Shown: positions 1 through 64,000 of the stretch, piece after piece
Position numbering within the stretch: the stretch's first letter is position 1
How the letters are laid out: each line of letters begins with the position of its first letter
Source of the DNA: Pseudomonadota bacterium
GTDB taxonomy: Bacteria; Pseudomonadota; Gammaproteobacteria; Xanthomonadales; SZUA-38
Assembly (NCBI GenBank): GCA_039033415.1
Contig: JBCCCR010000035.1
Location: forward strand, 1 to 64,000
Length of the DNA: 64,000 nt
Direction of reading: 5' to 3'
The notes under the pieces: model-generated
Databases searched by the model: none
Seen by the model: the letters and a program-made list of their open reading frames with translations, nothing else
What the model was told of the DNA's origin: nothing
Made by a program: the position numbers and the translations under genes

Positions 1-105
1 CCCGAAGGGAGCCCCCTTGGGCACCAATAACCGCGTTGCATCGCTTGCCAAGGGCTACGGCCATTGCCGGCGCGATGCGCCTTGTTCTTGGCGCCCAACG
101 GGGCT

Positions 106-138
106 CTGAAACGCAACGAACTTGCCAAACAGGACACT
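106..138 (-). repeat. Copy of a dispersed repeat end (AGTGTCCTGTTTG type)
   Basis: Read on the minus strand, these 33 bases match 28 of the 33 bases at 9920-9952. Both begin AGTGTCCTGTTTG and end TTTCAG. This copy starts inside the stop codon of rarA, where GGACACTAGTGTCC (132-145) is a perfect 14-base palindrome. The remaining bases 1-105 hold no credible gene. They begin with a GC-rich imperfect inverted repeat (about 1-21) and may be the body of the same element or the rarA terminator. The element's nature is inferred, not recognised. Confidence 0.55.
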
Positions 139-1441
139 AGTGTCCCCGATCTTTCCGCAGCTGCCGCCATCGCTCGAGCCGCGTGCGGATGTCTTTTTCC
201 CGCCCGATTCCCTTGGGGTTGTAGAACACCGGGCGGTCGAGCCCATCCGGAAAGAAGTTTTGGCCGGAAAAAGTGTCGGGGCTGTCGTGATCATACTGGT
301 AGCCCGCCCCGTAGCCCTGCTCTTTCATCAGGGTCGTGGGCGCGTTCAGGATGTGCGCCGGTGGCGCCAGAGACCCGGTCTTGCGGGCGCTTTTCATGGC
401 CTCGCCAAACGCTTGATAAACGGCGTTGGACTTGGGTGCCGTTGCCAGATGCACGACGGCGTGAGCCAGCGCCAGCTCACCTTCAGGAGAACCGAGCAGA
501 CGGTAGGTCTGAACCGCTTCGTTTGCGATCATCAGCGACAGCGGATCAGCCAAACCGATATCTTCGCTGGCCATGCGGACCAGCCGGCGTCCCAGATAGA
601 GCGGGTCTTCGCCGCCGGCCAGCATCCTGGCAAACCAATACAGCGCCGCATCGGGATCCGAGCCGCGAACCGATTTATGGAGCGCCGAGATCAGGTTGTA
701 GTGCTCGTCTCGATTTTTGTCGTACGCCGGCGCGCGTTTCTGCAGCAGGCCGCCGAGCGCCGACTGATCTAGCTGGGTCCCCTTAGGCAGTGCCAGGAGC
801 TCTTCGGCGAGATTGAGCAGGTAACGGCCGTCCCCGTCAGCCATGGCCCGCAGCGCCGTCCGCGCTTCATCGGTCACGGGCAGCAGTCGGCCCGCGGTTT
901 GCTCAGCGCGCAGGAGCAGGCTTTCCAGCGCAGCGTCATCCAGCCTATGGAGCACAAAAACCTGAGCTCGTGACAGGAGCGCGCCGTTTAGCTCGAACGA
1001 GGGGTTCTCGGTAGTGGCGCCGATCAGCGTGATAACGCCGCTTTCGACAAAGGGGAGGAAGCTGTCCTGCTGACTGCGATTGAAGCGGTGGATTTCGTCT
1101 ACAAAAATCAGCGTCCCGCGACCGGTCTCGCGCCGCGTTTTGGCGGCGGCAAAGACCTTGCGCAAATCTGCCACGCCCGAAAACACCGCCGACAGCGCCT
1201 CAAAATGTAGCACCGCACGTTCCGCCAGGAGCCTGGCGAGCGTGGTTTTGCCCACCCCCGGTGGCCCCCAGAGGATGAGCGACGGTATGCGCCCTTCAGC
1301 GGCCATCCGCGCCAGCGGCGCTCCCTCACCCAGCAGGTGATCCTGACCGACCACCTCCGACAGATTAGCGGGCCGCAGCTGCTCGGCCAGCGGCGTCGGC
1401 GGCGCCGCGTCGGTGTCCACCGGTTCAAACAAATCGGCCAT
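137..1441 (-). CDS. rarA: Replication-associated recombination protein A (AAA+ ATPase)
   Basis: RarA/MgsA is a cytoplasmic AAA+ ATPase related to clamp loaders. It acts at stalled replication forks and works with SSB and RecA. The 434-residue product has the usual family length. A Walker A motif GPPGVGKT lies at residues 59-66 and a Walker B motif with VDEIHRF at about 114-120. The sensor region [10 protein letters not shown] follows, and the C-terminal half carries the RarA/WRNIP1 oligomerisation domain ([14 protein letters not shown]). In many gammaproteobacteria rarA sits between lolA and crcB or serS; neither neighbour is seen here. The next gene upstream, the phosphatase at 1455, is 13 bases away on the same strand and may be cotranscribed. 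Identification is firm. Confidence 0.97.
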
Positions 1442-1454
1442 CAGGCGTTTGGCC

Positions 1455-1979
1455 TCAGGGCTGCTGCCCTAGCTGCTGACGGAGGTTTGCTTCGATTTTC
1501 TGACTGCGCAGACCGGCTTGCCGACCCGCCGCAAACGCGTCATCGATTTCGATGTTTTGCTGGTCAGCCAGATAGTGTGCCAACCAGCCGCCGGCTCGAT
1601 TGCCGCTCGCGCAATGTACGAGTACTTTCTGATCGCCAGCCGCCGATACCAGCGAATGGATCTGCGCGAGCAGGTCTGCGCTGAAACCGTCGGCGCCCGC
1701 AATGGGCACCTGGTGATACGACAGGCCATAACTTTCCGCGGTCGCTTGCTCGTCGAAGCGCATTTCGCCGCTGGTGCGAAGATTGATCACCACATCGATG
1801 CCCTGTGCTCGGGCAGCGGCCAGCGCTTCGGACGACGGCTGGCCCGCGATGTAGAGGTTGTCCAGCACCATCACGCCGGTCAAATCACCGAAGCTGACCG
1901 GCCCCCGAACCTCTTCCGCGGGCGCCGCGGCAAGGTTGGTTAGCGCCAACAGGAGCACGATCATAAGGGACTTTTGCAT
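1455..1979 (-). CDS. Secreted protein-tyrosine-phosphatase-like protein (DUF442/BLH type)
   Basis: The 174-residue product starts with a signal peptide (MQKSLMIVLLLALTNLAAAP), so it probably acts in the periplasm. The fold region VLDNLYIAGQPSSEALA to DVVINLR resembles beta-lactamase-hydrolase-like phosphatases. The P-loop HCASGNRAG matches the phosphatase signature HCx5R except that the arginine position needs the alignment H-C-A-S-G-N-R. The ATG at 1979 was chosen because it begins the signal peptide; the open frame extends upstream but without coding character. The substrate is unknown. Family assignment is good and the biological role open. Confidence 0.85.
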   Translation of the reverse strand: MQKSLMIVLLLALTNLAAAPAEEVRGPVSFGDLTGVMVLDNLYIAGQPSSEALAAARAQGIDVVINLRTSGEMRFDEQATAESYGLSYHQVPIAGADGFSADLLAQIHSLVSAAGDQKVLVHCASGNRAGGWLAHYLADQQNIEIDDAFAAGRQAGLRSQKIEANLRQQLGQQP

Positions 1980-2190
1980 TTTCCGATTCTCAGCCGATGT
2001 TGATCCCGTGAATTTACCAGAATCGTTTGGTGCTGTTGCCCAGCCGCAGCAGGCTAAACGACGCTGAGCGCGCGACGTCGCTTTGGCACAGCCATGACAA
2101 ATCGCAACCGGGGCGCGCCGATTCTGGGGCTGGGCGGGCTGTCGGCCCTCGCGTAGGGTAGTGGCGCTTGCTGGTGCCAAAGGAAAAGTA

Positions 2191-2673
2191 ATGGACAGAT
2201 ATCTTGTGACCGCCGATGAAATCGAACGGATGGAAGGCTTTGCCAAAACCCATTTTCTGAACGATTCCGCCCGCCGGGTCAACAAATCGCTGGGAGACCT
2301 GACCGGCCTTAAGCAGCTCGGGTTTCACATCATTGAGGTGCAGCCTGGCTTTGAGTCGACGGAAACCCACGTTCACTACCACGAAGAAGAATGTCTCTAT
2401 GTCCTGGCGGGGGAAGCGCAGGCCACCGTTGGCGACGAGACGTTCACCGTCAGGGCGGGAGATTTCGTAGGCTATCGCACGGGTGGGGAGGCCCATTCGC
2501 TGAAAAATACGGGCGACACTGTCCTTAAGTGTATTGTGGCCGGGCACCGCTTTGCCCACGACGTTGCGGACTATCCCAGGAAGGGCAAGCGGCTCTTTCG
2601 CAACCATCCGCTACCTTGGAATCTGGTGGATATCACCGAGATTGAGGAACCGGTGGCGGGGCGGAAGAAGTAG
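2191..2673 (+). CDS. Cupin-domain protein
   Basis: This 160-residue cytoplasmic protein has a single cupin fold. The first cupin motif includes THVHYHEEECLYVLAGEA, giving the usual metal ligands His, His and Glu. The second motif, GDFVGYRTGGEAHSLKN, supplies the fourth ligand His. Proteins of this shape bind a divalent metal; substrates vary from sugars to small acids and cannot be told here. The ATG at 2191 is preceded by AAAGGAAAAGT and is preferred over an upstream in-frame GTG at 2161. It is divergent from the phosphatase gene, with a 211-base shared upstream region in which no clear site was seen. Confidence 0.85.
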   Translation: MDRYLVTADEIERMEGFAKTHFLNDSARRVNKSLGDLTGLKQLGFHIIEVQPGFESTETHVHYHEEECLYVLAGEAQATVGDETFTVRAGDFVGYRTGGEAHSLKNTGDTVLKCIVAGHRFAHDVADYPRKGKRLFRNHPLPWNLVDITEIEEPVAGRKK

Positions 2674-2767
2674 CTGGCCCTCAGCGCCGCTGAGCGCGAC
2701 ATCGGCTTCACCAAGACCCGGCTAACCTAGATCCGGTAGCTTACGTGAATGGGGCGGGAGCAAGACA

Positions 2768-3367
2768 TTGGAGTGGATTGAACAGCTGCAGTCGCTGGCC
2801 CAGCAGCAGCCGCTGCTGGCGGCGCTGGCGTACATATCGCTTTACGCCGGCGTCATGCTGGCAGGACTGCCGGGTGGGCTTGCCATGCTGTTGCTGGGTG
2901 GTTTTCTGTTCGGCAATCTGCCTGCCGCCGGTCTCGCGCTCGTCGGCGCTGGCCTGGCGGCCGCGCTGGTCTATCCCATGGCGCGCGGGCCGCTGGGCCG
3001 CTTCGTCACTCGGCGTGCGGGTTCAGCCCGGATGGGCGAGATGAGCTTGTTCGTTCATCGGCAGGGCGTACTCGGACTGCTGCTAGTCAGAATGATTCCG
3101 CTTTTTCCGTTTGCGCTGCTGAATGTCGGCCTCGCCGTGGCGGGCGTTCCCTGGGCCCGCTACCTGATCACTACCGTCGTAGGAACGGTGCCTATTGCGC
3201 TCCTGGTTACCCGGGTGGGAAGCCAGATGAGCTCGCTGCTGGATCTGGAGGAGGCGTCGGGGTTTGGGCTGCTGCTCGATCCCCAGGTGCTTGCGCCGCT
3301 GCTGGCTCTGATCGGGCTGGTGGTGATGGGTCTGATCTGGCGCCGCCGCACCAACGCGTCAACCTGA
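2768..3367 (+). CDS. VTT-domain (TVP38/DedA-like) inner-membrane protein
   Basis: The 199-residue product is an integral membrane protein with four to five hydrophobic segments (about residues 15-45, 45-75, 100-135, 135-155 and 170-192). The central RMIPLFPFALLNVGLAVAGV, followed by a segment with GTVP, matches the VTT/SNARE-associated domain shared by TVP38/TMEM64 and DedA proteins. Several of these are involved in lipid translocation or envelope homeostasis. The start is a TTG at 2768, supported by a GGGAG ribosome-binding site seven bases upstream; no good ATG fits. It is followed closely by the convergent FHA gene. Confidence 0.85.
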   Translation: MEWIEQLQSLAQQQPLLAALAYISLYAGVMLAGLPGGLAMLLLGGFLFGNLPAAGLALVGAGLAAALVYPMARGPLGRFVTRRAGSARMGEMSLFVHRQGVLGLLLVRMIPLFPFALLNVGLAVAGVPWARYLITTVVGTVPIALLVTRVGSQMSSLLDLEEASGFGLLLDPQVLAPLLALIGLVVMGLIWRRRTNAST

Positions 3368-3388
3368 GCGCTGCGGCGGAGGCCATCG

Positions 3389-3760
3389 CTAGTCGGACAG
3401 GTTGTCGGCGACTTCAGATAAGTTGAGGTTTCGAACCGTGGGGGTCGCTGAAGGCGAGTCGACCACTTCAAGCGTCCAGTCCTCGTCCGCAAAACGAATC
3501 AGGTCGCCGTGGCCCACGGGTACCGGCTCCACAAAACGAACGCCGTTGACGTAGGTCCCGTTGGCGCTTTCGTGGTCTTGGAGAAACAGACAGTTGGGAA
3601 CGGTACTGGGGCTGAGCTGAGCGTGCATGCGTGAGGCTCGCTGCGACTGCAGCTGCAGATGACAGCCGGCGTCGCGGCCGACCATAAACGGCATTTGTTC
3701 GATGCTGACCCTCGCGCTGTCACTGCCGACGCGGCTCAGAAACCAACGGGCTTGATCCAT
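3389..3760 (-). CDS. FHA-domain protein
   Basis: This 123-residue protein is little more than one forkhead-associated domain. It shows the phosphothreonine-binding pattern GRDAGCHLQL, then ASRMHAQL, then SANGTYVNG. Such domains bind phosphothreonine peptides and usually recruit partners of Ser/Thr kinases or secretion systems, but no kinase lies nearby. The start at 3760 (MDQARWF) is preferred to the in-frame ATG at 3832, because the extra 24 residues have no conserved character. The product is likely cytoplasmic and its partner unknown. Confidence 0.8.
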   Translation of the reverse strand: MDQARWFLSRVGSDSARVSIEQMPFMVGRDAGCHLQLQSQRASRMHAQLSPSTVPNCLFLQDHESANGTYVNGVRFVEPVPVGHGDLIRFADEDWTLEVVDSPSATPTVRNLNLSEVADNLSD

Positions 3761-3883
3761 CAGTTGTCGTTCCACAATCTGGTAGCCGACATCAGACCCG
3801 ATCAGCGCAACATTCGCAACGCAGTGCTGCAATACGTCACGATCATTTACACTCGGTTTTTTCGCCGTAAACAGCCGGGAGAT

Positions 3884-4576
3884 TTAGCGAAAACAGGGTA
3901 TTGGTTTTTGCCCGACGCTATTGAGTGACGCCAATACTTCTTTCCAAGGCGCCTCATCCCCGGCTCGTCGATAGTCGAACCAGTAAACGACCGCTTCCTC
4001 CTGCCGACGGGCGATCTCCGCCTCAAACCCCAGCGCCTGAAGCGAACGCTGGCGGCGCATCGCGTTGTTTTGTTCCCGAAACAAACCCAGCGAGACTGTA
4101 TTTTCGCGGTCGCCGCCCGTGACCACGTAATAGTCGTTGAGCCCCGCTTCAGATAGCGAGCGCGCTTGATTGATGGCCTCTTCCCGGGTTGCCACGGCGG
4201 GCAGATAGACCCAGAAACCTCGATCGACCAGCCGCTGATCCTGGCGCTGCCGGCTGGCGCCCACGTAGGGACTCATGGCCTGAGCGGCCCGGCGCAGATC
4301 GGACTGATTCGTGAAGGGTCCCAGCGAAAAACACTCGCTGGAGAGATTACCGCCCAGATCCCCGTCGGTCACCAACATCTCAGCTTCCCGCTCGGCGATA
4401 AGCTTGAGTTCCGCCACACCGGGCGGCAGCGGCGGCAACGCGACCGGTCCACGACGGGTTTGGGTTGTGCTGAAAGCGTAGTAACCGAGGTTGGCGAGCA
4501 GCAGCACAAAAAACACGCCCCGCAACATCCATAGCCAGGTTCGGTCGCTGACGTTTTTCACGAGCTTTGCAACCAC
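3884..4576 (-). CDS. SPOR-domain-like membrane-anchored protein
   Basis: The 230-residue protein has an N-terminal membrane anchor (about residues 14-35, LWMLRGVFFVLLLANLGYYA), a proline-rich linker, and then a region from about residue 85 to 190. That region resembles a SPOR domain: FSLGPFTNQSDLRRAAQ, WVYLPAVATREEA and VSLGLFREQNNAMRR. SPOR domains bind denuded peptidoglycan at division sites. Its start overlaps the end of coaX by 19 bases, so the two are probably translationally coupled. A SPOR protein after coaX is also found in Pseudomonas and Xanthomonas relatives. Function in division is inferred from the domain only. Confidence 0.8.
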   Translation of the reverse strand: MVAKLVKNVSDRTWLWMLRGVFFVLLLANLGYYAFSTTQTRRGPVALPPLPPGVAELKLIAEREAEMLVTDGDLGGNLSSECFSLGPFTNQSDLRRAAQAMSPYVGASRQRQDQRLVDRGFWVYLPAVATREEAINQARSLSEAGLNDYYVVTGGDRENTVSLGLFREQNNAMRRQRSLQALGFEAEIARRQEEAVVYWFDYRRAGDEAPWKEVLASLNSVGQKPIPCFR

Positions 4577-5322
4577 ATGTTCAGTCCCTGCAATACCAGG
4601 TCAGCCTCGTACCGCGCGCGCGGGAGGTGCTGGCTCAGCCACCCGCCGTCACCGCCGCAAACCAGGAGCTGACAGTCGGGGGGAAGCTGCCGATCCAGCA
4701 GCTGGAGAGCGCCGAGTACAGCGGCGCTGACACCACCGGCCACGCAAGTGCGCGTATCCTGACCGAACGCTGCGTCTGAATCAATCAGGTCCGGGCGCAC
4801 CGCCGCGGTTCCCCGGCTCAGCGATTGATGCATCAGCGCCCGTCCCGGCAGAATCCAGCCACCCCGATGCTGGCCGTCATCACCGACCACATCAACGGTC
4901 AGCGCGGTGCCTGCGTCGATGACGGCAAACGCACGGCAGCAAACGCTTGCCGCACCGAGCATGGCAATCCAGCGATCGGCGCCCATCTGCTGCGGGTCGG
5001 CGTAAGAATTGATCAGCGCCCTGGGTGCTTCGCCCATAGGGGTTTGCACCTGCGCCGTCGCGGCCGACTCGGCCTGCCGAAGCGGGCAGGGCCAGCGACT
5101 GCGGATCCACTCGGCGAGGGCCTCCAGAACCGGCCGGGCACCGACGCTGACGACGGCGATTCGGCGGGGTGTCTCCAGCGGGTCCCAGGCGCGAGCCAGC
5201 GCGGGCGCCAGGGGCTGGTTGCAGTCAAGCTCGCGCGACGGTTCCAGGCCCTCCGAACCCGCCCGCGTCCACTTGAGCCGCGTGTTGCCCAGGTCGATCA
5301 ATAGATCTTTGCCGCCGCTCAT
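4558..5322 (-). CDS. coaX: Type III pantothenate kinase
   Basis: CoaX phosphorylates pantothenate in the first step of coenzyme A synthesis. The 254-residue product has the ASKHA phosphate motif DLGNTRLKW at its N-terminus, the substrate motif GADRWIAMLGA, and the second phosphate motif VIDAGTALTVDVV. Length and motif order match the type III family, which is insensitive to CoA feedback and uses ammonium or potassium. It lies 31 bases downstream of birA on the same strand. The open frame of the SPOR gene overlaps its end. Confidence 0.95.
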   Translation of the reverse strand: MSGGKDLLIDLGNTRLKWTRAGSEGLEPSRELDCNQPLAPALARAWDPLETPRRIAVVSVGARPVLEALAEWIRSRWPCPLRQAESAATAQVQTPMGEAPRALINSYADPQQMGADRWIAMLGAASVCCRAFAVIDAGTALTVDVVGDDGQHRGGWILPGRALMHQSLSRGTAAVRPDLIDSDAAFGQDTRTCVAGGVSAAVLGALQLLDRQLPPDCQLLVCGGDGGWLSQHLPRARYEADLVLQGLNMWLQSS

Positions 5323-5353
5323 CTCGGCATGCCGCCATCGGTCTCACGCCGCA

Positions 5354-6340
5354 TCATCCGGCTGCGGAAGGCCTGACTGAAACTTCGCCGCTCGCGACCC
5401 GGAGCGTATCCTCGCCCACCTCAACGTTGAGCTCACCGCTCGGCGATAGACCGGCGGCGATGCCGTCGAAGCTGCGGTTACCCACGGTGACCGTAACCGT
5501 CTTGCCCGCAAGGACGTCCAGGTCCTGCCACTCGCCGCTGAACGGCGCAAACCCCTCCTCGCGAAACTGATCGCATACCTCAATCAGCTGATCCAGTAGC
5601 CGACCGCACAGCGCGTTGCGACTCGGCGGATCCCCCGGACTCAGGCGCTGGAGATCGGTCCAGGCCTGATCGATGCTGACCTCACCCTGCAGATGCCAGT
5701 TGAGACCGAGGCCGGCGACCCAGCGGCAGCTGCCGGCGATCTCGCCATCAGCCTCCAGCAGGATCCCGCCAAGCTTTTGGCCGTCCGCCCAGAGGTCGTT
5801 GGGCCATTTAAGCCCGACGCCCTCGATTCCCAGCTGGGTCAGTGCGCGACAGGCGCCGATGCCGATCACCAAACTCAACGACGCAAGCCGCTCAAGCCCG
5901 CCACCCAGCTCCTGCCCCAACGACAGATAGACACCCTCGCCAAAACTCGATCGCCAGACGCGGCCATGCCGACCCCGGCCGGCGCCCTGATGCTCACTCA
6001 GCAGCGCTCGATAGCGTGGCGCCGCGGGCAGTTCGGCCGACCTCAGGACAGCGTTGGTGGAGTCACAGCTCGGCACCACCTCCAGTGCCAGCCGCTCGCC
6101 GGCCGTCTCGCCCAGGCCTGCGCGGATCCGGTTCTCTTCGAGGAGCTCCATTGGCGCCGCAAGCCAGTAGCCGCTGCCGGCGCGCTGCTGGACGCTAAGC
6201 CCATAGTCAGGGAGCTTCTGAATCGCCTTCCAGACCGCAGCCCGGCTGATTCCGAGCGTTTCGCCAAGAGTCTCCCCCGAATGCAGCTCTCCATCGGCCA
6301 GCAGACCGATCAGGCGCTGCTGATTGGCGCTCATTGCCAT
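5354..6340 (-). CDS. birA: Bifunctional biotin-protein ligase and biotin operon repressor
   Basis: BirA activates biotin to biotinyl-AMP, attaches it to the acetyl-CoA carboxylase carrier protein, and can repress biotin genes. The 328-residue product has an N-terminal winged helix (LIGLLADGELHSGETLGE, then SRAAVWKAIQKL), so it is the bifunctional class. The ligase core shows GAGRGRHGRVWRSSFG, LKWPNDLWADGQKLGGIL and a C-terminal SH3-like domain. Its start overlaps the plsY stop (ATGGCAATGA), implying coupled translation; the ATG at 6334 is an alternative start. No bio genes occur in the window, so any repressor target lies elsewhere. Confidence 0.95.
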   Translation of the reverse strand: MAMSANQQRLIGLLADGELHSGETLGETLGISRAAVWKAIQKLPDYGLSVQQRAGSGYWLAAPMELLEENRIRAGLGETAGERLALEVVPSCDSTNAVLRSAELPAAPRYRALLSEHQGAGRGRHGRVWRSSFGEGVYLSLGQELGGGLERLASLSLVIGIGACRALTQLGIEGVGLKWPNDLWADGQKLGGILLEADGEIAGSCRWVAGLGLNWHLQGEVSIDQAWTDLQRLSPGDPPSRNALCGRLLDQLIEVCDQFREEGFAPFSGEWQDLDVLAGKTVTVTVGNRSFDGIAAGLSPSGELNVEVGEDTLRVASGEVSVRPSAAG

Positions 6341-6978
6341 CGCCGAAAAACCATTGCCTTGGGCATCCGCGGCTCGGTACCGGCAAACAGCCGCCGGACG
6401 TTGCTGTGATGCGCGAGGACCACCGTCATCGCAGCCAGGACGCAGAACACAAAAGCCCAAGGCATTGACGGCTCTGGCGCAAGCCACAGCGACAGCAGCA
6501 CCGCGCCTAGCGAAGCACAGATGGTGGACAGGCCGACAAAACCGGTCAGCGTGAGGCACAGCAGCCACAACACCATCAGCCCGAGCGCGACCAGCGGCAG
6601 CATACCCAACAGCCCGCCAACAAAGGTCGCGGCGCCCTTTCCACCGCGAAAGCCGAAAAAGACGGGAAACACGTGACCCAGGATCGCGGCCACGCCACAG
6701 GCGGCGGCCACGGCGTCGATCGGCGGCAGGGGCAGCGGCCACAGCAGGGGCATCAGGCCGGTGGCCACTGCGCCTTTCCCAACGTCGATCATCACAACCG
6801 GCAGCGCAAAGCGCCAGCCCCGGGCTCGCAGCGCGTTGGTGCCGCCCGCATTGCCGCTGCCGGATTGTCTTATATCAAGCCGGTAGACGCGGCCAAGCAG
6901 CAGGGAGCCTGACAGTGAGCCCAGCAGATAGGCCGCGATGATAAGCAGGGTGAGCCCCGCCAGAGCGGTGATGGTCAC
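6331..6978 (-). CDS. plsY: Acyl-phosphate:glycerol-3-phosphate acyltransferase
   Basis: PlsY is an inner-membrane enzyme that transfers an acyl group from acyl-phosphate to glycerol-3-phosphate, giving lysophosphatidic acid. The 215-residue product has five hydrophobic helices and the signature loops SGNAGGTNALR, FGFRGGKGAAT and VLAHHSNVRR. The start is a GTG at 6978, preceded by GGAGGG and overlapping the upstream stop as GTGA; no ATG is available in the first residues. Direct coupling to a DAK2-DegV fusion, whose relatives make acyl-phosphate, is notable. PlsX, the usual acyl-phosphate maker, is not in the window. Confidence 0.95.
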   Translation of the reverse strand: MTITALAGLTLLIIAAYLLGSLSGSLLLGRVYRLDIRQSGSGNAGGTNALRARGWRFALPVVMIDVGKGAVATGLMPLLWPLPLPPIDAVAAACGVAAILGHVFPVFFGFRGGKGAATFVGGLLGMLPLVALGLMVLWLLCLTLTGFVGLSTICASLGAVLLSLWLAPEPSMPWAFVFCVLAAMTVVLAHHSNVRRLFAGTEPRMPKAMVFRRWQ

Positions 6979-8837
6979 GGACCCTCCGGCGAGGGCTGGG
7001 CGCGGCGATCGGCGACCTGTTTGGGCGTCAGATATTCCTGGATGCCGACGATCACGCAGCCGGGCCCGGCGTGCGCTCCAAGCGCCGCCCCCGCTTCGGC
7101 CTCCCACACGCTGCTGTCGGGAAACTCACCGGCGAGGAGGTCGGACAGCTCGCGACTATCTTCGGGCGCGGCGCAGTGGGCCACGATCAGGCGATAGGTT
7201 TGGGTTGTGGCTAGGCGTCGCTTCAGCCAGCGGGCAAAGCCGGCGACGGCCCGGCGGCGGCTAAAGATTGCGCCGACCGGGCCAACGATACCCTCGGGAC
7301 GGGTCCCAAGGACGGTGGTCAGCCGGAGGAAGTCGGCGGCGCTCTTCACCCAGGGCGGCACGCGCCCTCCGCGCACCGCAAAGCTCAGGTCACGAACAAT
7401 CGCAAAGGAGCGGCTGCGACCCTTCATAAACTCCAGCATCTCGACGGTTTGCTCACTGGTGTAACCCGCCTCAGCACACTCGGCGGCAAACACGGCCAGC
7501 AGCCCCTGGCTGGCGCTTACCTGGCGCGAGTCCCAGGCGGTGATCCGCTCGGCGCTGACCCTTTTTGCAGCGCTGTCAGCGGCCTGCCAGGTTCCACTCA
7601 GGGCCGCTGAAATGCTGATACACACCGTCTGTTTGAAGTGGGAATCCAGAAACTCATACTGCCGGCGGTAGTCGCTGGGCGGCGGCTGCGAGGTGGTCGG
7701 GTGACTGCTTGCGGTCGCCACCCGCTGATAGAAATCCGCGGCGTCAAAGGACACTTTGTCGATGTACTGGTGGTCATCGATCGTCACGCGCAGCGGCACC
7801 AGATGAAGGTTGTGTTTCTCCAGCAGCTCATCGGGGATGTCCGCCCCGGTGTCGGCCAGAATGGCCAGCCGCTTGCCGCTGCGCACCGACTCGTACTGGG
7901 TGTACATGTCGTCGACCTTTTCGCGGCTGATGTCACCGAATCGCTCGCAGACACCCCACACATCCTGCGGCTCGTTGGTGTGGATGTGGATACGCATTTT
8001 GCTGCGGGTGCCCGCGAGCACCAGCGACGATGAATCAAGATCTGCCAGCGCTTCGCGAAGCCGCCGCTTGTCCAGCGCGTCGGCGGTCAGCATGCACTCG
8101 GTGCAGTAGCGGTGCTCAGCATCTACGCCGTGCACCATGTTCGGCACCGGGCCTTCCTCGAACTTCAGGCCCACCGGCAGCACGGAGGTGATCTCGCCGG
8201 TTTCTGCGTAGTCCTGCATACCTTCAAGCAGATCAACGAACCCCTGTGCTCCGGCGTCCACCACGCCCGCCGCCGCGAGTACGTCCAGCTGATTGGGGGT
8301 GTTAGCGAGCGAGCGACGGGCGCTGGCGAGTGCCTCCTCCAGCAACTCGCGAAAATCGGCGGCACCGTCGGCAATCGCCTGCTGCAAAGAGCGGGCGTGA
8401 TCGGTCAGAACCGTCAGCAGCGTGCCTTCACGAGGTTCAGCGATGGCAACCTGCGCGCTGCTTGCACCCTGCTGCGCAGCCAGGGCAAATCGCTGCATGT
8501 CCACGTGTTCCTGCCCCGCAACGCCTTCCGCGAACCCCTGCCAGTATTGGGCAAAGATCGCGCCTGAGTTTCCCCGAGCGCCGTCCAGGGCGTGGTCGGC
8601 CACCTCCTCCATAAAGAGACCGAGGTGGTGCTGAACCTGCCGGGTGGCGCCGGTCAGGACCGCGTGCATCGTCAGCGCCATGTTGGTGCCCGTATCGCTG
8701 TCCGCCACCGGAAAGACGTTGATGCGATTGATGTGATCTCGATTGGAGATCAGCCGATGAATACCCGCGATGAGGGCGCAGCGCATCCAGGCGCCATCAA
8801 CCTGATCGGTGGCCGAAACCGTGTCCGGAGCTGTCAT
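6975..8837 (-). CDS. DAK2-DegV fusion protein (putative single-chain fatty acid kinase)
   Basis: The 620-residue cytoplasmic protein joins two families. Residues about 15-205 are a DAK2/DhaL nucleotide domain with NVFPVADSDTGTNM (Mg-binding aspartates D46 and D48) and ARGNSGAI. Residues about 225-315 resemble the middle region of FakA (YCTECML, MRIHIHTNEP). Residues about 323-605 are a DegV lipid-binding domain (LAILADTGADIP, TSQPPPSDY, ISAALSGTW). In Firmicutes, FakA (DAK2) and FakB (DegV) are separate and phosphorylate fatty acids. The ATG at 8837 follows GGCC-rich sequence with a weak ribosome-binding site; upstream codons look non-coding. Its stop overlaps the plsY start by four bases. 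Fatty acid kinase activity is inferred. Confidence 0.9.
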   Translation of the reverse strand: MTAPDTVSATDQVDGAWMRCALIAGIHRLISNRDHINRINVFPVADSDTGTNMALTMHAVLTGATRQVQHHLGLFMEEVADHALDGARGNSGAIFAQYWQGFAEGVAGQEHVDMQRFALAAQQGASSAQVAIAEPREGTLLTVLTDHARSLQQAIADGAADFRELLEEALASARRSLANTPNQLDVLAAAGVVDAGAQGFVDLLEGMQDYAETGEITSVLPVGLKFEEGPVPNMVHGVDAEHRYCTECMLTADALDKRRLREALADLDSSSLVLAGTRSKMRIHIHTNEPQDVWGVCERFGDISREKVDDMYTQYESVRSGKRLAILADTGADIPDELLEKHNLHLVPLRVTIDDHQYIDKVSFDAADFYQRVATASSHPTTSQPPPSDYRRQYEFLDSHFKQTVCISISAALSGTWQAADSAAKRVSAERITAWDSRQVSASQGLLAVFAAECAEAGYTSEQTVEMLEFMKGRSRSFAIVRDLSFAVRGGRVPPWVKSAADFLRLTTVLGTRPEGIVGPVGAIFSRRRAVAGFARWLKRRLATTQTYRLIVAHCAAPEDSRELSDLLAGEFPDSSVWEAEAGAALGAHAGPGCVIVGIQEYLTPKQVADRRAQPSPEGP

Positions 8838-9155
8838 GGCCGGTATTTTAGCAGCGCTGCCCGGCTCGGAAACCACCCGCTTCGAGGACCCGGCTTGGTC
8901 CGGTGTCCGCTGCTGCAACCACCTTATTGGACGCGACGAGAGAGTCCCGCGGTTCACGGAGAACGGAATGCTCCCTCGCTACCGGCGAGTCTCACCAACA
9001 GTTGGCCAACTTGCAGGCGCGCCTCACCGCAAAACCGCTTGCGCCAAGGGTTTTTCCTTGCCGACCCTGGCTAACCCCCTGTTTTTCCTGGACCTGCTGT
9101 CTTGGCACGTAAATTGATTGGTATCTGGCTGAACGACCACTCAAGGGAGCCGGAA
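8838..9155. other. Divergent intergenic region without a recognised gene
   Basis: These 318 bases separate the DAK2-DegV operon (leftward) from the small ORF and pspC (rightward) and must hold both promoters. I see no convincing open frame, hairpin or named operator. A T-rich stretch near 9051-9100 could contain rightward promoter elements, but no consensus stands out. Confidence 0.4.
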
Positions 9156-9359
9156 ATGTTGTTGCATGGATCAGGGATCAAACGACTGGCGGTTGAAAGC
9201 TTGCTGGCGCTATCGCTGGCCTGGGCCTCGCTGCAGCTAGGACACGTTTACGCCAGCGAGGGCGAGTGCGCGGGACTTACGGCACTTGGCGCCTTCGAGG
9301 AGGCGCGAGATCCTTTAGGTTTGAATCTTTGCCAAAAGGACACAATCAGCGGTGAATAG
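9156..9359 (+). CDS. Small hypothetical membrane or secreted protein upstream of pspC
   Basis: A possible 67-residue protein starting at ATG 9156 with a good ribosome-binding site (AAGGGAG, seven bases upstream). Residues about 13-35 (VESLLALSLAWASLQLGHVY) are hydrophobic and could be a signal peptide or membrane anchor. The rest is short, with two cysteines. Its end overlaps the GTG start of pspC by eight bases, which suggests coupling. I recognise no family. It could instead be a non-coding leader. Confidence 0.45.
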   Translation: MLLHGSGIKRLAVESLLALSLAWASLQLGHVYASEGECAGLTALGAFEEARDPLGLNLCQKDTISGE

Positions 9360-9747
9360 CTCTCACAACAGCGACGGTTTCGACAAGGTGAAGCGGGTAC
9401 TCGGCGGCGGCCCGGGCGAAGGCTGGGTCTTTGGCGTTTGCGCCAACGTCGCGCGCCGCACCGGTTGGGAGCTGTGGGCGGTCCGCGCCGTTGTGCTGGT
9501 GAGTCTGCTGATCATGTCGCTGCTGACAATCCTTGGCTACTTTGCCCTGGCGATGCTGATGAACGAGACCCGACCGGGGGCTCAACAAAAAATGCGCCGC
9601 TGGGCCGGTCAGCTCGACACACTCTTTGAGGCGGTCAGCCAGGGCCTTAAGCGCTTTTTTGATCAGAAAAGTGATGGCCATACGACCGACGGACGTCGCC
9701 GCAGCAGCGAACGCCGCGATACCTACTGGCAGGACTACCAGGCCTGA
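9352..9747 (+). CDS. PspC-domain membrane protein
   Basis: The 131-residue product carries a PspC domain (residues about 10-75): GGGPGEGWVFGVCANVARR, followed by the helix LWAVRAVVLVSLLIMSLL and a second hydrophobic stretch ending ALAMLMNE. PspC proteins sit in the inner membrane and, in the phage-shock system, sense envelope stress. The C-terminal 50 residues are charged and probably cytoplasmic. No pspA, pspB or pspF is nearby. The start is a GTG at 9352, inside the end of the small upstream frame. Confidence 0.85.
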   Translation: MNSSHNSDGFDKVKRVLGGGPGEGWVFGVCANVARRTGWELWAVRAVVLVSLLIMSLLTILGYFALAMLMNETRPGAQQKMRRWAGQLDTLFEAVSQGLKRFFDQKSDGHTTDGRRRSSERRDTYWQDYQA

Positions 9748-9821
9748 CGCGTTGACGCCTCCGCCTGCGCCGCCGTGGCTAGTGCAACCAAATCCCGCGT
9801 CAGCGGTCTATAGAGACAGGC

Positions 9822-9898
9822 AGCCGGATCGGTACCTGAGCTGAGAATCCCTCTCTTCGTTCTCAGTGCCCCCAACACTCCGCAGGTCCGATCCGGCT
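9822..9898. other. Structured 77-base inverted-repeat region (possible bidirectional terminator or RNA)
   Basis: Outer arms AGCCGGATCGG (9822-9832) and CCGATCCGGCT (9888-9898) are perfect 11-base complements. Inside them CTGAGAA (9841-9847) pairs with TTCTCAG (9860-9866). The block lies between the convergent genes pspC and yceI. It may end transcription from both sides or encode a small structured RNA. It lacks a T-tract and matches no RNA family I know. Confidence 0.45.
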
Positions 9899-9919
9899 TA
9901 TATGACGCCCGAACCGGTC

Positions 9920-9967
9920 AGTGTCCTGTTTGAAAAATTCGTTGTATTTCAGCTCAAACAGGACACT
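9920..9967. repeat. 48-base palindromic repeat element
   Basis: Perfect 14-base terminal inverted repeats, AGTGTCCTGTTTGA (9920-9933) and TCAAACAGGACACT (9954-9967), enclose a 20-base AT-rich centre. Its first 33 bases match the minus strand at 138-106 (28 of 33). The architecture suggests a tiny REP- or MITE-like repeat, which here also could act as a terminator between convergent genes. Confidence 0.6.
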
Positions 9968-9982
9968 AGAGGTCACAACCCA

Positions 9983-10546
9983 CTAGCGGCGCAGCAAGAC
10001 GTTGAATGAGACCGGGACGGCAACCGAAATGGACGTCAGGCCAGCGATTTCGCGCAGCTTCTCGAGGCCGTTGCCCAGCCCCAGGACCCGCATATTCAGC
10101 AGCACCGGCTCGATGCTGACAACCTGTAGCGAACCTTCGGCCGCGGTCACGCTCACCTTGGTCGCGAGCGGCGTGCTGGTGCCAAGCAGGTTGAGTTCAG
10201 CGGACAGATCCAGCTGCTGACTTTCGCCGACGCCAATATCCCCCAGCAGCATGGGATCCACCTTGCCGGTGACGCTCGCCGCCGCAGCGTCGTCGAGCAG
10301 GTGTTCGTGGATGCGATCATTACGAATCGGGATTTTGGTATCCAGGCTTTTGAGATCGATCTCCAGCACAAAGCTACCGTCTCCCTGCAGCGAGCCGGAC
10401 ACACGCGTAAACTGGTGCGATTCCGCCACGTCGACATTTTTGGTGGAAACAAAGCTTAGGGAAGAGGCCGTCCCGTCCACTTCCCAATCCGCTGCGAGCA
10501 GGCTCCCGCTGAAGAGCAGCGGCAGCGCCAGGAATAACCGTTTCAT
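9983..10546 (-). CDS. YceI-family periplasmic protein
   Basis: The 187-residue product has a clear signal peptide (MKRLFLALPLLFSGSLLA, cleavage after AA) and a YceI lipocalin-like barrel: WEVDGTASSLSFVSTKN, FVLEIDLKSLDTKIPIRNDRI and the ELNLLGTSTPL strand. YceI proteins bind isoprenoid or other lipids in the periplasm; their exact role is unsettled. The ATG at 10546 was chosen for the signal peptide. It is divergent from the WYL regulator at 10628, which may control it, though this is inference from position only. Confidence 0.85.
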   Translation of the reverse strand: MKRLFLALPLLFSGSLLAADWEVDGTASSLSFVSTKNVDVAESHQFTRVSGSLQGDGSFVLEIDLKSLDTKIPIRNDRIHEHLLDDAAAASVTGKVDPMLLGDIGVGESQQLDLSAELNLLGTSTPLATKVSVTAAEGSLQVVSIEPVLLNMRVLGLGNGLEKLREIAGLTSISVAVPVSFNVLLRR

Positions 10547-10627
10547 CAAACTAGTGGTCCCAATTGCTTCGGGCGGCGCGTCGCGCCGCGTAAACTCCAG
10601 GGCCATGATCATACGTCAGCGCAACCA

Positions 10628-11608
10628 ATGAGCAAGACCGAGCGCCTTTACCATCTCCACAACCTGCTAAGTCAGCGCCGCACCCCCATTACCCGGCAAG
10701 CGCTGATGGCCGAGCTGGGCTGTTCTCAGGCGACGCTCTATCGCCTGATCAACGATCTGCGCGACCATCTCGGCGCGCCGATCGAAACCGACCCCGACGG
10801 CCGAGGTTACTATTACGATCAACATCCGGGCGTGCGGCCCTTCGAGCTTCCCGGCGTATGGATAAGCTCCGACGAACTGCGGGCACTGATGTCGGCCCGC
10901 GAGCTGCTTGCCGGCGTGCAGCCGGGCCTGATGGACACCGCCTTGGCCACCCTGCAATCGCGAATCGAAAAGCTGCTCGACTCGCAGGGTGTCAACGTCG
11001 CCACCCAAAGCAATCGAATCCGCATCATTCACCAGGCCAGCCGGCTGCTTTCGGGCGAGCAGTTTCGCCCGGCGCTGGACGCCCTGGTCAATCGCCGCCG
11101 GCTGCAGATCACCTATCAGTCGCGCGGGACCGCTGAGACCACCCAACGGGAGGTCTCACCCCAGCGTCTAACCAGCTATCGGCACAACTGGTACCTGGAC
11201 AGCTGGTGCCATCTGCGCGAAGGCCTCCGCAGCTTCGCGCTGGAGAAAATAGTGGTGGCCACACCCACCGACGCGGAAGCCATCGAGATTCCGGACATCG
11301 AGCTGAACCAGCATTACGCGAGCGCCTACGGCATCTTTTCGGGACCGGCCAGCGGCTCAGCGGTGCTGCGTTTTTCGGCGCGCATCGCCCGCTGGGTAGC
11401 CGACGAGCAGTGGCATTCGCGGCAGGAGGGCCGCTGGCTGGACGACGGGCGCTACGAGCTCACGCTGCCCTTCGGCCAAACGGCTGAGCTGGCGATGGAC
11501 ATTCTTCGCTACGGCCCGGAGGTTGAGGTGAAGTCGCCGCCCGAGCTGCGAGAGCGGGTCGCAAAGCTGGCGCGAGAGACGCTCAGCCAGTATGAGTCAG
11601 CGTCGTAG
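10628..11608 (+). CDS. YafY-type WYL-domain transcriptional regulator
   Basis: This 326-residue cytoplasmic regulator has an N-terminal HTH_11 helix-turn-helix (residues about 5-60, TRQALMAELGCSQATLYRLI) and a central WYL domain with NWYLDSWCHLREGLRSF. A C-terminal WCX extension follows, with ELAMDILRYGPEVEV. WYL domains sense small or nucleic-acid ligands, and YafY/DeoR-like members act as repressors or activators. The gene is divergent from yceI with 81 bases between starts. The ligand is unknown. Confidence 0.9.
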   Translation: MSKTERLYHLHNLLSQRRTPITRQALMAELGCSQATLYRLINDLRDHLGAPIETDPDGRGYYYDQHPGVRPFELPGVWISSDELRALMSARELLAGVQPGLMDTALATLQSRIEKLLDSQGVNVATQSNRIRIIHQASRLLSGEQFRPALDALVNRRRLQITYQSRGTAETTQREVSPQRLTSYRHNWYLDSWCHLREGLRSFALEKIVVATPTDAEAIEIPDIELNQHYASAYGIFSGPASGSAVLRFSARIARWVADEQWHSRQEGRWLDDGRYELTLPFGQTAELAMDILRYGPEVEVKSPPELRERVAKLARETLSQYESAS

Positions 11609-11623
11609 CACCGGCGGAGTCTC

Positions 11624-12577
11624 CTAACGCAGCGTTGCCGCCAGCCACTGCCGGTAGTCATCCGCAACCTCCCGCGGCGCCTCAAGCTGGGGCAGATGCC
11701 CAACGCCTGACAGGTAGCTGACTCTGGACTGCGGCAGCAGCCGGGACAGCGTGACGGCTCCGGAGGGATCCAGGACCCGATCTTGCTCGCCCCACACGAT
11801 CAGCGTGGGCTGCGCGAGACCTTCAGCGAGCGCCTCGGCTGGATCGGACAGTTTGAGGCCCTCGAAGATCGTCTCCATACGCGACTGCCGGGCCACCGTG
11901 TTCTCCGCCAGGTAAGACCGCACCGGGCCGGGGAGAAAGGGTTTGACCTCAAAAATAAAGTCCAGCATGTACTCAAAGTCGGCTTCGCTGGCCGGGATCA
12001 GTACGTTGGGCTCGCCGTCAACAATCGCCTGAACAAACGGGCTCAACGGTGGCGTTACCACCCCGCCTGGCGCCAGCAGCCACAGCGACTGAATCCGCTC
12101 GGGCGCCAGCCGCGCCATCGCGAGCGCAATATAGCCGCCCATCGAGTTTCCGCCGACGTGAAACTGCTGGTGGCCCTGTTCATCCATAAACGCCAGCACC
12201 CGCTCAGCCTGGGCGGTAGCCGTGTAGCGGTTGTCCAGGGCCGAACTGCTCATCCCAAACCCGGGCAGGTCGGGGACCACCAGCTCGGCGGTGTCCTTCA
12301 GGTGCCGGGCCAGTCGATTGAAGTTGTCTTTATCCGCACCAAAACCGTGCAGCAGCAGCAGCACCGGCCGGGGCTCCTCAACCGGGTCGCTGCGCAGGAA
12401 GACCCAACGCTCGTCGCCGATGGTCTGGGCTACCGGGGTCAACCCCGCGAGCTGGCGCTCCGTTGCAATAAACATGCGGTAAACCGTGCCCGGCGCACCG
12501 AACCAGACCGCCCCCAGGGCGACCAGCGTAGCGGTCAGAATCCAAAACCGGCTTTTCTCAAGAAATGAGAACTTCAT
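11624..12577 (-). CDS. Membrane-anchored alpha/beta hydrolase (lipase/esterase-like)
   Basis: The 317-residue protein starts with an uncleaved membrane anchor (residues 11-30, FWILTATLVALGAVWFGAPG). An alpha/beta-hydrolase fold follows: LLLHGFGADKDNF (oxyanion), nucleophile elbow GGNSMGGYIA, acid in WGEQDRVLDPSG and catalytic histidine in GVGHLPQLEAP. The family includes lipases and C-C hydrolases. The anchor plus this motif set resembles Moraxella/Psychrobacter lipase 3. Specific substrate is not known. It converges on the WYL gene with a 15-base gap. Confidence 0.85.
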   Translation of the reverse strand: MKFSFLEKSRFWILTATLVALGAVWFGAPGTVYRMFIATERQLAGLTPVAQTIGDERWVFLRSDPVEEPRPVLLLLHGFGADKDNFNRLARHLKDTAELVVPDLPGFGMSSSALDNRYTATAQAERVLAFMDEQGHQQFHVGGNSMGGYIALAMARLAPERIQSLWLLAPGGVVTPPLSPFVQAIVDGEPNVLIPASEADFEYMLDFIFEVKPFLPGPVRSYLAENTVARQSRMETIFEGLKLSDPAEALAEGLAQPTLIVWGEQDRVLDPSGAVTLSRLLPQSRVSYLSGVGHLPQLEAPREVADDYRQWLAATLR

Positions 12578-12622
12578 CGGTCAGGATAGCGAGCAGCAAA
12601 GACGTTTGGAGGGCCTGAAATC

Positions 12623-13003
12623 ATGGCTTCAATTATACGCGCGGACGTCAGCCGCATACTGCTTTTCTGGACCGCAGCCGCATTGGTACTTTGGCAGGTG
12701 AGTCCCTGGGGCCAGGCTCTGGAGCAGCTGATCGGGCCCGCCTGGTTATGGTGTTGCCTGATGCCGGGTGCAGCGTGGGCCCTGCTAGCTCCCCAGCGGT
12801 TTTTCGCGGCCGCGGCGCAGCTGTTCCGCTGGTCGTTCAGCGTCCTGCTGTCGGTTATTCGGACCGGCCTCAACGTCACGCTGGGGCTCCGCCCACTCAC
12901 CCCGGTGATGTTCTTCCAGGGCCCGCAAACCCGACGTGCGGCAAGCGTTGTCCAGGCCGGCGGCACGGGCGAAGGGCGACGTCAGCGGCCGCCGGCGGTC
13001 TAG
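12623..13003 (+). CDS. Small hypothetical membrane protein
   Basis: A 126-residue protein with two hydrophobic segments (about residues 10-28 and 38-57) and a basic, disordered C-terminus rich in Arg and Pro. The ATG at 12623 has a GGAGGG ribosome-binding site nine bases upstream, supporting translation. It is divergent from the hydrolase gene by 45 bases. I recognise no family. Confidence 0.55.
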   Translation: MASIIRADVSRILLFWTAAALVLWQVSPWGQALEQLIGPAWLWCCLMPGAAWALLAPQRFFAAAAQLFRWSFSVLLSVIRTGLNVTLGLRPLTPVMFFQGPQTRRAASVVQAGGTGEGRRQRPPAV

Positions 13004-13036
13004 AGCGGGCGGCGAACCGCCGCGCGCCCCCATGGC

Positions 13037-15346
13037 TTACCGGCCCCAGTTTTGGGACGTCACCGTCAGCGTGACGGTCGCCGTGGCGGTGCCGCCAAAG
13101 CCGTCTTCAACGGTGTAGGTGAACTCATCACCACCCCACCAGCCGGACATCGGGGTATAAAGGATCTGCTGATCGGCGGTGATGGCCGCGGTGCCGAACG
13201 GGGTCTTGGTATCCACCGCCACGATGGTGAGCGGATCGCCATCCGGGTCGGAATCGTTGGCCAGCACGTCGATGGTGACCGCCGTATTTTTTCGTGTTAC
13301 CGCGGTGTCATCCTGCGCCACCGGCAAGGTATTAAACGCATCGACGATCACCGTCACCAGCGCTTCCGCCTGCTGGCCGCGTTCGTCCTGGACCGTGTAG
13401 CTGAAGTTGTCGGAGCCGACAAAACTGCGTTCCGGCGCGTAGACCAGCTGAGCGCCCTGCTGCGTGACCTCGCCGTTGGCGGGAGCGGTAAACGACACGA
13501 TGTTGAGTGAATCACCCACGTCGTTGCTCAGCACGTCCACCGTGACGGGCTGCGTGCGAAGCGTTGTCGTCTGGTCGTCAACTGCCGTGATCGGCGGTAG
13601 CTCCAGTACGGTAACCGTCACGTTGGCCGAGGCTTCCCCGCCGGCATCGCTGGCGACATAGCTGAACGTGTCGGTGCCAAAAAAGCCCGGGTTGGGCGTA
13701 TACAGCACCTGATCACCGCTGATGGTGGCGGAGCCGTTGGCCGGCGCCGTCACGGAAACCAGGGTCAGTGCGTCGCCATCCGGATCGCTGTCATTGCCGA
13801 GCACATCGATCGACACGGACTGATCCTGATCGATGGTGACGGCGTCATCCTGCGCACTCGGGAACGTGTTGACGATCACCTGGGGCCCGAGGCGTTGCTC
13901 GTTGTCCACCTCAGCATAACGGTAGGTATCGACCTCGCGCTTGTGCGCAATCGGGTTCTTGAGCGCCCGTTCCAGCCAGGCCGGATCGTCGATTTCTTCG
14001 CGCTCCCAGCGCACGTCCGTGCCGCCGGCGACTGCCGGGGTTATCACCACATCTTCGGTGCGCTCCTCGAGGGTGACAAACTCGATCTCAACACGTCGGT
14101 TGAGCTTGCGGTTATCTTCTGACGTGTTGGGTACCGCAGGGTCGCTTTCACCGAGCGCGCGCACCACAAGCTGGTCGAGATCCACACCGTTGCCGGTCAG
14201 GTAGGTGGCAACCGAATCCGCCCGCCGCTGGGACAGGGCGTCGTTGTATTCGGCGGGCGCCAGGTCACACGTGTGGCCAGAGACGGTGATTTTGCCAACG
14301 ATGTTGGCGGCACTGAGCGTTGCCAGCACGCTGTTCAGACTGTCTTCGGCCGCGCCCCTCAGCTGGGACCGGTCGAGATCGAAGAGGACCGCCTCGTTGA
14401 GGGTCGCCTCGTTCCTGACCAGGCGTTTCTCGGTAACCGCCGGCTGGGGCTCGGTGCGGGTTTCGACGCGCCGCTCCAGCGTGTCGCGGGCCGCCTTGTA
14501 GCTCGGGCGATGGCGCTGGCCGAACGCATAGCGGTAGAAGAGCACCGCGCGGGTGTCGCTGTTGTCGGTGACAAAGTCGCCCGACCGGTCGAGGTACTCC
14601 GCTGTCAGCGCGAGCGAGTGCGGTGTGCCGGAGAAAAACTTCTCAACGCCCACGGTCGCCGACAGCTGCTCAGCACCGTCCCTGCCCTGCTCAAAATCAA
14701 CGCCGCCTCGAAGCCGGATCAGCTGGTCGTCAAAATAGCGCCCGATGCGAAGGCCACCGCCATGATCGTAGGCGCGTTCGTAGATGGTTGTGATGGTGTC
14801 GTTGAACTGATCCTGGACAAACTGCTGGTTGCCAACAACACCGCTGAGCTGCGTCAGCTGCGTATCCACCAGCCGGTCAACCAGCCGCCGGCCGGTGATC
14901 GCTTTCATCACGTACGCACCCCAGAACAGATCGGGGCCCTCCCAGCCGAGGCCAAGCGAAACTTTGCGGTCGTCAAATTCGTTTTGATCGAGAGCGACAA
15001 AGGTCTTGGCGACCCGGGCGCTGCTCTGCTGGCGAGCCGCCTGCTCAAGCGAATCCGCGCCGGTGAGCCAGTGATAATTGAGCTTCAGGCCACCGCGCTC
15101 ATCGCTGACCCACAGCTCGCCGATCCAGTTGGAGTTTTCGTCTTCGCCGAACACATGCAGGTACTCACCCTGCAGGTCGCCGTCGTCGTCGATGCCGATA
15201 CCCAGACGCTGGTAGTCGCCGGTGTAAGAAACTCGGGCATTGCCGTCGCTCCCCGTCAGCCGCACCTGCGGATCGGAGGCTTCCTGGGCCGCAGCGCCGG
15301 CCGCAAAGCTGAGGGCGGCCAGCAGCAAGGTCAGTTTCGCTTTCAT
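13037..15346 (-). CDS. Outer-membrane protein with OmpA domain and three Ig-like repeats
   Basis: The product has about 769 residues. It starts with a signal peptide (MKAKLTLLLAALSFAAGAAA) and a roughly 270-residue region of alternating strands that may form a barrel. An OmpA-like peptidoglycan-binding domain follows (about 315-430: NEAVLFDLDRSQLRGAAE, SGHTCDLAPAEYNDALSQRR, NRRVEIEF). Three tandem cadherin-like/Ig repeats of about 85 residues close the protein, each with the DDxxxT, VLxNDxDPDGD and DxFSYTVxD pattern. An OmpA domain is normally C-terminal; here the repeats come after it. A start at 15361 is also possible. The role is probably structural or adhesive in the envelope. Confidence 0.85.
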   Translation of the reverse strand: MKAKLTLLLAALSFAAGAAAQEASDPQVRLTGSDGNARVSYTGDYQRLGIGIDDDGDLQGEYLHVFGEDENSNWIGELWVSDERGGLKLNYHWLTGADSLEQAARQQSSARVAKTFVALDQNEFDDRKVSLGLGWEGPDLFWGAYVMKAITGRRLVDRLVDTQLTQLSGVVGNQQFVQDQFNDTITTIYERAYDHGGGLRIGRYFDDQLIRLRGGVDFEQGRDGAEQLSATVGVEKFFSGTPHSLALTAEYLDRSGDFVTDNSDTRAVLFYRYAFGQRHRPSYKAARDTLERRVETRTEPQPAVTEKRLVRNEATLNEAVLFDLDRSQLRGAAEDSLNSVLATLSAANIVGKITVSGHTCDLAPAEYNDALSQRRADSVATYLTGNGVDLDQLVVRALGESDPAVPNTSEDNRKLNRRVEIEFVTLEERTEDVVITPAVAGGTDVRWEREEIDDPAWLERALKNPIAHKREVDTYRYAEVDNEQRLGPQVIVNTFPSAQDDAVTIDQDQSVSIDVLGNDSDPDGDALTLVSVTAPANGSATISGDQVLYTPNPGFFGTDTFSYVASDAGGEASANVTVTVLELPPITAVDDQTTTLRTQPVTVDVLSNDVGDSLNIVSFTAPANGEVTQQGAQLVYAPERSFVGSDNFSYTVQDERGQQAEALVTVIVDAFNTLPVAQDDTAVTRKNTAVTIDVLANDSDPDGDPLTIVAVDTKTPFGTAAITADQQILYTPMSGWWGGDEFTYTVEDGFGGTATATVTLTVTSQNWGR

Positions 15347-15458
15347 CGATTGTTGTTCCATCCACCGCTCGTTTTGAGCTCTCCTGGCCGCACGTTAGCA
15401 CATTAAAAAACCGCCACAAGAGACCCGGTGACGTTTGTTGACAGGTGCCAGAAAAAAG

Positions 15459-15665
15459 TCAGTCTTTGAGCACAAAAGTCACCTTGAGATTGACCCGGTA
15501 CTCGGTGATTTTGCCCTTGGCGTCGAGGGTGACCTTCTGACCGTCCACCCAAGCGCCTTTGACGTTTTTCAGCGTCTTGGCGGCTCGTTTGCAGCCCTTG
15601 GCAACAGCATCTTCAAAGCTCTTGTCAGACGAGGCGATAATTTCAGTGACTTTTGCAACAGACAT
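15459..15665 (-). CDS. Dodecin family flavin-binding protein
   Basis: This 68-residue protein begins MSVAKVTEIIASSDKSFEDA and continues with the GAWVDGQKVTLDAKG and YRVNLKVTF strands typical of dodecins. These assemble into hollow dodecamers that bind flavins (or CoA) for storage and protection. The start at 15665 has a strong ribosome-binding site (GAAGGAGACG). Many dodecins have a Trp that stacks on flavin; here W39 in GAWVDG fits. It probably has its own promoter in the 150 bases between it and rlmB. Confidence 0.92.
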   Translation of the reverse strand: MSVAKVTEIIASSDKSFEDAVAKGCKRAAKTLKNVKGAWVDGQKVTLDAKGKITEYRVNLKVTFVLKD

Positions 15666-15815
15666 AGACGTCTCCTTCGTTGGATGAGTTAAAACCTTTT
15701 GGCCCCGGATCCGGGCGGTCATGTTCCTAGGTCAGCCAGGACCTCTCCAGCGCGAAGCTCGAGAGTCTTTCTGACACCTTACCGCGTTACGGATCGCGGT
15801 GCAGACGCGGCGGCG

Positions 15816-16571
15816 CTAGCGGCTCGGGCCGGCTGAGTCGCGCTGCCGGCGCGCTTCGAACAGCATCAGAGCCGCCGCCACGGAGACATTCAGACTTTCC
15901 ATTTGCGGACTGATCGGTATCCGCGCCAGATGATCACAGCGCTCGCGCAGCAGCCGCTTCATCCCTTTGCCTTCGCTCCCGAGCACCAGAACGGTGGGAC
16001 CGCGCAGATCAATCTCATACAACGTCTGTGGGGCATCCGCCGCGGTTCCCACCACCCAGAGCCCCTGGTCCTTGAGCGCGTCGACGGTGCGGTTGAGGTT
16101 CACCACCTGCGCCAGGCGCAACAAGTCAGCGCCGCCGGCCGCGGTCTTGCGCGCGGCCGGCGTCAGGCCCACCGCACGGTCTTTCGGGTAGATCACCGCG
16201 TCCGCCTCTGCGGCCGCCGCGCTGCGCAGGCAGGCGCCGAAGTTTCGCGGGTCCTCCAGATGATCCAACAGCAGGACCAGGGGATTCTCAAGCTCTGCGA
16301 GCACCGTGAGCAAAGCCGCCTCGGTGAGCGGCTCCGCACCCCGGTAGTGGGCCACCGCACCCTGATGACCGCGGCCATGCTGATCGAGCTCCCGCCGGCC
16401 GACACGAGAAACCGCTACGCCGACGTTGCGGGCCAGCGTCTCCAGCTCTCTAGCCCGTTTGTCGCCCCGTTCGCCGGACAGCTCGAGCAGCGTGACGTTG
16501 GCAGGGTCGTTGCTCAGCGCGCTGCGGACCGCATTGATCCCCAGAATTTTCTGGTCACCACCCGGCGCCAT
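15816..16571 (-). CDS. rlmB: 23S rRNA (guanosine-2'-O-)-methyltransferase RlmB
   Basis: RlmB methylates Gm2251 of 23S rRNA. The 251-residue SPOUT/TrmH protein has an N-terminal L30e-like substrate-binding domain (KILGINAVRSAL) and the knotted catalytic domain. Its motif 1 is DPRNFGACLRSAAAAEADAV, motif 2 is VLGSEGKGMKRLLRE, and motif 3 is IPISPQMESLNVSVAAAL. It starts two bases after the rnr stop, so the two form an operon, as in E. coli. Confidence 0.96.
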   Translation of the reverse strand: MAPGGDQKILGINAVRSALSNDPANVTLLELSGERGDKRARELETLARNVGVAVSRVGRRELDQHGRGHQGAVAHYRGAEPLTEAALLTVLAELENPLVLLLDHLEDPRNFGACLRSAAAAEADAVIYPKDRAVGLTPAARKTAAGGADLLRLAQVVNLNRTVDALKDQGLWVVGTAADAPQTLYEIDLRGPTVLVLGSEGKGMKRLLRERCDHLARIPISPQMESLNVSVAAALMLFEARRQRDSAGPSR

Positions 16572-16573
16572 GC

Positions 16574-18793
16574 TCAGTCTTTATCGTCGGCAACGTGGAT
16601 CTTAAAATCCACCTGGCGATCGTCGGTATCCACCCGCAGTACCTGCACCGTCACCTTGTCTCCCAGGCGATAGCTCATGCGGCGCTTATCGCCCGTGAGG
16701 GTGTGGCTCAGCGGATCGAAGTGGTAGTAGTCATTCGGCAGTGTGGTGACGTGCGCCAGACCGGACACCCCGAGTCCGTCGAGCTCGACAAACAGGCCGA
16801 ACTCCCGCACGCCGGTCACCAGCCCGGTAAACACGTCACCCAGGTGAGACAGCATGTAGGCGCACTTCAGCCGCTCGTCGACGTCTCGGGAGGCATCCTC
16901 GGCGCGGCGCTCGGCCATGCTGGCGTGTTCGCACCGCCGCGCCAGGGCGGTTTGCTGATCGACATCGTCGGGGTCTGGCCGCGCGCTGCGCTCCGCCAGG
17001 GCGACCAGCGCCCGATGGACCAACAGATCGGGATAGCGGCGAATCGGCGAGGTGAAGTGGGCATACGCCTTCAGCGCCAGGCCAAAGTGACCGCCGTTTT
17101 TCGGGAGATAAACAGCCAGCGACTGTGACCGAAGAACCAGAGACTCGATCAGCGAGCGCTCGGGTCTGCCGCTGGCTTTTCGCAAAATGTCAGACAGGTG
17201 TTTGGGACGCAGGCGTTCAGCTGGCGGCAGCTTGATCGCCAGCTCCCCGAGCGCGCCGCGCAGCTCCTCAAGCTTGCGCTCCTGAGGCGGCGGATGCACG
17301 CGAAAAGCGGCCGGCAGCTCAGCTCGGTCCAGAGTGCGCGCCGCCTCCACGTTGGCGGCAATCATGCACTCCTCAATAATCTTGTGCGCGTCGTTGCGGG
17401 TGCTTGGCTCAATGTTGGCGACCTCGCCGTCATCATTAAACTTGAAGTACACCTCCCGACCACGGAAATCGATGGCGCCGCGCTTGCCGCGCTGGCTACG
17501 AAACGCTCGATAAACCTCGTGCAGCGCCGTCAGCGACTCAGCCACCGGGCCTTCCAGCTGCGGCGCGTCCCCCTGCTCATCCAGAAACGCCCAGGCTTCC
17601 TGGTAGGTCAAACGGGCGTGGGAGTGCATCACGGCGCGGAAAAACCGGCTCCGGGTCACCTTGCCATCCGCGCTGACCTGCATTTCGCACACCACACAAA
17701 GCCGGTCGACCTTCGGCCGCAGCGAGCAGATCACGTTGGACAGCTCCTCCGGCAGCATCGGGATCACCCGATTGGGGAAGTACACCGAGGTGCTGCGATG
17801 GGACGCCTCTCGGTCGAGCGCGGTGCCAGGCTTTACGTAGTGCGAGACGTCGGCGATAGCTACCGTCAAAGACCAGCCGCCGCGCGGCTTCTGGCGACAG
17901 TAGACGGCATCGTCAAAGTCTTTGGCGTCGAAGCCATCGATCGTCACCAGCGGCAGCTCGCGAAGGTCTTTGCGCCCGGCCCGGTCGGCTTTGCTGACGT
18001 GGTCGGGGATTGCGGCGGCCAGCACTTCCTTCGGCCACTCGTACGGAATGTCGTGACTGCGAATGGCCACCTCAACGGCCATGGGCGCGTTGATGCTGCG
18101 CCCGAGAACCTCCACTACGCGGCCCACCGCCTGGTGACGTCGATCGGGCTGTTCGGTGATTTCCAGGTAAACAAAGTCCCCGGATTTCGCCTCGCCGGTG
18201 GCGTCAGGCGGAATCAGAATGTCCTGGTTGATCCGTTTTTCATCGGCCGTGACAAACGCCACGCCCGACTCGCGGTAAAAGCGGCCGACGAGATGACTAT
18301 TGGCGCGCTCCAGAACGCTGACGATTGCACCCTCCACGCGGTTGCGCCGGTCCAGCCCCTGGATTCGGGCCAGCACGCGGTCACCGTGAAGAACGCCCCG
18401 CATATGACGCGGTGAGAGATACCAGTCGTCGCCGCCTTCATCCAGCGCGAGGAAACCGAAGCCGTCAGGGTGGCCGATGACGCGACCGGCCTTCAGGTCC
18501 AGCTTCTGCGCCACGCCGTAGCCGCCGCGGCGGTTCTGGATCAGCTCGCCGTCCCGAACCATCGCGCGCAGGCGCCGGCGCAAAGCCTCCTGCGCCGCTT
18601 CGTCGGTGATGTCGAGCGCCTCAGCGATATGGCTGCGCTTCATCAGCTCACCGCGCTGCTCCAGCAGCAGCAGGATTGCCGCCCGGCTGGCGATGGGGTT
18701 TTCGTAGCGTCGCTTTTCTTCCGCTGCCCGGGGGTCAACAAATCGGGGCTTTGAGGTTTTCGAAGTTTTTTGGCGGGGTGCCATGGCCGGCAT
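16574..18793 (-). CDS. rnr: Ribonuclease R
   Basis: RNase R is a processive 3'-5' exoribonuclease that degrades structured RNA. The 739-residue product shows an N-terminal helix-turn-helix (residues about 33-85), cold-shock domains (GRVIGHPDGFGFLALDEGGD, about 108-128) and the RNB catalytic core. The metal-binding aspartates sit in DGFDAKDFDDAVYC. A C-terminal S1 domain follows (DVFTGLVTGVREFGLFVELD). The basic lysine-rich tail seen in E. coli is short here. Alternative start M4 at 18784. It is the first gene of the rnr-rlmB operon. Confidence 0.96.
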   Translation of the reverse strand: MPAMAPRQKTSKTSKPRFVDPRAAEEKRRYENPIASRAAILLLLEQRGELMKRSHIAEALDITDEAAQEALRRRLRAMVRDGELIQNRRGGYGVAQKLDLKAGRVIGHPDGFGFLALDEGGDDWYLSPRHMRGVLHGDRVLARIQGLDRRNRVEGAIVSVLERANSHLVGRFYRESGVAFVTADEKRINQDILIPPDATGEAKSGDFVYLEITEQPDRRHQAVGRVVEVLGRSINAPMAVEVAIRSHDIPYEWPKEVLAAAIPDHVSKADRAGRKDLRELPLVTIDGFDAKDFDDAVYCRQKPRGGWSLTVAIADVSHYVKPGTALDREASHRSTSVYFPNRVIPMLPEELSNVICSLRPKVDRLCVVCEMQVSADGKVTRSRFFRAVMHSHARLTYQEAWAFLDEQGDAPQLEGPVAESLTALHEVYRAFRSQRGKRGAIDFRGREVYFKFNDDGEVANIEPSTRNDAHKIIEECMIAANVEAARTLDRAELPAAFRVHPPPQERKLEELRGALGELAIKLPPAERLRPKHLSDILRKASGRPERSLIESLVLRSQSLAVYLPKNGGHFGLALKAYAHFTSPIRRYPDLLVHRALVALAERSARPDPDDVDQQTALARRCEHASMAERRAEDASRDVDERLKCAYMLSHLGDVFTGLVTGVREFGLFVELDGLGVSGLAHVTTLPNDYYHFDPLSHTLTGDKRRMSYRLGDKVTVQVLRVDTDDRQVDFKIHVADDKD

Positions 18794-18862
18794 CTTACGG
18801 GTCCGTCAACCGAAGCACCAGCTCGCGGCCTCGGTTGTATCGGGTGTCGAGCTTCAGAAACG

Positions 18863-18888
18863 AAAAGGCCGCGGCAATTGCCGCGGCC
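18863..18888 (-). terminator. Rho-independent terminator of the TonB-dependent receptor gene
   Basis: Bases 18867-18888 are a perfect 22-base palindrome (GGCCGCGGCAA and its complement), followed on the minus strand by TTTT (18866-18863). It lies 25 bases beyond the receptor stop codon. The very GC-rich stem with a short T-tract is a typical intrinsic terminator. Confidence 0.75.
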
Positions 18889-18912
18889 CCTTTGGTTACC
18901 CGTGATCGACGG

Positions 18913-21663
18913 CTACCAGCGCTTCTCCCACTGCAGATACCACTCGCGGCCGAAGCTGTTGTAGTAGCCACCGGCGTTGATAAACCACGGCCAGTTGGCG
19001 TTGGTCGGATCGGTCGGCGGATCCTCGTCGAACATGTTGTTGATGCCCAGCTGGAACTGGCCGATCTCACCCCAGTCGTAGCGGAACGAGCCGTTGACCG
19101 TCAGGTAGTCGTCGACAAACTGGCCGCTAGGAACGCTGCCCGTTTCCGGATCTGAGAAGGCGTTGATGCCCGGCAGCTCGTCTACGTAAGCCGCGCGAAT
19201 CGTCGCGCCAAACTCCTCGTAGTTCCAGTTGACGGTCAGGTTGTGGCGAAATTCCGGCAGCGATGCCAGCGACAGGTTCTCCACTTCCGGCTGCCCGTCG
19301 GCAAACTGGGTCTTGAGAGAATCGACGTACGTGGTTTCCCACTGGAAGGCGAACAGACCCCAGTCGTTGGTATCCAGGTCGTAACGCGCGGTGGCGTCGA
19401 TGCCCCGGATCGACTGGGTCGACAGGTTGAGCGCCTGTGCCGAGATGTTCCCGCCCTGGAGCGTACCGACCGCATCCCGGGTAATCAGCGAACAGAAGCT
19501 GGCGTCCGGCGTACCCGTACTTAGGCCTGCACACTGGTTGAGGATGAACTGGCCGGAGGGCGCTGCGATGATGTTCTCCAGCTCCACGTCGTAGTAATCG
19601 ACGGTAAAGGAGAGCGCGTCGAGCGGCTCCCACACCACGCCGATGTTGATACTTTCACCCTCTTCTTCTTCCAGGGCCGTGTTGGCACCGATCTGGATCT
19701 GAACGCTCTGCACGATGTCACAGGGGTCGCTCGAGTTGTTGGGATCCAAGCCACCCGGTGCGTTGGGATCACCACCGGCGGCAACGCACAGCGGCGAGTC
19801 CACCACGCTGGTGAAGGCCCGGGTGGTGGAACCGAACAGGCGCTGCAAATCGGGGGCGCGGAAGGTTGTCCCGTAGCTGGCACGCAGCAGCAGGTTATCC
19901 AGCGGCCGATACTGTAGTGCCGCCTTGCCGGTGGACGCGCTGCCCGTTTCGGAGGCGTCGTCGTAGTCATCGAAACGACCAGCCAGGTCGAGCGTCAGCT
20001 GAGAGAAAAGCGGCAGAGAGATCTCGGCACCAACCGCGAGACGATCGCGCTGGCCGCCGCCCGCGGACCCGCCGTCCGACGCATCCCCCGACAGGGTGAT
20101 CGGATCGCGATTGTCGAAGAACTCCTGGTCTTCCCACTCAAACACGCCGGCGACAGCCACCGGCCCCGCGGGCATCTCCCACGGCAGGTAGCCGGAAATC
20201 TGGAAGTCGGCAAACCGGTTCGTGGACTCAGCGTCCGTGAAGGGTCGGAAGGATGTAGAGGCCACCACGCTGTCCGGAATTGGCTGGAATAGGTCGAGCC
20301 CTGCGTCCACCTGCGCCTCGAAGGCCGATAGGATGATCGATCCACCGCGCTGCGAGAAGAAGTCCTGCTTGTTGATGGAGTAGCCGGCCTCCCAGTCCCA
20401 GCCGTCACCCAAGGTGCCGCTGAGTCCAAACAGCCCGCCGAAAGTCTGCGTTTCGATGTCGGTGGTCCGAGGTCCGTACTCAAACAGCCGCCGGATGTAG
20501 ACCGCCGGTCCGCCGTTGGGCCCGGTGATCAGACCGCCGTTGTTCGGCGAAACCGGGGTGGCGGACGCGCCGCCAAAAAGCGCGGTCCCGGAATAGGCAA
20601 ACGGTTCGATCTGCACAAACGTATCGCCGCGGTTCCAGCGAACTTCGGCAAATGCCGACAGGTTTTCGCTTAAGGAGTGCTCCACGCGCCCGGCGAACGT
20701 GGTCCGCCGATTCTGCGGAAACAGCTGCCTGAACTGGGTGCGGTTGAAGCCACAGGTGTCCTGACCGAACAGCTGCCCGCCACCCGGCGAACCGGGCGGA
20801 ATGCCCTCGGTCCCAATGGCGCCGGCCGCCGTGCCGCAGTTCGGGTCGGGCGTGATGCCGATACCGCCACCAGGCACCAGCTCAACGATGTTGGCGCCAA
20901 AGGTCGAGAAAACACCCCGGCCCAGCGGATCGGCGATGTCTGACGCAGCAAAATCGCGCTGGCTCGACATCAGCTCCTCGTTGTCGTCGTACTGCAGCGT
21001 GAAGTACACCGACGTGTCGTCGAACGCCTTACCCGCAACCAGCTCGGCCTGGCGGGTCTGGTAGCCGCCAGCATCCGTGTCGCCGGTGCGCAGCCGGGTG
21101 GAGATGCCGTCGAACTCGCGCCGCGTAATAATGTTGATCACGCCGCCGATGGCGTCTGAACCGTAGATCGCCGACGCGCCGTCGGTGAGTACCTCAATCC
21201 GCTGAATGATCGCGGTCGGGATGGAGGCGGTGTCGTAGAACTGGGTGGTTCCCCCCAGGCCCAGCGGGTAGACCGGCAGACGCCGGCCGTCCACCAGGAT
21301 CAGCGTTCGACCGGTGCCGAAGCCCCGCAGGTTGACGCCCGACGCGCCCGGCGTGAATCCGAAAACAAATTGCTGGGACAGGCTGCCGCCCGTGTTCTGG
21401 GTCAGGCTGTCCAGTACGTCCTGGACCGTTCGATAACCCATGTCCTCAAACTCGGCACGCTCGAGCACGAGAACGGGGGTGGGTCCTTCGATGTCGCTGC
21501 GCTTCAGGCGCGAGCCAGTGACGGTTAGATCATCGAGTTCGGCGGTATCCGCCGCGTTGTCACCCTCAACCTGTGCCCCGGCGTCTAGCGCGAGGGTCAG
21601 GGAAATAGCCGCAGCCAGCGGCAACCGGATCCAGCGACGTGGATCAGTAGAGTTGGCACTCAT
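18913..21663 (-). CDS. TonB-dependent outer-membrane receptor
   Basis: The 916-residue precursor has a signal peptide ending near ALDAGAQ. It then has a TonB box-like LDDLTVTGSRL and a plug domain (residues about 60-170: TPVLVLERAEFEDMGYRTVQ, GVNLRGFGTGRTLILVDGRR, ASAIYGSDAIGGVINIIT). A 22-strand barrel ends in WYLQWEKRW with the terminal aromatic residue needed for BamA. Such receptors import siderophores, vitamin B12, glycans or peptides. The GSRL and VDGRR style plug is typical of the xanthomonad/marine group whose substrates are often glycans or peptides. No co-localised transport genes indicate the ligand. A long 5' region may hold its regulation. Confidence 0.94.
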   Translation of the reverse strand: MSANSTDPRRWIRLPLAAAISLTLALDAGAQVEGDNAADTAELDDLTVTGSRLKRSDIEGPTPVLVLERAEFEDMGYRTVQDVLDSLTQNTGGSLSQQFVFGFTPGASGVNLRGFGTGRTLILVDGRRLPVYPLGLGGTTQFYDTASIPTAIIQRIEVLTDGASAIYGSDAIGGVINIITRREFDGISTRLRTGDTDAGGYQTRQAELVAGKAFDDTSVYFTLQYDDNEELMSSQRDFAASDIADPLGRGVFSTFGANIVELVPGGGIGITPDPNCGTAAGAIGTEGIPPGSPGGGQLFGQDTCGFNRTQFRQLFPQNRRTTFAGRVEHSLSENLSAFAEVRWNRGDTFVQIEPFAYSGTALFGGASATPVSPNNGGLITGPNGGPAVYIRRLFEYGPRTTDIETQTFGGLFGLSGTLGDGWDWEAGYSINKQDFFSQRGGSIILSAFEAQVDAGLDLFQPIPDSVVASTSFRPFTDAESTNRFADFQISGYLPWEMPAGPVAVAGVFEWEDQEFFDNRDPITLSGDASDGGSAGGGQRDRLAVGAEISLPLFSQLTLDLAGRFDDYDDASETGSASTGKAALQYRPLDNLLLRASYGTTFRAPDLQRLFGSTTRAFTSVVDSPLCVAAGGDPNAPGGLDPNNSSDPCDIVQSVQIQIGANTALEEEEGESINIGVVWEPLDALSFTVDYYDVELENIIAAPSGQFILNQCAGLSTGTPDASFCSLITRDAVGTLQGGNISAQALNLSTQSIRGIDATARYDLDTNDWGLFAFQWETTYVDSLKTQFADGQPEVENLSLASLPEFRHNLTVNWNYEEFGATIRAAYVDELPGINAFSDPETGSVPSGQFVDDYLTVNGSFRYDWGEIGQFQLGINNMFDEDPPTDPTNANWPWFINAGGYYNSFGREWYLQWEKRW

Positions 21664-22162
21664 ACAGTAACTCCCATTGCTTTTTTCGTGGTCAACACCC
21701 GCAGCGGGCGCCGCGCCCCTGAGACGTATGCGGCGCCGCTGGGGCACGTTACGAAAAAACTAGTATGAACATCTTCGTATATCAATCGGTCGGTTGCGGG
21801 TCCTGCTGCGTGCGTGCCGTCGGGAGGTTTGAACGCCACCCGCTCGTGTGTTGCCGCGAGTGCGGAAAAGTGTTGCGTTATTTCCGATCCAGTTGCCGGA
21901 AATGCTGAATCGCGTGTCGTCAGGTAGTGCTGTTTCTTCGCCAACACGTCGTGGCGGGGTCGCGGCCGCCGAAAATCGGGTCTTTTCCGCAACGCCAAAA
22001 TCACTATCGGCAACCTCGCGTGATCGAATCGCCGGGATCCTGCGGAAAAAAGAAACCACACCTGGGGCATTAGTCCGAAAAACCATCGGGCTATGTTCCG
22101 GTTGGAAAGTTTCTAACTAATTCAGTAACCTGCGATGACTTCAACAAGAACTACAAGCACTA
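21664..22162. other. Long intergenic region upstream of the receptor and the XRE gene
   Basis: About 500 bases separate two divergent genes. No open frame with coding character is present. The sequence is mixed, with a somewhat AT-richer stretch at 21755-21790 near the receptor start, where a leftward promoter is likely. No hairpin, known riboswitch or clear operator was found. Confidence 0.4.
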
Positions 22163-22585
22163 GTGGATGTAAAAAAGGCCCTTAAAGCAGAAATCGAACG
22201 GGTGGCCCGGCGCCAAATCCGCCAGGAAACCGAATCGCTGAGAAAATCCGTAGCGCGCTATCGAGGGGACATCGCGGCGCTCAAACGGGAGCACAAAGCA
22301 TTGCAGCGGCAGCTGCAGCGACTGACCAAATCAGCCCCACAACCGGCGGAGCCTGAACCCGAGAACGGGGCCAGGCAGATTCGGTTTGCGCCGGCATGGC
22401 TTAAAAAGCACCGCCAAAAGCTCGGCCTGACCGCTGCAGACTATGGTCGCCTCGTGGGCGTCCACCCGATCACCATCTATAACTGGGAACAGGGAAAGTC
22501 CAAGCCGCGAGCCGCACAGCTCAAGGCGCTGGCGGCAGTGCGAAGCCTGGGCAAGCGCGAGGCACAACGCAAGCTGACCAGCTGA
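22163..22585 (+). CDS. Helix-turn-helix (XRE-like) protein with N-terminal coiled coil
   Basis: The 140-residue protein has a charged helical N-terminus (residues 1-60, likely coiled coil) and a Pro/Glu linker. A C-terminal XRE-type helix-turn-helix follows (about 75-125: WLKKHRQKLGLTAADYGRLV, VHPITIYNWEQGKSKPR). It should bind DNA as a dimer via the coiled coil. The proposed start is a GTG at 22163 with a weak ribosome-binding site. A terminator follows at 22653, so it is a separate unit from blaI. Its target is unknown. Confidence 0.8.
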   Translation: MDVKKALKAEIERVARRQIRQETESLRKSVARYRGDIAALKREHKALQRQLQRLTKSAPQPAEPEPENGARQIRFAPAWLKKHRQKLGLTAADYGRLVGVHPITIYNWEQGKSKPRAAQLKALAAVRSLGKREAQRKLTS

Positions 22586-22652
22586 GCGACGTCAGGGGAC
22601 TGGCCGGTCCAGTCCCACTCCCTGCTACGTTAACCCTCCGGGACAACAATCC

Positions 22653-22680
22653 GGGGCGATTCCGATCGCCCCTTGCTTTC
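22653..22680 (+). terminator. Rho-independent terminator after the XRE-like gene
   Basis: GGGGCGAT (22653-22660) and ATCGCCCC (22665-22672) form a perfect eight-base-pair stem with a TCCG loop, followed by TTGCTTTC. It ends transcription of the XRE-like gene before the blaI promoter. Confidence 0.7.
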
Positions 22681-22692
22681 GTGAACGGATGC

Positions 22693-22722
22693 TGCTAATT
22701 TTTTAGCACATGCTAAAAAATT
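22693..22722. promoter_or_regulatory. Putative BlaI-type operator overlapping the blaI start codon
   Basis: TGCTAA (22693-22698) and TTAGCA (22703-22708) form a six-four-six inverted repeat. A second TGCTAA (22711-22716), with a degenerate TTCGCA partner at 22721-22726, follows. Together bases 22697-22722 are a perfect 12-base inverted repeat around CA. The blaI ATG (22710) lies inside. The position fits autorepression; the binding protein is inferred. Confidence 0.6.
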
Positions 22723-23108
22723 CGCACCAACTTACCCGACGCGAGCGGCAGATCATGGATGTGCTGCATCGGCTCGAAAACGCGAGCGCCAGAGACGTGC
22801 TGGACGCGCTGCCGAACCCGCCGTCCTATTCCACCGTCCGGGCGCTGCTCGCCCGGATGGTCCAGCGCAATCTCCTGACCTTTCACAGCGAGGGCAAACA
22901 GTACGTCTACCGACCGGTTGAACCACGCGCGCAGGCGCGGCTGCAGGCAACCCAGCATCTGGTTGACACGTTTTTTGCCAGGTCACCGGTAAAGGCCGCC
23001 AGCGCGCTGCTCGGGCTGGAGGAACAGCAGATCACCAGCGACGACATTGACGAGCTTAAAGCGCTACTGAACCGACTTGAGTCACGCCACCGGAAGCAAA
23101 ACTCGTGA
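22710..23108 (+). CDS. BlaI/MecI/CopY-family winged-helix repressor
   Basis: The 132-residue protein has the BlaI winged helix: LTRRERQIMDVLHRLENASA, RDVLDALPNPPSYSTVRALL and GKQYVYRPV. A C-terminal dimerisation helix follows (DDIDELKALLNRLES). BlaI repressors are dimers cleaved after signalling by an M56 metalloprotease. Such a protease gene overlaps its stop (GTGA at 23105-23108), so the two form a sensor-repressor pair. An inverted repeat spans its own start codon. The regulated gene set is not known; beta-lactam sensing is not implied by this sequence. Confidence 0.9.
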   Translation: MLKNSHQLTRRERQIMDVLHRLENASARDVLDALPNPPSYSTVRALLARMVQRNLLTFHSEGKQYVYRPVEPRAQARLQATQHLVDTFFARSPVKAASALLGLEEQQITSDDIDELKALLNRLESRHRKQNS

Positions 23109-24616
23109 GCGGCCTGGATTTGATGGTGCTCGTGCTGCTGCTCAAGGGCCTGCTGCTTACTGGGCTCGCAGCTGCCGCCGCCTACCGTGGCAATCCGGCC
23201 CTCCGTGTCCGGCTGCTTCGGGGGTTGATGGTGACGCTCCTTGCGCTGCCCGCCCTCGCGCTGCTGGGAGAGATCGCTGGCCTCAGCCTGACGATCACAA
23301 CAACCCAATCGGCGGGCGCGGACTATGTAAGTCAGCCCCTGACTCCTTCCCAGTCCGTCCCGGCCAGCAGCCCCGCAGCCGAATCGATCGTCACGGTTGG
23401 CTCGACCCTACCCTGGCTGCTGATGATCTGGTTTATCGGCGCCGTCGTGGGCTGGGTCCGGCTGCTGCTTCAGCTGCGCGCACTCCGAACGTTCCGTCGG
23501 GCAGCCCGGTTCGACCAGCTGCGGCCGGTTGGCGACCGCAGCGTTTGGATCGGTTGGAGTAACGCTGTTCTCAGCCCGGTAAGTTTCGGCTGGCGAAAAC
23601 CGGTGGTATTGCTGCCAGACACCTGGCGCCAGCATCCAGACATGTCAGCGGACGACACCGAGCACGCCGTAGCGCACGAACTCGCCCACGTGGCGCGCGG
23701 CGACTGGCTGTGGCTGCTGGTCGTGCGCCTTGCAGCGGCGGCTCACTGGTGCAACCCGCTGCTGCCTCGGCTTTCGAGGCTGCTCGCGGAGGAGACCGAG
23801 ATCGTGTGTGATCGCTCAGCGGTTACCGGACTCACCGACACCGCAGCGTATGCACGGACATTGCTCAAGGCCCTCACGGTGAGCCATTCCGCCGGCCCTT
23901 TGCGAAACACCCCGGTCAGCCCTGTGCTGGCCATGGCCGGCACCGACCAGTGGCGGCGACGTATCGAACAACTCTATTGTCGGGAGACTCCCATGCAGCG
24001 ATTTTCACTGAAACTCACCCTGGCAGCCGGTATCGCCCTGCCGCTGGCGATCGGGCAGCTGTCTTTTGCCCAAACCGAACCTGCGCCAGCCCCCGAAGCG
24101 GCGGTAGCACCGGCACCCGACAGCGTCAGCAGTCCGGTGGCACCCACCACGCCGGTCGCGGCCGACGCGCCAGTACCACAGGCGGCTGCGGCTCCGACTG
24201 CTGCGCCCACGGCAGCGTCCGTCCCAGCCGCCGCGCCTCGCCCCAGCGTAGCGCCCGCCCCGGAAGCGCAAGCCGAAGCGCGCCGCGCCGAGGCAGCCCG
24301 GAGGAGCGAGGCCGCAGCCGCTGAGCGCGCGGAGGTGCGAAGCGAGGCAGCCACGTTGCGAGCCCGGGCCGTGGAAATGAGGGAAGCCGAGAAGGCTCAG
24401 GTGCGAGCGGCACAGGCTGAGGTCCGTGCGCGCCAGGAAGAAATGCGAGCCAGCCGCGAGGAAGCCAGACTGGCCCGAGACGAGGCTCGCCGGGCCAACC
24501 AGGCAGCGCTCAGGGAGCAGGAACGGCTGTCACGGCAGCTGGAGCAGCTCCAGGCACGAATCGCCGAAATCGAGGCCGAACTTGCTGCTTCGAAGGAGCG
24601 CGATTCAGAGCGGTGA
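23105..24616 (+). CDS. M56-family (BlaR1-like) membrane metalloprotease with C-terminal coiled coil
   Basis: The 503-residue product has N-terminal membrane helices (about residues 5-25, 38-60 and 102-122). A zinc protease motif HELAH (H191, E192, H195) lies in the M56 context, with a third ligand likely in EETEIVCDRSAV. A final helix spans about 303-323. After it comes an Ala/Pro-rich linker (about 325-390) and a long Glu/Arg/Ala-rich coiled coil (about 390-500), probably periplasmic. BlaR1 has a penicillin-binding domain there; this protein does not. It should cleave the neighbouring BlaI-type repressor. Its last 12 bases overlap the convergent amidase gene. Confidence 0.88.
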   Translation: MSGLDLMVLVLLLKGLLLTGLAAAAAYRGNPALRVRLLRGLMVTLLALPALALLGEIAGLSLTITTTQSAGADYVSQPLTPSQSVPASSPAAESIVTVGSTLPWLLMIWFIGAVVGWVRLLLQLRALRTFRRAARFDQLRPVGDRSVWIGWSNAVLSPVSFGWRKPVVLLPDTWRQHPDMSADDTEHAVAHELAHVARGDWLWLLVVRLAAAAHWCNPLLPRLSRLLAEETEIVCDRSAVTGLTDTAAYARTLLKALTVSHSAGPLRNTPVSPVLAMAGTDQWRRRIEQLYCRETPMQRFSLKLTLAAGIALPLAIGQLSFAQTEPAPAPEAAVAPAPDSVSSPVAPTTPVAADAPVPQAAAAPTAAPTAASVPAAAPRPSVAPAPEAQAEARRAEAARRSEAAAAERAEVRSEAATLRARAVEMREAEKAQVRAAQAEVRARQEEMRASREEARLARDEARRANQAALREQERLSRQLEQLQARIAEIEAELAASKERDSER

Positions 24617-26224
24617 AACCGGCCCGGCCAGCTTCTCCACGGCCGCCGCGACCCGCAGCACCCGGAATTCGTTCGAACGATACGACATCACGGACAATCC
24701 CACCGGCAAGCCATCCACTAGCCCCATCGGCACCGTGAGATGGGGATGGCCGGTGATGGCCGGCAGGGTCGAACTACCGATACCGAAGCTGTCGCCATTT
24801 TCCAGATCCGTAGTCCAGGCCGGGCCGTTGGTGACGCTCACCAGATGCGTCAAATTGTGCCGCTGCAGCGCGCCCTCGAGCTGCTGATTCGCGTCCCGGC
24901 GTACCTCGGTTAGCGCCTTGGCGTAGTCGACCTTTGACCAGGTCACGGCCTGCGCGGCCTCCAGGATTTCCTGGCCGAAATGGGGCATCACCCGTTCAGC
25001 GTTAGCCTGGTTATAAGCGATCAGCTCTTCGAGATTGCGCGGCGCGCCGGGCGCGGACACGCCGGCCAGATAGCTGTTGATCCCCTCGCGAAACTCGTAA
25101 AGCATGACCTGATAGGCCCGGGAGCCCAGCTCGCCCTGCTCGATTTCCAGGTCGTCAATAATCTCGGCGCCCGCCTCCTGCAGCTGAGCCACGGTCTTGT
25201 TGAACAGCGCGTCAACCTCAGCGTTGGTCCCGGCGCCAGGGTAGGAACGCCAAACGCCGATTCGGGCATCTTTCAGGCGGCCGCTGAACTCCGGCGTGAG
25301 GATGGAGTACTTTTTGAAGCGTATCAGGGTGGAACGATCGTTCGGATCCGAACCCACGATTACGCGCATCAGCAGCGCCAGGTCGGCCGCTGTCGTCGCC
25401 ATCGGTCCGACCATATCCATCGACGTCGCGATCGGTATGACGCCGGCCCGGCTGACCCGCCCCATAGTGCCCTTCAGGCCAAGCACGCCGTTGGCGCCAG
25501 CCGGGCACACGATCGAGCCGTTGGTTTCGGTGCCCAACGCCAGCGGGGCGAAGCGCATGGCGACCGCCGCGCCGGAGCCGCTCGAGGAGCCGCAGGGGTT
25601 GTGGGTCGGACGCCAGGGATTGCGCGTTAGACCGCCAAGGGAACTCCAGCCGCTGGTGGAGTCTGTCGATCGGAAATTTGCCCACTCGCTCAGATTGGTC
25701 TTGCCGAGGATGACTGCACCCTCATTTCTTAGGAGCGTTATCACGTGGGCGTCGTTCGCCGCCCGGTGTTCGGCCAGCGCCAGCGATCCGGCGCTGGTAG
25801 CCATGGCGTCCGCCGTATCGATATTGGCCTTCACCAAAACCGGCACGCCGTGGAGATCGCCAGCCTCCCCTCCGGCCGCCAACGCCTGATCCAGCCCCTG
25901 CGCGATAGCCAGCGCGTCTGGATTGATTTCGATCACGGCGTTCGGTCCGTCAGCGGCGCGGTCAAGCCGCTGAATCCGCTCCAGGAAAGCGCTCGTTACC
26001 GCTTCAGCCGACAGCTCTTCCGCCACCATGGCGCTACGTAGATCGGTGGCGGTCATGGCCGTGATGTCGTCATTGCGCTGAAATTCGCCGGCGGAAGCCA
26101 GCGGCGGCAGCGCATCGTCAGCACCGCCGGCGCTTTCGCCGGAATCACCGCCGCAGGCAGCTAGGATGAGAAGGGCGGCCAGCGGCAGCGCGCGCCAGTT
26201 CGTCAAAACAGCTCGGATTTTCAC
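24605..26224 (-). CDS. Amidase-signature family lipoprotein
   Basis: The 539-residue product starts with a lipoprotein signal (LAALLILAACGG, lipobox LAAC), so it is probably membrane-anchored in the periplasm. It has the amidase Ser-cisSer-Lys triad: Lys in VLVKANIDTADAM, the Gly/Ser-rich NPCGSSSGSGAAVAM, and the nucleophile Ser in TNGSIVCPAG. Amidase-signature enzymes hydrolyse amides or esters. Secreted lipoprotein members are found in xanthomonad-like bacteria and their substrates are unclear. The start is a GTG at 26224 with an AGG site seven bases before. It ends overlapping the M56 gene tail-to-tail. Confidence 0.9.
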   Translation of the reverse strand: MKIRAVLTNWRALPLAALLILAACGGDSGESAGGADDALPPLASAGEFQRNDDITAMTATDLRSAMVAEELSAEAVTSAFLERIQRLDRAADGPNAVIEINPDALAIAQGLDQALAAGGEAGDLHGVPVLVKANIDTADAMATSAGSLALAEHRAANDAHVITLLRNEGAVILGKTNLSEWANFRSTDSTSGWSSLGGLTRNPWRPTHNPCGSSSGSGAAVAMRFAPLALGTETNGSIVCPAGANGVLGLKGTMGRVSRAGVIPIATSMDMVGPMATTAADLALLMRVIVGSDPNDRSTLIRFKKYSILTPEFSGRLKDARIGVWRSYPGAGTNAEVDALFNKTVAQLQEAGAEIIDDLEIEQGELGSRAYQVMLYEFREGINSYLAGVSAPGAPRNLEELIAYNQANAERVMPHFGQEILEAAQAVTWSKVDYAKALTEVRRDANQQLEGALQRHNLTHLVSVTNGPAWTTDLENGDSFGIGSSTLPAITGHPHLTVPMGLVDGLPVGLSVMSYRSNEFRVLRVAAAVEKLAGPVSPL

Positions 26225-26382
26225 AACAAAACCTGATGTTTAGAGAAAGGTCGCTATGGTATCGCGCCTGGTCGTCACCCGCGCGAGATTTTCGGGATCA
26301 TTTGGGGAAAGGCGGGCCGCCGAGCGGCGCTACCGTGCTGGATCGCCGCGGCCTTTGGATGTCAGGCTAGCTGCCCCGCGCG

Positions 26383-27246
26383 TCAGGCAGTCGACGCGTT
26401 TTTGGCGGCCGTAACGGTGTTGTGCAGCAGGCAGGCGATGGTCATCGGACCGACTCCGCCGGGCACCGGCGTGATCGCCGCGGCGACACCCTGCGCCGCC
26501 GCGTAGTCCACGTCTCCGACCAGGCGCTTCTTGCCGTCTTCTTCGATCCGGTTGATGCCGACGTCGATAACCGTAGCACCCGGCTTGATCCAGTCGCCCT
26601 GAATCATCCGCGGCCGGCCGACAGCGGCCACCAGGATATCGGCCTGACGACAGACCGCGGCCAGATCTCGCGTGCGCGAGTGCGCGATCGTCACCGTGCA
26701 GTTGGCGCCGAGCAGCAGCTGAGCCATGGGTTTACCCACGATGTTGGAGCGCCCCACAACCACCGCGTGGAGCCCGCTCAAGTCGCCGAGCCGGTCCTCC
26801 AGCAGCATCAGCGAACCCAGCGGCGTGCAGGGCACCATGCGCCGCTGGCCCACCGCCAGCGCGCCAGCATTTTGGAGGTGGAATCCGTCGACGTCTTTGG
26901 CCGGAGAAATAGCGTCGATCACCGCCGTTTCGTCGATCTGTGACGGCAGCGGGAGCTGCACCAAGATGCCGTGAACGCCCGCATCACCGTTCAGCGTCGC
27001 CAGCAGCTCCAGCAGCGCTTCCTGCGAAGTGTCGGCCGTCAGGCGGTGCTCTCGAGACTCGATACCGACCTCAGCGCAGCGGGCAATCTTGTTGCGCACG
27101 TAAACCTGGCTGGCCGGATCTTCTCCAACCAGCACGACGGCGATACAGGGCGTGACGCCACGCTCAGCTTTGAGCGCGGCAACCTCCTGCGCCAGGCGCT
27201 CACAGAGCTGCCCGGCAAACGCTTTGCCGTCAATTTTTTCGGTCAT
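26383..27246 (-). CDS. folD: Methylene-tetrahydrofolate dehydrogenase/cyclohydrolase
   Basis: FolD interconverts 5,10-methylene-, methenyl- and 10-formyl-tetrahydrofolate using NADP. The 287-residue product has the catalytic lysine in [14 protein letters not shown], the folate loop [11 protein letters not shown], the NADP loop [17 protein letters not shown] and the C-terminal [16 protein letters not shown]. Its start lies 29 bases downstream of the ilvB stop, so the two may be cotranscribed. Confidence 0.96.
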
Positions 27247-27275
27247 GGCGGATTCCTTGAGGTCTGGCTTCGAAC

Positions 27276-29057
27276 TTAAAACATCTCGCTCGGATCGAGC
27301 TTTTCTTCCAGCCGCGCGGTGCGGCCCTCAATGTAGTCCCCGGTGATCATCTGATCATAGGACTGACCGGGTCCGACCATCGGATAAACGCCGGCATCCG
27401 GATCGATGATGACCTCCAGAAAAGCCGGCCCCTCGAAGGCGAGGAACTCGGCGACCACCGCGTCCACCTCTGCCGGGTCATCGAGCCGACGAGCGAAGCC
27501 GAAGCCGTCAGCCTCAGCAGCAAGGACAAAATCTTTGCGATGAAGCGACTTGTCGCTACCGGCCATGCGGCCCTTGAAGTACATCTTTTGCCATTGCCGA
27601 ACCATGCCGTCGCCGTAGTTGTTGAGCACCACCACCTTGACCGGCAGATCGTACGTCGTGGCGGTCTCCAGCTCGCCGAGGTTCATTCGCATGCTGCCGT
27701 CACCGTCGATGTCGATGACCAGCGCGTCGGGCAGCGCAAACTGAGCGCCGATGGCAGCCGGCAGCCCAAAGCCCATCGTGCCCATGCTGCCCGAGGTCAG
27801 CCACAGGCGCGGCTCGCAGAAATCAAAATATTGAGCGGCCCACATCTGATGCTGGCCTACGCCGGTGGAGATAATCGCATTGCCCGCGGTGATCCGATTG
27901 ATCGCCTCGATGACCGCATAGGGCTGAACCTTGTCACTGTCGCGGTCGTAGTTCAGGCCGTGCCTTTTCTTCAGCTCAGCGAGCTCGCCGTGCCAGACGC
28001 CAAAGTCCTTGTCGAAGCCGACGCGCTCTCCGTAGTCGACGAGGTCGGCCAGATCCTGTTTCAGGTTACCGACCTGGTGCCACTGGACCCCTTTAACCTT
28101 GCCGATCTCCGAGACGTCCACGTCGAAATGGGCGATGCAGGTGGCGTTGGGCGCAAACCGGTTCGGCACGCCGGCAACCCGATCGTCGAAGCGCGCGCCG
28201 ACGCAGATCAGGAAATCGCAGTCCTCGACCGCATAGTTGGCGTAAGCCATCCCGTGCATACCCAGCATGTGGAGCGACAGCTCGCTGGTCGTATCCACCG
28301 CTCCGATCCCCATCAGCGTGGTGCACGCTGGCACGTGAAACGCGTCGATGAAGCTCCGCAGCGCCTCAACGGCGTGACCGTTGATCGCGCCGCCGCCGAC
28401 ATACAGCAGCGGCCGTTCCGCTTCGCTGAGCATGCGGAAAAAACGCTCGCAGTCTGACGGTCCGAGGCGGTTGTTCATCACGGCCTGCAGTCGGTGGCGG
28501 TATCCGGGTAGCGGTAACGTCCCCTGCCCGGAAAACTCGCAGGTGGCGTTCTGAATGTCTTTCGGCAGATCGACCACCACTGGCCCGGGTCGACCGGTCC
28601 GTGCCAGTTCAAACGCCGTGCGCATGGTCTGCTCCAGCCGGTTTGGGTCAGTCACCAGGAACACGTGTTTGGCCACCGCGCCCATCACGGCGGCGATCGG
28701 CGCCTCTTGAAATGCATCGGTGCCGATAGCGGCCGTCGGAACCTGGCCGCAGATCACCACAATCGGAATCGAGTCGGCTGTGCAGTCGCGCACCGGTGTC
28801 ACCATGTTGGTGGCACCCGGTCCCGATGTAACCATAGCCACACCCACTCGACCGCTGGCCCGGGAGTAGCCGGCGGCCATAAAGCCGGCGCCCTGTTCAT
28901 TAGCCGGCACGATCAGCGGCATCGGCTGCTCCGGACTGGCCTCGTTGTGGCGGAACACCGCGTCGTAGGTCGGCAGGATGGCGCCGCCGGAATAGCCGAA
29001 AATGGTGCCCACGCCCTCGTCGGCCATCACCTGCACGACCACGTCGGCGCCGGACAT
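27276..29057 (-). CDS. ilvB: Acetolactate synthase large (catalytic) subunit
   Basis: This ThDP enzyme condenses pyruvate (or pyruvate and 2-ketobutyrate) in the first common step of branched-chain amino acid synthesis. The 593-residue product has the catalytic glutamate in [14 protein letters not shown], the FAD-binding middle domain and the ThDP motif [10 protein letters not shown] to [15 protein letters not shown]. The ATG at 29057 was chosen because GGAG lies five bases before it and it aligns with IlvI/IlvB starts (MSGADVV). An upstream ATG at 29114 is possible. Unusually, its regulatory subunit gene is divergent instead of downstream. Confidence 0.95.
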
Positions 29058-29166
29058 GGCGACTCCGGCCTTCGGGTGACTCCGCTGACTGGCGTTTTCC
29101 TCGGCAATTCTCATAGCGTTTGCTTACTGCTTCCCAATCCCCGGAGTGTCCGCCAAAGTCCCTGCC

Positions 29167-29203
29167 AATGCAACGACTTACCGGGGGCTTTGAACGTTGC
29201 ATT
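29167..29203. promoter_or_regulatory. Inverted repeat in the ilvB/ilvN divergent promoter region
   Basis: AATGCAACG (29167-29175) and CGTTGCATT (29195-29203) are perfect nine-base complements separated by 19 bases, midway between the two divergent starts. This could be an operator serving both genes, or a hairpin. The regulator is unknown. Confidence 0.5.
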
Positions 29204-29231
29204 TGGCCGGCGGGTCGGCCACCATCGCGCC

Positions 29232-29753
29232 ATGCGACACGTCATTTCGGTTCTGATGCAAAACGAGGTGGGCGCGCTCACGCGCTTCACCGGTCTGTTC
29301 TCAACGCGGGGCTACAACATCGAGACGCTCAATGTGGCCCCAACCGACGATCCGGGGGTGTCCCGGCTGACGATGGTGGTCACCGGTTCCGACCACGCTA
29401 TCGGCCAGATCACCAACCAGATCGGCAAGCTCGTCGACGTGGTCAACATCCACGACATGACCCTCGGGGAGCACTACGAAAGCGAGATGCTCATCCTCAA
29501 GCTGCGGCTCGGCATCGGCGGTGTCGCCCGCGCTCAAGCGCTGGCGAGCGAGTATGGCGCGACGGTCCTCGACGCCGAGCCGGAAAGCTTCACGATGCAG
29601 GTGATCGGCAGCCCGGCAGATCTCAAAAAACTCGTGGAAACAGCCAAGGATGTGGGCGAGATCGCGGCGGTCGCGCGAAGCGGCAGCGTCGCGGTTTCCC
29701 GCGGCATCGTTTCACTCTCTTCTTACGATGTGAACCGCCGCCTGACCGGCTAG
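29232..29753 (+). CDS. ilvN: Acetolactate synthase small (regulatory) subunit
   Basis: The 173-residue product is an IlvH/IlvN-type regulatory subunit. It has an N-terminal ACT domain (residues 1-75: MRHVISVLMQNEVGALTRFT, GYNIETLNVAPTDDPG) that binds valine, and a C-terminal ALS_ss domain (about 85-160). It activates the catalytic subunit and confers valine feedback. The ATG at 29232 matches the family start exactly. The gene points away from ilvB, with about 175 bases between starts, instead of lying downstream in an ilvBN operon. It converges with an SDR gene 17 bases on. Confidence 0.94.
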   Translation: MRHVISVLMQNEVGALTRFTGLFSTRGYNIETLNVAPTDDPGVSRLTMVVTGSDHAIGQITNQIGKLVDVVNIHDMTLGEHYESEMLILKLRLGIGGVARAQALASEYGATVLDAEPESFTMQVIGSPADLKKLVETAKDVGEIAAVARSGSVAVSRGIVSLSSYDVNRRLTG

Positions 29754-29770
29754 GGGCGTTACCGAGACCC

Positions 29771-30562
29771 CTACTTTCTCATTGACGTCAGGCAGTCCTG
29801 TGTGGCGTCACCAAGCTGCATGCCCCCGTCAACCGGATAGATGCCGCCGGTGGCGTAAGCGGCTTCTTCAGACATCAGAAACTGAATAAAGCGGCCGATG
29901 TCCTCGGGCTGCCCAAACCGTTTCAGGGCGGTGGCCGCCTGATACTTGTCTCGCAGTGCTTGGGTGGGCGCCAGGCGACTCATGCCCTCGGTGCCGTCGA
30001 TCGGGCCAGGTGACACGGCGTTGACCCGAACGCCGGCGGCACCCCATTCCAGCGCCAGGCATTTGACCAGCATATTGACGCCGGCCTTGGCGGCACATAC
30101 GTGCGCCTGAAACGCCATCGGCACCTCGGCCTGCGGCGCAGTGATGGCAACCAGGCTCGCGCCCGGCTTGCGAAGGTGCTCGAAAGCGGCCCAGAAAACG
30201 TGGTACGTCCCGAGCAGGTCGATGTCGACCACCGCTTTGAATCCTTTCGGCTTGATGTCGATGACCGGAGCCGGGAAGTTACCGGCAGCGCCGGCGACCA
30301 CCAGATCGAGCGGGCCCAGCTGCTCAGCGGTCTGCCGAACGAGCTCGGCAACCGCGTCGTAGTCTCGAACGTCGGCAGCCAGCCCCAGCGTCTGCCCGCT
30401 GCCCTCTGCGTCGATCGCTGATGCCGCTGCCGCAGCTTTTTCCGGATCACGCCCAAAGACCGCCACGTTGGCCCCGCCGGCCGCCAGAACCTTGGCGATG
30501 CCGAGATTGATGCCGCTAGTGCCGCCGGAAATCAGAACGTTTTTGCCTGTTGGGTTCGCCAT
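29771..30562 (-). CDS. SDR oxidoreductase resembling 2,4-dienoyl-CoA reductase (DECR2 type)
   Basis: The 263-residue protein has an N-terminal Rossmann motif LISGGTSGINLGIAK and the NAG-equivalent VAGAAGNFPAP. The region AFQAHVCAAKAGVNMLV follows, with the ending SPGPIDGTEGMSRL. The classical YxxxK is HxxxK here, as in peroxisomal DECR2-like reductases, so loss of the Tyr is probably normal for this subgroup. The likely reaction is NADPH-dependent reduction of 2,4-dienoyl-CoA during unsaturated fatty acid oxidation. The ATG at 30562 begins the conserved domain. Confidence 0.85.
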   Translation of the reverse strand: MANPTGKNVLISGGTSGINLGIAKVLAAGGANVAVFGRDPEKAAAAASAIDAEGSGQTLGLAADVRDYDAVAELVRQTAEQLGPLDLVVAGAAGNFPAPVIDIKPKGFKAVVDIDLLGTYHVFWAAFEHLRKPGASLVAITAPQAEVPMAFQAHVCAAKAGVNMLVKCLALEWGAAGVRVNAVSPGPIDGTEGMSRLAPTQALRDKYQAATALKRFGQPEDIGRFIQFLMSEEAAYATGGIYPVDGGMQLGDATQDCLTSMRK

Positions 30563-30659
30563 GGTACTCGCGCCTTGAGTCAAAGCCGGCATCGTCCGGC
30601 ACTGACGCTCGAGATGCAAGGAGGGAGACTTTGTTCACTCACGGGAAGCACGCTAAGGG

Positions 30660-30672
30660 TGCTAAATTAGCA
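30660..30672. promoter_or_regulatory. TGCTAA-TTAGCA palindrome upstream of ydbS
   Basis: TGCTAAATTAGCA is a perfect 13-base palindrome 22 bases before the ydbS-like start. Its half-sites are the same as those over the blaI start at 22693-22708, but with a one-base rather than a four-base spacer. It may be an operator of the same repressor; this is inference. Confidence 0.4.
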
Positions 30673-30694
30673 CTTTCTTCGACTCCCGCTTGCT

Positions 30695-31207
30695 ATGACA
30701 TTTGCCAATCTGGCGCTGGACATCGACGCGCTTCCGAGCGCGCGCATCATCGATCTCAAGCCACTGGATCCGCGCTATCAAAAAGAGGTGCTGACCCAGA
30801 GCCTCCTGATTTGGGGCGTGCTGCTTTTGATCAGCTTTATTCCATCGGTGATCGTCGCCAAACCGCCGGAGGTCAAGACCCGGCTCCTGCTGCTGCCCGT
30901 CATCATCGCCACCGCGAGCGCGCTGTTCACGATCCTGGCGGTGAAGATGGCAGCGGCCAAACGCATGGCGCTGCGCGATCACGACATCGTTTTTCGCAGC
31001 GGCCTGTGGTGGCGCAAGCTCGTGCTGCTGCCGCGAAATCGCGTTCAGCACATCGAGCTATCCAGCGGGCCGCTGCAGCGCAAGTTCGGCCTGGCGTCGC
31101 TCAAGTTCTACACCGCCGGGGGTGCGGCCGTCGATCTGCAGATCGACGGCCTGAGCCAGGAGCATGCGCGCTCCTTGCGCGACCATGTGATGCAGCAGCA
31201 CCGGTGA
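30695..31207 (+). CDS. YdbS-like PH-domain membrane protein
   Basis: The 170-residue protein has two hydrophobic segments (about residues 38-55 and 64-84) and a C-terminal bacterial PH domain (bPH2/DUF304): LRDHDIVFRSGLWWRKLVLL, PRNRVQHIELSSGPLQRKFG, LASLKFYTAGG. It resembles Bacillus YdbS, which with YdbT contributes to resistance to membrane-active antimicrobials. Its last four bases overlap the next gene (GTGA). The ATG has only a weak ribosome-binding site. Confidence 0.85.
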   Translation: MTFANLALDIDALPSARIIDLKPLDPRYQKEVLTQSLLIWGVLLLISFIPSVIVAKPPEVKTRLLLLPVIIATASALFTILAVKMAAAKRMALRDHDIVFRSGLWWRKLVLLPRNRVQHIELSSGPLQRKFGLASLKFYTAGGAAVDLQIDGLSQEHARSLRDHVMQQHR

Positions 31208-32718
31208 CGGGCACCTGGCGGCGAACATCGCCGGTTGCGGTGGTGTTTTTCCTGACCAAGGCGCTGAAGTTCCTGGTGACCGACGGGTTCGCCATGCTGG
31301 CGCCGGCGGTCGCCTGGTACGCCACGGCCAGCGACGGCATGAAGGTGTGGGCTGCCGTCTGGTTCGCCGTGCTGGCGGCGGTTGGGGCGGTCTGGGCGGT
31401 ATTGTCGTACCTGCGATTCCGCTATCAGCTGACCGACTCCCAGGTCCTGGTGCGCCGCGGGGTGATTCAGCGAGAACAGCTCAACATCGATTTTGACCGG
31501 GTCCAGGATACGTCCATCGATGAGCCCTTTTACGTTCGGCCTTTTGGCCTGGCGGTGCTCAAACTCGATACCGCGGGCAGCGCCCAGAAAGAGATTGCGC
31601 TGGCGGGGATCGGGGTTGATCTGGCCAACCAGATCCGCAACACGCTGCTCAGTTTTCAGCCCAAGACACCCGATCCGGCAAGCGAAACGGCCGCGGGCGC
31701 ACCGACGGATGCGCCGGTTCTGCTCGAACGCAGCAACCGGCAGATTGTGCGCTATGGGTTAACCGCCAACGGCCTGCTTTGGGTTGCGGTGGCTTTTGGT
31801 GTCCTGGCCGGTGCGCTGGGCGAAGAGGCCTGGGAAACCGCCGGACAGTTTGTCCTCGAGCGGCTGCGCATGGGCACCCTGCTGGAAACCGGCGGACCGG
31901 CCCGCGGGCTGCTGCTTGCCCTCGGAGTACTCGCCGTGCCGGTGCTGCTGGCGCTGTTCTCCATCATCGGCGCGCTCTGGCGCTACGCCAACTATCAGCT
32001 TATCGCTGATGGCGGCAGCTTCCGGCGCAGCAGCGGGCTGGTGAGCCGGCAGCAGCAGACGCTGAAAGGGAGCAAGGTGCAGGCCGCGGTGTGGAAGCAA
32101 AACGCGATCGCGCGGTTGCTGCGCATCACCAATCTTCAGCTGCGTCTGGTGAGCGCAGGACAGGAGGTCAACAGCAGCGGCATGCCCGCCTCAACCCCGG
32201 CCTTCCTGGTGCCCGCGCTCAGCCCCGATGAGGTGGTGCCGGTCACAAAAGAATTTCTGCCCGACACTCCGGCCGAACAGCCTGCTTTTACCGGCATCAA
32301 CCGGGCCTACCACTTGAAACGCAGCCTCTGGTACTGGCTCGCGCCGGTGGGCGGCATCACGCTCGGGCTTTCGTTTGCGGTGGGCTTTTATGCGGCGATT
32401 GTTCCCCTGCTTGGGCTGACACTCGCCGTCTTCTGCATTCGGCAACGCAGCAGCAAGTTTGGCGCTAGCATCATCGGCGCCACCGGTTATCTTCGTAGCG
32501 GCTTTATCGGCACCCATACGGCGGTCTTCTCGCTGTTCAAGGTTCAGCGGGTCGACGTCTGTCAAAGCCCGGGTCAGCGCAAGCGCTCGCTGGCTACCCT
32601 CAATGTGCACCTGGCTTCACACACCATCACCATTCCTCACCTGACGCTCGCCGACGCGCAGCGCTTCGCGGATCTAGCGCTTTATCACGTCGAGTCCTCG
32701 ACGCGTCCCTGGTTCTAG
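31204..32718 (+). CDS. YdbT-like membrane protein with three PH-type domains
   Basis: The 504-residue product has repeated units of two hydrophobic helices followed by a bPH2 domain: residues about 70-140 (YQLTDSQVLVRRGVIQREQL, FDRVQDTSIDEPFYVRPFG), about 260-340 (ANYQLIADGGSFRRSSGLVS, RQQQTLKGSKVQ) and about 420-500. Start is a GTG at 31204, overlapping the ydbS stop. YdbS and YdbT homologues are always paired and probably form one membrane complex of unknown mechanism. It ends six bases from the convergent 1423-residue gene. Confidence 0.85.
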   Translation: MTGTWRRTSPVAVVFFLTKALKFLVTDGFAMLAPAVAWYATASDGMKVWAAVWFAVLAAVGAVWAVLSYLRFRYQLTDSQVLVRRGVIQREQLNIDFDRVQDTSIDEPFYVRPFGLAVLKLDTAGSAQKEIALAGIGVDLANQIRNTLLSFQPKTPDPASETAAGAPTDAPVLLERSNRQIVRYGLTANGLLWVAVAFGVLAGALGEEAWETAGQFVLERLRMGTLLETGGPARGLLLALGVLAVPVLLALFSIIGALWRYANYQLIADGGSFRRSSGLVSRQQQTLKGSKVQAAVWKQNAIARLLRITNLQLRLVSAGQEVNSSGMPASTPAFLVPALSPDEVVPVTKEFLPDTPAEQPAFTGINRAYHLKRSLWYWLAPVGGITLGLSFAVGFYAAIVPLLGLTLAVFCIRQRSSKFGASIIGATGYLRSGFIGTHTAVFSLFKVQRVDVCQSPGQRKRSLATLNVHLASHTITIPHLTLADAQRFADLALYHVESSTRPWF

Positions 32719-32723
32719 GCCAC

Positions 32724-35700
32724 TTATTCGAAGCTGCCGGAGAAAACGAGGTCTTCCGTCGCAATCTTGATCCGCGCCGGCGCTGCACAGTTGTTGTCCA
32801 TGTCCGCTTCACCGCCAACCGGATCGATGCAGGCGATCAGGAATCGAACCGATTCACTCGTCGGCAGCGGAACCACAAACTCCGCTTCCGCTTCGGCAAA
32901 AGAAAACAGGTTATCGACCTGCGCCGCGGCCAGCTCTGGATCAGACCCATCGAACGTCGAGTCCTCAGAGAGGTAAACGCGAATCGTGCTGTCCGCGATC
33001 GTCGCAGGACCCACGTTGGTGGCGCGGATGATTGTCTCAGCTTCGGCGTCTGCCGCGAGCACCGTCGCGGGCACCTCGACATCCTGCACAACCAAATCAA
33101 AACTGGTGTCCGCACAGGGCGTGCTGCGCGTGGCTGACGCACTGCTGGCCTGCGAAGTTTTTCCCTCGTCGTCGGCAGCAAACACCGAGATCTCGTAGCT
33201 CCCGGCGCCGGCGCACAGCCCAACGCTGGCGGCCTGGAAGTCATCGCCGGAGGGCGTCATGGGCTCGAGCACCGCCTGCCCGTCGGGCCGCGTGATCACC
33301 GCAAATACTTCGTCGATGCGGCCGGTTGTGGTCACGCCGCTGGCGGTGATCGGCTCGAAGTCCGCGGTGAGCGCAGAGGCGACCGCAACGCCGCCGATGA
33401 CGGGCTCGTCACCAGCCAACAAAATGCCTCGGCCCAGCGCATAGAACCGGGCGAGTGCCCCGTCGAACAGCTCGTTGCCAGCCGCGTTGCCCTGGTCGTC
33501 CAGCTGCGCGTTTTGCCCCTCGCCAGAGAAACGTACCGCGCTGCGCGCCAGCTGATGCGACCGGCGCACGTTGGCGCCGTTGAGCTGGGAAGTCCAGAAG
33601 AACCGCGAGTAGGCCAGCCTCCCGCGACGCCGGAACACCGCCTCTTCGCCAGCGTCGGTACTGGTGATGACAATCCGGGGATTCGTCGCGTTGCTGGCAA
33701 GCACCGGCAGGAACGCACCGGCGTTGCTACCGTCATACACGACGGTGAGTTGCCCCCCGTTGCTCGCCTCAACCTCATCCAGCCAACCCTCAAGCGTCTG
33801 CGCGCTGAGCGTTTCGGTGTCGTTCAGCACGAACTCACCGTTGTTCTGCGCGCCGACCAGGTAGACGGTGAGATCGGACACCCCGTCGGTGCCCCACGCC
33901 GTGATGGCTTCCTCAACGTTCGCCAGGGTCGACAGCCCATCGGTGCCGAACGACGCAACCGGCGACAGGTAGAAGATGTCATCGCAGTCTGTCGCGCGAC
34001 AGCGACTGCCGTCCGAGCCGTAACCCTGCTGGCGCAGCGCCGCCTGGGCCAGGTTGCCGTTGCGCTCGAAAGGTCGACGCCGGCTGCCGTCGGCCCGGGT
34101 GCCCACAATCAGCACCGCGCGTCGTCGCGAGGGGTCGTCAACGGTGATCGAGGCGAGACGCGGAACCCCGACATTACCCTCCTCGTCCTCGGCATACACC
34201 GCCAGCTCGTAGGTGCCCGGGCTGTTGAACAGCGACGGCGTGGCGCCGTAGGTGCCGTTGCTGTCGGTCGGCACAAACTCGACCAGCGGGAGCTCCGCTA
34301 CGGGGTTGTCCGAAGATCCCGGCTGAAAGCCCGGCGGGCGAACCACCGACCAGACGCGCGCGATCCCGTTGCTGTCGAACACGTTACTCACCGAGATCTC
34401 CGCCGTATTCCCGGAGCTCAGGACAGCCGGAGCGGTCACGGTGCCTAGCACCGGACGGTCCACCGCGTTAGACAACCCGCGCCCAATAATTCGGGTTGTG
34501 GCGATCTGCAGGTCTTCGGGCTCGTTGACGTCACCGTCTCCGTCGCTGTCGATCAGGGCGTTCTGGGTCGGGAATGAGTCGAACGTTGAGTCACGGGCGA
34601 CGGTAAACGCCTCACCGATATCCTCGCCGTTGAAGACCTGGGTCCAGAACTGGTTCGAAAAGGACATCGTGCCGCCCGACACAAAGTAGGCGCTTTCGCC
34701 GGGACTGGCGCTCGTGATCACCAAACGGTTGGTGTCGGCCAGCTCGTCCATAAACGATCCGGATTCACAGGCGTCGTAGATCACCGTCAGCTCCCCATCG
34801 GGATGGGTGGCCTGCCAGGCGCTGAGCCAGCCGTCCAGGGTCGCCGATTGGAGTACCTCCGATCCGCTCATGCGAAACGTGTCGACGCCGCCGTGGTCCA
34901 CCATGTAGATCAGCAGGTTGTCCGCGTCGTCCGCAAAGCTGCCGGTGATCGCTGCCTCGAACGACGCGTTGGTCGCGTCGCTATCGACGTCGTCCGCGAC
35001 GCCGTTCTGATCCAGGTCCAGATCCGTGTCGGCCGACAGATACTGGATGGTGTCCTTCTGAAACCCCTGGCTGACCAGCGTGCGGTAGACAAAGTTGGCG
35101 TTGACCTGGGTGGCATCCCAGAGCGCGTTGCCGGGATAGGGTCCACCGCCGGTGACCACAATCGCTTTGGTGTTGCCCGCAGAAACTCCGGGGCGGAAAC
35201 GCTGCATCCGATTGTTGGAACGCTCAAGCGCATAGACCCGCTGACCGCTGCCGATGGCAAGACCTCGCACGGTGTTGACCTGCCCTGGCAGCACGCCCCC
35301 TTCCGCCATCACGCCGAGCGGCGTGCCGTCCGCCGCCAGCACCTCTACCTGCGTGTCGCCGGCGTAAATCCGCCCGCTGTCGTCGACCGCCAGCGAAAAG
35401 GTCCGCTCCGTCAACGCGTACTCAGCCAGCAGCTGACCTTCCGGCGTAAACCGCTGCAGCTGCCTGAGAAAAGCGGCCAACACGGTACCGTCAGGCGCCA
35501 CCGTGACGGCATCATAAAAGATCGGTGGCTGAGCACTCGACGTGTCGCTGATCGCCCCAACAAAAGTGCCGTCGAGCTCGAAGACCTGGATTGTCGGAAC
35601 CTGCTCGTCACCGACGTAAACCAGATCATCCGGGCCAATGGCGATGGAAACCGCGTTGCCGAAAATCCCGTCGACGCCGGCTTCCGACAGCTCCTGCGTC

Positions 35701-36995
35701 CGCCTGCCCCAGCCGTTCAGGAATCCGCCGTTCGCGCTGAAGCGCCGAATAATCTCGTCCTGATTAAAAGTGACGATTACCACGCTGCCCTCCGACGCGA
35801 TGGCCATGCCGCCCAGAAAGCCCGTCTCGCTCTCCCCCGGCCTCACGGGGGCGAAAGATCGCAGGAAGATTCCGTCGGCATCAAAGACCTGAATCCGCCT
35901 GTTGAATGCGCCCGCGACATAGACATCGCCGCTGCTGCTGATCGCCATGGAGTCCGGGGACGCAAACTTACCCAGCTCCTCGCCGGCGTCGCTCCAGCGC
36001 GAGAGGAACTCGCCGTTGTCCCGGCCCCACCGCGTGATGCCATAGCGATCGACCACGTAAGCCGTTCCGTTGCTGCCGGCAAGCGCCTGGCGAGGACCCG
36101 CGAGTTCCCCGGGTCCGAGGGAGGCATCGTTGTTATCGAAGGTACCAAACTCCAGCAGCTGGTTGCCCGCCGCATCGATACGAACGACACGCGAAGCGGC
36201 GGTGACCAGCAGGTTACCTTCGCCATCCAGCCCAAGCCCTTCCGGCCTGACGATGGTGTTGAGACCGCTGCCCAGACCGTCGATCGCGCGCACGAAGGTG
36301 CCCTCAGTCGAAAAGACGTTGATCAGCTCGGTGTTGAACGACGAAACAAAAATCTCGCCGTTTAGCTGGGCAATTCCAATGGGCCCCAGCTCGGTGAATT
36401 GGCCCGGACCGGTCCCCTCGGCTCCGAAGTTGGCGACAAACTGCAGATCGCTGTTGAACTTCACGACCCGATAGCCTGGCGGGTCCAGCACGTAGTAGTT
36501 GTCGGCGTCATCGACAGCGAGCTGAAACGGACCCTGGAGCCGCGATCCACAGGGGATACAGCGGGGCGTGAACTCCCCGTCGCCGCCGCTCAAGCCCCCG
36601 ACTCGCGCCAGCTGCTCGCCGTCAGGACTGAACTTGATGACGTAGCCAACCGATCGATCGGTCACGATGACGTTGCCCTGGCTGTCGACGGCAACTCCGT
36701 GAGGGCTGAAAAGGTCGGGAGAATCGATATTGCTGACCAGCACGCCGTCACTCGAGTATTTCTGGATCTGGCTGGCGATAGGGTCCGAAACATAGACGAA
36801 CCCCTGATCATCCAGCGCCACCGAGTTTGGCCCCGTCGCAAAGTTGGTCTGAAAAAAGTACGGGCGGGGCTGGCTGGGCCAAAGCAGGTCAAAGGTCGGT
36901 AGCGTCGTGCCGGCCCACAGGGCCGGCGCGATAAGGAGCAACAGGAGTCCTGACCTCATCCCGGTCAAGAGCCTGCAAAATCGATCTAACGTCAT
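32724..36995 (-). CDS. Secreted NHL-repeat protein with C13 (legumain-like) protease and pseudoprotease domains
   Basis: The 1423-residue precursor has a signal peptide (MRSGLLLLLIAPALWA region). Residues about 40-605 form NHL/beta-propeller-like repeats (GVAVDSQGNVIVTD, AVDDADNYYVLD). A caspase-fold domain at about 608-870 has the C13 signature: DHGG with H701, and YDACESGSF with C743. A second copy, about 957-1160, aligns well, but the His position is A1049 (VGAQNN) and the Cys position is S1090 (YDGSNAGAF). A CARDB-like domain (about 1290-1405) and the ending DLVFSGSFE follow. It is probably exported and possibly surface-bound. Function unknown. Confidence 0.8.
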   Translation of the reverse strand: MTLDRFCRLLTGMRSGLLLLLIAPALWAGTTLPTFDLLWPSQPRPYFFQTNFATGPNSVALDDQGFVYVSDPIASQIQKYSSDGVLVSNIDSPDLFSPHGVAVDSQGNVIVTDRSVGYVIKFSPDGEQLARVGGLSGGDGEFTPRCIPCGSRLQGPFQLAVDDADNYYVLDPPGYRVVKFNSDLQFVANFGAEGTGPGQFTELGPIGIAQLNGEIFVSSFNTELINVFSTEGTFVRAIDGLGSGLNTIVRPEGLGLDGEGNLLVTAASRVVRIDAAGNQLLEFGTFDNNDASLGPGELAGPRQALAGSNGTAYVVDRYGITRWGRDNGEFLSRWSDAGEELGKFASPDSMAISSSGDVYVAGAFNRRIQVFDADGIFLRSFAPVRPGESETGFLGGMAIASEGSVVIVTFNQDEIIRRFSANGGFLNGWGRRTQELSEAGVDGIFGNAVSIAIGPDDLVYVGDEQVPTIQVFELDGTFVGAISDTSSAQPPIFYDAVTVAPDGTVLAAFLRQLQRFTPEGQLLAEYALTERTFSLAVDDSGRIYAGDTQVEVLAADGTPLGVMAEGGVLPGQVNTVRGLAIGSGQRVYALERSNNRMQRFRPGVSAGNTKAIVVTGGGPYPGNALWDATQVNANFVYRTLVSQGFQKDTIQYLSADTDLDLDQNGVADDVDSDATNASFEAAITGSFADDADNLLIYMVDHGGVDTFRMSGSEVLQSATLDGWLSAWQATHPDGELTVIYDACESGSFMDELADTNRLVITSASPGESAYFVSGGTMSFSNQFWTQVFNGEDIGEAFTVARDSTFDSFPTQNALIDSDGDGDVNEPEDLQIATTRIIGRGLSNAVDRPVLGTVTAPAVLSSGNTAEISVSNVFDSNGIARVWSVVRPPGFQPGSSDNPVAELPLVEFVPTDSNGTYGATPSLFNSPGTYELAVYAEDEEGNVGVPRLASITVDDPSRRRAVLIVGTRADGSRRRPFERNGNLAQAALRQQGYGSDGSRCRATDCDDIFYLSPVASFGTDGLSTLANVEEAITAWGTDGVSDLTVYLVGAQNNGEFVLNDTETLSAQTLEGWLDEVEASNGGQLTVVYDGSNAGAFLPVLASNATNPRIVITSTDAGEEAVFRRRGRLAYSRFFWTSQLNGANVRRSHQLARSAVRFSGEGQNAQLDDQGNAAGNELFDGALARFYALGRGILLAGDEPVIGGVAVASALTADFEPITASGVTTTGRIDEVFAVITRPDGQAVLEPMTPSGDDFQAASVGLCAGAGSYEISVFAADDEGKTSQASSASATRSTPCADTSFDLVVQDVEVPATVLAADAEAETIIRATNVGPATIADSTIRVYLSEDSTFDGSDPELAAAQVDNLFSFAEAEAEFVVPLPTSESVRFLIACIDPVGGEADMDNNCAAPARIKIATEDLVFSGSFE

Positions 36996-37276
36996 TCAGT
37001 TCTTCCTGGATCTGTATGGCAACGGCGGCGCCCGCCGTTTCCGACTGGCACCGCATAACTCATTACTCAAGTGTGTCAGAAACCAACGCAGTGTGCCGAC
37101 CCTCTCGTTGCAGCGCTTTGACCTGTGGTTGCACGAACCCGTTTCCCAACGCGTCCCCGCTATCTTGGCGTTGTGCAGATCCAAATCGGGTCATTCGGCG
37201 TAGCGTCGCGCCTTTCGAGATCGTTGTTTTGCTGCGGATCGCGTCGCGACAGGCTACGTCGATTGAAGGGTCTTCG

Positions 37277-38608
37277 TTATCGACCTGGAGGTACCGGGAG
37301 AGGCTCCAGGAGGAGCAGCTCTTTGTCGCTGCCTTGAATCGGTGCAATAACCCGCTGGGTCACGGCTAGTCGCTGATTGGGTACATATATGTTGAGGCCC
37401 CTTACCCCCAGCAAGTGGCCTTTTCGATCGTGCGTAACATTAAGCAGCTTCAAAGATTCCAACACGGGAGGTACTACGAACCAACCTTTACTGTCCGTTG
37501 GTGTGGAGTTCACGACGACCTCCGTGATCGGGTTGACGGATTCAGCCGGCTGCAGCGGCTCGGCGCGCCTGCATACGTTGGTCCGATTCTGTTCGTTTAG
37601 ATTTCGTTCGAAGCCGCTCGTTAGGTCAAGGAAGGTGAGATCGCGAAAATTGGTTACCTGCTTAATCGCAAGTTCGTGCGTGAGCGTCGTAGCCGCGGTC
37701 TCAGTCTCTAGCGCTGCCCAAAGTTGATTCTCTTCCCGCACAAGGCGAAACGCCTCAGTTCCATGCCCTACGAGAACTCGTCGGAAACCGCTCCAGTTCA
37801 TCTCGACGGTCGAGTCGCTCTCCTCGTCTTCCCACGCGTAAAAGCCCTGCGGAAACTCTTGAAAATACTGGACGTCGTAATGCAGTGTTCCACCCGATTC
37901 ATCTGAAGCGTATTCATGAATGAGAGTCGCCGTTACACCCGGCATGTAGGTCGCACGCGTTAGCACCATCGCGGGGAGAGAAAGGGGTTCGCTGTGGTAC
38001 TCGAAGCCGGTAACGCGCTGCCCGCCTAGCACGTGACCCAGAAGGCGATGCATACGCTCAACACGATACGATGGATAGACCATCGGATCGTCACTCTTAT
38101 TCGCGAAGACCGGAAGACCTGGCGTGGAGTAGCTTTGACTGATGAGACCTTGGGCGGTCTTCAGCTCAACGTAAGTGGACCCGCCGCCTATGGTGATTTG
38201 GTCAGAGCACGGTTGGTCTGGGTGCGCCTCGCATCTGGGATTGTGTTTTGCAGGCGCAAGCGTGCGAACGCCAAGCGCCTCAAGCTGAGCGAACACGGTA
38301 TCCATATTGCACAGTGGCTCGACCCGCGCCGCCCGATACCCGAATAGCGCTTCGACGATCGAATGATTGTCTTCTCCAAGATGGAGCGCAGTCCAGCGTC
38401 CGCCCCGTCTGGAGAGCACGTATCCCTTGGGTCCAAAACCCGAGGTCCAGAACCGTAGCTCGACGTCATCTTCTACAAGCTCTACCGATTCAATCGGCTC
38501 CAGACCCCACAGCTCAGCCAGTTGATGGTATCGCTCGATCGCGAAGGCATGGCCGGGCCAGACCGTCAGCAGACCGGTCAGCAGGAAGAGGGACATCATG
38601 CGCTTCAT
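37277..38608 (-). CDS. Hypothetical secreted protein
   Basis: The 443-residue product starting at ATG 38608 begins with a signal peptide (MKRMMSLFLLTGLLTVWPGHAFA). The mature part has many aromatic and acidic residues, five cysteines in two clusters (near CNMDTVF and CEAHPDQPCSD, then NVCRRAE), and no domain I recognise. The last third is beta-rich. The DNA here is visibly more AT-rich than its neighbours, suggesting acquisition. It lies 281 bases upstream of the C13-like gene on the same strand, but that gap makes an operon uncertain; those 281 bases hold no gene. Confidence 0.65.
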   Translation of the reverse strand: MKRMMSLFLLTGLLTVWPGHAFAIERYHQLAELWGLEPIESVELVEDDVELRFWTSGFGPKGYVLSRRGGRWTALHLGEDNHSIVEALFGYRAARVEPLCNMDTVFAQLEALGVRTLAPAKHNPRCEAHPDQPCSDQITIGGGSTYVELKTAQGLISQSYSTPGLPVFANKSDDPMVYPSYRVERMHRLLGHVLGGQRVTGFEYHSEPLSLPAMVLTRATYMPGVTATLIHEYASDESGGTLHYDVQYFQEFPQGFYAWEDEESDSTVEMNWSGFRRVLVGHGTEAFRLVREENQLWAALETETAATTLTHELAIKQVTNFRDLTFLDLTSGFERNLNEQNRTNVCRRAEPLQPAESVNPITEVVVNSTPTDSKGWFVVPPVLESLKLLNVTHDRKGHLLGVRGLNIYVPNQRLAVTQRVIAPIQGSDKELLLLEPLPVPPGR

Positions 38609-38732
38609 ACGCCATGGACCTGCGGCGGCGACAATTCGTTGCAGCACCCATGACTGATGAGGGGTTCCATAAGCATTCGAATGATTGTCTAGTAGCGGCG
38701 TACCGTCTGAGACCCAGGAGAAAACCATCGGC

Positions 38733-39923
38733 ATGACGAGACTGACGTCCACGACAGCCCTGCTGCTGACCCTTGCGATCGCGGGGTGCGGTGGAGACCC
38801 ACGCGCGGTCAATAGCTATCTAGGCCTGTCGATCCCGACCGAGGTACTGGATGCGCACCTCACCTCCGAGATGGAGCGCCTCGACATTCCCGGTATGTCA
38901 ATCGCGTTCATCAACCAGGGACAGGTGATACACCATCGGACCTTTGGCTTCGCCAACGTCCAGCATGAGGTTGCGGTCGATGACGAAACCATCTTCGAAG
39001 CCGCTTCTCTGTCCAAGCCGCTCTTCGCCTATTTTGTGATGACCTATGTGGAAGCGGGCAAGCTGGATCTCGACACGCCGCTCTATACCTACCTGCCCTA
39101 CCCGGACATCGCCTACGACGAGCGATACAAGCAGATCACCGCGCGCATGGTGCTGAGTCACCGGACCGGTTTTCCCAATTGGCGGGGAGACCTGCCGGAA
39201 AAGAAGCTGCTGATCCAGTTTGATCCCGGCACCGACTACTTCTACTCAGGCGAGGGTTATCAGTACCTGGCGATGGTGCTCAAGGAAATTGACCAAACCG
39301 ACTGGGAAGGCCTGGAGGCCCGCTTTCAGGAGCTCGTGGCCCAGCCGCTGGGGCTGCAGCACACGGTCTTCATCCAGGACGACTACAGCAAAACCCACAA
39401 GGCGGAGCCGTATGATGAGAACGGCGAGTGGATCAGTCCGGAAAGGGACTATGACCGGTCCGTGCGTTTTCGGTTTGTGGCACCCGCCTCGGTTCATTCG
39501 GAGGCTCAGGACTTTTCCCGCTGGCTGATCGCCCTCATGGACGATAAAGGGTTACGGCCCAGCAGCTTTCGCGAGCTGTACGCCGTGCATTCGTTTGTCG
39601 ATGAATACAACGGCATCAAGGTGGACTACACGCTGGGCTTCTTCAAGCCGCGCCTGCCGTTCACCAATATCTACCTGCACGGCGGCAACAACTACGGCTT
39701 TACCTCCTACTTTGCGGTGGACCCCAAGAAAGATTGGGGCTTTGTACTCTTTACCAATTCTGAGTACGGCGAGCAGCTCGGCAACGAGCTGACCTTTTAC
39801 CTGCTGACCGGCCCGGACCTGACGCCGATCTATCTGATCGGCGCCGGAATTCTGGTGACGCTGCTGCTGATCGGCGTGCTGCTGGGTCGAGCCTGGATCC
39901 GGAGACGCCGGGCTCGAGCTTGA
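38733..39923 (+). CDS. Beta-lactamase-fold serine hydrolase lipoprotein (class C/EstB-like)
   Basis: The 396-residue product has a lipoprotein signal (LLLTLAIAGCGG) and a class C-type serine hydrolase fold. Motif one is SLSK (in FEAASLSKPLF), motif two is YSGEGYQYL, and motif three is HGGNNYGF. A C-terminal membrane helix follows (LIGAGILVTLLLIGVLLG), so the enzyme may be anchored at both ends. Such proteins are usually esterases, D-aminopeptidases or peptidoglycan-modifying enzymes rather than antibiotic-resistance enzymes. AGGAG lies 13 bases before the ATG, somewhat far. Confidence 0.87.
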   Translation: MTRLTSTTALLLTLAIAGCGGDPRAVNSYLGLSIPTEVLDAHLTSEMERLDIPGMSIAFINQGQVIHHRTFGFANVQHEVAVDDETIFEAASLSKPLFAYFVMTYVEAGKLDLDTPLYTYLPYPDIAYDERYKQITARMVLSHRTGFPNWRGDLPEKKLLIQFDPGTDYFYSGEGYQYLAMVLKEIDQTDWEGLEARFQELVAQPLGLQHTVFIQDDYSKTHKAEPYDENGEWISPERDYDRSVRFRFVAPASVHSEAQDFSRWLIALMDDKGLRPSSFRELYAVHSFVDEYNGIKVDYTLGFFKPRLPFTNIYLHGGNNYGFTSYFAVDPKKDWGFVLFTNSEYGEQLGNELTFYLLTGPDLTPIYLIGAGILVTLLLIGVLLGRAWIRRRRARA

Positions 39924-39980
39924 ACGAAATAGTCGGGTTGGTGACCGCCGATGAGCGGCGGGCTGCGGTAAACTGACGCA

Positions 39981-40781
39981 ATGGATATGCAGAATAAGAC
40001 AGCGGTAGTGACCGGCGGCAGCCGGGGGATTGGACGGGCGCTTTGCCGAGCTTTACATCAGGCCGGCGCCTGCCATGTGGCGGTTGCGGATCTCGACGGC
40101 GCGGGAGCGCAGGCGCTGGCGGCCGAGATCGGCGGCAGCGGGCATGAGGTCAACGTGGCCGACGAAAGTCAGGTTGTTGCGCTGATCGATGAGGTTGAAC
40201 AGGCCCACGGACCGATCGACCTTTTCGTCAGCAACGCCGGCGTCGGCGAGCTGCCGCCGGATTCAAAAAATATTGCGTCACAGCCCAACGCGGTCTGGGA
40301 GCGGTGCTGGTCGGTCAACGTGATGGCCCACGTTTACTCGGCACGTCGCCTGATTCCGGGCATGGTTGAGCGTGGTGATGGCTATTTGATCAACGTGGCG
40401 TCCGCCGCCGGCCTGCTGAGTCAGATCGGAGACGCGGCCTACTCCAGCACCAAACATGCGGCCGTCGGGTTGGCCGAGTCGCTGGCGATTTCCCACGGTG
40501 ACGACGGAATCAAGGTGTCGGTGGTTTGCCCGCAGGCGGTGGCCACCGCGCTGATCGGCTATGACGAAGACGGCGACGAGGCGCCCACTGGCATCGCCGG
40601 TAACGACCTCGACGGGATCTTAAGCGTAGACGACGCGGCCGCAGCCATCATGCAGGGGATCACTGACGAATCGTTTCTGATCCTCACTCACCCGCAGGTG
40701 GTTCATTACATGCAGCACAAAGCGGAGAACTACGGTCGCTGGGTCGGCGGCATGCGAAAGCTCCGCCGCCGTTACGTGTAA
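39981..40781 (+). CDS. SDR family oxidoreductase
   Basis: The 266-residue protein has the nucleotide motif TGGSRGIGRALCRAL, NAGVGEL, the catalytic Ser region NVASAAGLLSQ and YSSTKHA with the active Tyr and Lys. The Asp in VADLDGAG suggests NAD preference. The C-terminus (YGRWVGGMRKLRRRYV) is extended and basic. The substrate cannot be told. It is 24 bases upstream of the HEAT-repeat gene, so the two may be cotranscribed. Confidence 0.88.
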   Translation: MDMQNKTAVVTGGSRGIGRALCRALHQAGACHVAVADLDGAGAQALAAEIGGSGHEVNVADESQVVALIDEVEQAHGPIDLFVSNAGVGELPPDSKNIASQPNAVWERCWSVNVMAHVYSARRLIPGMVERGDGYLINVASAAGLLSQIGDAAYSSTKHAAVGLAESLAISHGDDGIKVSVVCPQAVATALIGYDEDGDEAPTGIAGNDLDGILSVDDAAAAIMQGITDESFLILTHPQVVHYMQHKAENYGRWVGGMRKLRRRYV

Positions 40782-40805
40782 GCGTCCCGTCAGAAACCCA
40801 CGCCG

Positions 40806-41960
40806 ATGAGCGTCAAAGCGGAAACCGGGTTTTCCCTCAAAGACGACCTGTTTAACCGAGAGACCACCCGGCTGCTGGCGGAGTCGGTGGCACGGTCAGC
40901 CGCTGAGCGCCCCGGCGGATCAAATTTCAGCGCACCCAAGCTGATCCGAACGGCCGGTCGCCGCTTTCCAAAGCTGGAGCTCAAAGAACGGATCTTTTGC
41001 CTGGTCGATCTGCTCGAGCAGCAGCTCCCCAGCGAGTTTCCGGAGGCCCTGGAAATCTTGCGTGGTGCTCTGCCCCCGCCGCTCGACCCGGAGCTGACCG
41101 ATGACGACTTCGGGCGCTTTATCTGGGTGGTGCCGGGCGAGTACGTAGCGCGACATGGCTGCACCGAGCAGCATCTGGACCGATCGCTGGATTTCCTTCG
41201 GGAGGCCACCATGCGCTTTTCGTCAGAGCTGGCGATCCGGCCTTTCCTGGCGAAGTATCCCAAGGAGACGCTGGTCCAGGTTCGGCGCTGGACGCAGGAT
41301 CCAAACTATCACGTGCGCCGGCTCGCCTCGGAAGGCATTCGCCCGCTGCTGCCCTGGGCCATGCGGGTGGTGCTTCCCTCCAAAGACGTTGTCCAGGTGC
41401 TCGACCAGCTTTATCGAGACAAGACGCGCTACGTCGTGCGGTCGGTGGCCAACAACCTGAACGATCTGAGCAAGCTGGATCCGGACCTCTTGCTGGCGAC
41501 GCTAAAACGCTGGCAGCGCCGTCCACACCCCGATCCGGCAGAGATGCGCTGGCTGACCGGCCACGCGCTGCGCAGCCTGGTCAAGGGCAACCACGTGGGT
41601 GCGCTCAAGCTCCTGGGCTATCCCGACCGACCAAAATTTGGCGTCGCTGGCCTGGAATTCACCGATCGGGTTCCGGTCGGAGGGGCGCTACACTGGCGTG
41701 CAACGCTTAAATCCGGCGCCAAGCAGCGTCTCAAAATTTTTCTGCAGGTCGATTTTCTGAAGAACGATGGCTCCCACAAGGCCAAAATGTTTACGCTCAA
41801 GGACATCGAGCTGCAGGCCGGTGAGTCCGTAGAACTCAAGAAGCGCCTGCCGTTTCGTCCGATGACCACCCGCACGCTTTATCCCGGAACACACTTCGTT
41901 TCGCTTGTCGTCAACGGCACAATCAGCGAGCGCCAGAGCTTCCAACTGACACTCACCTGA
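40806..41960 (+). CDS. DNA alkylation repair (AlkD-like) HEAT-repeat protein
   Basis: The 384-residue protein is largely helical. The middle (about residues 75-250) resembles AlkD-type HEAT-repeat glycosylases: SELAIRPFLAKYPKETLVQV, RRWTQDPNYHVRRLASEG, VRSVANNLNDLSKLDPDLLL. The AlkD family removes alkylated bases without base flipping. The C-terminal about 110 residues are beta-rich (VPVGGALHWRATLKSGAKQR) and not part of AlkD, so this is a longer variant. Activity is inferred from the fold. Confidence 0.82.
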   Translation: MSVKAETGFSLKDDLFNRETTRLLAESVARSAAERPGGSNFSAPKLIRTAGRRFPKLELKERIFCLVDLLEQQLPSEFPEALEILRGALPPPLDPELTDDDFGRFIWVVPGEYVARHGCTEQHLDRSLDFLREATMRFSSELAIRPFLAKYPKETLVQVRRWTQDPNYHVRRLASEGIRPLLPWAMRVVLPSKDVVQVLDQLYRDKTRYVVRSVANNLNDLSKLDPDLLLATLKRWQRRPHPDPAEMRWLTGHALRSLVKGNHVGALKLLGYPDRPKFGVAGLEFTDRVPVGGALHWRATLKSGAKQRLKIFLQVDFLKNDGSHKAKMFTLKDIELQAGESVELKKRLPFRPMTTRTLYPGTHFVSLVVNGTISERQSFQLTLT

Positions 41961-42124
41961 CCGCCGCAAAATCGCTATTAATGCGGGCTTTTTCCACCGC
42001 GGTGGCGCCACACAGCACCCAAAGTTGCGTCAAGCGATACCGTGACGCTCAAATCAAAACGGTCGTTTGAATACTGGCATAGTGGGAGCTGAACGTGCCG
42101 CGTCTAGGCGGAGGGAATCATTTG

Positions 42125-44875
42125 ATGCAATGGGTATGGATCATCGTAGGGGCTTTTGCCGGCATCGTGTTTGCGGACATGGGGCGGGAGACGCTTGGGC
42201 TATGCCTCGGCGGCGCGCTCGGTTATCTGCTGGCGCAAAACCGCCAAAACAAAAAACAGCTTGAGGAACAGGCGGCCACGATTGCGCGGCTGGATCCTCG
42301 GGTAATCGAAACGCCCGCAGCACCGGCGCAGCCGGCCGAGTCATCGTGGAGCAAAACCACCGATCAGGCATCGCGCGCCGATGCTCGCACCTCCCTCAGC
42401 CAGGCACGCGAGGATGAATCCGCCGGGATCGAGGCGTCAGCTCCCGCCGCCCCCACCGCACCACCCGAACCCAACCTTTTCCAGAAGATGCTGGAGGCCG
42501 CCAGAGTCTGGCTGACCACCGGCAACGTGCCGGTCAAGCTGGGCGTAGTGGTGTCCTTTTTTGGCGTTTCGTTTCTGCTGAAGTACGCGGTCGACCAGCA
42601 GATGCTGGCCGTTCCCATCGAGGTGCGTTACGCGGGTGTCGCCGCCGCCGCATTCGCCATACTGGGCATCGGCTGGCATCTGCGTCAGCGCCTTCGCGTC
42701 TACGCCCTGAGCCTGCTGGGCGGCGGCATCGGCGTGCTGTTCCTGACCATCTTTGCCGCCTTCCGGTTGCACCCCCTCCTGCCCGCGCCGCTGGCGTTTG
42801 CCCTGCTGGTGGGCCTCACCGCGGCCGCCGGCGTACTGGCCGTTGCCCTCGACGCCCGAGGGCTGGCGATTCTGGGCATTGCCGGCGGGTTTCTGGCGCC
42901 GGTCCTGATCTCTACCGGCGCCGGCAACCATGTCGCGCTGTTTTCGTATTACCTGGTGCTGAACGCCGCCGTGCTTGGGGTCGCCTGGTACAAGTCCTGG
43001 CGCGTCCTTAATCTCCTGGGCTTCTTCTTTACCTTCGGCGTTGCCGCGGCATGGGGCGTCCGTTCCTACGAGCCCGCGCTGCTGACCAGCACCCAACCGT
43101 TCCTGGTCGCGTTTTTCCTTTTTTACCAGGGCATTGCCGTGCTGTTTGCTCTCCGTCAGCCGCCCAAACTGCGGGGCCTGGTGGACGGCACGCTGGTTTT
43201 CGGTACGCCGGTCATCGCATTTGCGATGCAGGCTGAGATGGTCCGGCATACCGAATACGGCCTCGCCATCTCAGCACTCCTGACAGCGCTGTTTTACGTG
43301 CTGGCTGCAATCGGCCTGAAACGATCTGGGTACGCCAGCCTGCGGCTCTTGACCGAGTCGTTCAGCGCTCTGGCCATCGCATTTGCCACGATCGCCATTC
43401 CGCTAGCCCTGGGCGATCGCTGGACCGCCGCCGCCTGGGCCCTCGAGGGTGCAGCCCTCGTGTGGGTGGGTGTGCGGCAGGACGGCCTGCTGGCGCGGAT
43501 CAGCGGGACGCTCCTGCTGTTCGCCGGTGGCGCGGTCTTTCTGGATGAAGGCTGGTTGCGGGATGCCGGCATGCCGGTGCTCAACGGGAACTACCTGAGG
43601 GCTGTGCTGATTGCCGGCGCAGCGCTGTTTGCGGCTCGCTATCTGACCAATGATCCCAAACCCCGGCGCTGGCAGAGCCTGCTGGCGATTCCGCTCCTAC
43701 TCTGGGGGCTGGCCTTTTGGGGCGGCGGCGGCCTCGCGGAGATCCTGGACCATGGACCCAGAGGGTTTCGGCGCCACCTGATCCTGGGATTCCTGGCGCT
43801 CAGTGCCTGGGCCCTGGCGCGTTTAGCCACCCGCCTGGACTGGTCCGCGGCCCGCTTTGCGTCTCTGGTCTACCTGCCGCTGCTGGCACCGACTGCGCTG
43901 CTTTACCTGCTGGACGGAAGCCACTTTTTTGTGGGTCTTGGCCTGCTGGCCTGGCCAGTGGCGATCGCCGCGCATTTTGCGGTCCTGCAGCCCTTTTCAG
44001 CGGCAGCGAGCACTGCAGGCCGGATCCTCGTGCGGCTGTGGCACGGCCTCGGGCTGCTGCTCTTCGGGTTGGTTCTGCTGATCGACGTGGTCATGCGCAT
44101 GGAGCAAGCCGACTTTGGCATGCTCTGGTCTTGGAGTGCCGGGCTGGCGGCGGTGCTCGCCCTGGTGGGTCTGACGGTGGCGCTCAGCACACCCTCATGG
44201 CTGAAGATCGAGCGTTGGTTCTCTCCCGGTATCAAGCATTGGCCTTTTAGCCGGTTCGGCGGCAGCTACCTGATCGCCGCCAGCGTGTTGAGCCTGGGCG
44301 TGCTGCTGGTACTGGGGCTTCTCAGCCTGGAGATGCCGGGTGATCCAGCACCCCTGCCGTTTGTGCCGCTGCTGAACCCGCTGGATCTGCTGACGTTGGC
44401 CGGCCTGCTCACCGCCTTCAGGCTGTTGATCACTTTCCGGCAAAACGGTGGGTGGCTCAGCGAGCCGCAGCGCTGGCGTATCGCGTTTACGACGATGGCG
44501 ATCACCGCGTTTCTGTTCAGTACCTTGGCCATCGTGCGCAGCGTTTTCCATCTGTTCGACCTAACCTGGAACGCCGCTGCGCTCCTGAACGCGGTTCAGG
44601 TCCAGGCAGCGCTGTCGGTCTATTGGGCTTCGCTCGGCTTTGGCGCCATGTTGTGGGGAGCAAAAATGGGCAAACGCTGGACCTGGCTCATCGGAACCGG
44701 CTTGATGGCGCTGGTGGTGCTCAAGCTGTTTGTAGTCGACCTCGGCAACACCGGTACCGTCGCCAGAATCGTCTCTTTCCTCGCCGTCGGAGGACTCCTC
44801 CTGGTGGTAGGCTACCTGGCGCCCGCGCCGCCGCGCGAGGCCCTGAAGCCAGCCGAGGAAGCCCCGAGCGCATGA
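42125..44875 (+). CDS. DUF2339 polytopic membrane protein
   Basis: The 916-residue product is an inner-membrane protein with more than 20 predicted hydrophobic helices. It starts MQWVWIIVGAFAGIVFADMG. A charged cytoplasmic loop (residues about 50-130) precedes the core, including the family region VKLGVVVSFFGVSFLLKYAV. DUF2339 proteins are widespread and uncharacterised. The ATG at 42125 follows GGAGGG, ten bases upstream. Its stop overlaps the next gene's start (ATGA), as is common for DUF2339-DUF3999 pairs. Confidence 0.88.
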   Translation: MQWVWIIVGAFAGIVFADMGRETLGLCLGGALGYLLAQNRQNKKQLEEQAATIARLDPRVIETPAAPAQPAESSWSKTTDQASRADARTSLSQAREDESAGIEASAPAAPTAPPEPNLFQKMLEAARVWLTTGNVPVKLGVVVSFFGVSFLLKYAVDQQMLAVPIEVRYAGVAAAAFAILGIGWHLRQRLRVYALSLLGGGIGVLFLTIFAAFRLHPLLPAPLAFALLVGLTAAAGVLAVALDARGLAILGIAGGFLAPVLISTGAGNHVALFSYYLVLNAAVLGVAWYKSWRVLNLLGFFFTFGVAAAWGVRSYEPALLTSTQPFLVAFFLFYQGIAVLFALRQPPKLRGLVDGTLVFGTPVIAFAMQAEMVRHTEYGLAISALLTALFYVLAAIGLKRSGYASLRLLTESFSALAIAFATIAIPLALGDRWTAAAWALEGAALVWVGVRQDGLLARISGTLLLFAGGAVFLDEGWLRDAGMPVLNGNYLRAVLIAGAALFAARYLTNDPKPRRWQSLLAIPLLLWGLAFWGGGGLAEILDHGPRGFRRHLILGFLALSAWALARLATRLDWSAARFASLVYLPLLAPTALLYLLDGSHFFVGLGLLAWPVAIAAHFAVLQPFSAAASTAGRILVRLWHGLGLLLFGLVLLIDVVMRMEQADFGMLWSWSAGLAAVLALVGLTVALSTPSWLKIERWFSPGIKHWPFSRFGGSYLIAASVLSLGVLLVLGLLSLEMPGDPAPLPFVPLLNPLDLLTLAGLLTAFRLLITFRQNGGWLSEPQRWRIAFTTMAITAFLFSTLAIVRSVFHLFDLTWNAAALLNAVQVQAALSVYWASLGFGAMLWGAKMGKRWTWLIGTGLMALVVLKLFVVDLGNTGTVARIVSFLAVGGLLLVVGYLAPAPPREALKPAEEAPSA

Positions 44876-46260
44876 ACTGCCTGACAACCAAGAAACGTCG
44901 AAGGGTCTGGCCTGCCATCGCTGTCGCCGTGCTGTTTTCCGGCCTCTGTCAGGGCCAGCCAACCGAGACGCCGACCTCGGACGCCTATGCATGGGGGTTT
45001 CCCCTCGAGCTTGACGGCGATGCGAGCTTTTACACCGTCGAACTGCCGCTGCTGGTCAACCGTTCCGTGGCGGACAGCGAGCTGCGGGATGCCGGTGTGT
45101 ACAATCGGGCGGGCCTCCCGGTCCCGCGGGTTTTTCAGGTGGCTCAGGACACCACGTCAGCGTCTGAGCAGCGTGCCGCCCTAATAGCCTTGGCCCTTTA
45201 CGAGCAGACCGACACTTCGCCCGACGACCTTCGGCTGCGGCTCGAACGCAACGGCGACGGGACCCTGCTGGAGCTCAACGCAGGCCAAACCGGTGCCGAC
45301 GAACCTACGGAGCGTCTCGATGCTTATCTCCTGGATGCCCGTGACCTGGATCGCTGGCCGCAGGCCATCGAGCTTGCATGGCCCGAAGATCTGGCGGGTT
45401 TTATCGGCCGCATCACCATCGAAGGCAGCAACAACCTCGAGGACTGGCGCCCGCTGGGCGCCGGCGCCGTTGCGGACCTCCGGGAAAGCGGTACCCACGT
45501 GCTGCAGAACCGCATCCCGCTCGACGGCGGCAAGCAGGCATTTCTCCGCCTGAGCTGGCGGGACCTGCCCGATGGCTGGCGCCTGATCGGCAGCACCGCA
45601 ATCGTTTCAGACGACAGCACCAGCCCGGTCCGACGGTACACCGAGATTGATTCTGCGGGTCACGATGACGAAGATGGCGGCTACCTCTTCGACCTGGGAG
45701 GCGCCCCCACCATCGATCGCGTGCGGCTGGATCTGCCGCAGGCGAACACCATCGTCAACGCTCGAATCTACTACTGGCAGGACCGCCGCCAGCGCTGGGT
45801 GCAGGTCGCCGCCGGGCCCCACTACCGGCTCGGCCGCGGCGATGCGTCGGTGACCAATCCGCCGGCACGCGTCAACCGGCTCCGCGCGCGTCACTTCAAG
45901 GTGCTGATCGAGCGCGGAAACCCGGGCGGACCACCGAGGCTGGCGCTGGGGTGGCGTCCCGACCAGCTGACGTTTCTTGCTCAGGGCGAGCCGCCTTTTG
46001 TGCTGGTGGCGGGGCGAGCCGAAGATGAACGGGCGCAGTTTCCGCTGGAACGCCTTTATGGAGACAACGCGATCCTTGGGCTGGCCGCGGATGGGCCAAC
46101 CGCGGCCGCGCGGCTTGGGGAGCGCTATGCGCTGGGCGGCCCCACCGACCTTAGGGAGACAAGAGTGATCAGCTGGCGGCGCTGGGCGCTGTGGGCAGCG
46201 CTGATCGTTGGCGTTTTGCTGGTGCTCTGGATGGCGGTACGCGTCCTGCGGGACGGTTAG
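44872..46260 (+). CDS. DUF3999 exported, membrane-anchored protein
   Basis: The 462-residue product has an N-terminal signal segment (IAVAVLFSGLCQG), a large beta-rich periplasmic part (for example YAWGFPLELDGDASFYTVEL, then ARIYYWQDRRQRWVQVAAG) and a C-terminal membrane helix (WALWAALIVGVLLVLWMAVR). This matches the DUF3999 family, found next to DUF2339 genes. The pair likely forms one envelope complex. It shares four bases with the upstream stop. Confidence 0.87.
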   Translation: MNCLTTKKRRRVWPAIAVAVLFSGLCQGQPTETPTSDAYAWGFPLELDGDASFYTVELPLLVNRSVADSELRDAGVYNRAGLPVPRVFQVAQDTTSASEQRAALIALALYEQTDTSPDDLRLRLERNGDGTLLELNAGQTGADEPTERLDAYLLDARDLDRWPQAIELAWPEDLAGFIGRITIEGSNNLEDWRPLGAGAVADLRESGTHVLQNRIPLDGGKQAFLRLSWRDLPDGWRLIGSTAIVSDDSTSPVRRYTEIDSAGHDDEDGGYLFDLGGAPTIDRVRLDLPQANTIVNARIYYWQDRRQRWVQVAAGPHYRLGRGDASVTNPPARVNRLRARHFKVLIERGNPGGPPRLALGWRPDQLTFLAQGEPPFVLVAGRAEDERAQFPLERLYGDNAILGLAADGPTAAARLGERYALGGPTDLRETRVISWRRWALWAALIVGVLLVLWMAVRVLRDG

Positions 46261-46306
46261 CCGGTGAGCTCAGCGGTAGACCCGTGCGGCGCGCTGGGGC
46301 GGCGCC

Positions 46307-47530
46307 TTACGCCCCGCCAAACTCGCCGATCACCTGCTTACCGAGGGACATCATGTGAACCTCATCGGGCCCGTCAGCCAGCCGACAGGTCCGGGCGTAG
46401 GTGAAGGCCTCGGCCATAAAGTAGTCTTCCGACAGCCCGCCGGCGCCGTGGATTTGCATCGCGCGATCCAGCACGCGCTGAGCCATCGCGGGCACGACAA
46501 TCTTCGCGGCGGCAATCAGGTTTTTAGCCACCTTGTTGCCGGCGCGATCCATCAGGTCTGCGGTCTTGAGGGTCAACAGCCGGGCTTGTTCGATCTCCGC
46601 GTAGCTCTGGGCAATGACCTCTCGAATCGACTGATGCTGCGCCAGCTGCTTGCCAAACGTGGACCGGCTGACGGAACGTTGGCAGGCCAGCTCCAGCGCT
46701 CTCTGCGCGCACCCGATCAGTCGCATGCAGTGGTGAATCCGGCCGGGGCCGAGCCGCCCCTGAGCGATTTCGAAGCCCCGCCCGGGCCCCAGCAGCATAT
46801 TCTCTGCCGGTACGGTCACGTCTTCGAACAGCACCTCAGCGTGACCGATGGGCGCATCGTCGAAGCCCAGCGCGGTGCAGGCCCGCACGAGCTTGACGCC
46901 CGGCGTATCCGCAGGCACCAGGATCATCGACTGCTGCTGATGTCGGCTTGGGTTGTCCGGATCGTTTTTCCCCATCAGGATCAAGATCCGGCAGGACTCC
47001 CGCATGGCGCCGGTGATATACCACTTGCGGCCGTTGATCACGTAGTCGTTCCCACGCGGCTCGATCAGGCACTCGATGTTGGTGGCGTCCGATGAGGCGA
47101 CGGCCGGCTCGGTCATGGCAAACGCCGAGCGGATTTCCCCGGCCAGCAGCGGCGCCAGCCAGCGGTCGCGCTGCGCGGGCGTGCCGTACATCATGAGCAC
47201 CTCCATGTTCCCGGTGTCCGGCGCGCTGCAGTTGAAAACTTCGGAGCTCCAAAGCACCCGCCCCATCACCTCAGCGAGCGGGGCATACTCAGCGTTGCTT
47301 AAGCCCAGGCCGCCAAACTGCCGGTGCGACTCGGGAATAAACAGATTCCACAGGCCGAGCTCGCGAGCCTTGACCTTCAGCTCCTCAATGACGGGCGGAT
47401 TGGCCCAGGGATTGGCGGCCCCGTGCAGCTCGTCCCGATAACGCTGCTCAGCCGGGTACACAAAGTCGGCCATAAAGTCTTCGAGCTGCTGCAGCAGCTG
47501 TTTCACCTGATCGGAGTATTCAAAGTTCAC
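46307..47530 (-). CDS. Acyl-CoA dehydrogenase
   Basis: The 407-residue flavoprotein has the ACAD helical N-domain, the FAD-binding [15 protein letters not shown] and [13 protein letters not shown] segments, and the C-terminal domain [20 protein letters not shown] followed by [12 protein letters not shown]. It resembles the ACAD10/11 subgroup that oxidises long or hydroxylated acyl-CoAs. The start is a GTG at 47530 with AGGAAC seven bases upstream. Confidence 0.93.
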
Positions 47531-47688
47531 GGACAGTTCCTGGGGTTAAACAGTGATGTTTGGGTAGCGTTCGGGCCACGTTCGGCGCGCAGCGACAGCG
47601 TCGTAGGTTACGGTAATCCCGCGAAGCTTTATAGCCTGTGGGGTGCATCGGCGTGGGGCCGGCTGCGCATTCGCTCGGCTCACTGGCA

Positions 47689-48363
47689 TCAGGCGTTGGT
47701 GATGGCGTCCAGCCGCCCGGGCTGGTCCAAATGCGGCACATGATTGAAGCTGGTTACATAGGTGGTATGGGGATTGAAGTAGAGGTGGTTGACCGCCGTG
47801 TTTTTACTCTGGATCTGGAGCCCGATCAGCGTATCGATCCCGAAACCCATAATCTCTTTCATGATGATGGAAATCGGCCCACCGGAGGTGACAACCAGTA
47901 CCCGCCGTTTTGCATCACCGGCAAGGATTGAACGGTAGGCCTGAGCAACCCTCGCACAAAAATCGGCCAGCGACTCGTCCATCCCGCCCGGCAGCGCCTC
48001 CTTCGCCCACGCGTGCATCGCCAGCCTGAAGGTCGAAAAGATCCCTTTGATATCGCGCGGATCCGGTGCGGGGTGACCGGGGTTAGCAGCGAGGTAAGCC
48101 TGGATGAGGCGCTGAAACTCAAACTCGTTGAGGCCGGTGTCTCGTTGCTGCGCGGCCGGCAGCGCCAGCGCCGCAGCGATCCCGTCGAGGGTCTGCTGAT
48201 GACGATGCTGGCCGCCGACCACCACCTCGTCGAACGCGATATCACGCTCGGCGAAGTACTCACCCAGCCAGCGCGATTGCTGATGGCCAAGCTCGGAGAG
48301 CTGGTCGTAGTTTTCCGCGCCCAGCGACGCCTGGCCGTGACGGACCAGATAGATTTCACCCAT
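47689..48363 (-). CDS. Histidine phosphatase family protein (phosphoglycerate-mutase-like)
   Basis: The 224-residue protein has the phosphohistidine motif LVRHGQASLG at residues 6-15, the second conserved region DEVVVGGQHRHQQT, and a late VVTSGGPISI with the usual serine-glycine-glycine. Conserved H-x-x-Q replaces the second histidine motif seen in mutases, so a phosphatase role on a small molecule is likely. It sits 32 bases after the ydeP-like gene on the same strand. Confidence 0.86.
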   Translation of the reverse strand: MGEIYLVRHGQASLGAENYDQLSELGHQQSRWLGEYFAERDIAFDEVVVGGQHRHQQTLDGIAAALALPAAQQRDTGLNEFEFQRLIQAYLAANPGHPAPDPRDIKGIFSTFRLAMHAWAKEALPGGMDESLADFCARVAQAYRSILAGDAKRRVLVVTSGGPISIIMKEIMGFGIDTLIGLQIQSKNTAVNHLYFNPHTTYVTSFNHVPHLDQPGRLDAITNA

Positions 48364-48395
48364 GAGGAACCTGCGGAATTAACAGCGCCGCGATT

Positions 48396-50600
48396 TTAGC
48401 AGCCCGCCGCAACGCGCGTCGCGGCGGGTTTTTCGAGCCATACCTCAACCGACTTGAACGCTGGGGTTCTGCTGCGGGGATCAACCTGAATGCCGGTGAG
48501 ACGATTGGCCTCAGGAAAGTAGGCCAGCAGATTGCCCGCCGGCAGCTCAAAGGCAAATACCTGGAGATCTTCCATCACGCCGTGATCTGACCGGAGCGTA
48601 ACCCGATCACCCGCTTGGAGCCCGTGGTTGGCAATATCTTGCTCGGCCATGAGCACACACCACCGATGCGGGATGTTGCGATAGCTGTCATGCTCCTGAT
48701 AGATCATGGTGTTGAACTGACCTTCGCTGCGCACCGTGGCAAGACGAAACCGGCCGCTGTCGGGGGTTGGGTCCAGCGAAGTCAGCTGCGGAAAACGCGC
48801 TTTGCCGTCTGCGGTCTTAAACTCAGGCCGGTGAAGCAGCCTGTTCCGCACGTGGAATTCTTTCCTGGCGACGTCGATGTCCTTCAGGTCCTCCAGTCCG
48901 GGGACAATCTCCGCGATCGCCTCTCGAAGCAAGCGATGCCGAGCGAACGCCGCAAAATCCAACGGACTGTCCGGGAGTGCCCGCTGGGCCAGCTCGGACA
49001 GGATCGCCACCTCAGGCCGGACGTCGGGTAGCCGACGGATTCCGCCATCGCTCAACCGGACAAAGTTGAACATCGATTCCTGGGTGGTGGGTTGCCACTC
49101 CTCGTCCCTGGCGGTGACTGGCAAGACCAGCAGTTCCGCACCGTCTGTCGCCTCCACGTGGCTGGTGTTGAGGGTCGTGGTCAGGCTGATCCGGCAGCCG
49201 GTGCGCTCGAGCGCCCGGGTGATCCACGCGCGGTCCGGACTGGCGCCAAACAGGTTGCCTCCCATCAGCACCGCACAATCCATCAGCCCGTCATGCGCCG
49301 CCTGCAGCGCCTCGACCGTATCCATCCCCCGGGCTGTCGGTAGCTTCAGGCCCAGCGTGCTCGCCATCCGCTGTTCGATCTCCGCCGACAAAACCGGCTT
49401 GACGCCGATGGTGCCGATACCCTGCACGTTGGAATGGCCGCGCAGCGGCAGTAGCCCGGCACCCGGGCGCCCCACCATGCCCCGCAGCAGCGCCAGTGCG
49501 GCGATCGCCTCAACATTTTCCACGCCGTGCAGATGGTGTGTCACCCCCATACCCCAGGCGAAAACCGCGCTGTCGGCATTGGCGTAGGCCAGCGCCACCG
49601 CGTCCAGAGCTTCTTTGCTGACCCCACACCGGTGCAGCAAGGTCGGAAAATCGAGCGATTCGAGCTCCGCCAGGTAGCGTTCGCTGCCCGTCGTGTGGCG
49701 CCGCAGGAATTCACTCTCCGCGACCTGGAGATCCAGTACGCGCTTCGCCAGCGCCTGCAGCAGGGCGACGTCCGATCCGATACGCGGCTGCAGGTAGTGG
49801 CTGGCGATGTCGCTACCGCCGCTGAGCATGGACCGTGGGCTCTTCGGCAAGGCAAACTTCACCAGCCCCGGCTCCAGCGCAGGGTTGATCATAATCACCT
49901 GACCACCGCGATCGCGGCAGGCCTTGAGCTTGTGAATAAACCGAGGATGGTTGGAGGCCGGATTAGCTCCGATAACAAAAATGAGGTCACAGCGATCCAG
50001 GTCGTCCAGCTCCACCGTGGCGGTTCCTGTACCGATGGTCGAACGCAGGCCGACGCCGGTTGCCTGGTGGCAGTAGTAGGAGCAGTTGGTCACGTTATTG
50101 GTACCAAACGCCCTGGCGAACAGCTGAAACAGAAATCCCGCCTCGTTAGAGGAACGACCGGAGGCGTAGAAGAAGCTCCGTTCAGGCGGACAGGCCCTGA
50201 GCCGATCTGCGGCCAGCGCCAGCGCGCGTTCCCAGTCTACGATCGTGAATCGGTTGTCCCCGGCACCCTTGTGGATCGGCTTGCCCAGTCGCCCGAGGTG
50301 CTCCAGCTGCTTGGCGGTCAGCTCGCGCAGCTGGGAGATCGAATGGCGATGAAAGATCTCATCGGGGATTGCCGGCTGTACGTCGGTCGACTGCGCCTGC
50401 ACGCTCTTATTGCAGACGGCCGGATATTCCCCCTGTTCGTTGGTCATGCCGCCGAGCTGGCCACCCATACCGTAGCCGCACGCTTTGCAGGCGTTATTGG
50501 AGCGCAGCGCTTTTGCGGCCCGACCAAGCCCCATGCGTCGAACAGTTTTTAGCGTGTACAGCACCTTGGCGGCGCCGCCCCCGACCGGGCGTTGGGGCAT
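48396..50600 (-). CDS. FdhF/YdeP-family molybdopterin oxidoreductase
   Basis: The 734-residue protein is a molybdenum bis-pterin enzyme of the YdeP/formate dehydrogenase-like group. The N-terminal cysteines (ACKACGYGMGG, C38 and C41, with a later Cys in AVCNKSV) may hold an Fe-S cluster. Pterin-binding regions include YASGRSSNEAGFLFQLFARA, IFVIGANPASNHPRF and VLMGGNLFGASPDRAW. A C-terminal MopB domain ends with GDRVTLRSDHG. E. coli YdeP contributes to acid resistance; its substrate is unknown. It lies 64 bases after the 2-hydroxyacid dehydrogenase. Confidence 0.9.
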   Translation of the reverse strand: MPQRPVGGGAAKVLYTLKTVRRMGLGRAAKALRSNNACKACGYGMGGQLGGMTNEQGEYPAVCNKSVQAQSTDVQPAIPDEIFHRHSISQLRELTAKQLEHLGRLGKPIHKGAGDNRFTIVDWERALALAADRLRACPPERSFFYASGRSSNEAGFLFQLFARAFGTNNVTNCSYYCHQATGVGLRSTIGTGTATVELDDLDRCDLIFVIGANPASNHPRFIHKLKACRDRGGQVIMINPALEPGLVKFALPKSPRSMLSGGSDIASHYLQPRIGSDVALLQALAKRVLDLQVAESEFLRRHTTGSERYLAELESLDFPTLLHRCGVSKEALDAVALAYANADSAVFAWGMGVTHHLHGVENVEAIAALALLRGMVGRPGAGLLPLRGHSNVQGIGTIGVKPVLSAEIEQRMASTLGLKLPTARGMDTVEALQAAHDGLMDCAVLMGGNLFGASPDRAWITRALERTGCRISLTTTLNTSHVEATDGAELLVLPVTARDEEWQPTTQESMFNFVRLSDGGIRRLPDVRPEVAILSELAQRALPDSPLDFAAFARHRLLREAIAEIVPGLEDLKDIDVARKEFHVRNRLLHRPEFKTADGKARFPQLTSLDPTPDSGRFRLATVRSEGQFNTMIYQEHDSYRNIPHRWCVLMAEQDIANHGLQAGDRVTLRSDHGVMEDLQVFAFELPAGNLLAYFPEANRLTGIQVDPRSRTPAFKSVEVWLEKPAATRVAAGC

Positions 50601-50664
50601 GCTGTGGTACCCAGGTTTGGCCTGGCTGGCATCATAGCAAGCTGGACCGCGGGGCCGTGGCGGC

Positions 50665-51630
50665 CTACGCCACGCGGTTCATCTCCAGACCGGCGACAAA
50701 CGCCTCGATCGCGGTGATCAGCTGGTCCGCCAACGCCTGCATCGACGCTTCGCTGGCCCAGGCGCTGTGTGGGGTCACCAACACGTTGTCCAGATGACAC
50801 AGACGCATCAGCGGATCGTCCACTGGCGGCGGCTCCTGCGCTGAAACGTCGATACCGGCACCACCGATCTCGCCGGTCACCAGCGCCGTCTCCAGCGCCT
50901 GCGTGTCGACCAGTGCGCCCCGGGCCGTATTGATCAGCAGCGCCTCCGGTTTCATTTGTCGCAGCGTTTGACGATTGATCAGGTTCCGACTGGCGTCAGT
51001 CAGGGGGCAATTCAGGCTCACCACGTCCGCCCGGATCAGCAGCTCGTCCAGGCTGACCACCGACAGATCGGGGAGGTCCCGACCGCTGAGGCTGTGATGG
51101 AGCACGTTTATACCGAGTGCGCCGGCCAGCGTGCCGAGCGCTCGGGCGATGCTCCCAGTTCCGATAATCCCGAGCGTACTACCGGCCAGATCCATGATCG
51201 GGCGATCGAAAAAGCAGAACTGGCGACTGCGTTGCCAGTCACCCTCACGAACCCGCCGCTGGTAAGCCGGCAGGCGCCGGCGCAACGACAGCAGCAAGGC
51301 CAGAATGTGCTCCGGGACCGACGTGGTTGCGTAGTCGCGCACGTTGCAAACCGCCACCCCCTGGGCTTTGCAGGCACCCAGGTCAACCATATCGGTGCCG
51401 GTGGCCGCGACGGCGACGAGCTTCAGCGCGCTGGTTTGCCGCAGCAGATCCCGGGTGATTGGCACTTTGTTGGTGATGACGATCGACGCTGTGCGGGCTC
51501 GGGCCGCTGCCTCCTCGGTTGTGGAGGCGTCATATTCGTGCCATTGATGGGAAAAAGCCGGCGCCCGCAGCTGCACACCCGGCCCCAGCGTGGCTCGGTC
51601 GAGAAACACGATTGATTCGTTGTCGGCCAT
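50665..51630 (-). CDS. D-isomer-specific 2-hydroxyacid dehydrogenase (glycerate-dehydrogenase-like)
   Basis: The 321-residue enzyme has the NAD motif GIIGTGSIARALGTLA, catalytic Arg in TARGALVDTQAL, Glu in SAQEPPPVDDPL and His in TPHSAWASEAS. It reduces 2-oxoacids such as hydroxypyruvate with NAD(P)H. The ATG at 51630 was chosen because the conserved domain begins there; an in-frame ATG at 51666 adds 12 doubtful residues. It is divergent from the beta-lactamase gene by 137 bases. Confidence 0.92.
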   Translation of the reverse strand: MADNESIVFLDRATLGPGVQLRAPAFSHQWHEYDASTTEEAAARARTASIVITNKVPITRDLLRQTSALKLVAVAATGTDMVDLGACKAQGVAVCNVRDYATTSVPEHILALLLSLRRRLPAYQRRVREGDWQRSRQFCFFDRPIMDLAGSTLGIIGTGSIARALGTLAGALGINVLHHSLSGRDLPDLSVVSLDELLIRADVVSLNCPLTDASRNLINRQTLRQMKPEALLINTARGALVDTQALETALVTGEIGGAGIDVSAQEPPPVDDPLMRLCHLDNVLVTPHSAWASEASMQALADQLITAIEAFVAGLEMNRVA

Positions 51631-51767
51631 GGCGCCAATGTAACTGATCAGCCGAAGCGGGAACACGCCCCGGGAATGTCGCGCACCGCCACAAAAATGC
51701 CACCTGACCCGCGCTCGCAGGCGCTACAGTAGCTCGCGCTCAACAACAACAAAAAGGAGACAAACCC

Positions 51768-52571
51768 ATGGCGATGATTCCGATGCTGCTGGCGGTTGCG
51801 CTGCTGCTGCCGGTGGCCAAGCCGGCAGCTTCGCTGGAAGAAGAAGCATTCACGCAAGCGGTTGCGCGCGTGCTGGCGAAACATGAGACGAGCGGCAGCT
51901 TGACGGTTTACGACGAACAGCAGCAGCTCTTCCTGCGGAGTGACCCGGCCAAAAGTCGCACCCCCGAAATTCCGGCGTCCACGTTCAAAATTCCCAATTC
52001 GCTGATCGCCCTGCAGACCGGTGTGATCACTGCCCCGGATGAGGTGATCCCGTGGGACGGGGTTGAGCGCCAGATCAAGAGCTGGAATCAGGATCAGACG
52101 CTGGCTTCGGCCGTGCGGTACTCCACCGTATGGGTTTTCCAAGGTGTCGCTCGCGCGGTCGGCCGCTCGGCGATGCAGCGATTTCTCGACCAGCTCGGCT
52201 ATGGCAACGGCCAGATTGGCGATGTGATCGATCGCTTCTGGCTGGACGGCTCGCTGAAGGTCAAGCCCCAGGAGCAGATCGAGTTTCTGCGCCGCCTCTA
52301 CCACCATCAGCTGCCGTTCGAAAAACGCCATATGACGGCCGTGCAGGACATGATTGTCCGCAAGCAGGAAGACGGCTATCGGCTGTCAGGCAAAACCGGT
52401 TGGGCAATCCAGGGCGATCCCGACCGCGGCTGGTTCGTCGGCTATCTGGAGCGGCAGCGCCGGGTCTGGTTTTTTGCCCTGCTGGTGGACATCCACAGCG
52501 ACGGCCGCGGCCGCGACCGCCAAGGCATCACCGAAGAGATTCTTCGTGAACTTGAGCTGATCCAACCCTGA
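51768..52571 (+). CDS. Class D (OXA-type) beta-lactamase
   Basis: The 267-residue precursor has a signal peptide (MAMIPMLLAVALLLPVAKPA, cleavage near residue 21) for periplasmic export. All class D motifs are present: STFK (S71, K74, the carboxylated lysine), SAV (S114-V116), YGN (Y145-N147), W158 in DRFWLDG, and KTG (K209-G211). The ribosome-binding site AAGGAG is strong. It should hydrolyse penicillins. Nothing mobile is near, so it is likely an intrinsic chromosomal enzyme. A BlaI-type pair lies far away at 22.7 kb and is not clearly linked. Confidence 0.94.
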   Translation: MAMIPMLLAVALLLPVAKPAASLEEEAFTQAVARVLAKHETSGSLTVYDEQQQLFLRSDPAKSRTPEIPASTFKIPNSLIALQTGVITAPDEVIPWDGVERQIKSWNQDQTLASAVRYSTVWVFQGVARAVGRSAMQRFLDQLGYGNGQIGDVIDRFWLDGSLKVKPQEQIEFLRRLYHHQLPFEKRHMTAVQDMIVRKQEDGYRLSGKTGWAIQGDPDRGWFVGYLERQRRVWFFALLVDIHSDGRGRDRQGITEEILRELELIQP

Positions 52572-52603
52572 CGTCGGTGGGTTTGCGGTTCGCGTGGGGT
52601 CGG

Positions 52604-54121
52604 TCAGCCGGCGCTGCGCGGGGCGTCGGGTGCGAGCAGGCTGAGGCCCGCCGCGACCCGACGGGTGAGCCACCGGCTCGGGCGATAGCGCGGGTCACCG
52701 GTCTCCTGCAGCAGATTACGGAGCACGGTCAGGATACGATCCGGCCCGACCTGATCGCCGAACGCCAGCGGGCCAAACGGGTAACCCAGACCGAGCTTCA
52801 CCGCCTTATCCAGGTCGGACGGCGTGGCGATCCGCTGCTGCACCAGCTCACAGCCGATATTTACGATCGTGGCCAGCGTCCGCTGCAGGACAAAGCCCGG
52901 GCTGTCGTTGATCACCGTCACCGGTTTGCCGCCGGAGGCCAGAAGACCATACGCGGCGTCTCGCACGGCGGGATCGGTACTGACCGTGAGCATCAGCGTC
53001 AGGCGATCCGGGTCCGCCATCAGCGTGTCAACGGCGACACAGCGGGCCAGATCCAGCCCCAGCATTGACGCCGAGCTCGTGGCGTCTCTGCCCAGGGGCC
53101 TCAGCACGCACAGCTCCGCATCATCGGGCTGCGCGACCCGTTCCGCACCAGCTTTTGCCAGCAGGCTGGCCAGCGGGTCCGCTGAGTCGTTGGGCGGTTC
53201 GATCCACACGCGGGTCAGCGTCACCGGCGGCGCGGTGCGTTCTTCCGGGAACTCCTGCCGACCTTCCGGGTAGCGGTAAAAGCCGGCGCCGGTCTTGCGC
53301 CCGAATAGCCCGGCGGCCGCCCGAGGCGCCGTGCTGGCCGAGGGCCGGAAGCGAGGCTCGTGGAAAAACTGCTCATAGACTGACGTCATGACCTTGCCGG
53401 ATACGTCCAGTCCGGTCAGGTCGAGCAGCTCAAACGGACCCAGCCTGAAGCCGCCGGCCTCCCGCATCACCCGGTCCACATCGACCACGTCAGCGACTCC
53501 CTCGTCGACGATCCTGAGCCCCTCAGTGATGAGACCGCGGCCCGCATGATTGACGATGAATCCCGGCCGATCCGCCGCCACCACCGGCTGGTGGCCCGTT
53601 TGTCCTACCCAGCGACACAGCGTGTCCACCACCTGCGGATCGGTGTGAACGCCCGGTATCACCTCAACCACCTTCATGAGCGGGACCGGATTAAAAAAGT
53701 GCAGGCCGGCAAACCGTTCCGGCCGCTCGCAGCGGGCCGCAATTTCGGAGATCTGGAGCGACGAGGTGTTGGACGCCAGCACCGTTTCCGGCCCGCACAG
53801 CGCTTCCAGCGAGGCGAAAAGCGATTGTTTGATGTCGAGGTCTTCAACCACCGCCTCAACGAGCAGTTCACAGCCCGCAAGACTGGCCAGCTCGTCCACC
53901 ACGCTGACCCGCTCGCTGGCGGCGTCAGCCTCCGCGGGGTCCAGGCGGCCTTTTTCGGCCAGCCGGGCGAAGCGCCCAGCCACGCCGAAACGCGCTTTCT
54001 CAGCGGCGCCTTCGAAGGTATCAAAGAGTCGCACGGCGCTGCCGGCGGCCGCGAAAAGCTGGGCGATGCCCGCGCCCATAACGCCAGCGCCGACCACCCC
54101 AACGACCTTCGGCTGACTCAT
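52604..54121 (-). CDS. 3-hydroxyacyl-CoA dehydrogenase (PaaH-like)
   Basis: The 505-residue protein has an NAD-binding N-domain (VGVVGAGVMGAGIAQLFAA) and the catalytic region GLHFFNPVPLMKVVEV. Two C-terminal 3HCDH domains follow (the first with GLITEGLRIVDEGVA and GPFELLDLTGLDV, the second with DKAVKLGLGYPFGPLAFGDQ). This architecture and length match PaaH/HbdA-type enzymes that oxidise 3-hydroxyacyl- or 3-hydroxyadipyl-CoA. Its start overlaps the upstream stop by four bases, so it is coupled to the PLP enzyme. It converges with the beta-lactamase gene. Confidence 0.93.
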   Translation of the reverse strand: MSQPKVVGVVGAGVMGAGIAQLFAAAGSAVRLFDTFEGAAEKARFGVAGRFARLAEKGRLDPAEADAASERVSVVDELASLAGCELLVEAVVEDLDIKQSLFASLEALCGPETVLASNTSSLQISEIAARCERPERFAGLHFFNPVPLMKVVEVIPGVHTDPQVVDTLCRWVGQTGHQPVVAADRPGFIVNHAGRGLITEGLRIVDEGVADVVDVDRVMREAGGFRLGPFELLDLTGLDVSGKVMTSVYEQFFHEPRFRPSASTAPRAAAGLFGRKTGAGFYRYPEGRQEFPEERTAPPVTLTRVWIEPPNDSADPLASLLAKAGAERVAQPDDAELCVLRPLGRDATSSASMLGLDLARCVAVDTLMADPDRLTLMLTVSTDPAVRDAAYGLLASGGKPVTVINDSPGFVLQRTLATIVNIGCELVQQRIATPSDLDKAVKLGLGYPFGPLAFGDQVGPDRILTVLRNLLQETGDPRYRPSRWLTRRVAAGLSLLAPDAPRSAG

Positions 54122-55311
54122 GCCGTCAGCTCCTCTTCGGGGGCGGCTGCAACGGCCAGGGCATCAATCTTAGGCTTGAGGTCCGCCCATAGATCGTCGA
54201 CCGCCTCACAACCGACACTGATCCTCACGAGCGAATCGGAAATCCCCGCCGCCAGGCGCTGCGCCTGAGTCATGCCGGCATGTGATGTTTCGGCCGGGCG
54301 GGTGATCAGCGTCTCCACACCACCGAGGCTCGGGGCAAAAGCCATCACCTCAAGATCTCTGAGCTGCTGATCGATGGCAGCGCCGGTGGCCCGCAGCTCC
54401 ATGCTCATCATGCCGCCGAAACCTTCCAGCAGCTCCGCCGCCCGGCCGTGGTCAGGATGTGACGGGAGCCCCGGGTAGTGAACCTGAGACACCGCAGGGT
54501 GGGCCTCAAGCCGCTCAGCCAGCGCGAGCGCGGAGCGGTTTTGCTGCGCCACGCGCAGCGTCAGCGTTTTGATCCCCCGGTGCAGCAGAAAACACGCGTG
54601 TGGATCCAGACAGCCGCCCAGGTGGTTGAGCTTGCGCTGAATCTTTTCCACCAGCGGTGCGTTGCCGGCCAGCGCGCCGGCCACAATGTCGGAATGGCCG
54701 TTCAGATACTTCGTCGCGCTGTGCAGCACCAGATCAAAGCCGAGGGCGAGCGGCAGTAAATTGACCGGCGAGGCAAAGGTGCTGTCGATCATCGACAGCA
54801 ACGAGTGCTGCCGGGCAAAACTTGCTAGCGCGTGGAGATCTCCGATCCGAACCAACGGGTTGGTAATCGCCTCGGCATAAACCACCCGGGTATTGGGCTG
54901 GACGAGATCAGCCCAGGTCTCGGGCTTTGCCGCGTCGATGTACGTCACCTCGACACCCAGCTGCGGGAGGTCTTCGGTCAAGAAATCCTGCGTGCCGCCG
55001 TACAGTGAATCCTGCGCCAGCAGGTGGTCGCCGGCGCCGAGGACGGTCAGCAGGCTTGTGGTGATCGCCGCCATGCCGCTGGCCGCAACCAGGCCGGCTT
55101 CAGCCCCTTCCAGCGCCGCAATTTTGGCATGCAGTGAATCGTGATTCGGGGTGTTGTTCAGGCGGATATAGCCCAGGTCGTGATAACCCGAACCCGGCGT
55201 GGATTCGAACGTCGCCGATTGGAAGATGGGCAGGCTGACGGCGCCGGCGATCCGGGGACGGATCTCGCCAGCGTGGATCGCTGCGGTGGGCAGCTCGCGT
55301 TGTTTTTTCAT
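54118..55311 (-). CDS. Cys/Met-metabolism PLP enzyme (cystathionine gamma-synthase/lyase family)
   Basis: The 397-residue fold-type I PLP enzyme has the PLP lysine in HSATKYLNGHSDI and substrate-loop YIRLNNTPNHDSL. It also has ASGMAAITTSLL and SLGGVETLITRPAETSH with the carboxylate-binding arginine. It could be a gamma-synthase, cystathionine beta-/gamma-lyase or methionine gamma-lyase; sequence alone does not decide. Its stop overlaps the start of the 3-hydroxyacyl-CoA dehydrogenase, and it starts 72 bases after the NTF2-like gene. Confidence 0.9.
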   Translation of the reverse strand: MKKQRELPTAAIHAGEIRPRIAGAVSLPIFQSATFESTPGSGYHDLGYIRLNNTPNHDSLHAKIAALEGAEAGLVAASGMAAITTSLLTVLGAGDHLLAQDSLYGGTQDFLTEDLPQLGVEVTYIDAAKPETWADLVQPNTRVVYAEAITNPLVRIGDLHALASFARQHSLLSMIDSTFASPVNLLPLALGFDLVLHSATKYLNGHSDIVAGALAGNAPLVEKIQRKLNHLGGCLDPHACFLLHRGIKTLTLRVAQQNRSALALAERLEAHPAVSQVHYPGLPSHPDHGRAAELLEGFGGMMSMELRATGAAIDQQLRDLEVMAFAPSLGGVETLITRPAETSHAGMTQAQRLAAGISDSLVRISVGCEAVDDLWADLKPKIDALAVAAAPEEELTA

Positions 55312-55383
55312 GCCGGCATGCTAACCGGATTGACGCCGCCTTTCGAGCGCGGGTGGCCGCTGCAGCGCCGGTCGACGGCGCCG

Positions 55384-61780
<6,397 letters not shown>

Positions 61781-61921
61781 AGGTTTTTACTTCTGGCAAC
61801 CGGTCAATATTGCCTGAAATATGGTGCTATTTGAAGTGCTGAACATGTTACCTTCTGTTCACGAAACCCTGACAAAGGCGCTTGCCGGGGCGGCATACGG
61901 CGGGTACCGTGACCCCCTGAC

Positions 61922-62857
61922 ATGTTCAACTTAATCGCCATTCGGATCCTCCCGGTGCTGCTCGGAGTGACCGCGCTGGGCTTTGTGCTGATGGTCAGCT
62001 TCGGGCCGGACCGGGCCCTCGAACTGGCGGGTCGAAACCCGACCGCCGAAGAAGTGGAGCAGCTGCGCCGGCAGCTTAACGACGATCGGCCCGTCGTCGT
62101 TCAGTACGTCTATTATCTCAAAGATCTGTTCACGTTGAATCTCGGGCGCTCGGACAGCACCGGTGAACCGGTCACGAGCATGCTATCGCGCACCATTCCT
62201 AACTCGCTCGCGCTGCTGCTGCCGGGCTTCGTGCTGGGTCATCTCCTGGCCCTGCTGCTGGCGAGCGTCGCCGCCCTCAATCGCAACCGCTGGCCCGATC
62301 GGCTGATCAACGGCTGCGCCGTGCTCGGGATGAGCATCAGTTTTGTCGTCGTGATGATGGCCTTCCAGGTGCTGTTTGCGTCGCGCTACGGATTCGGCTG
62401 GTTCCCCGCGCGGGGCTGGTCGATGGCTTCGCTGGGCCAATGGCTCAGCCATGTCGCGGTGCCGACATTGGTCATCCTGTTTGTGGCCTCTGGTTACAAC
62501 GTCCGGTTTTACCGCGCGGTGCTCGTCGAAGAGCTCGAGCGAGAACACGTTCGCACCTGCCGCATGCTGGGCTACGCTCGGTGGCGTCTGCTTGCCGTTG
62601 CGGTGCTGCCCAACGCTGCGCTGCCGATCGTCACGCGGTTGATGTATTCCATCCCCTCGCTGCTGGTCGGCGGCAGTCTGCTGCTGGAGAGTTACTTTGG
62701 CATTCCCGGCGTCGGCAAGATCACCTTCGACGCCATCACCAACGGTGATCAGCCGGTGCTGAAGGCAGTACTCGGCCTGTCGTCGGTCCTGATGGCGATC
62801 ATTATGGTGGCCACCGACCGCCTGTACCGAGCCATCGACCCCAGGCTGACCGCATGA
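61922..62857 (+). CDS. Peptide-type ABC transporter permease (DppB/OppB family)
   Basis: The 311-residue inner-membrane permease has six hydrophobic helices, the N-terminal ILPVLLGVTALGFVLMVSF with the following FGPDRAL signature, and the EAA-type loop EREHVRTCRMLGYARWRLL. It contacts an ATPase that is not encoded here. The start ATG 61922 has a weak ribosome-binding site. It overlaps the next permease by four bases. Confidence 0.9.
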   Translation: MFNLIAIRILPVLLGVTALGFVLMVSFGPDRALELAGRNPTAEEVEQLRRQLNDDRPVVVQYVYYLKDLFTLNLGRSDSTGEPVTSMLSRTIPNSLALLLPGFVLGHLLALLLASVAALNRNRWPDRLINGCAVLGMSISFVVVMMAFQVLFASRYGFGWFPARGWSMASLGQWLSHVAVPTLVILFVASGYNVRFYRAVLVEELEREHVRTCRMLGYARWRLLAVAVLPNAALPIVTRLMYSIPSLLVGGSLLLESYFGIPGVGKITFDAITNGDQPVLKAVLGLSSVLMAIIMVATDRLYRAIDPRLTA

Positions 62858-63729
62858 ATTCTGAACCAGCTTTTGCCGTCGACCTGCGCTCGGCTCCACC
62901 TTCCCTGTGGCGGCAGGGCCGACTCCTCACCCGCTCGGCGCTGGTCCTGTTGAGCCTCTTTGTGCTGCTCGGCGTATCCACCTGGTTCGGGCTGTGGGGC
63001 GACGCCGCCACCACAACCACCGGCCTCCTGCACGGCCCGGCTTCCATGGAACACTGGCTGGGAACCAACGCCATCGGCCAGGACATCGCTGCCAGAGCCT
63101 CTGCCGGCGCCGCGACCGCCTTCGAGACCGGCCTGGCCGTTGCGTTGCTGGCCACCGCGCTCGGCGGGGCGCTTGGAATCCTCGCCGGGTACTACCACCG
63201 CCGCTGGCCCGACCATCTGGTGTCCTGGCTGCTGGCGGTCCTGGATGCCGTGCCTTTCTACCTACTAGTCGGTGCCCTCGCCTACGCCGCGCAAGGGGCT
63301 CCGGGAACGATTGTCCTGGCGCTGACGCTAGCGTTCTGGACCGGCACGGCCAGGCTCGTGCGGGCCGAGACGCTGAAACTGCGGGAAACCGGATTTGTTC
63401 TGGCCGCGATGACTCAGGGTGTTGCGGACTGGAAAATCCTGACGCGCCACGTGGCGCCGAACGCCGCACATCTGCTCCTGATTCAGGGCACGATCACGTT
63501 TGTCGCGGCGGTTAAGTCGGAGGTGGTGCTGAGTTTCCTTGGGCTGGGAGACGGCCGGGGGATCAGCTGGGGGCAGATGATTGCCGAGTCCAGTCAGGAC
63601 GTTCTTGCCGGGCACTTCACGGGTTTCGTGGTAGCCTCCGGCTCGCTGATATTGCTGGTTACCGCACTGAATGTGATCACCGATGACCTCCAGGATAGTC
63701 TGGATCCACGGTATTCAGGCCTCACCTGA
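62854..63729 (+). CDS. Peptide-type ABC transporter permease (DppC/OppC family)
   Basis: The 291-residue permease has the N-terminal cytoplasmic part, a first helix (SALVLLSLFVLLGVSTWFG), the conserved HWLGTNAIGQDIAARA and the EAA loop (ETGFVLAAMTQGVADWKILT). The ending DDLQDSLDPRYSG matches DppC. It pairs with the upstream permease. No substrate-binding protein or ATPase is adjacent within the window, though they may lie beyond the right edge. Confidence 0.92.
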   Translation: MNSEPAFAVDLRSAPPSLWRQGRLLTRSALVLLSLFVLLGVSTWFGLWGDAATTTTGLLHGPASMEHWLGTNAIGQDIAARASAGAATAFETGLAVALLATALGGALGILAGYYHRRWPDHLVSWLLAVLDAVPFYLLVGALAYAAQGAPGTIVLALTLAFWTGTARLVRAETLKLRETGFVLAAMTQGVADWKILTRHVAPNAAHLLLIQGTITFVAAVKSEVVLSFLGLGDGRGISWGQMIAESSQDVLAGHFTGFVVASGSLILLVTALNVITDDLQDSLDPRYSGLT

Positions 63730-63753
63730 ATCGAACACGATGGGACAACGTTT

Positions 63754-64000
63754 GTGGACCGCACAATAACAAGAACGTACGGCTTGCTGCTGCTGGCCGG
63801 TTTGATGAGCTCGCTCGCCGCCTGCGGCAGCCGCGCGCCAAAGCTGGAACCGCCAAGAGTGAAGCTGGTGTCTCTGGTGGTTGAGGATCAGCGCCGCTTT
63901 GATGTTGATCTGCGCTTGAGCAATCCTGCCGCTCGCCCGATGACGGTCGATCAGGTGAGACTCGAGCTGACCATCGACGGCGAATCCCTGCCGCCGCTCG
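63754..64000 (+). CDS. LEA2/WHy-like lipoprotein (truncated by window end)
   Basis: The first 82 codons, from a GTG at 63754, encode a lipoprotein signal (LLLLAGLMSSLAACGSRAP, lipobox LAAC). The beginning of a beta-sandwich follows (VEDQRRFDVDLRLSNPAARP), resembling the water-stress WHy domain of LEA-2 proteins. It is 24 bases after the permease stop. The rest is beyond the window, so the identification is tentative. Confidence 0.6.
   Translation, partial: MDRTITRTYGLLLLAGLMSSLAACGSRAPKLEPPRVKLVSLVVEDQRRFDVDLRLSNPAARPMTVDQVRLELTIDGESLPPL

Follow-up and report, generated by a model that had tools for sequence, protein, structure and literature searches.

The window, i.e. the whole stretch of 64,000 nucleotides that was analysed, contains an unbroken ATG-to-stop frame coding for 1423 amino acids. 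Its product displays, in this order, a signal peptide-like start, an NHL propeller, a C13 (legumain-type) domain with its catalytic residues (copy 1, or live copy), an Ig-like domain, a second C13 domain without them (copy 2, or dead copy), another Ig-like domain and a weak CARDB-like domain (Table 1). The N-terminus, read by eye, suggests that the protein is probably secreted. A homologue in the genus-mate (G001) matched the tandem part of the window protein at 95%.

Table 1. Features of the tandem C13 gene; positions are those of the window and residues those of the 1423-aa product.
Feature	Position	Strand	Basis
Whole gene, 1423 aa	32724..36995	-	Open frame; homologous genes in G001, G003
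Signal peptide-like N-terminus, residues 1-29 (basic, hydrophobic run, ALWA)	36909..36995	-	Translation read by eye
NHL beta-propeller repeats, residues 45-600	35196..36863	-	Pfam NHL E 3.8e-18, SGL E 1.8e-14
C13 (legumain-type) copy 1, residues 609-840, catalytic residues present	34476..35171	-	Pfam Peptidase_C13; 6azt_A fold match
H701 codon, catalytic His of copy 1	34893..34895	-	Present in 31/31 tandem proteins read
C743 codon, catalytic Cys of copy 1	34767..34769	-	Present in 31/31 tandem proteins read
First Ig-like domain, residues 841-953, in duplicated unit	34137..34475	-	Model beta strands; sub-cut-off PKD/Big_13 matches
Second C13 domain (copy 2), residues 957-1190, catalytic residues lost	33426..34127	-	5nij_A fold match, domain predicted alone
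A1049 codon, at catalytic His position	33849..33851	-	Alignment with copy 1
S1090 codon, at catalytic Cys position	33726..33728	-	Alignment with copy 1
Second Ig-like domain, residues 1195-1293	33117..33413	-	Beta strands in both models; aligns with first Ig-like domain
CARDB-like domain, residues 1300-1394	32814..33098	-	Pfam CARDB 20.4 bits, below cut-off 22.7
C-terminal tail DLVFSGSFE	32727..32753	-	Variant of F..GFE tail on other proteins of same genome

Copy 1 was recognized by the Pfam model Peptidase_C13 over residues 690-771 (E 1.2e-11, 45.1 bits vs a curated cut-off of 22.8) and carries the motifs DHGG from residue 700 and YDACESGSF from residue 740, which include H701 and C743, respectively. 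Copy 2 gave no match to this profile in the Pfam scan of the window protein. Both copies were nevertheless clearly related in a two-sequence BLASTP comparison, with 99 identities out of 313 positions (32%, E 4e-41), and the duplicated unit consists of the C13 domain with the Ig-like domain behind it rather than of the C13 domain alone. The His-Cys dyad of copy 1 is absent from copy 2, where the alignment places A1049 and S1090. At the structural level, the predicted copy 1 matched legumain 6azt_A (Z 24.8, rmsd 2.3, 218 aligned) and copy 2, predicted alone with a pLDDT of 88.1 and a pTM of 0.88, matched legumain chain 5nij_A (Z 22.8, rmsd 2.4, 217 aligned). The tandem duplication and the one-sided dyad loss, both claimed in an earlier note made from the sequence, were thus borne out, and the absence of a C13 fold, which would have refuted the note, is not what the predicted structures display. 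Pfam matches with E values of up to 1 included no caspase (C14) family, and the NCBIfam caspase model reached 13.9 bits for a cut-off of 140. A helical C-terminal (LSAM) domain was not found in the models, in which beta strands follow each C13 domain.

Tandem proteins occurred in 11 copies in the source genome, nine in its genus-mate and three in a family-mate, with further members in two other orders of the same class. The proteins whose loci were read, a subset of the existing ones, included 31 tandem proteins, and in each of them copy 1 displayed His and Cys and copy 2 neither. At the column of the catalytic Cys, copy 2 of 23 family members contained D (15), N (3), S (2), E (2) or T (1). 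For the order of G091, selected loci were read among the matches listed (13 and 8 more, plus loci of G091 and G235). Set apart from the 31 were L161 (first copy cut), L174 and L193 (cut), the split pair L055, the three-copy proteins L165 and L166, three proteins with a second copy that is broken, cut or without Cys loop (L170, L171 and L173), and L100/L101 of G091, where the second copy matches weakly and lacks the dyad. As to whether homologues share the loss, the point raised in the earlier note held for all 31 second copies read, but some later copies of L165 and L166, which lie outside the clade of the window protein, keep both residues. Seven of the 48 genomes in the order of G545 gave a match; the three proteins read there (L193, L194 and L195) each displayed one visible C13 domain, L193 running off its contig. 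At least eight of 398 genomes, source genome included, matched in the phylum search; class and phylum counts are lower bounds since at most three and two candidates per genome, respectively, were scored. A contig scan with back-translated peptides found the genus-mate alone, and no tblastn match was recorded in 72,556 plasmid records.

Many relatives carry a single live C13 copy, so that the dead copy is dispensable for C13 proteins in general. Stand-alone dead C13 proteins were encountered in five of the eight further loci read in the order of G091, with no live copy in cis or on the stretch of DNA examined. Partnership in cis is therefore not the sole use of such a domain, and dead C13 domains are retained as modules. 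The pairing also persists when split: in G001, a reduced tandem is distributed over two genes overlapping as ATGA, the dead one first and the live one second. The product of the dead gene scored 48.8 bits with the copy-2 profile vs 18.6 with that of copy 1, and the live one 87.2 bits with the copy-1 profile vs 64.5 with that of copy 2.

A second tandem lineage was found around G276, whose own A and B copies clustered with each other in the tree. The AU test argued against all dead copies forming one clade (p 9.4e-6). This lineage thus apparently underwent duplication and residue loss separately; gene conversion between the G276 copies could mimic such a separate origin. Its relatives L171 and L173 displayed broken second copies. 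L103 and the split pair were omitted from the 59-row tree, and the 80-row tree is a quick version with SH-aLRT support only.

Purifying selection acts on both copies: over five ortholog pairs, dN/dS was 0.023-0.078 in the dead copy and 0.024-0.065 in the live one. A predicted protease fold, the absence of catalytic residues and retention under selection together characterize copy 2 as a pseudoprotease. The two grooves behaved in opposite ways between paralogs. With loops picked by alignment and entropies calculated on 18 of 23 rows (five near-identical G001 orthologs being omitted), the live groove was the most conserved part (0.72 bits vs about 1.5 elsewhere) and the dead groove loops the most variable one (2.03 bits vs about 1.6 elsewhere), although the latter signal is modest (coil-only p 0.039). 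Taken as a whole, the dead domain displayed lower conservation than its live counterpart (1.70 vs 1.33 bits), and the second Ig-like domain gave 1.79 vs 0.9 for one strand pair. Between orthologs, dN/dS in the dead groove loops was 0.031 vs 0.054 for the rest of the dead domain, and these loops are thus not relaxed.

Preservation of the dead copy across a set of sister proteins suggests that it has a function, for example to steer or control the live copy. The earlier reading is partly supported, in that the NHL propeller is indeed followed by an intact C13 domain and, next to it, a conserved pseudoprotease. We give about even chances to the view that the window protein is a secreted, propeller-bearing C13 cysteine protease with a built-in pseudoprotease, the dead copy being a retained non-catalytic partner that sets what copy 1 acts on, or when. 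Copy 1 would be the enzyme. Copy 2 would have kept the fold, lost the dyad and been retained as its non-catalytic partner, its former active-site face having become a surface that differs among paralogs and is fixed within each of them. It may set the targets or the timing of the shared catalytic domain, either through binding of a substrate or ligand or through a modulating contact with copy 1. Further targeting could come from the propeller and from the extra domains of some paralogs.

The main competitor, which we consider unlikely without dismissing it, is that the dead copy chiefly stabilizes copy 1, as a scaffold or a pseudo-dimer partner, much as the C-terminal domain does in legumain or cFLIP does for caspase-8, and that its groove is idle. 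Several core elements are indeed as conserved in the dead copy as in the live one, and the tandem model reached a pTM of 0.83. Passages of PMC4357240 describe caspases acting as dimers and legumain being unstable without its C-terminal domain, and cFLIP is mentioned as a dimerization partner of caspase-8 in PMC6426788. Yet an idle groove should drift between orthologs as well, contrary to the low dN/dS of the dead loops; stand-alone dead C13 proteins exist, and legumain is described in PMC4357240 as active in monomeric form.

Even less probable is that the dead copy inhibits copy 1 within the same chain until it is cleaved off. Self-inhibition by a neighbouring region is tabulated for several clan CD families in PMC4357240, but the dead groove loops vary between paralogs and the groove of copy 1 does not. 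Dead loops that vary among paralogs and are constrained among orthologs are more in line with recognition specific to each paralog than with a single, fixed inhibitory surface.

Rather doubtful, too, is the proposal that copy 1 is a ligase or transamidase, like GPI8 or plant peptide ligases, instead of a hydrolase, processing for example the F..GFE tails. Sequence and fold matches do include GPI transamidase and peptide asparaginyl ligases, and the exact GFE tail was present on 15 of the 22 relatives listed, the others displaying variants. This tail is nonetheless abundant in members of the order without tandem match (e.g. 66 sites in G017 and 52 in G013), so that the window enzyme is not needed for it; tail processing was rejected as the tail does not track the presence of the tandem C13. 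No paper on the tail motif was found in the open-access literature searched.

That the dead copy is a decaying, functionless relic of duplication is very improbable: both catalytic residues are lost and the active-site loops have diverged, but its dN/dS disfavours decay and the open frame is kept in 31 tandem proteins and in the split gene pair.

A selected partner or recognition module is hence the best reading of the dead copy. More tentatively, and with somewhat less than even expectation, it may be extended to a secreted protease family, represented by 11 paralogs in a single genome, where a conserved catalytic unit is joined in cis to a dead counterpart, the groove of which would be a paralog-specific recognition surface. 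Such an arrangement would have arisen at least twice in this bacterial class by separate tandem duplication and dyad loss, would persist as two coupled genes and would be part of a broader group of dead C13 modules that also includes stand-alone ones.

Genomic context was examined as well. Neither C13-Ig unit matched PADLOC at E 0.1, and assignment to a defence system was rejected. Likewise, no operon partner was common to more than two loci; the 159 neighbouring mechanical ORFs around the eleven members of the source genome gave eight pairwise BLASTP lines. The earlier note could name no family with this layout, and no model displaying it appeared in the Pfam and NCBIfam scans. Within the open-access literature, a search scope leaving most subscription journals outside, no paper on this arrangement was found. 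Bacterial legumain-type enzymes seem to be little studied.

Among the closest known systems, legumain (asparaginyl endopeptidase, MEROPS C13, PF01650), which cleaves after Asn/Asp, shares sequence family, fold and the HG and AC.SG motifs with copy 1. The window protein differs by its tandem dead copy and its propeller, and by being bacterial and probably secreted; animal and plant legumains typically have a helical C-terminal (LSAM) domain, in place of which its models display strands. The GPI transamidase subunit GPI8/PIGK has the C13 catalytic domain in common; it acts as part of a membrane complex and is not known to carry a dead C13 copy in its chain. Gingipain R and separase (families C25 and C50, respectively) also juxtapose a catalytic caspase-like domain and a non-catalytic one, the dead domain coming first. 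ScyF (NF035926) is similar in its NHL propeller part. The window protein scored 140.5 bits with this model and paralog L019 355.7, below and above the cut-off of 350, respectively; the matched stretches lie in the propeller and the name is uninformative on the protease part. Concerning caspase-8 and cFLIP-L, the latter is a partner encoded by a separate gene. In this pair, too, a clan CD protease that is active has a partner that is homologous but inactive (PMC6426788), and chain 3h11_B was among the structure matches of both C13 models, but it belongs to the caspase family, unlike the C13 domains of the window protein. Bacterial pseudo-orthocaspases, too, are dead caspase-fold proteins, but of caspase type; a passage of PMC6426788 reports substitutions in 858 of 9,994 orthocaspases, and the words tandem, legumain and C13 are absent from its main text. 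Here, a live and a dead C13 domain are fused in one chain, in an old pairing that is subject to selection and apparently evolved twice, and the 11 paralogs, with a shared catalytic groove and differing dead grooves, offer a natural series on how a dead enzyme domain gains control or recognition.

The window protein (see table) carried NHL repeats in front of two C13 (legumain-type) copies, and its Pfam matches consisted of these repeats, Peptidase_C13 at residues 690-771 and a weak CARDB match near the C-terminal end. Alignment of the copies recovered the catalytic residues named in the earlier note, i.e. H701 and C743 in copy 1, replaced by A1049 and S1090 in copy 2. Likewise, the tandem duplication was confirmed (99/313 identical residues, E 4e-41), yet not as a duplication of the C13 domain alone: since the repeat extends through the Ig-like domain that follows each C13, it is a C13-Ig unit that was duplicated. 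In a sequence search against solved chains, a profile of the tandem part matched legumains and GPI transamidases (best E 9e-06), with C13 matches confined to copy 1; the Ig parts were matched by a few other chains. Copy 1 of the tandem model (AlphaFold, 23 family sequences; pLDDT 87.4, pTM 0.83) matched legumain 6azt_A (Z 24.8, rmsd 2.3, 218 aligned) and copy 2 modelled alone (pLDDT 88.1, pTM 0.88) matched legumain 5nij_A (Z 22.8, rmsd 2.4, 217 aligned); from these matches both copies are predicted C13-type folds, in agreement with the earlier note. Asp/Asn/Gly-rich loops resembling DxDGDG, possibly metal-binding, were seen by eye at equivalent positions of the two copies (residues 814-825 and 1164-1175).

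Features of the window gene
Feature	Coordinates	Strand	Remarks
Whole gene, 1423 aa	32724-36995	minus	open frame ATG to stop
Window variant of the F..GFE tail	32727-32753	minus	

Loss of the dyad in the second copy was indeed conserved, all 31 tandem proteins readable in both copies among the loci fetched displaying the dyad in copy 1 only. In the window's family, His and Cys occurred in copy 1 of 23/23 proteins and neither in copy 2 of 23/23, where the Cys column held D (15), N (3), S (2), E (2) or T (1). Two other orders of the same class were represented by genomes G276 and G091. The three tandem proteins of G276 displayed DHG and DACHSG in copy 1, with H replaced by N and C by P in copy 2; in the order of G091, five tandem proteins among the loci read (L157, L158, L159, L160 and L164) were readable in both copies and had the dyad in copy 1 only. 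Mixed losses in two three-copy proteins argue against a strict live-first, dead-second rule: L165 (163-3762) lost C in copy 1 and kept both residues in copies 2 and 3, and L166 (737-4258) lost H in copy 1 and C in copy 2, keeping both in copy 3. Both fell outside the window's clade in a quick 80-row tree. Many other relatives were single-copy and mostly intact, one showing C to S (L176).

The dead copy is not decaying, since in five ortholog pairs between the own genome and its genus-mate G001 dN/dS was low in copy 2 (0.078, 0.058, 0.048, 0.026 and 0.023; copy 1: 0.063, 0.065, 0.024, 0.045 and 0.038). Among paralogs (18 rows), conservation was weaker over the whole dead domain than over the live one (entropy 1.70 versus 1.33 bits). 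Live groove loops averaged 0.72 bits versus about 1.5 elsewhere (coil versus coil p 0.00046) and dead groove loops 2.03 versus 1.56-1.66 (p 0.039), the loops having been picked by ourselves and the paralog-variability signal being modest. Between orthologs, dead groove loops displayed 9 non-synonymous against 73 synonymous changes; their dN/dS of 0.031 did not differ from that of the rest of the domain (0.054, Fisher p 0.18). A paralog-variable, ortholog-fixed dead groove matches the expectation for a recognition surface specific to each paralog. We give about an even chance to the reading in which the live copy would be the protease domain of a putatively secreted C13 protein and the dead twin a retained partner, most likely a surface for recognition or control of the live copy. 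That the dead copy is a plain scaffold or pseudo-dimer partner appears rather unlikely, and its acting as an inhibitor improbable. Ligase or transamidase chemistry, mainly a question about copy 1, is slightly more doubtful still.

Eight further loci of G091's order were read, six of them chosen because they had matched the copy-2 portion of the model, and five contained dead C13 domains with no live copy beside them in the chain. In these five large proteins (L196-L200) the single C13 domain had no dyad, the Cys being replaced by S in four of them and by P in the fifth. L201 retained the Cys, its His column being ambiguous; both L202 and L203 had a single live copy. The copy-2 profile gave L196-L201 slightly better scores than the copy-1 profile did. 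Such stand-alone proteins fit a module having a use of its own and weaken the claim that the dead copy must act in cis; they cut both ways and leave the standing of the readings unchanged. At L055 (6887-8403, C53 of G001), the two halves were separate products of small adjacent genes whose stop and start overlap as ATGA. The first (237 aa) scored 48.8 bits with the copy-2 and 18.6 with the copy-1 profile and lacked the dyad by eye, and the second (274 aa) scored 87.2 bits with copy 1 versus 64.5 with copy 2, with HGG and SC in the catalytic positions (by eye). The branches of this split pair are long, which would blur any estimate of its age.

Of the 12 Peptidase_C13 matches in the own genome, 11 belonged to ORFs (1267-3586 aa) whose homology spanned both copies. 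The remaining one, L020 (6205-7914, 569 aa), is a different protein with the genome's strongest PF01650 match (77.1 bits) and, by eye, N-terminal MORN-like repeats. At E 1e-8, matches occurred in 3/61 genomes of the genus, family and order: the own genome (11 matches), G001 (10, i.e. nine tandem and one partial) and the family-mate G003 (3). A class-wide search of 369 genomes, with at most three candidates scored per genome, matched at least five genomes, own included; 2/24 genomes matched in the order of G276 and at least 28 of 42 in that of G091. NHL repeats were present in 12/12 family proteins scanned and gave no match in 2/2 scanned from G276. Additional domains were FG-GAP repeats (L012), cadherin-like and Ig domains (L013), and Ig in front with fn3 behind (L014). 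A FERLWPxLQQPWYF-like segment followed the signal peptide in many members, a similar form occurring in L157, L158 and L159 (both by eye). In paralog L019 (4333-8172) the propeller exceeded the NCBIfam ScyF cut-off (355.7 versus 350), which may lead annotation pipelines to label this protease family wrongly as ScyF.

In a 59-row tree, A (live) and B (dead) copies of G276 grouped together (100/99.9), apart from those of the family, and a single clade of all dead copies was rejected (lnL 90.45 lower, p-AU 9.4e-06). In the 80-row tree, dead copies of L157, L158, L159, L160, L161 and L164 joined the window's dead clade, and live copies of those with a readable first copy the live clade. From these placements, the window's duplication would be older than its family or transferred between orders, and that of G276 separate, unless gene conversion homogenized its copies.

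The motif F..GFE, a C-terminal tail immediately ahead of the stop, had 50 sites in the own genome, 49 of them followed by a stop codon, versus 3 for its reversal and 1 for a permutation. Close reading of 212 kb gave 11 tails with an open frame behind, versus 0 for five permutations. At least one match occurred in 53/61 genomes of the order (counts 0 to 66, many low counts being no higher than the control), and several further families of the order likewise carried it in abundance. The motif resembles a tail for sorting or anchoring; a literature search for the motif found no paper.

Among the open-access papers listed for bacterial C13 or for C13 in tandem, also in combination with NHL, none dealt with this arrangement. 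Bacterial pseudo-orthocaspases are described as caspase-type proteins (PMC6426788), Thiomargarita has many metacaspases (PMC4853749), and a clan CD review table, whose tick marks do not survive in its text version, marks viruses alone as without C13 (PMC4357240). According to the same review, legumain is active as a monomer and its stability depends on its C-terminal domain (PMC4357240). This domain is helical in legumain, whereas models of the window protein display strands at that place; the dead unit might thus take over its role.
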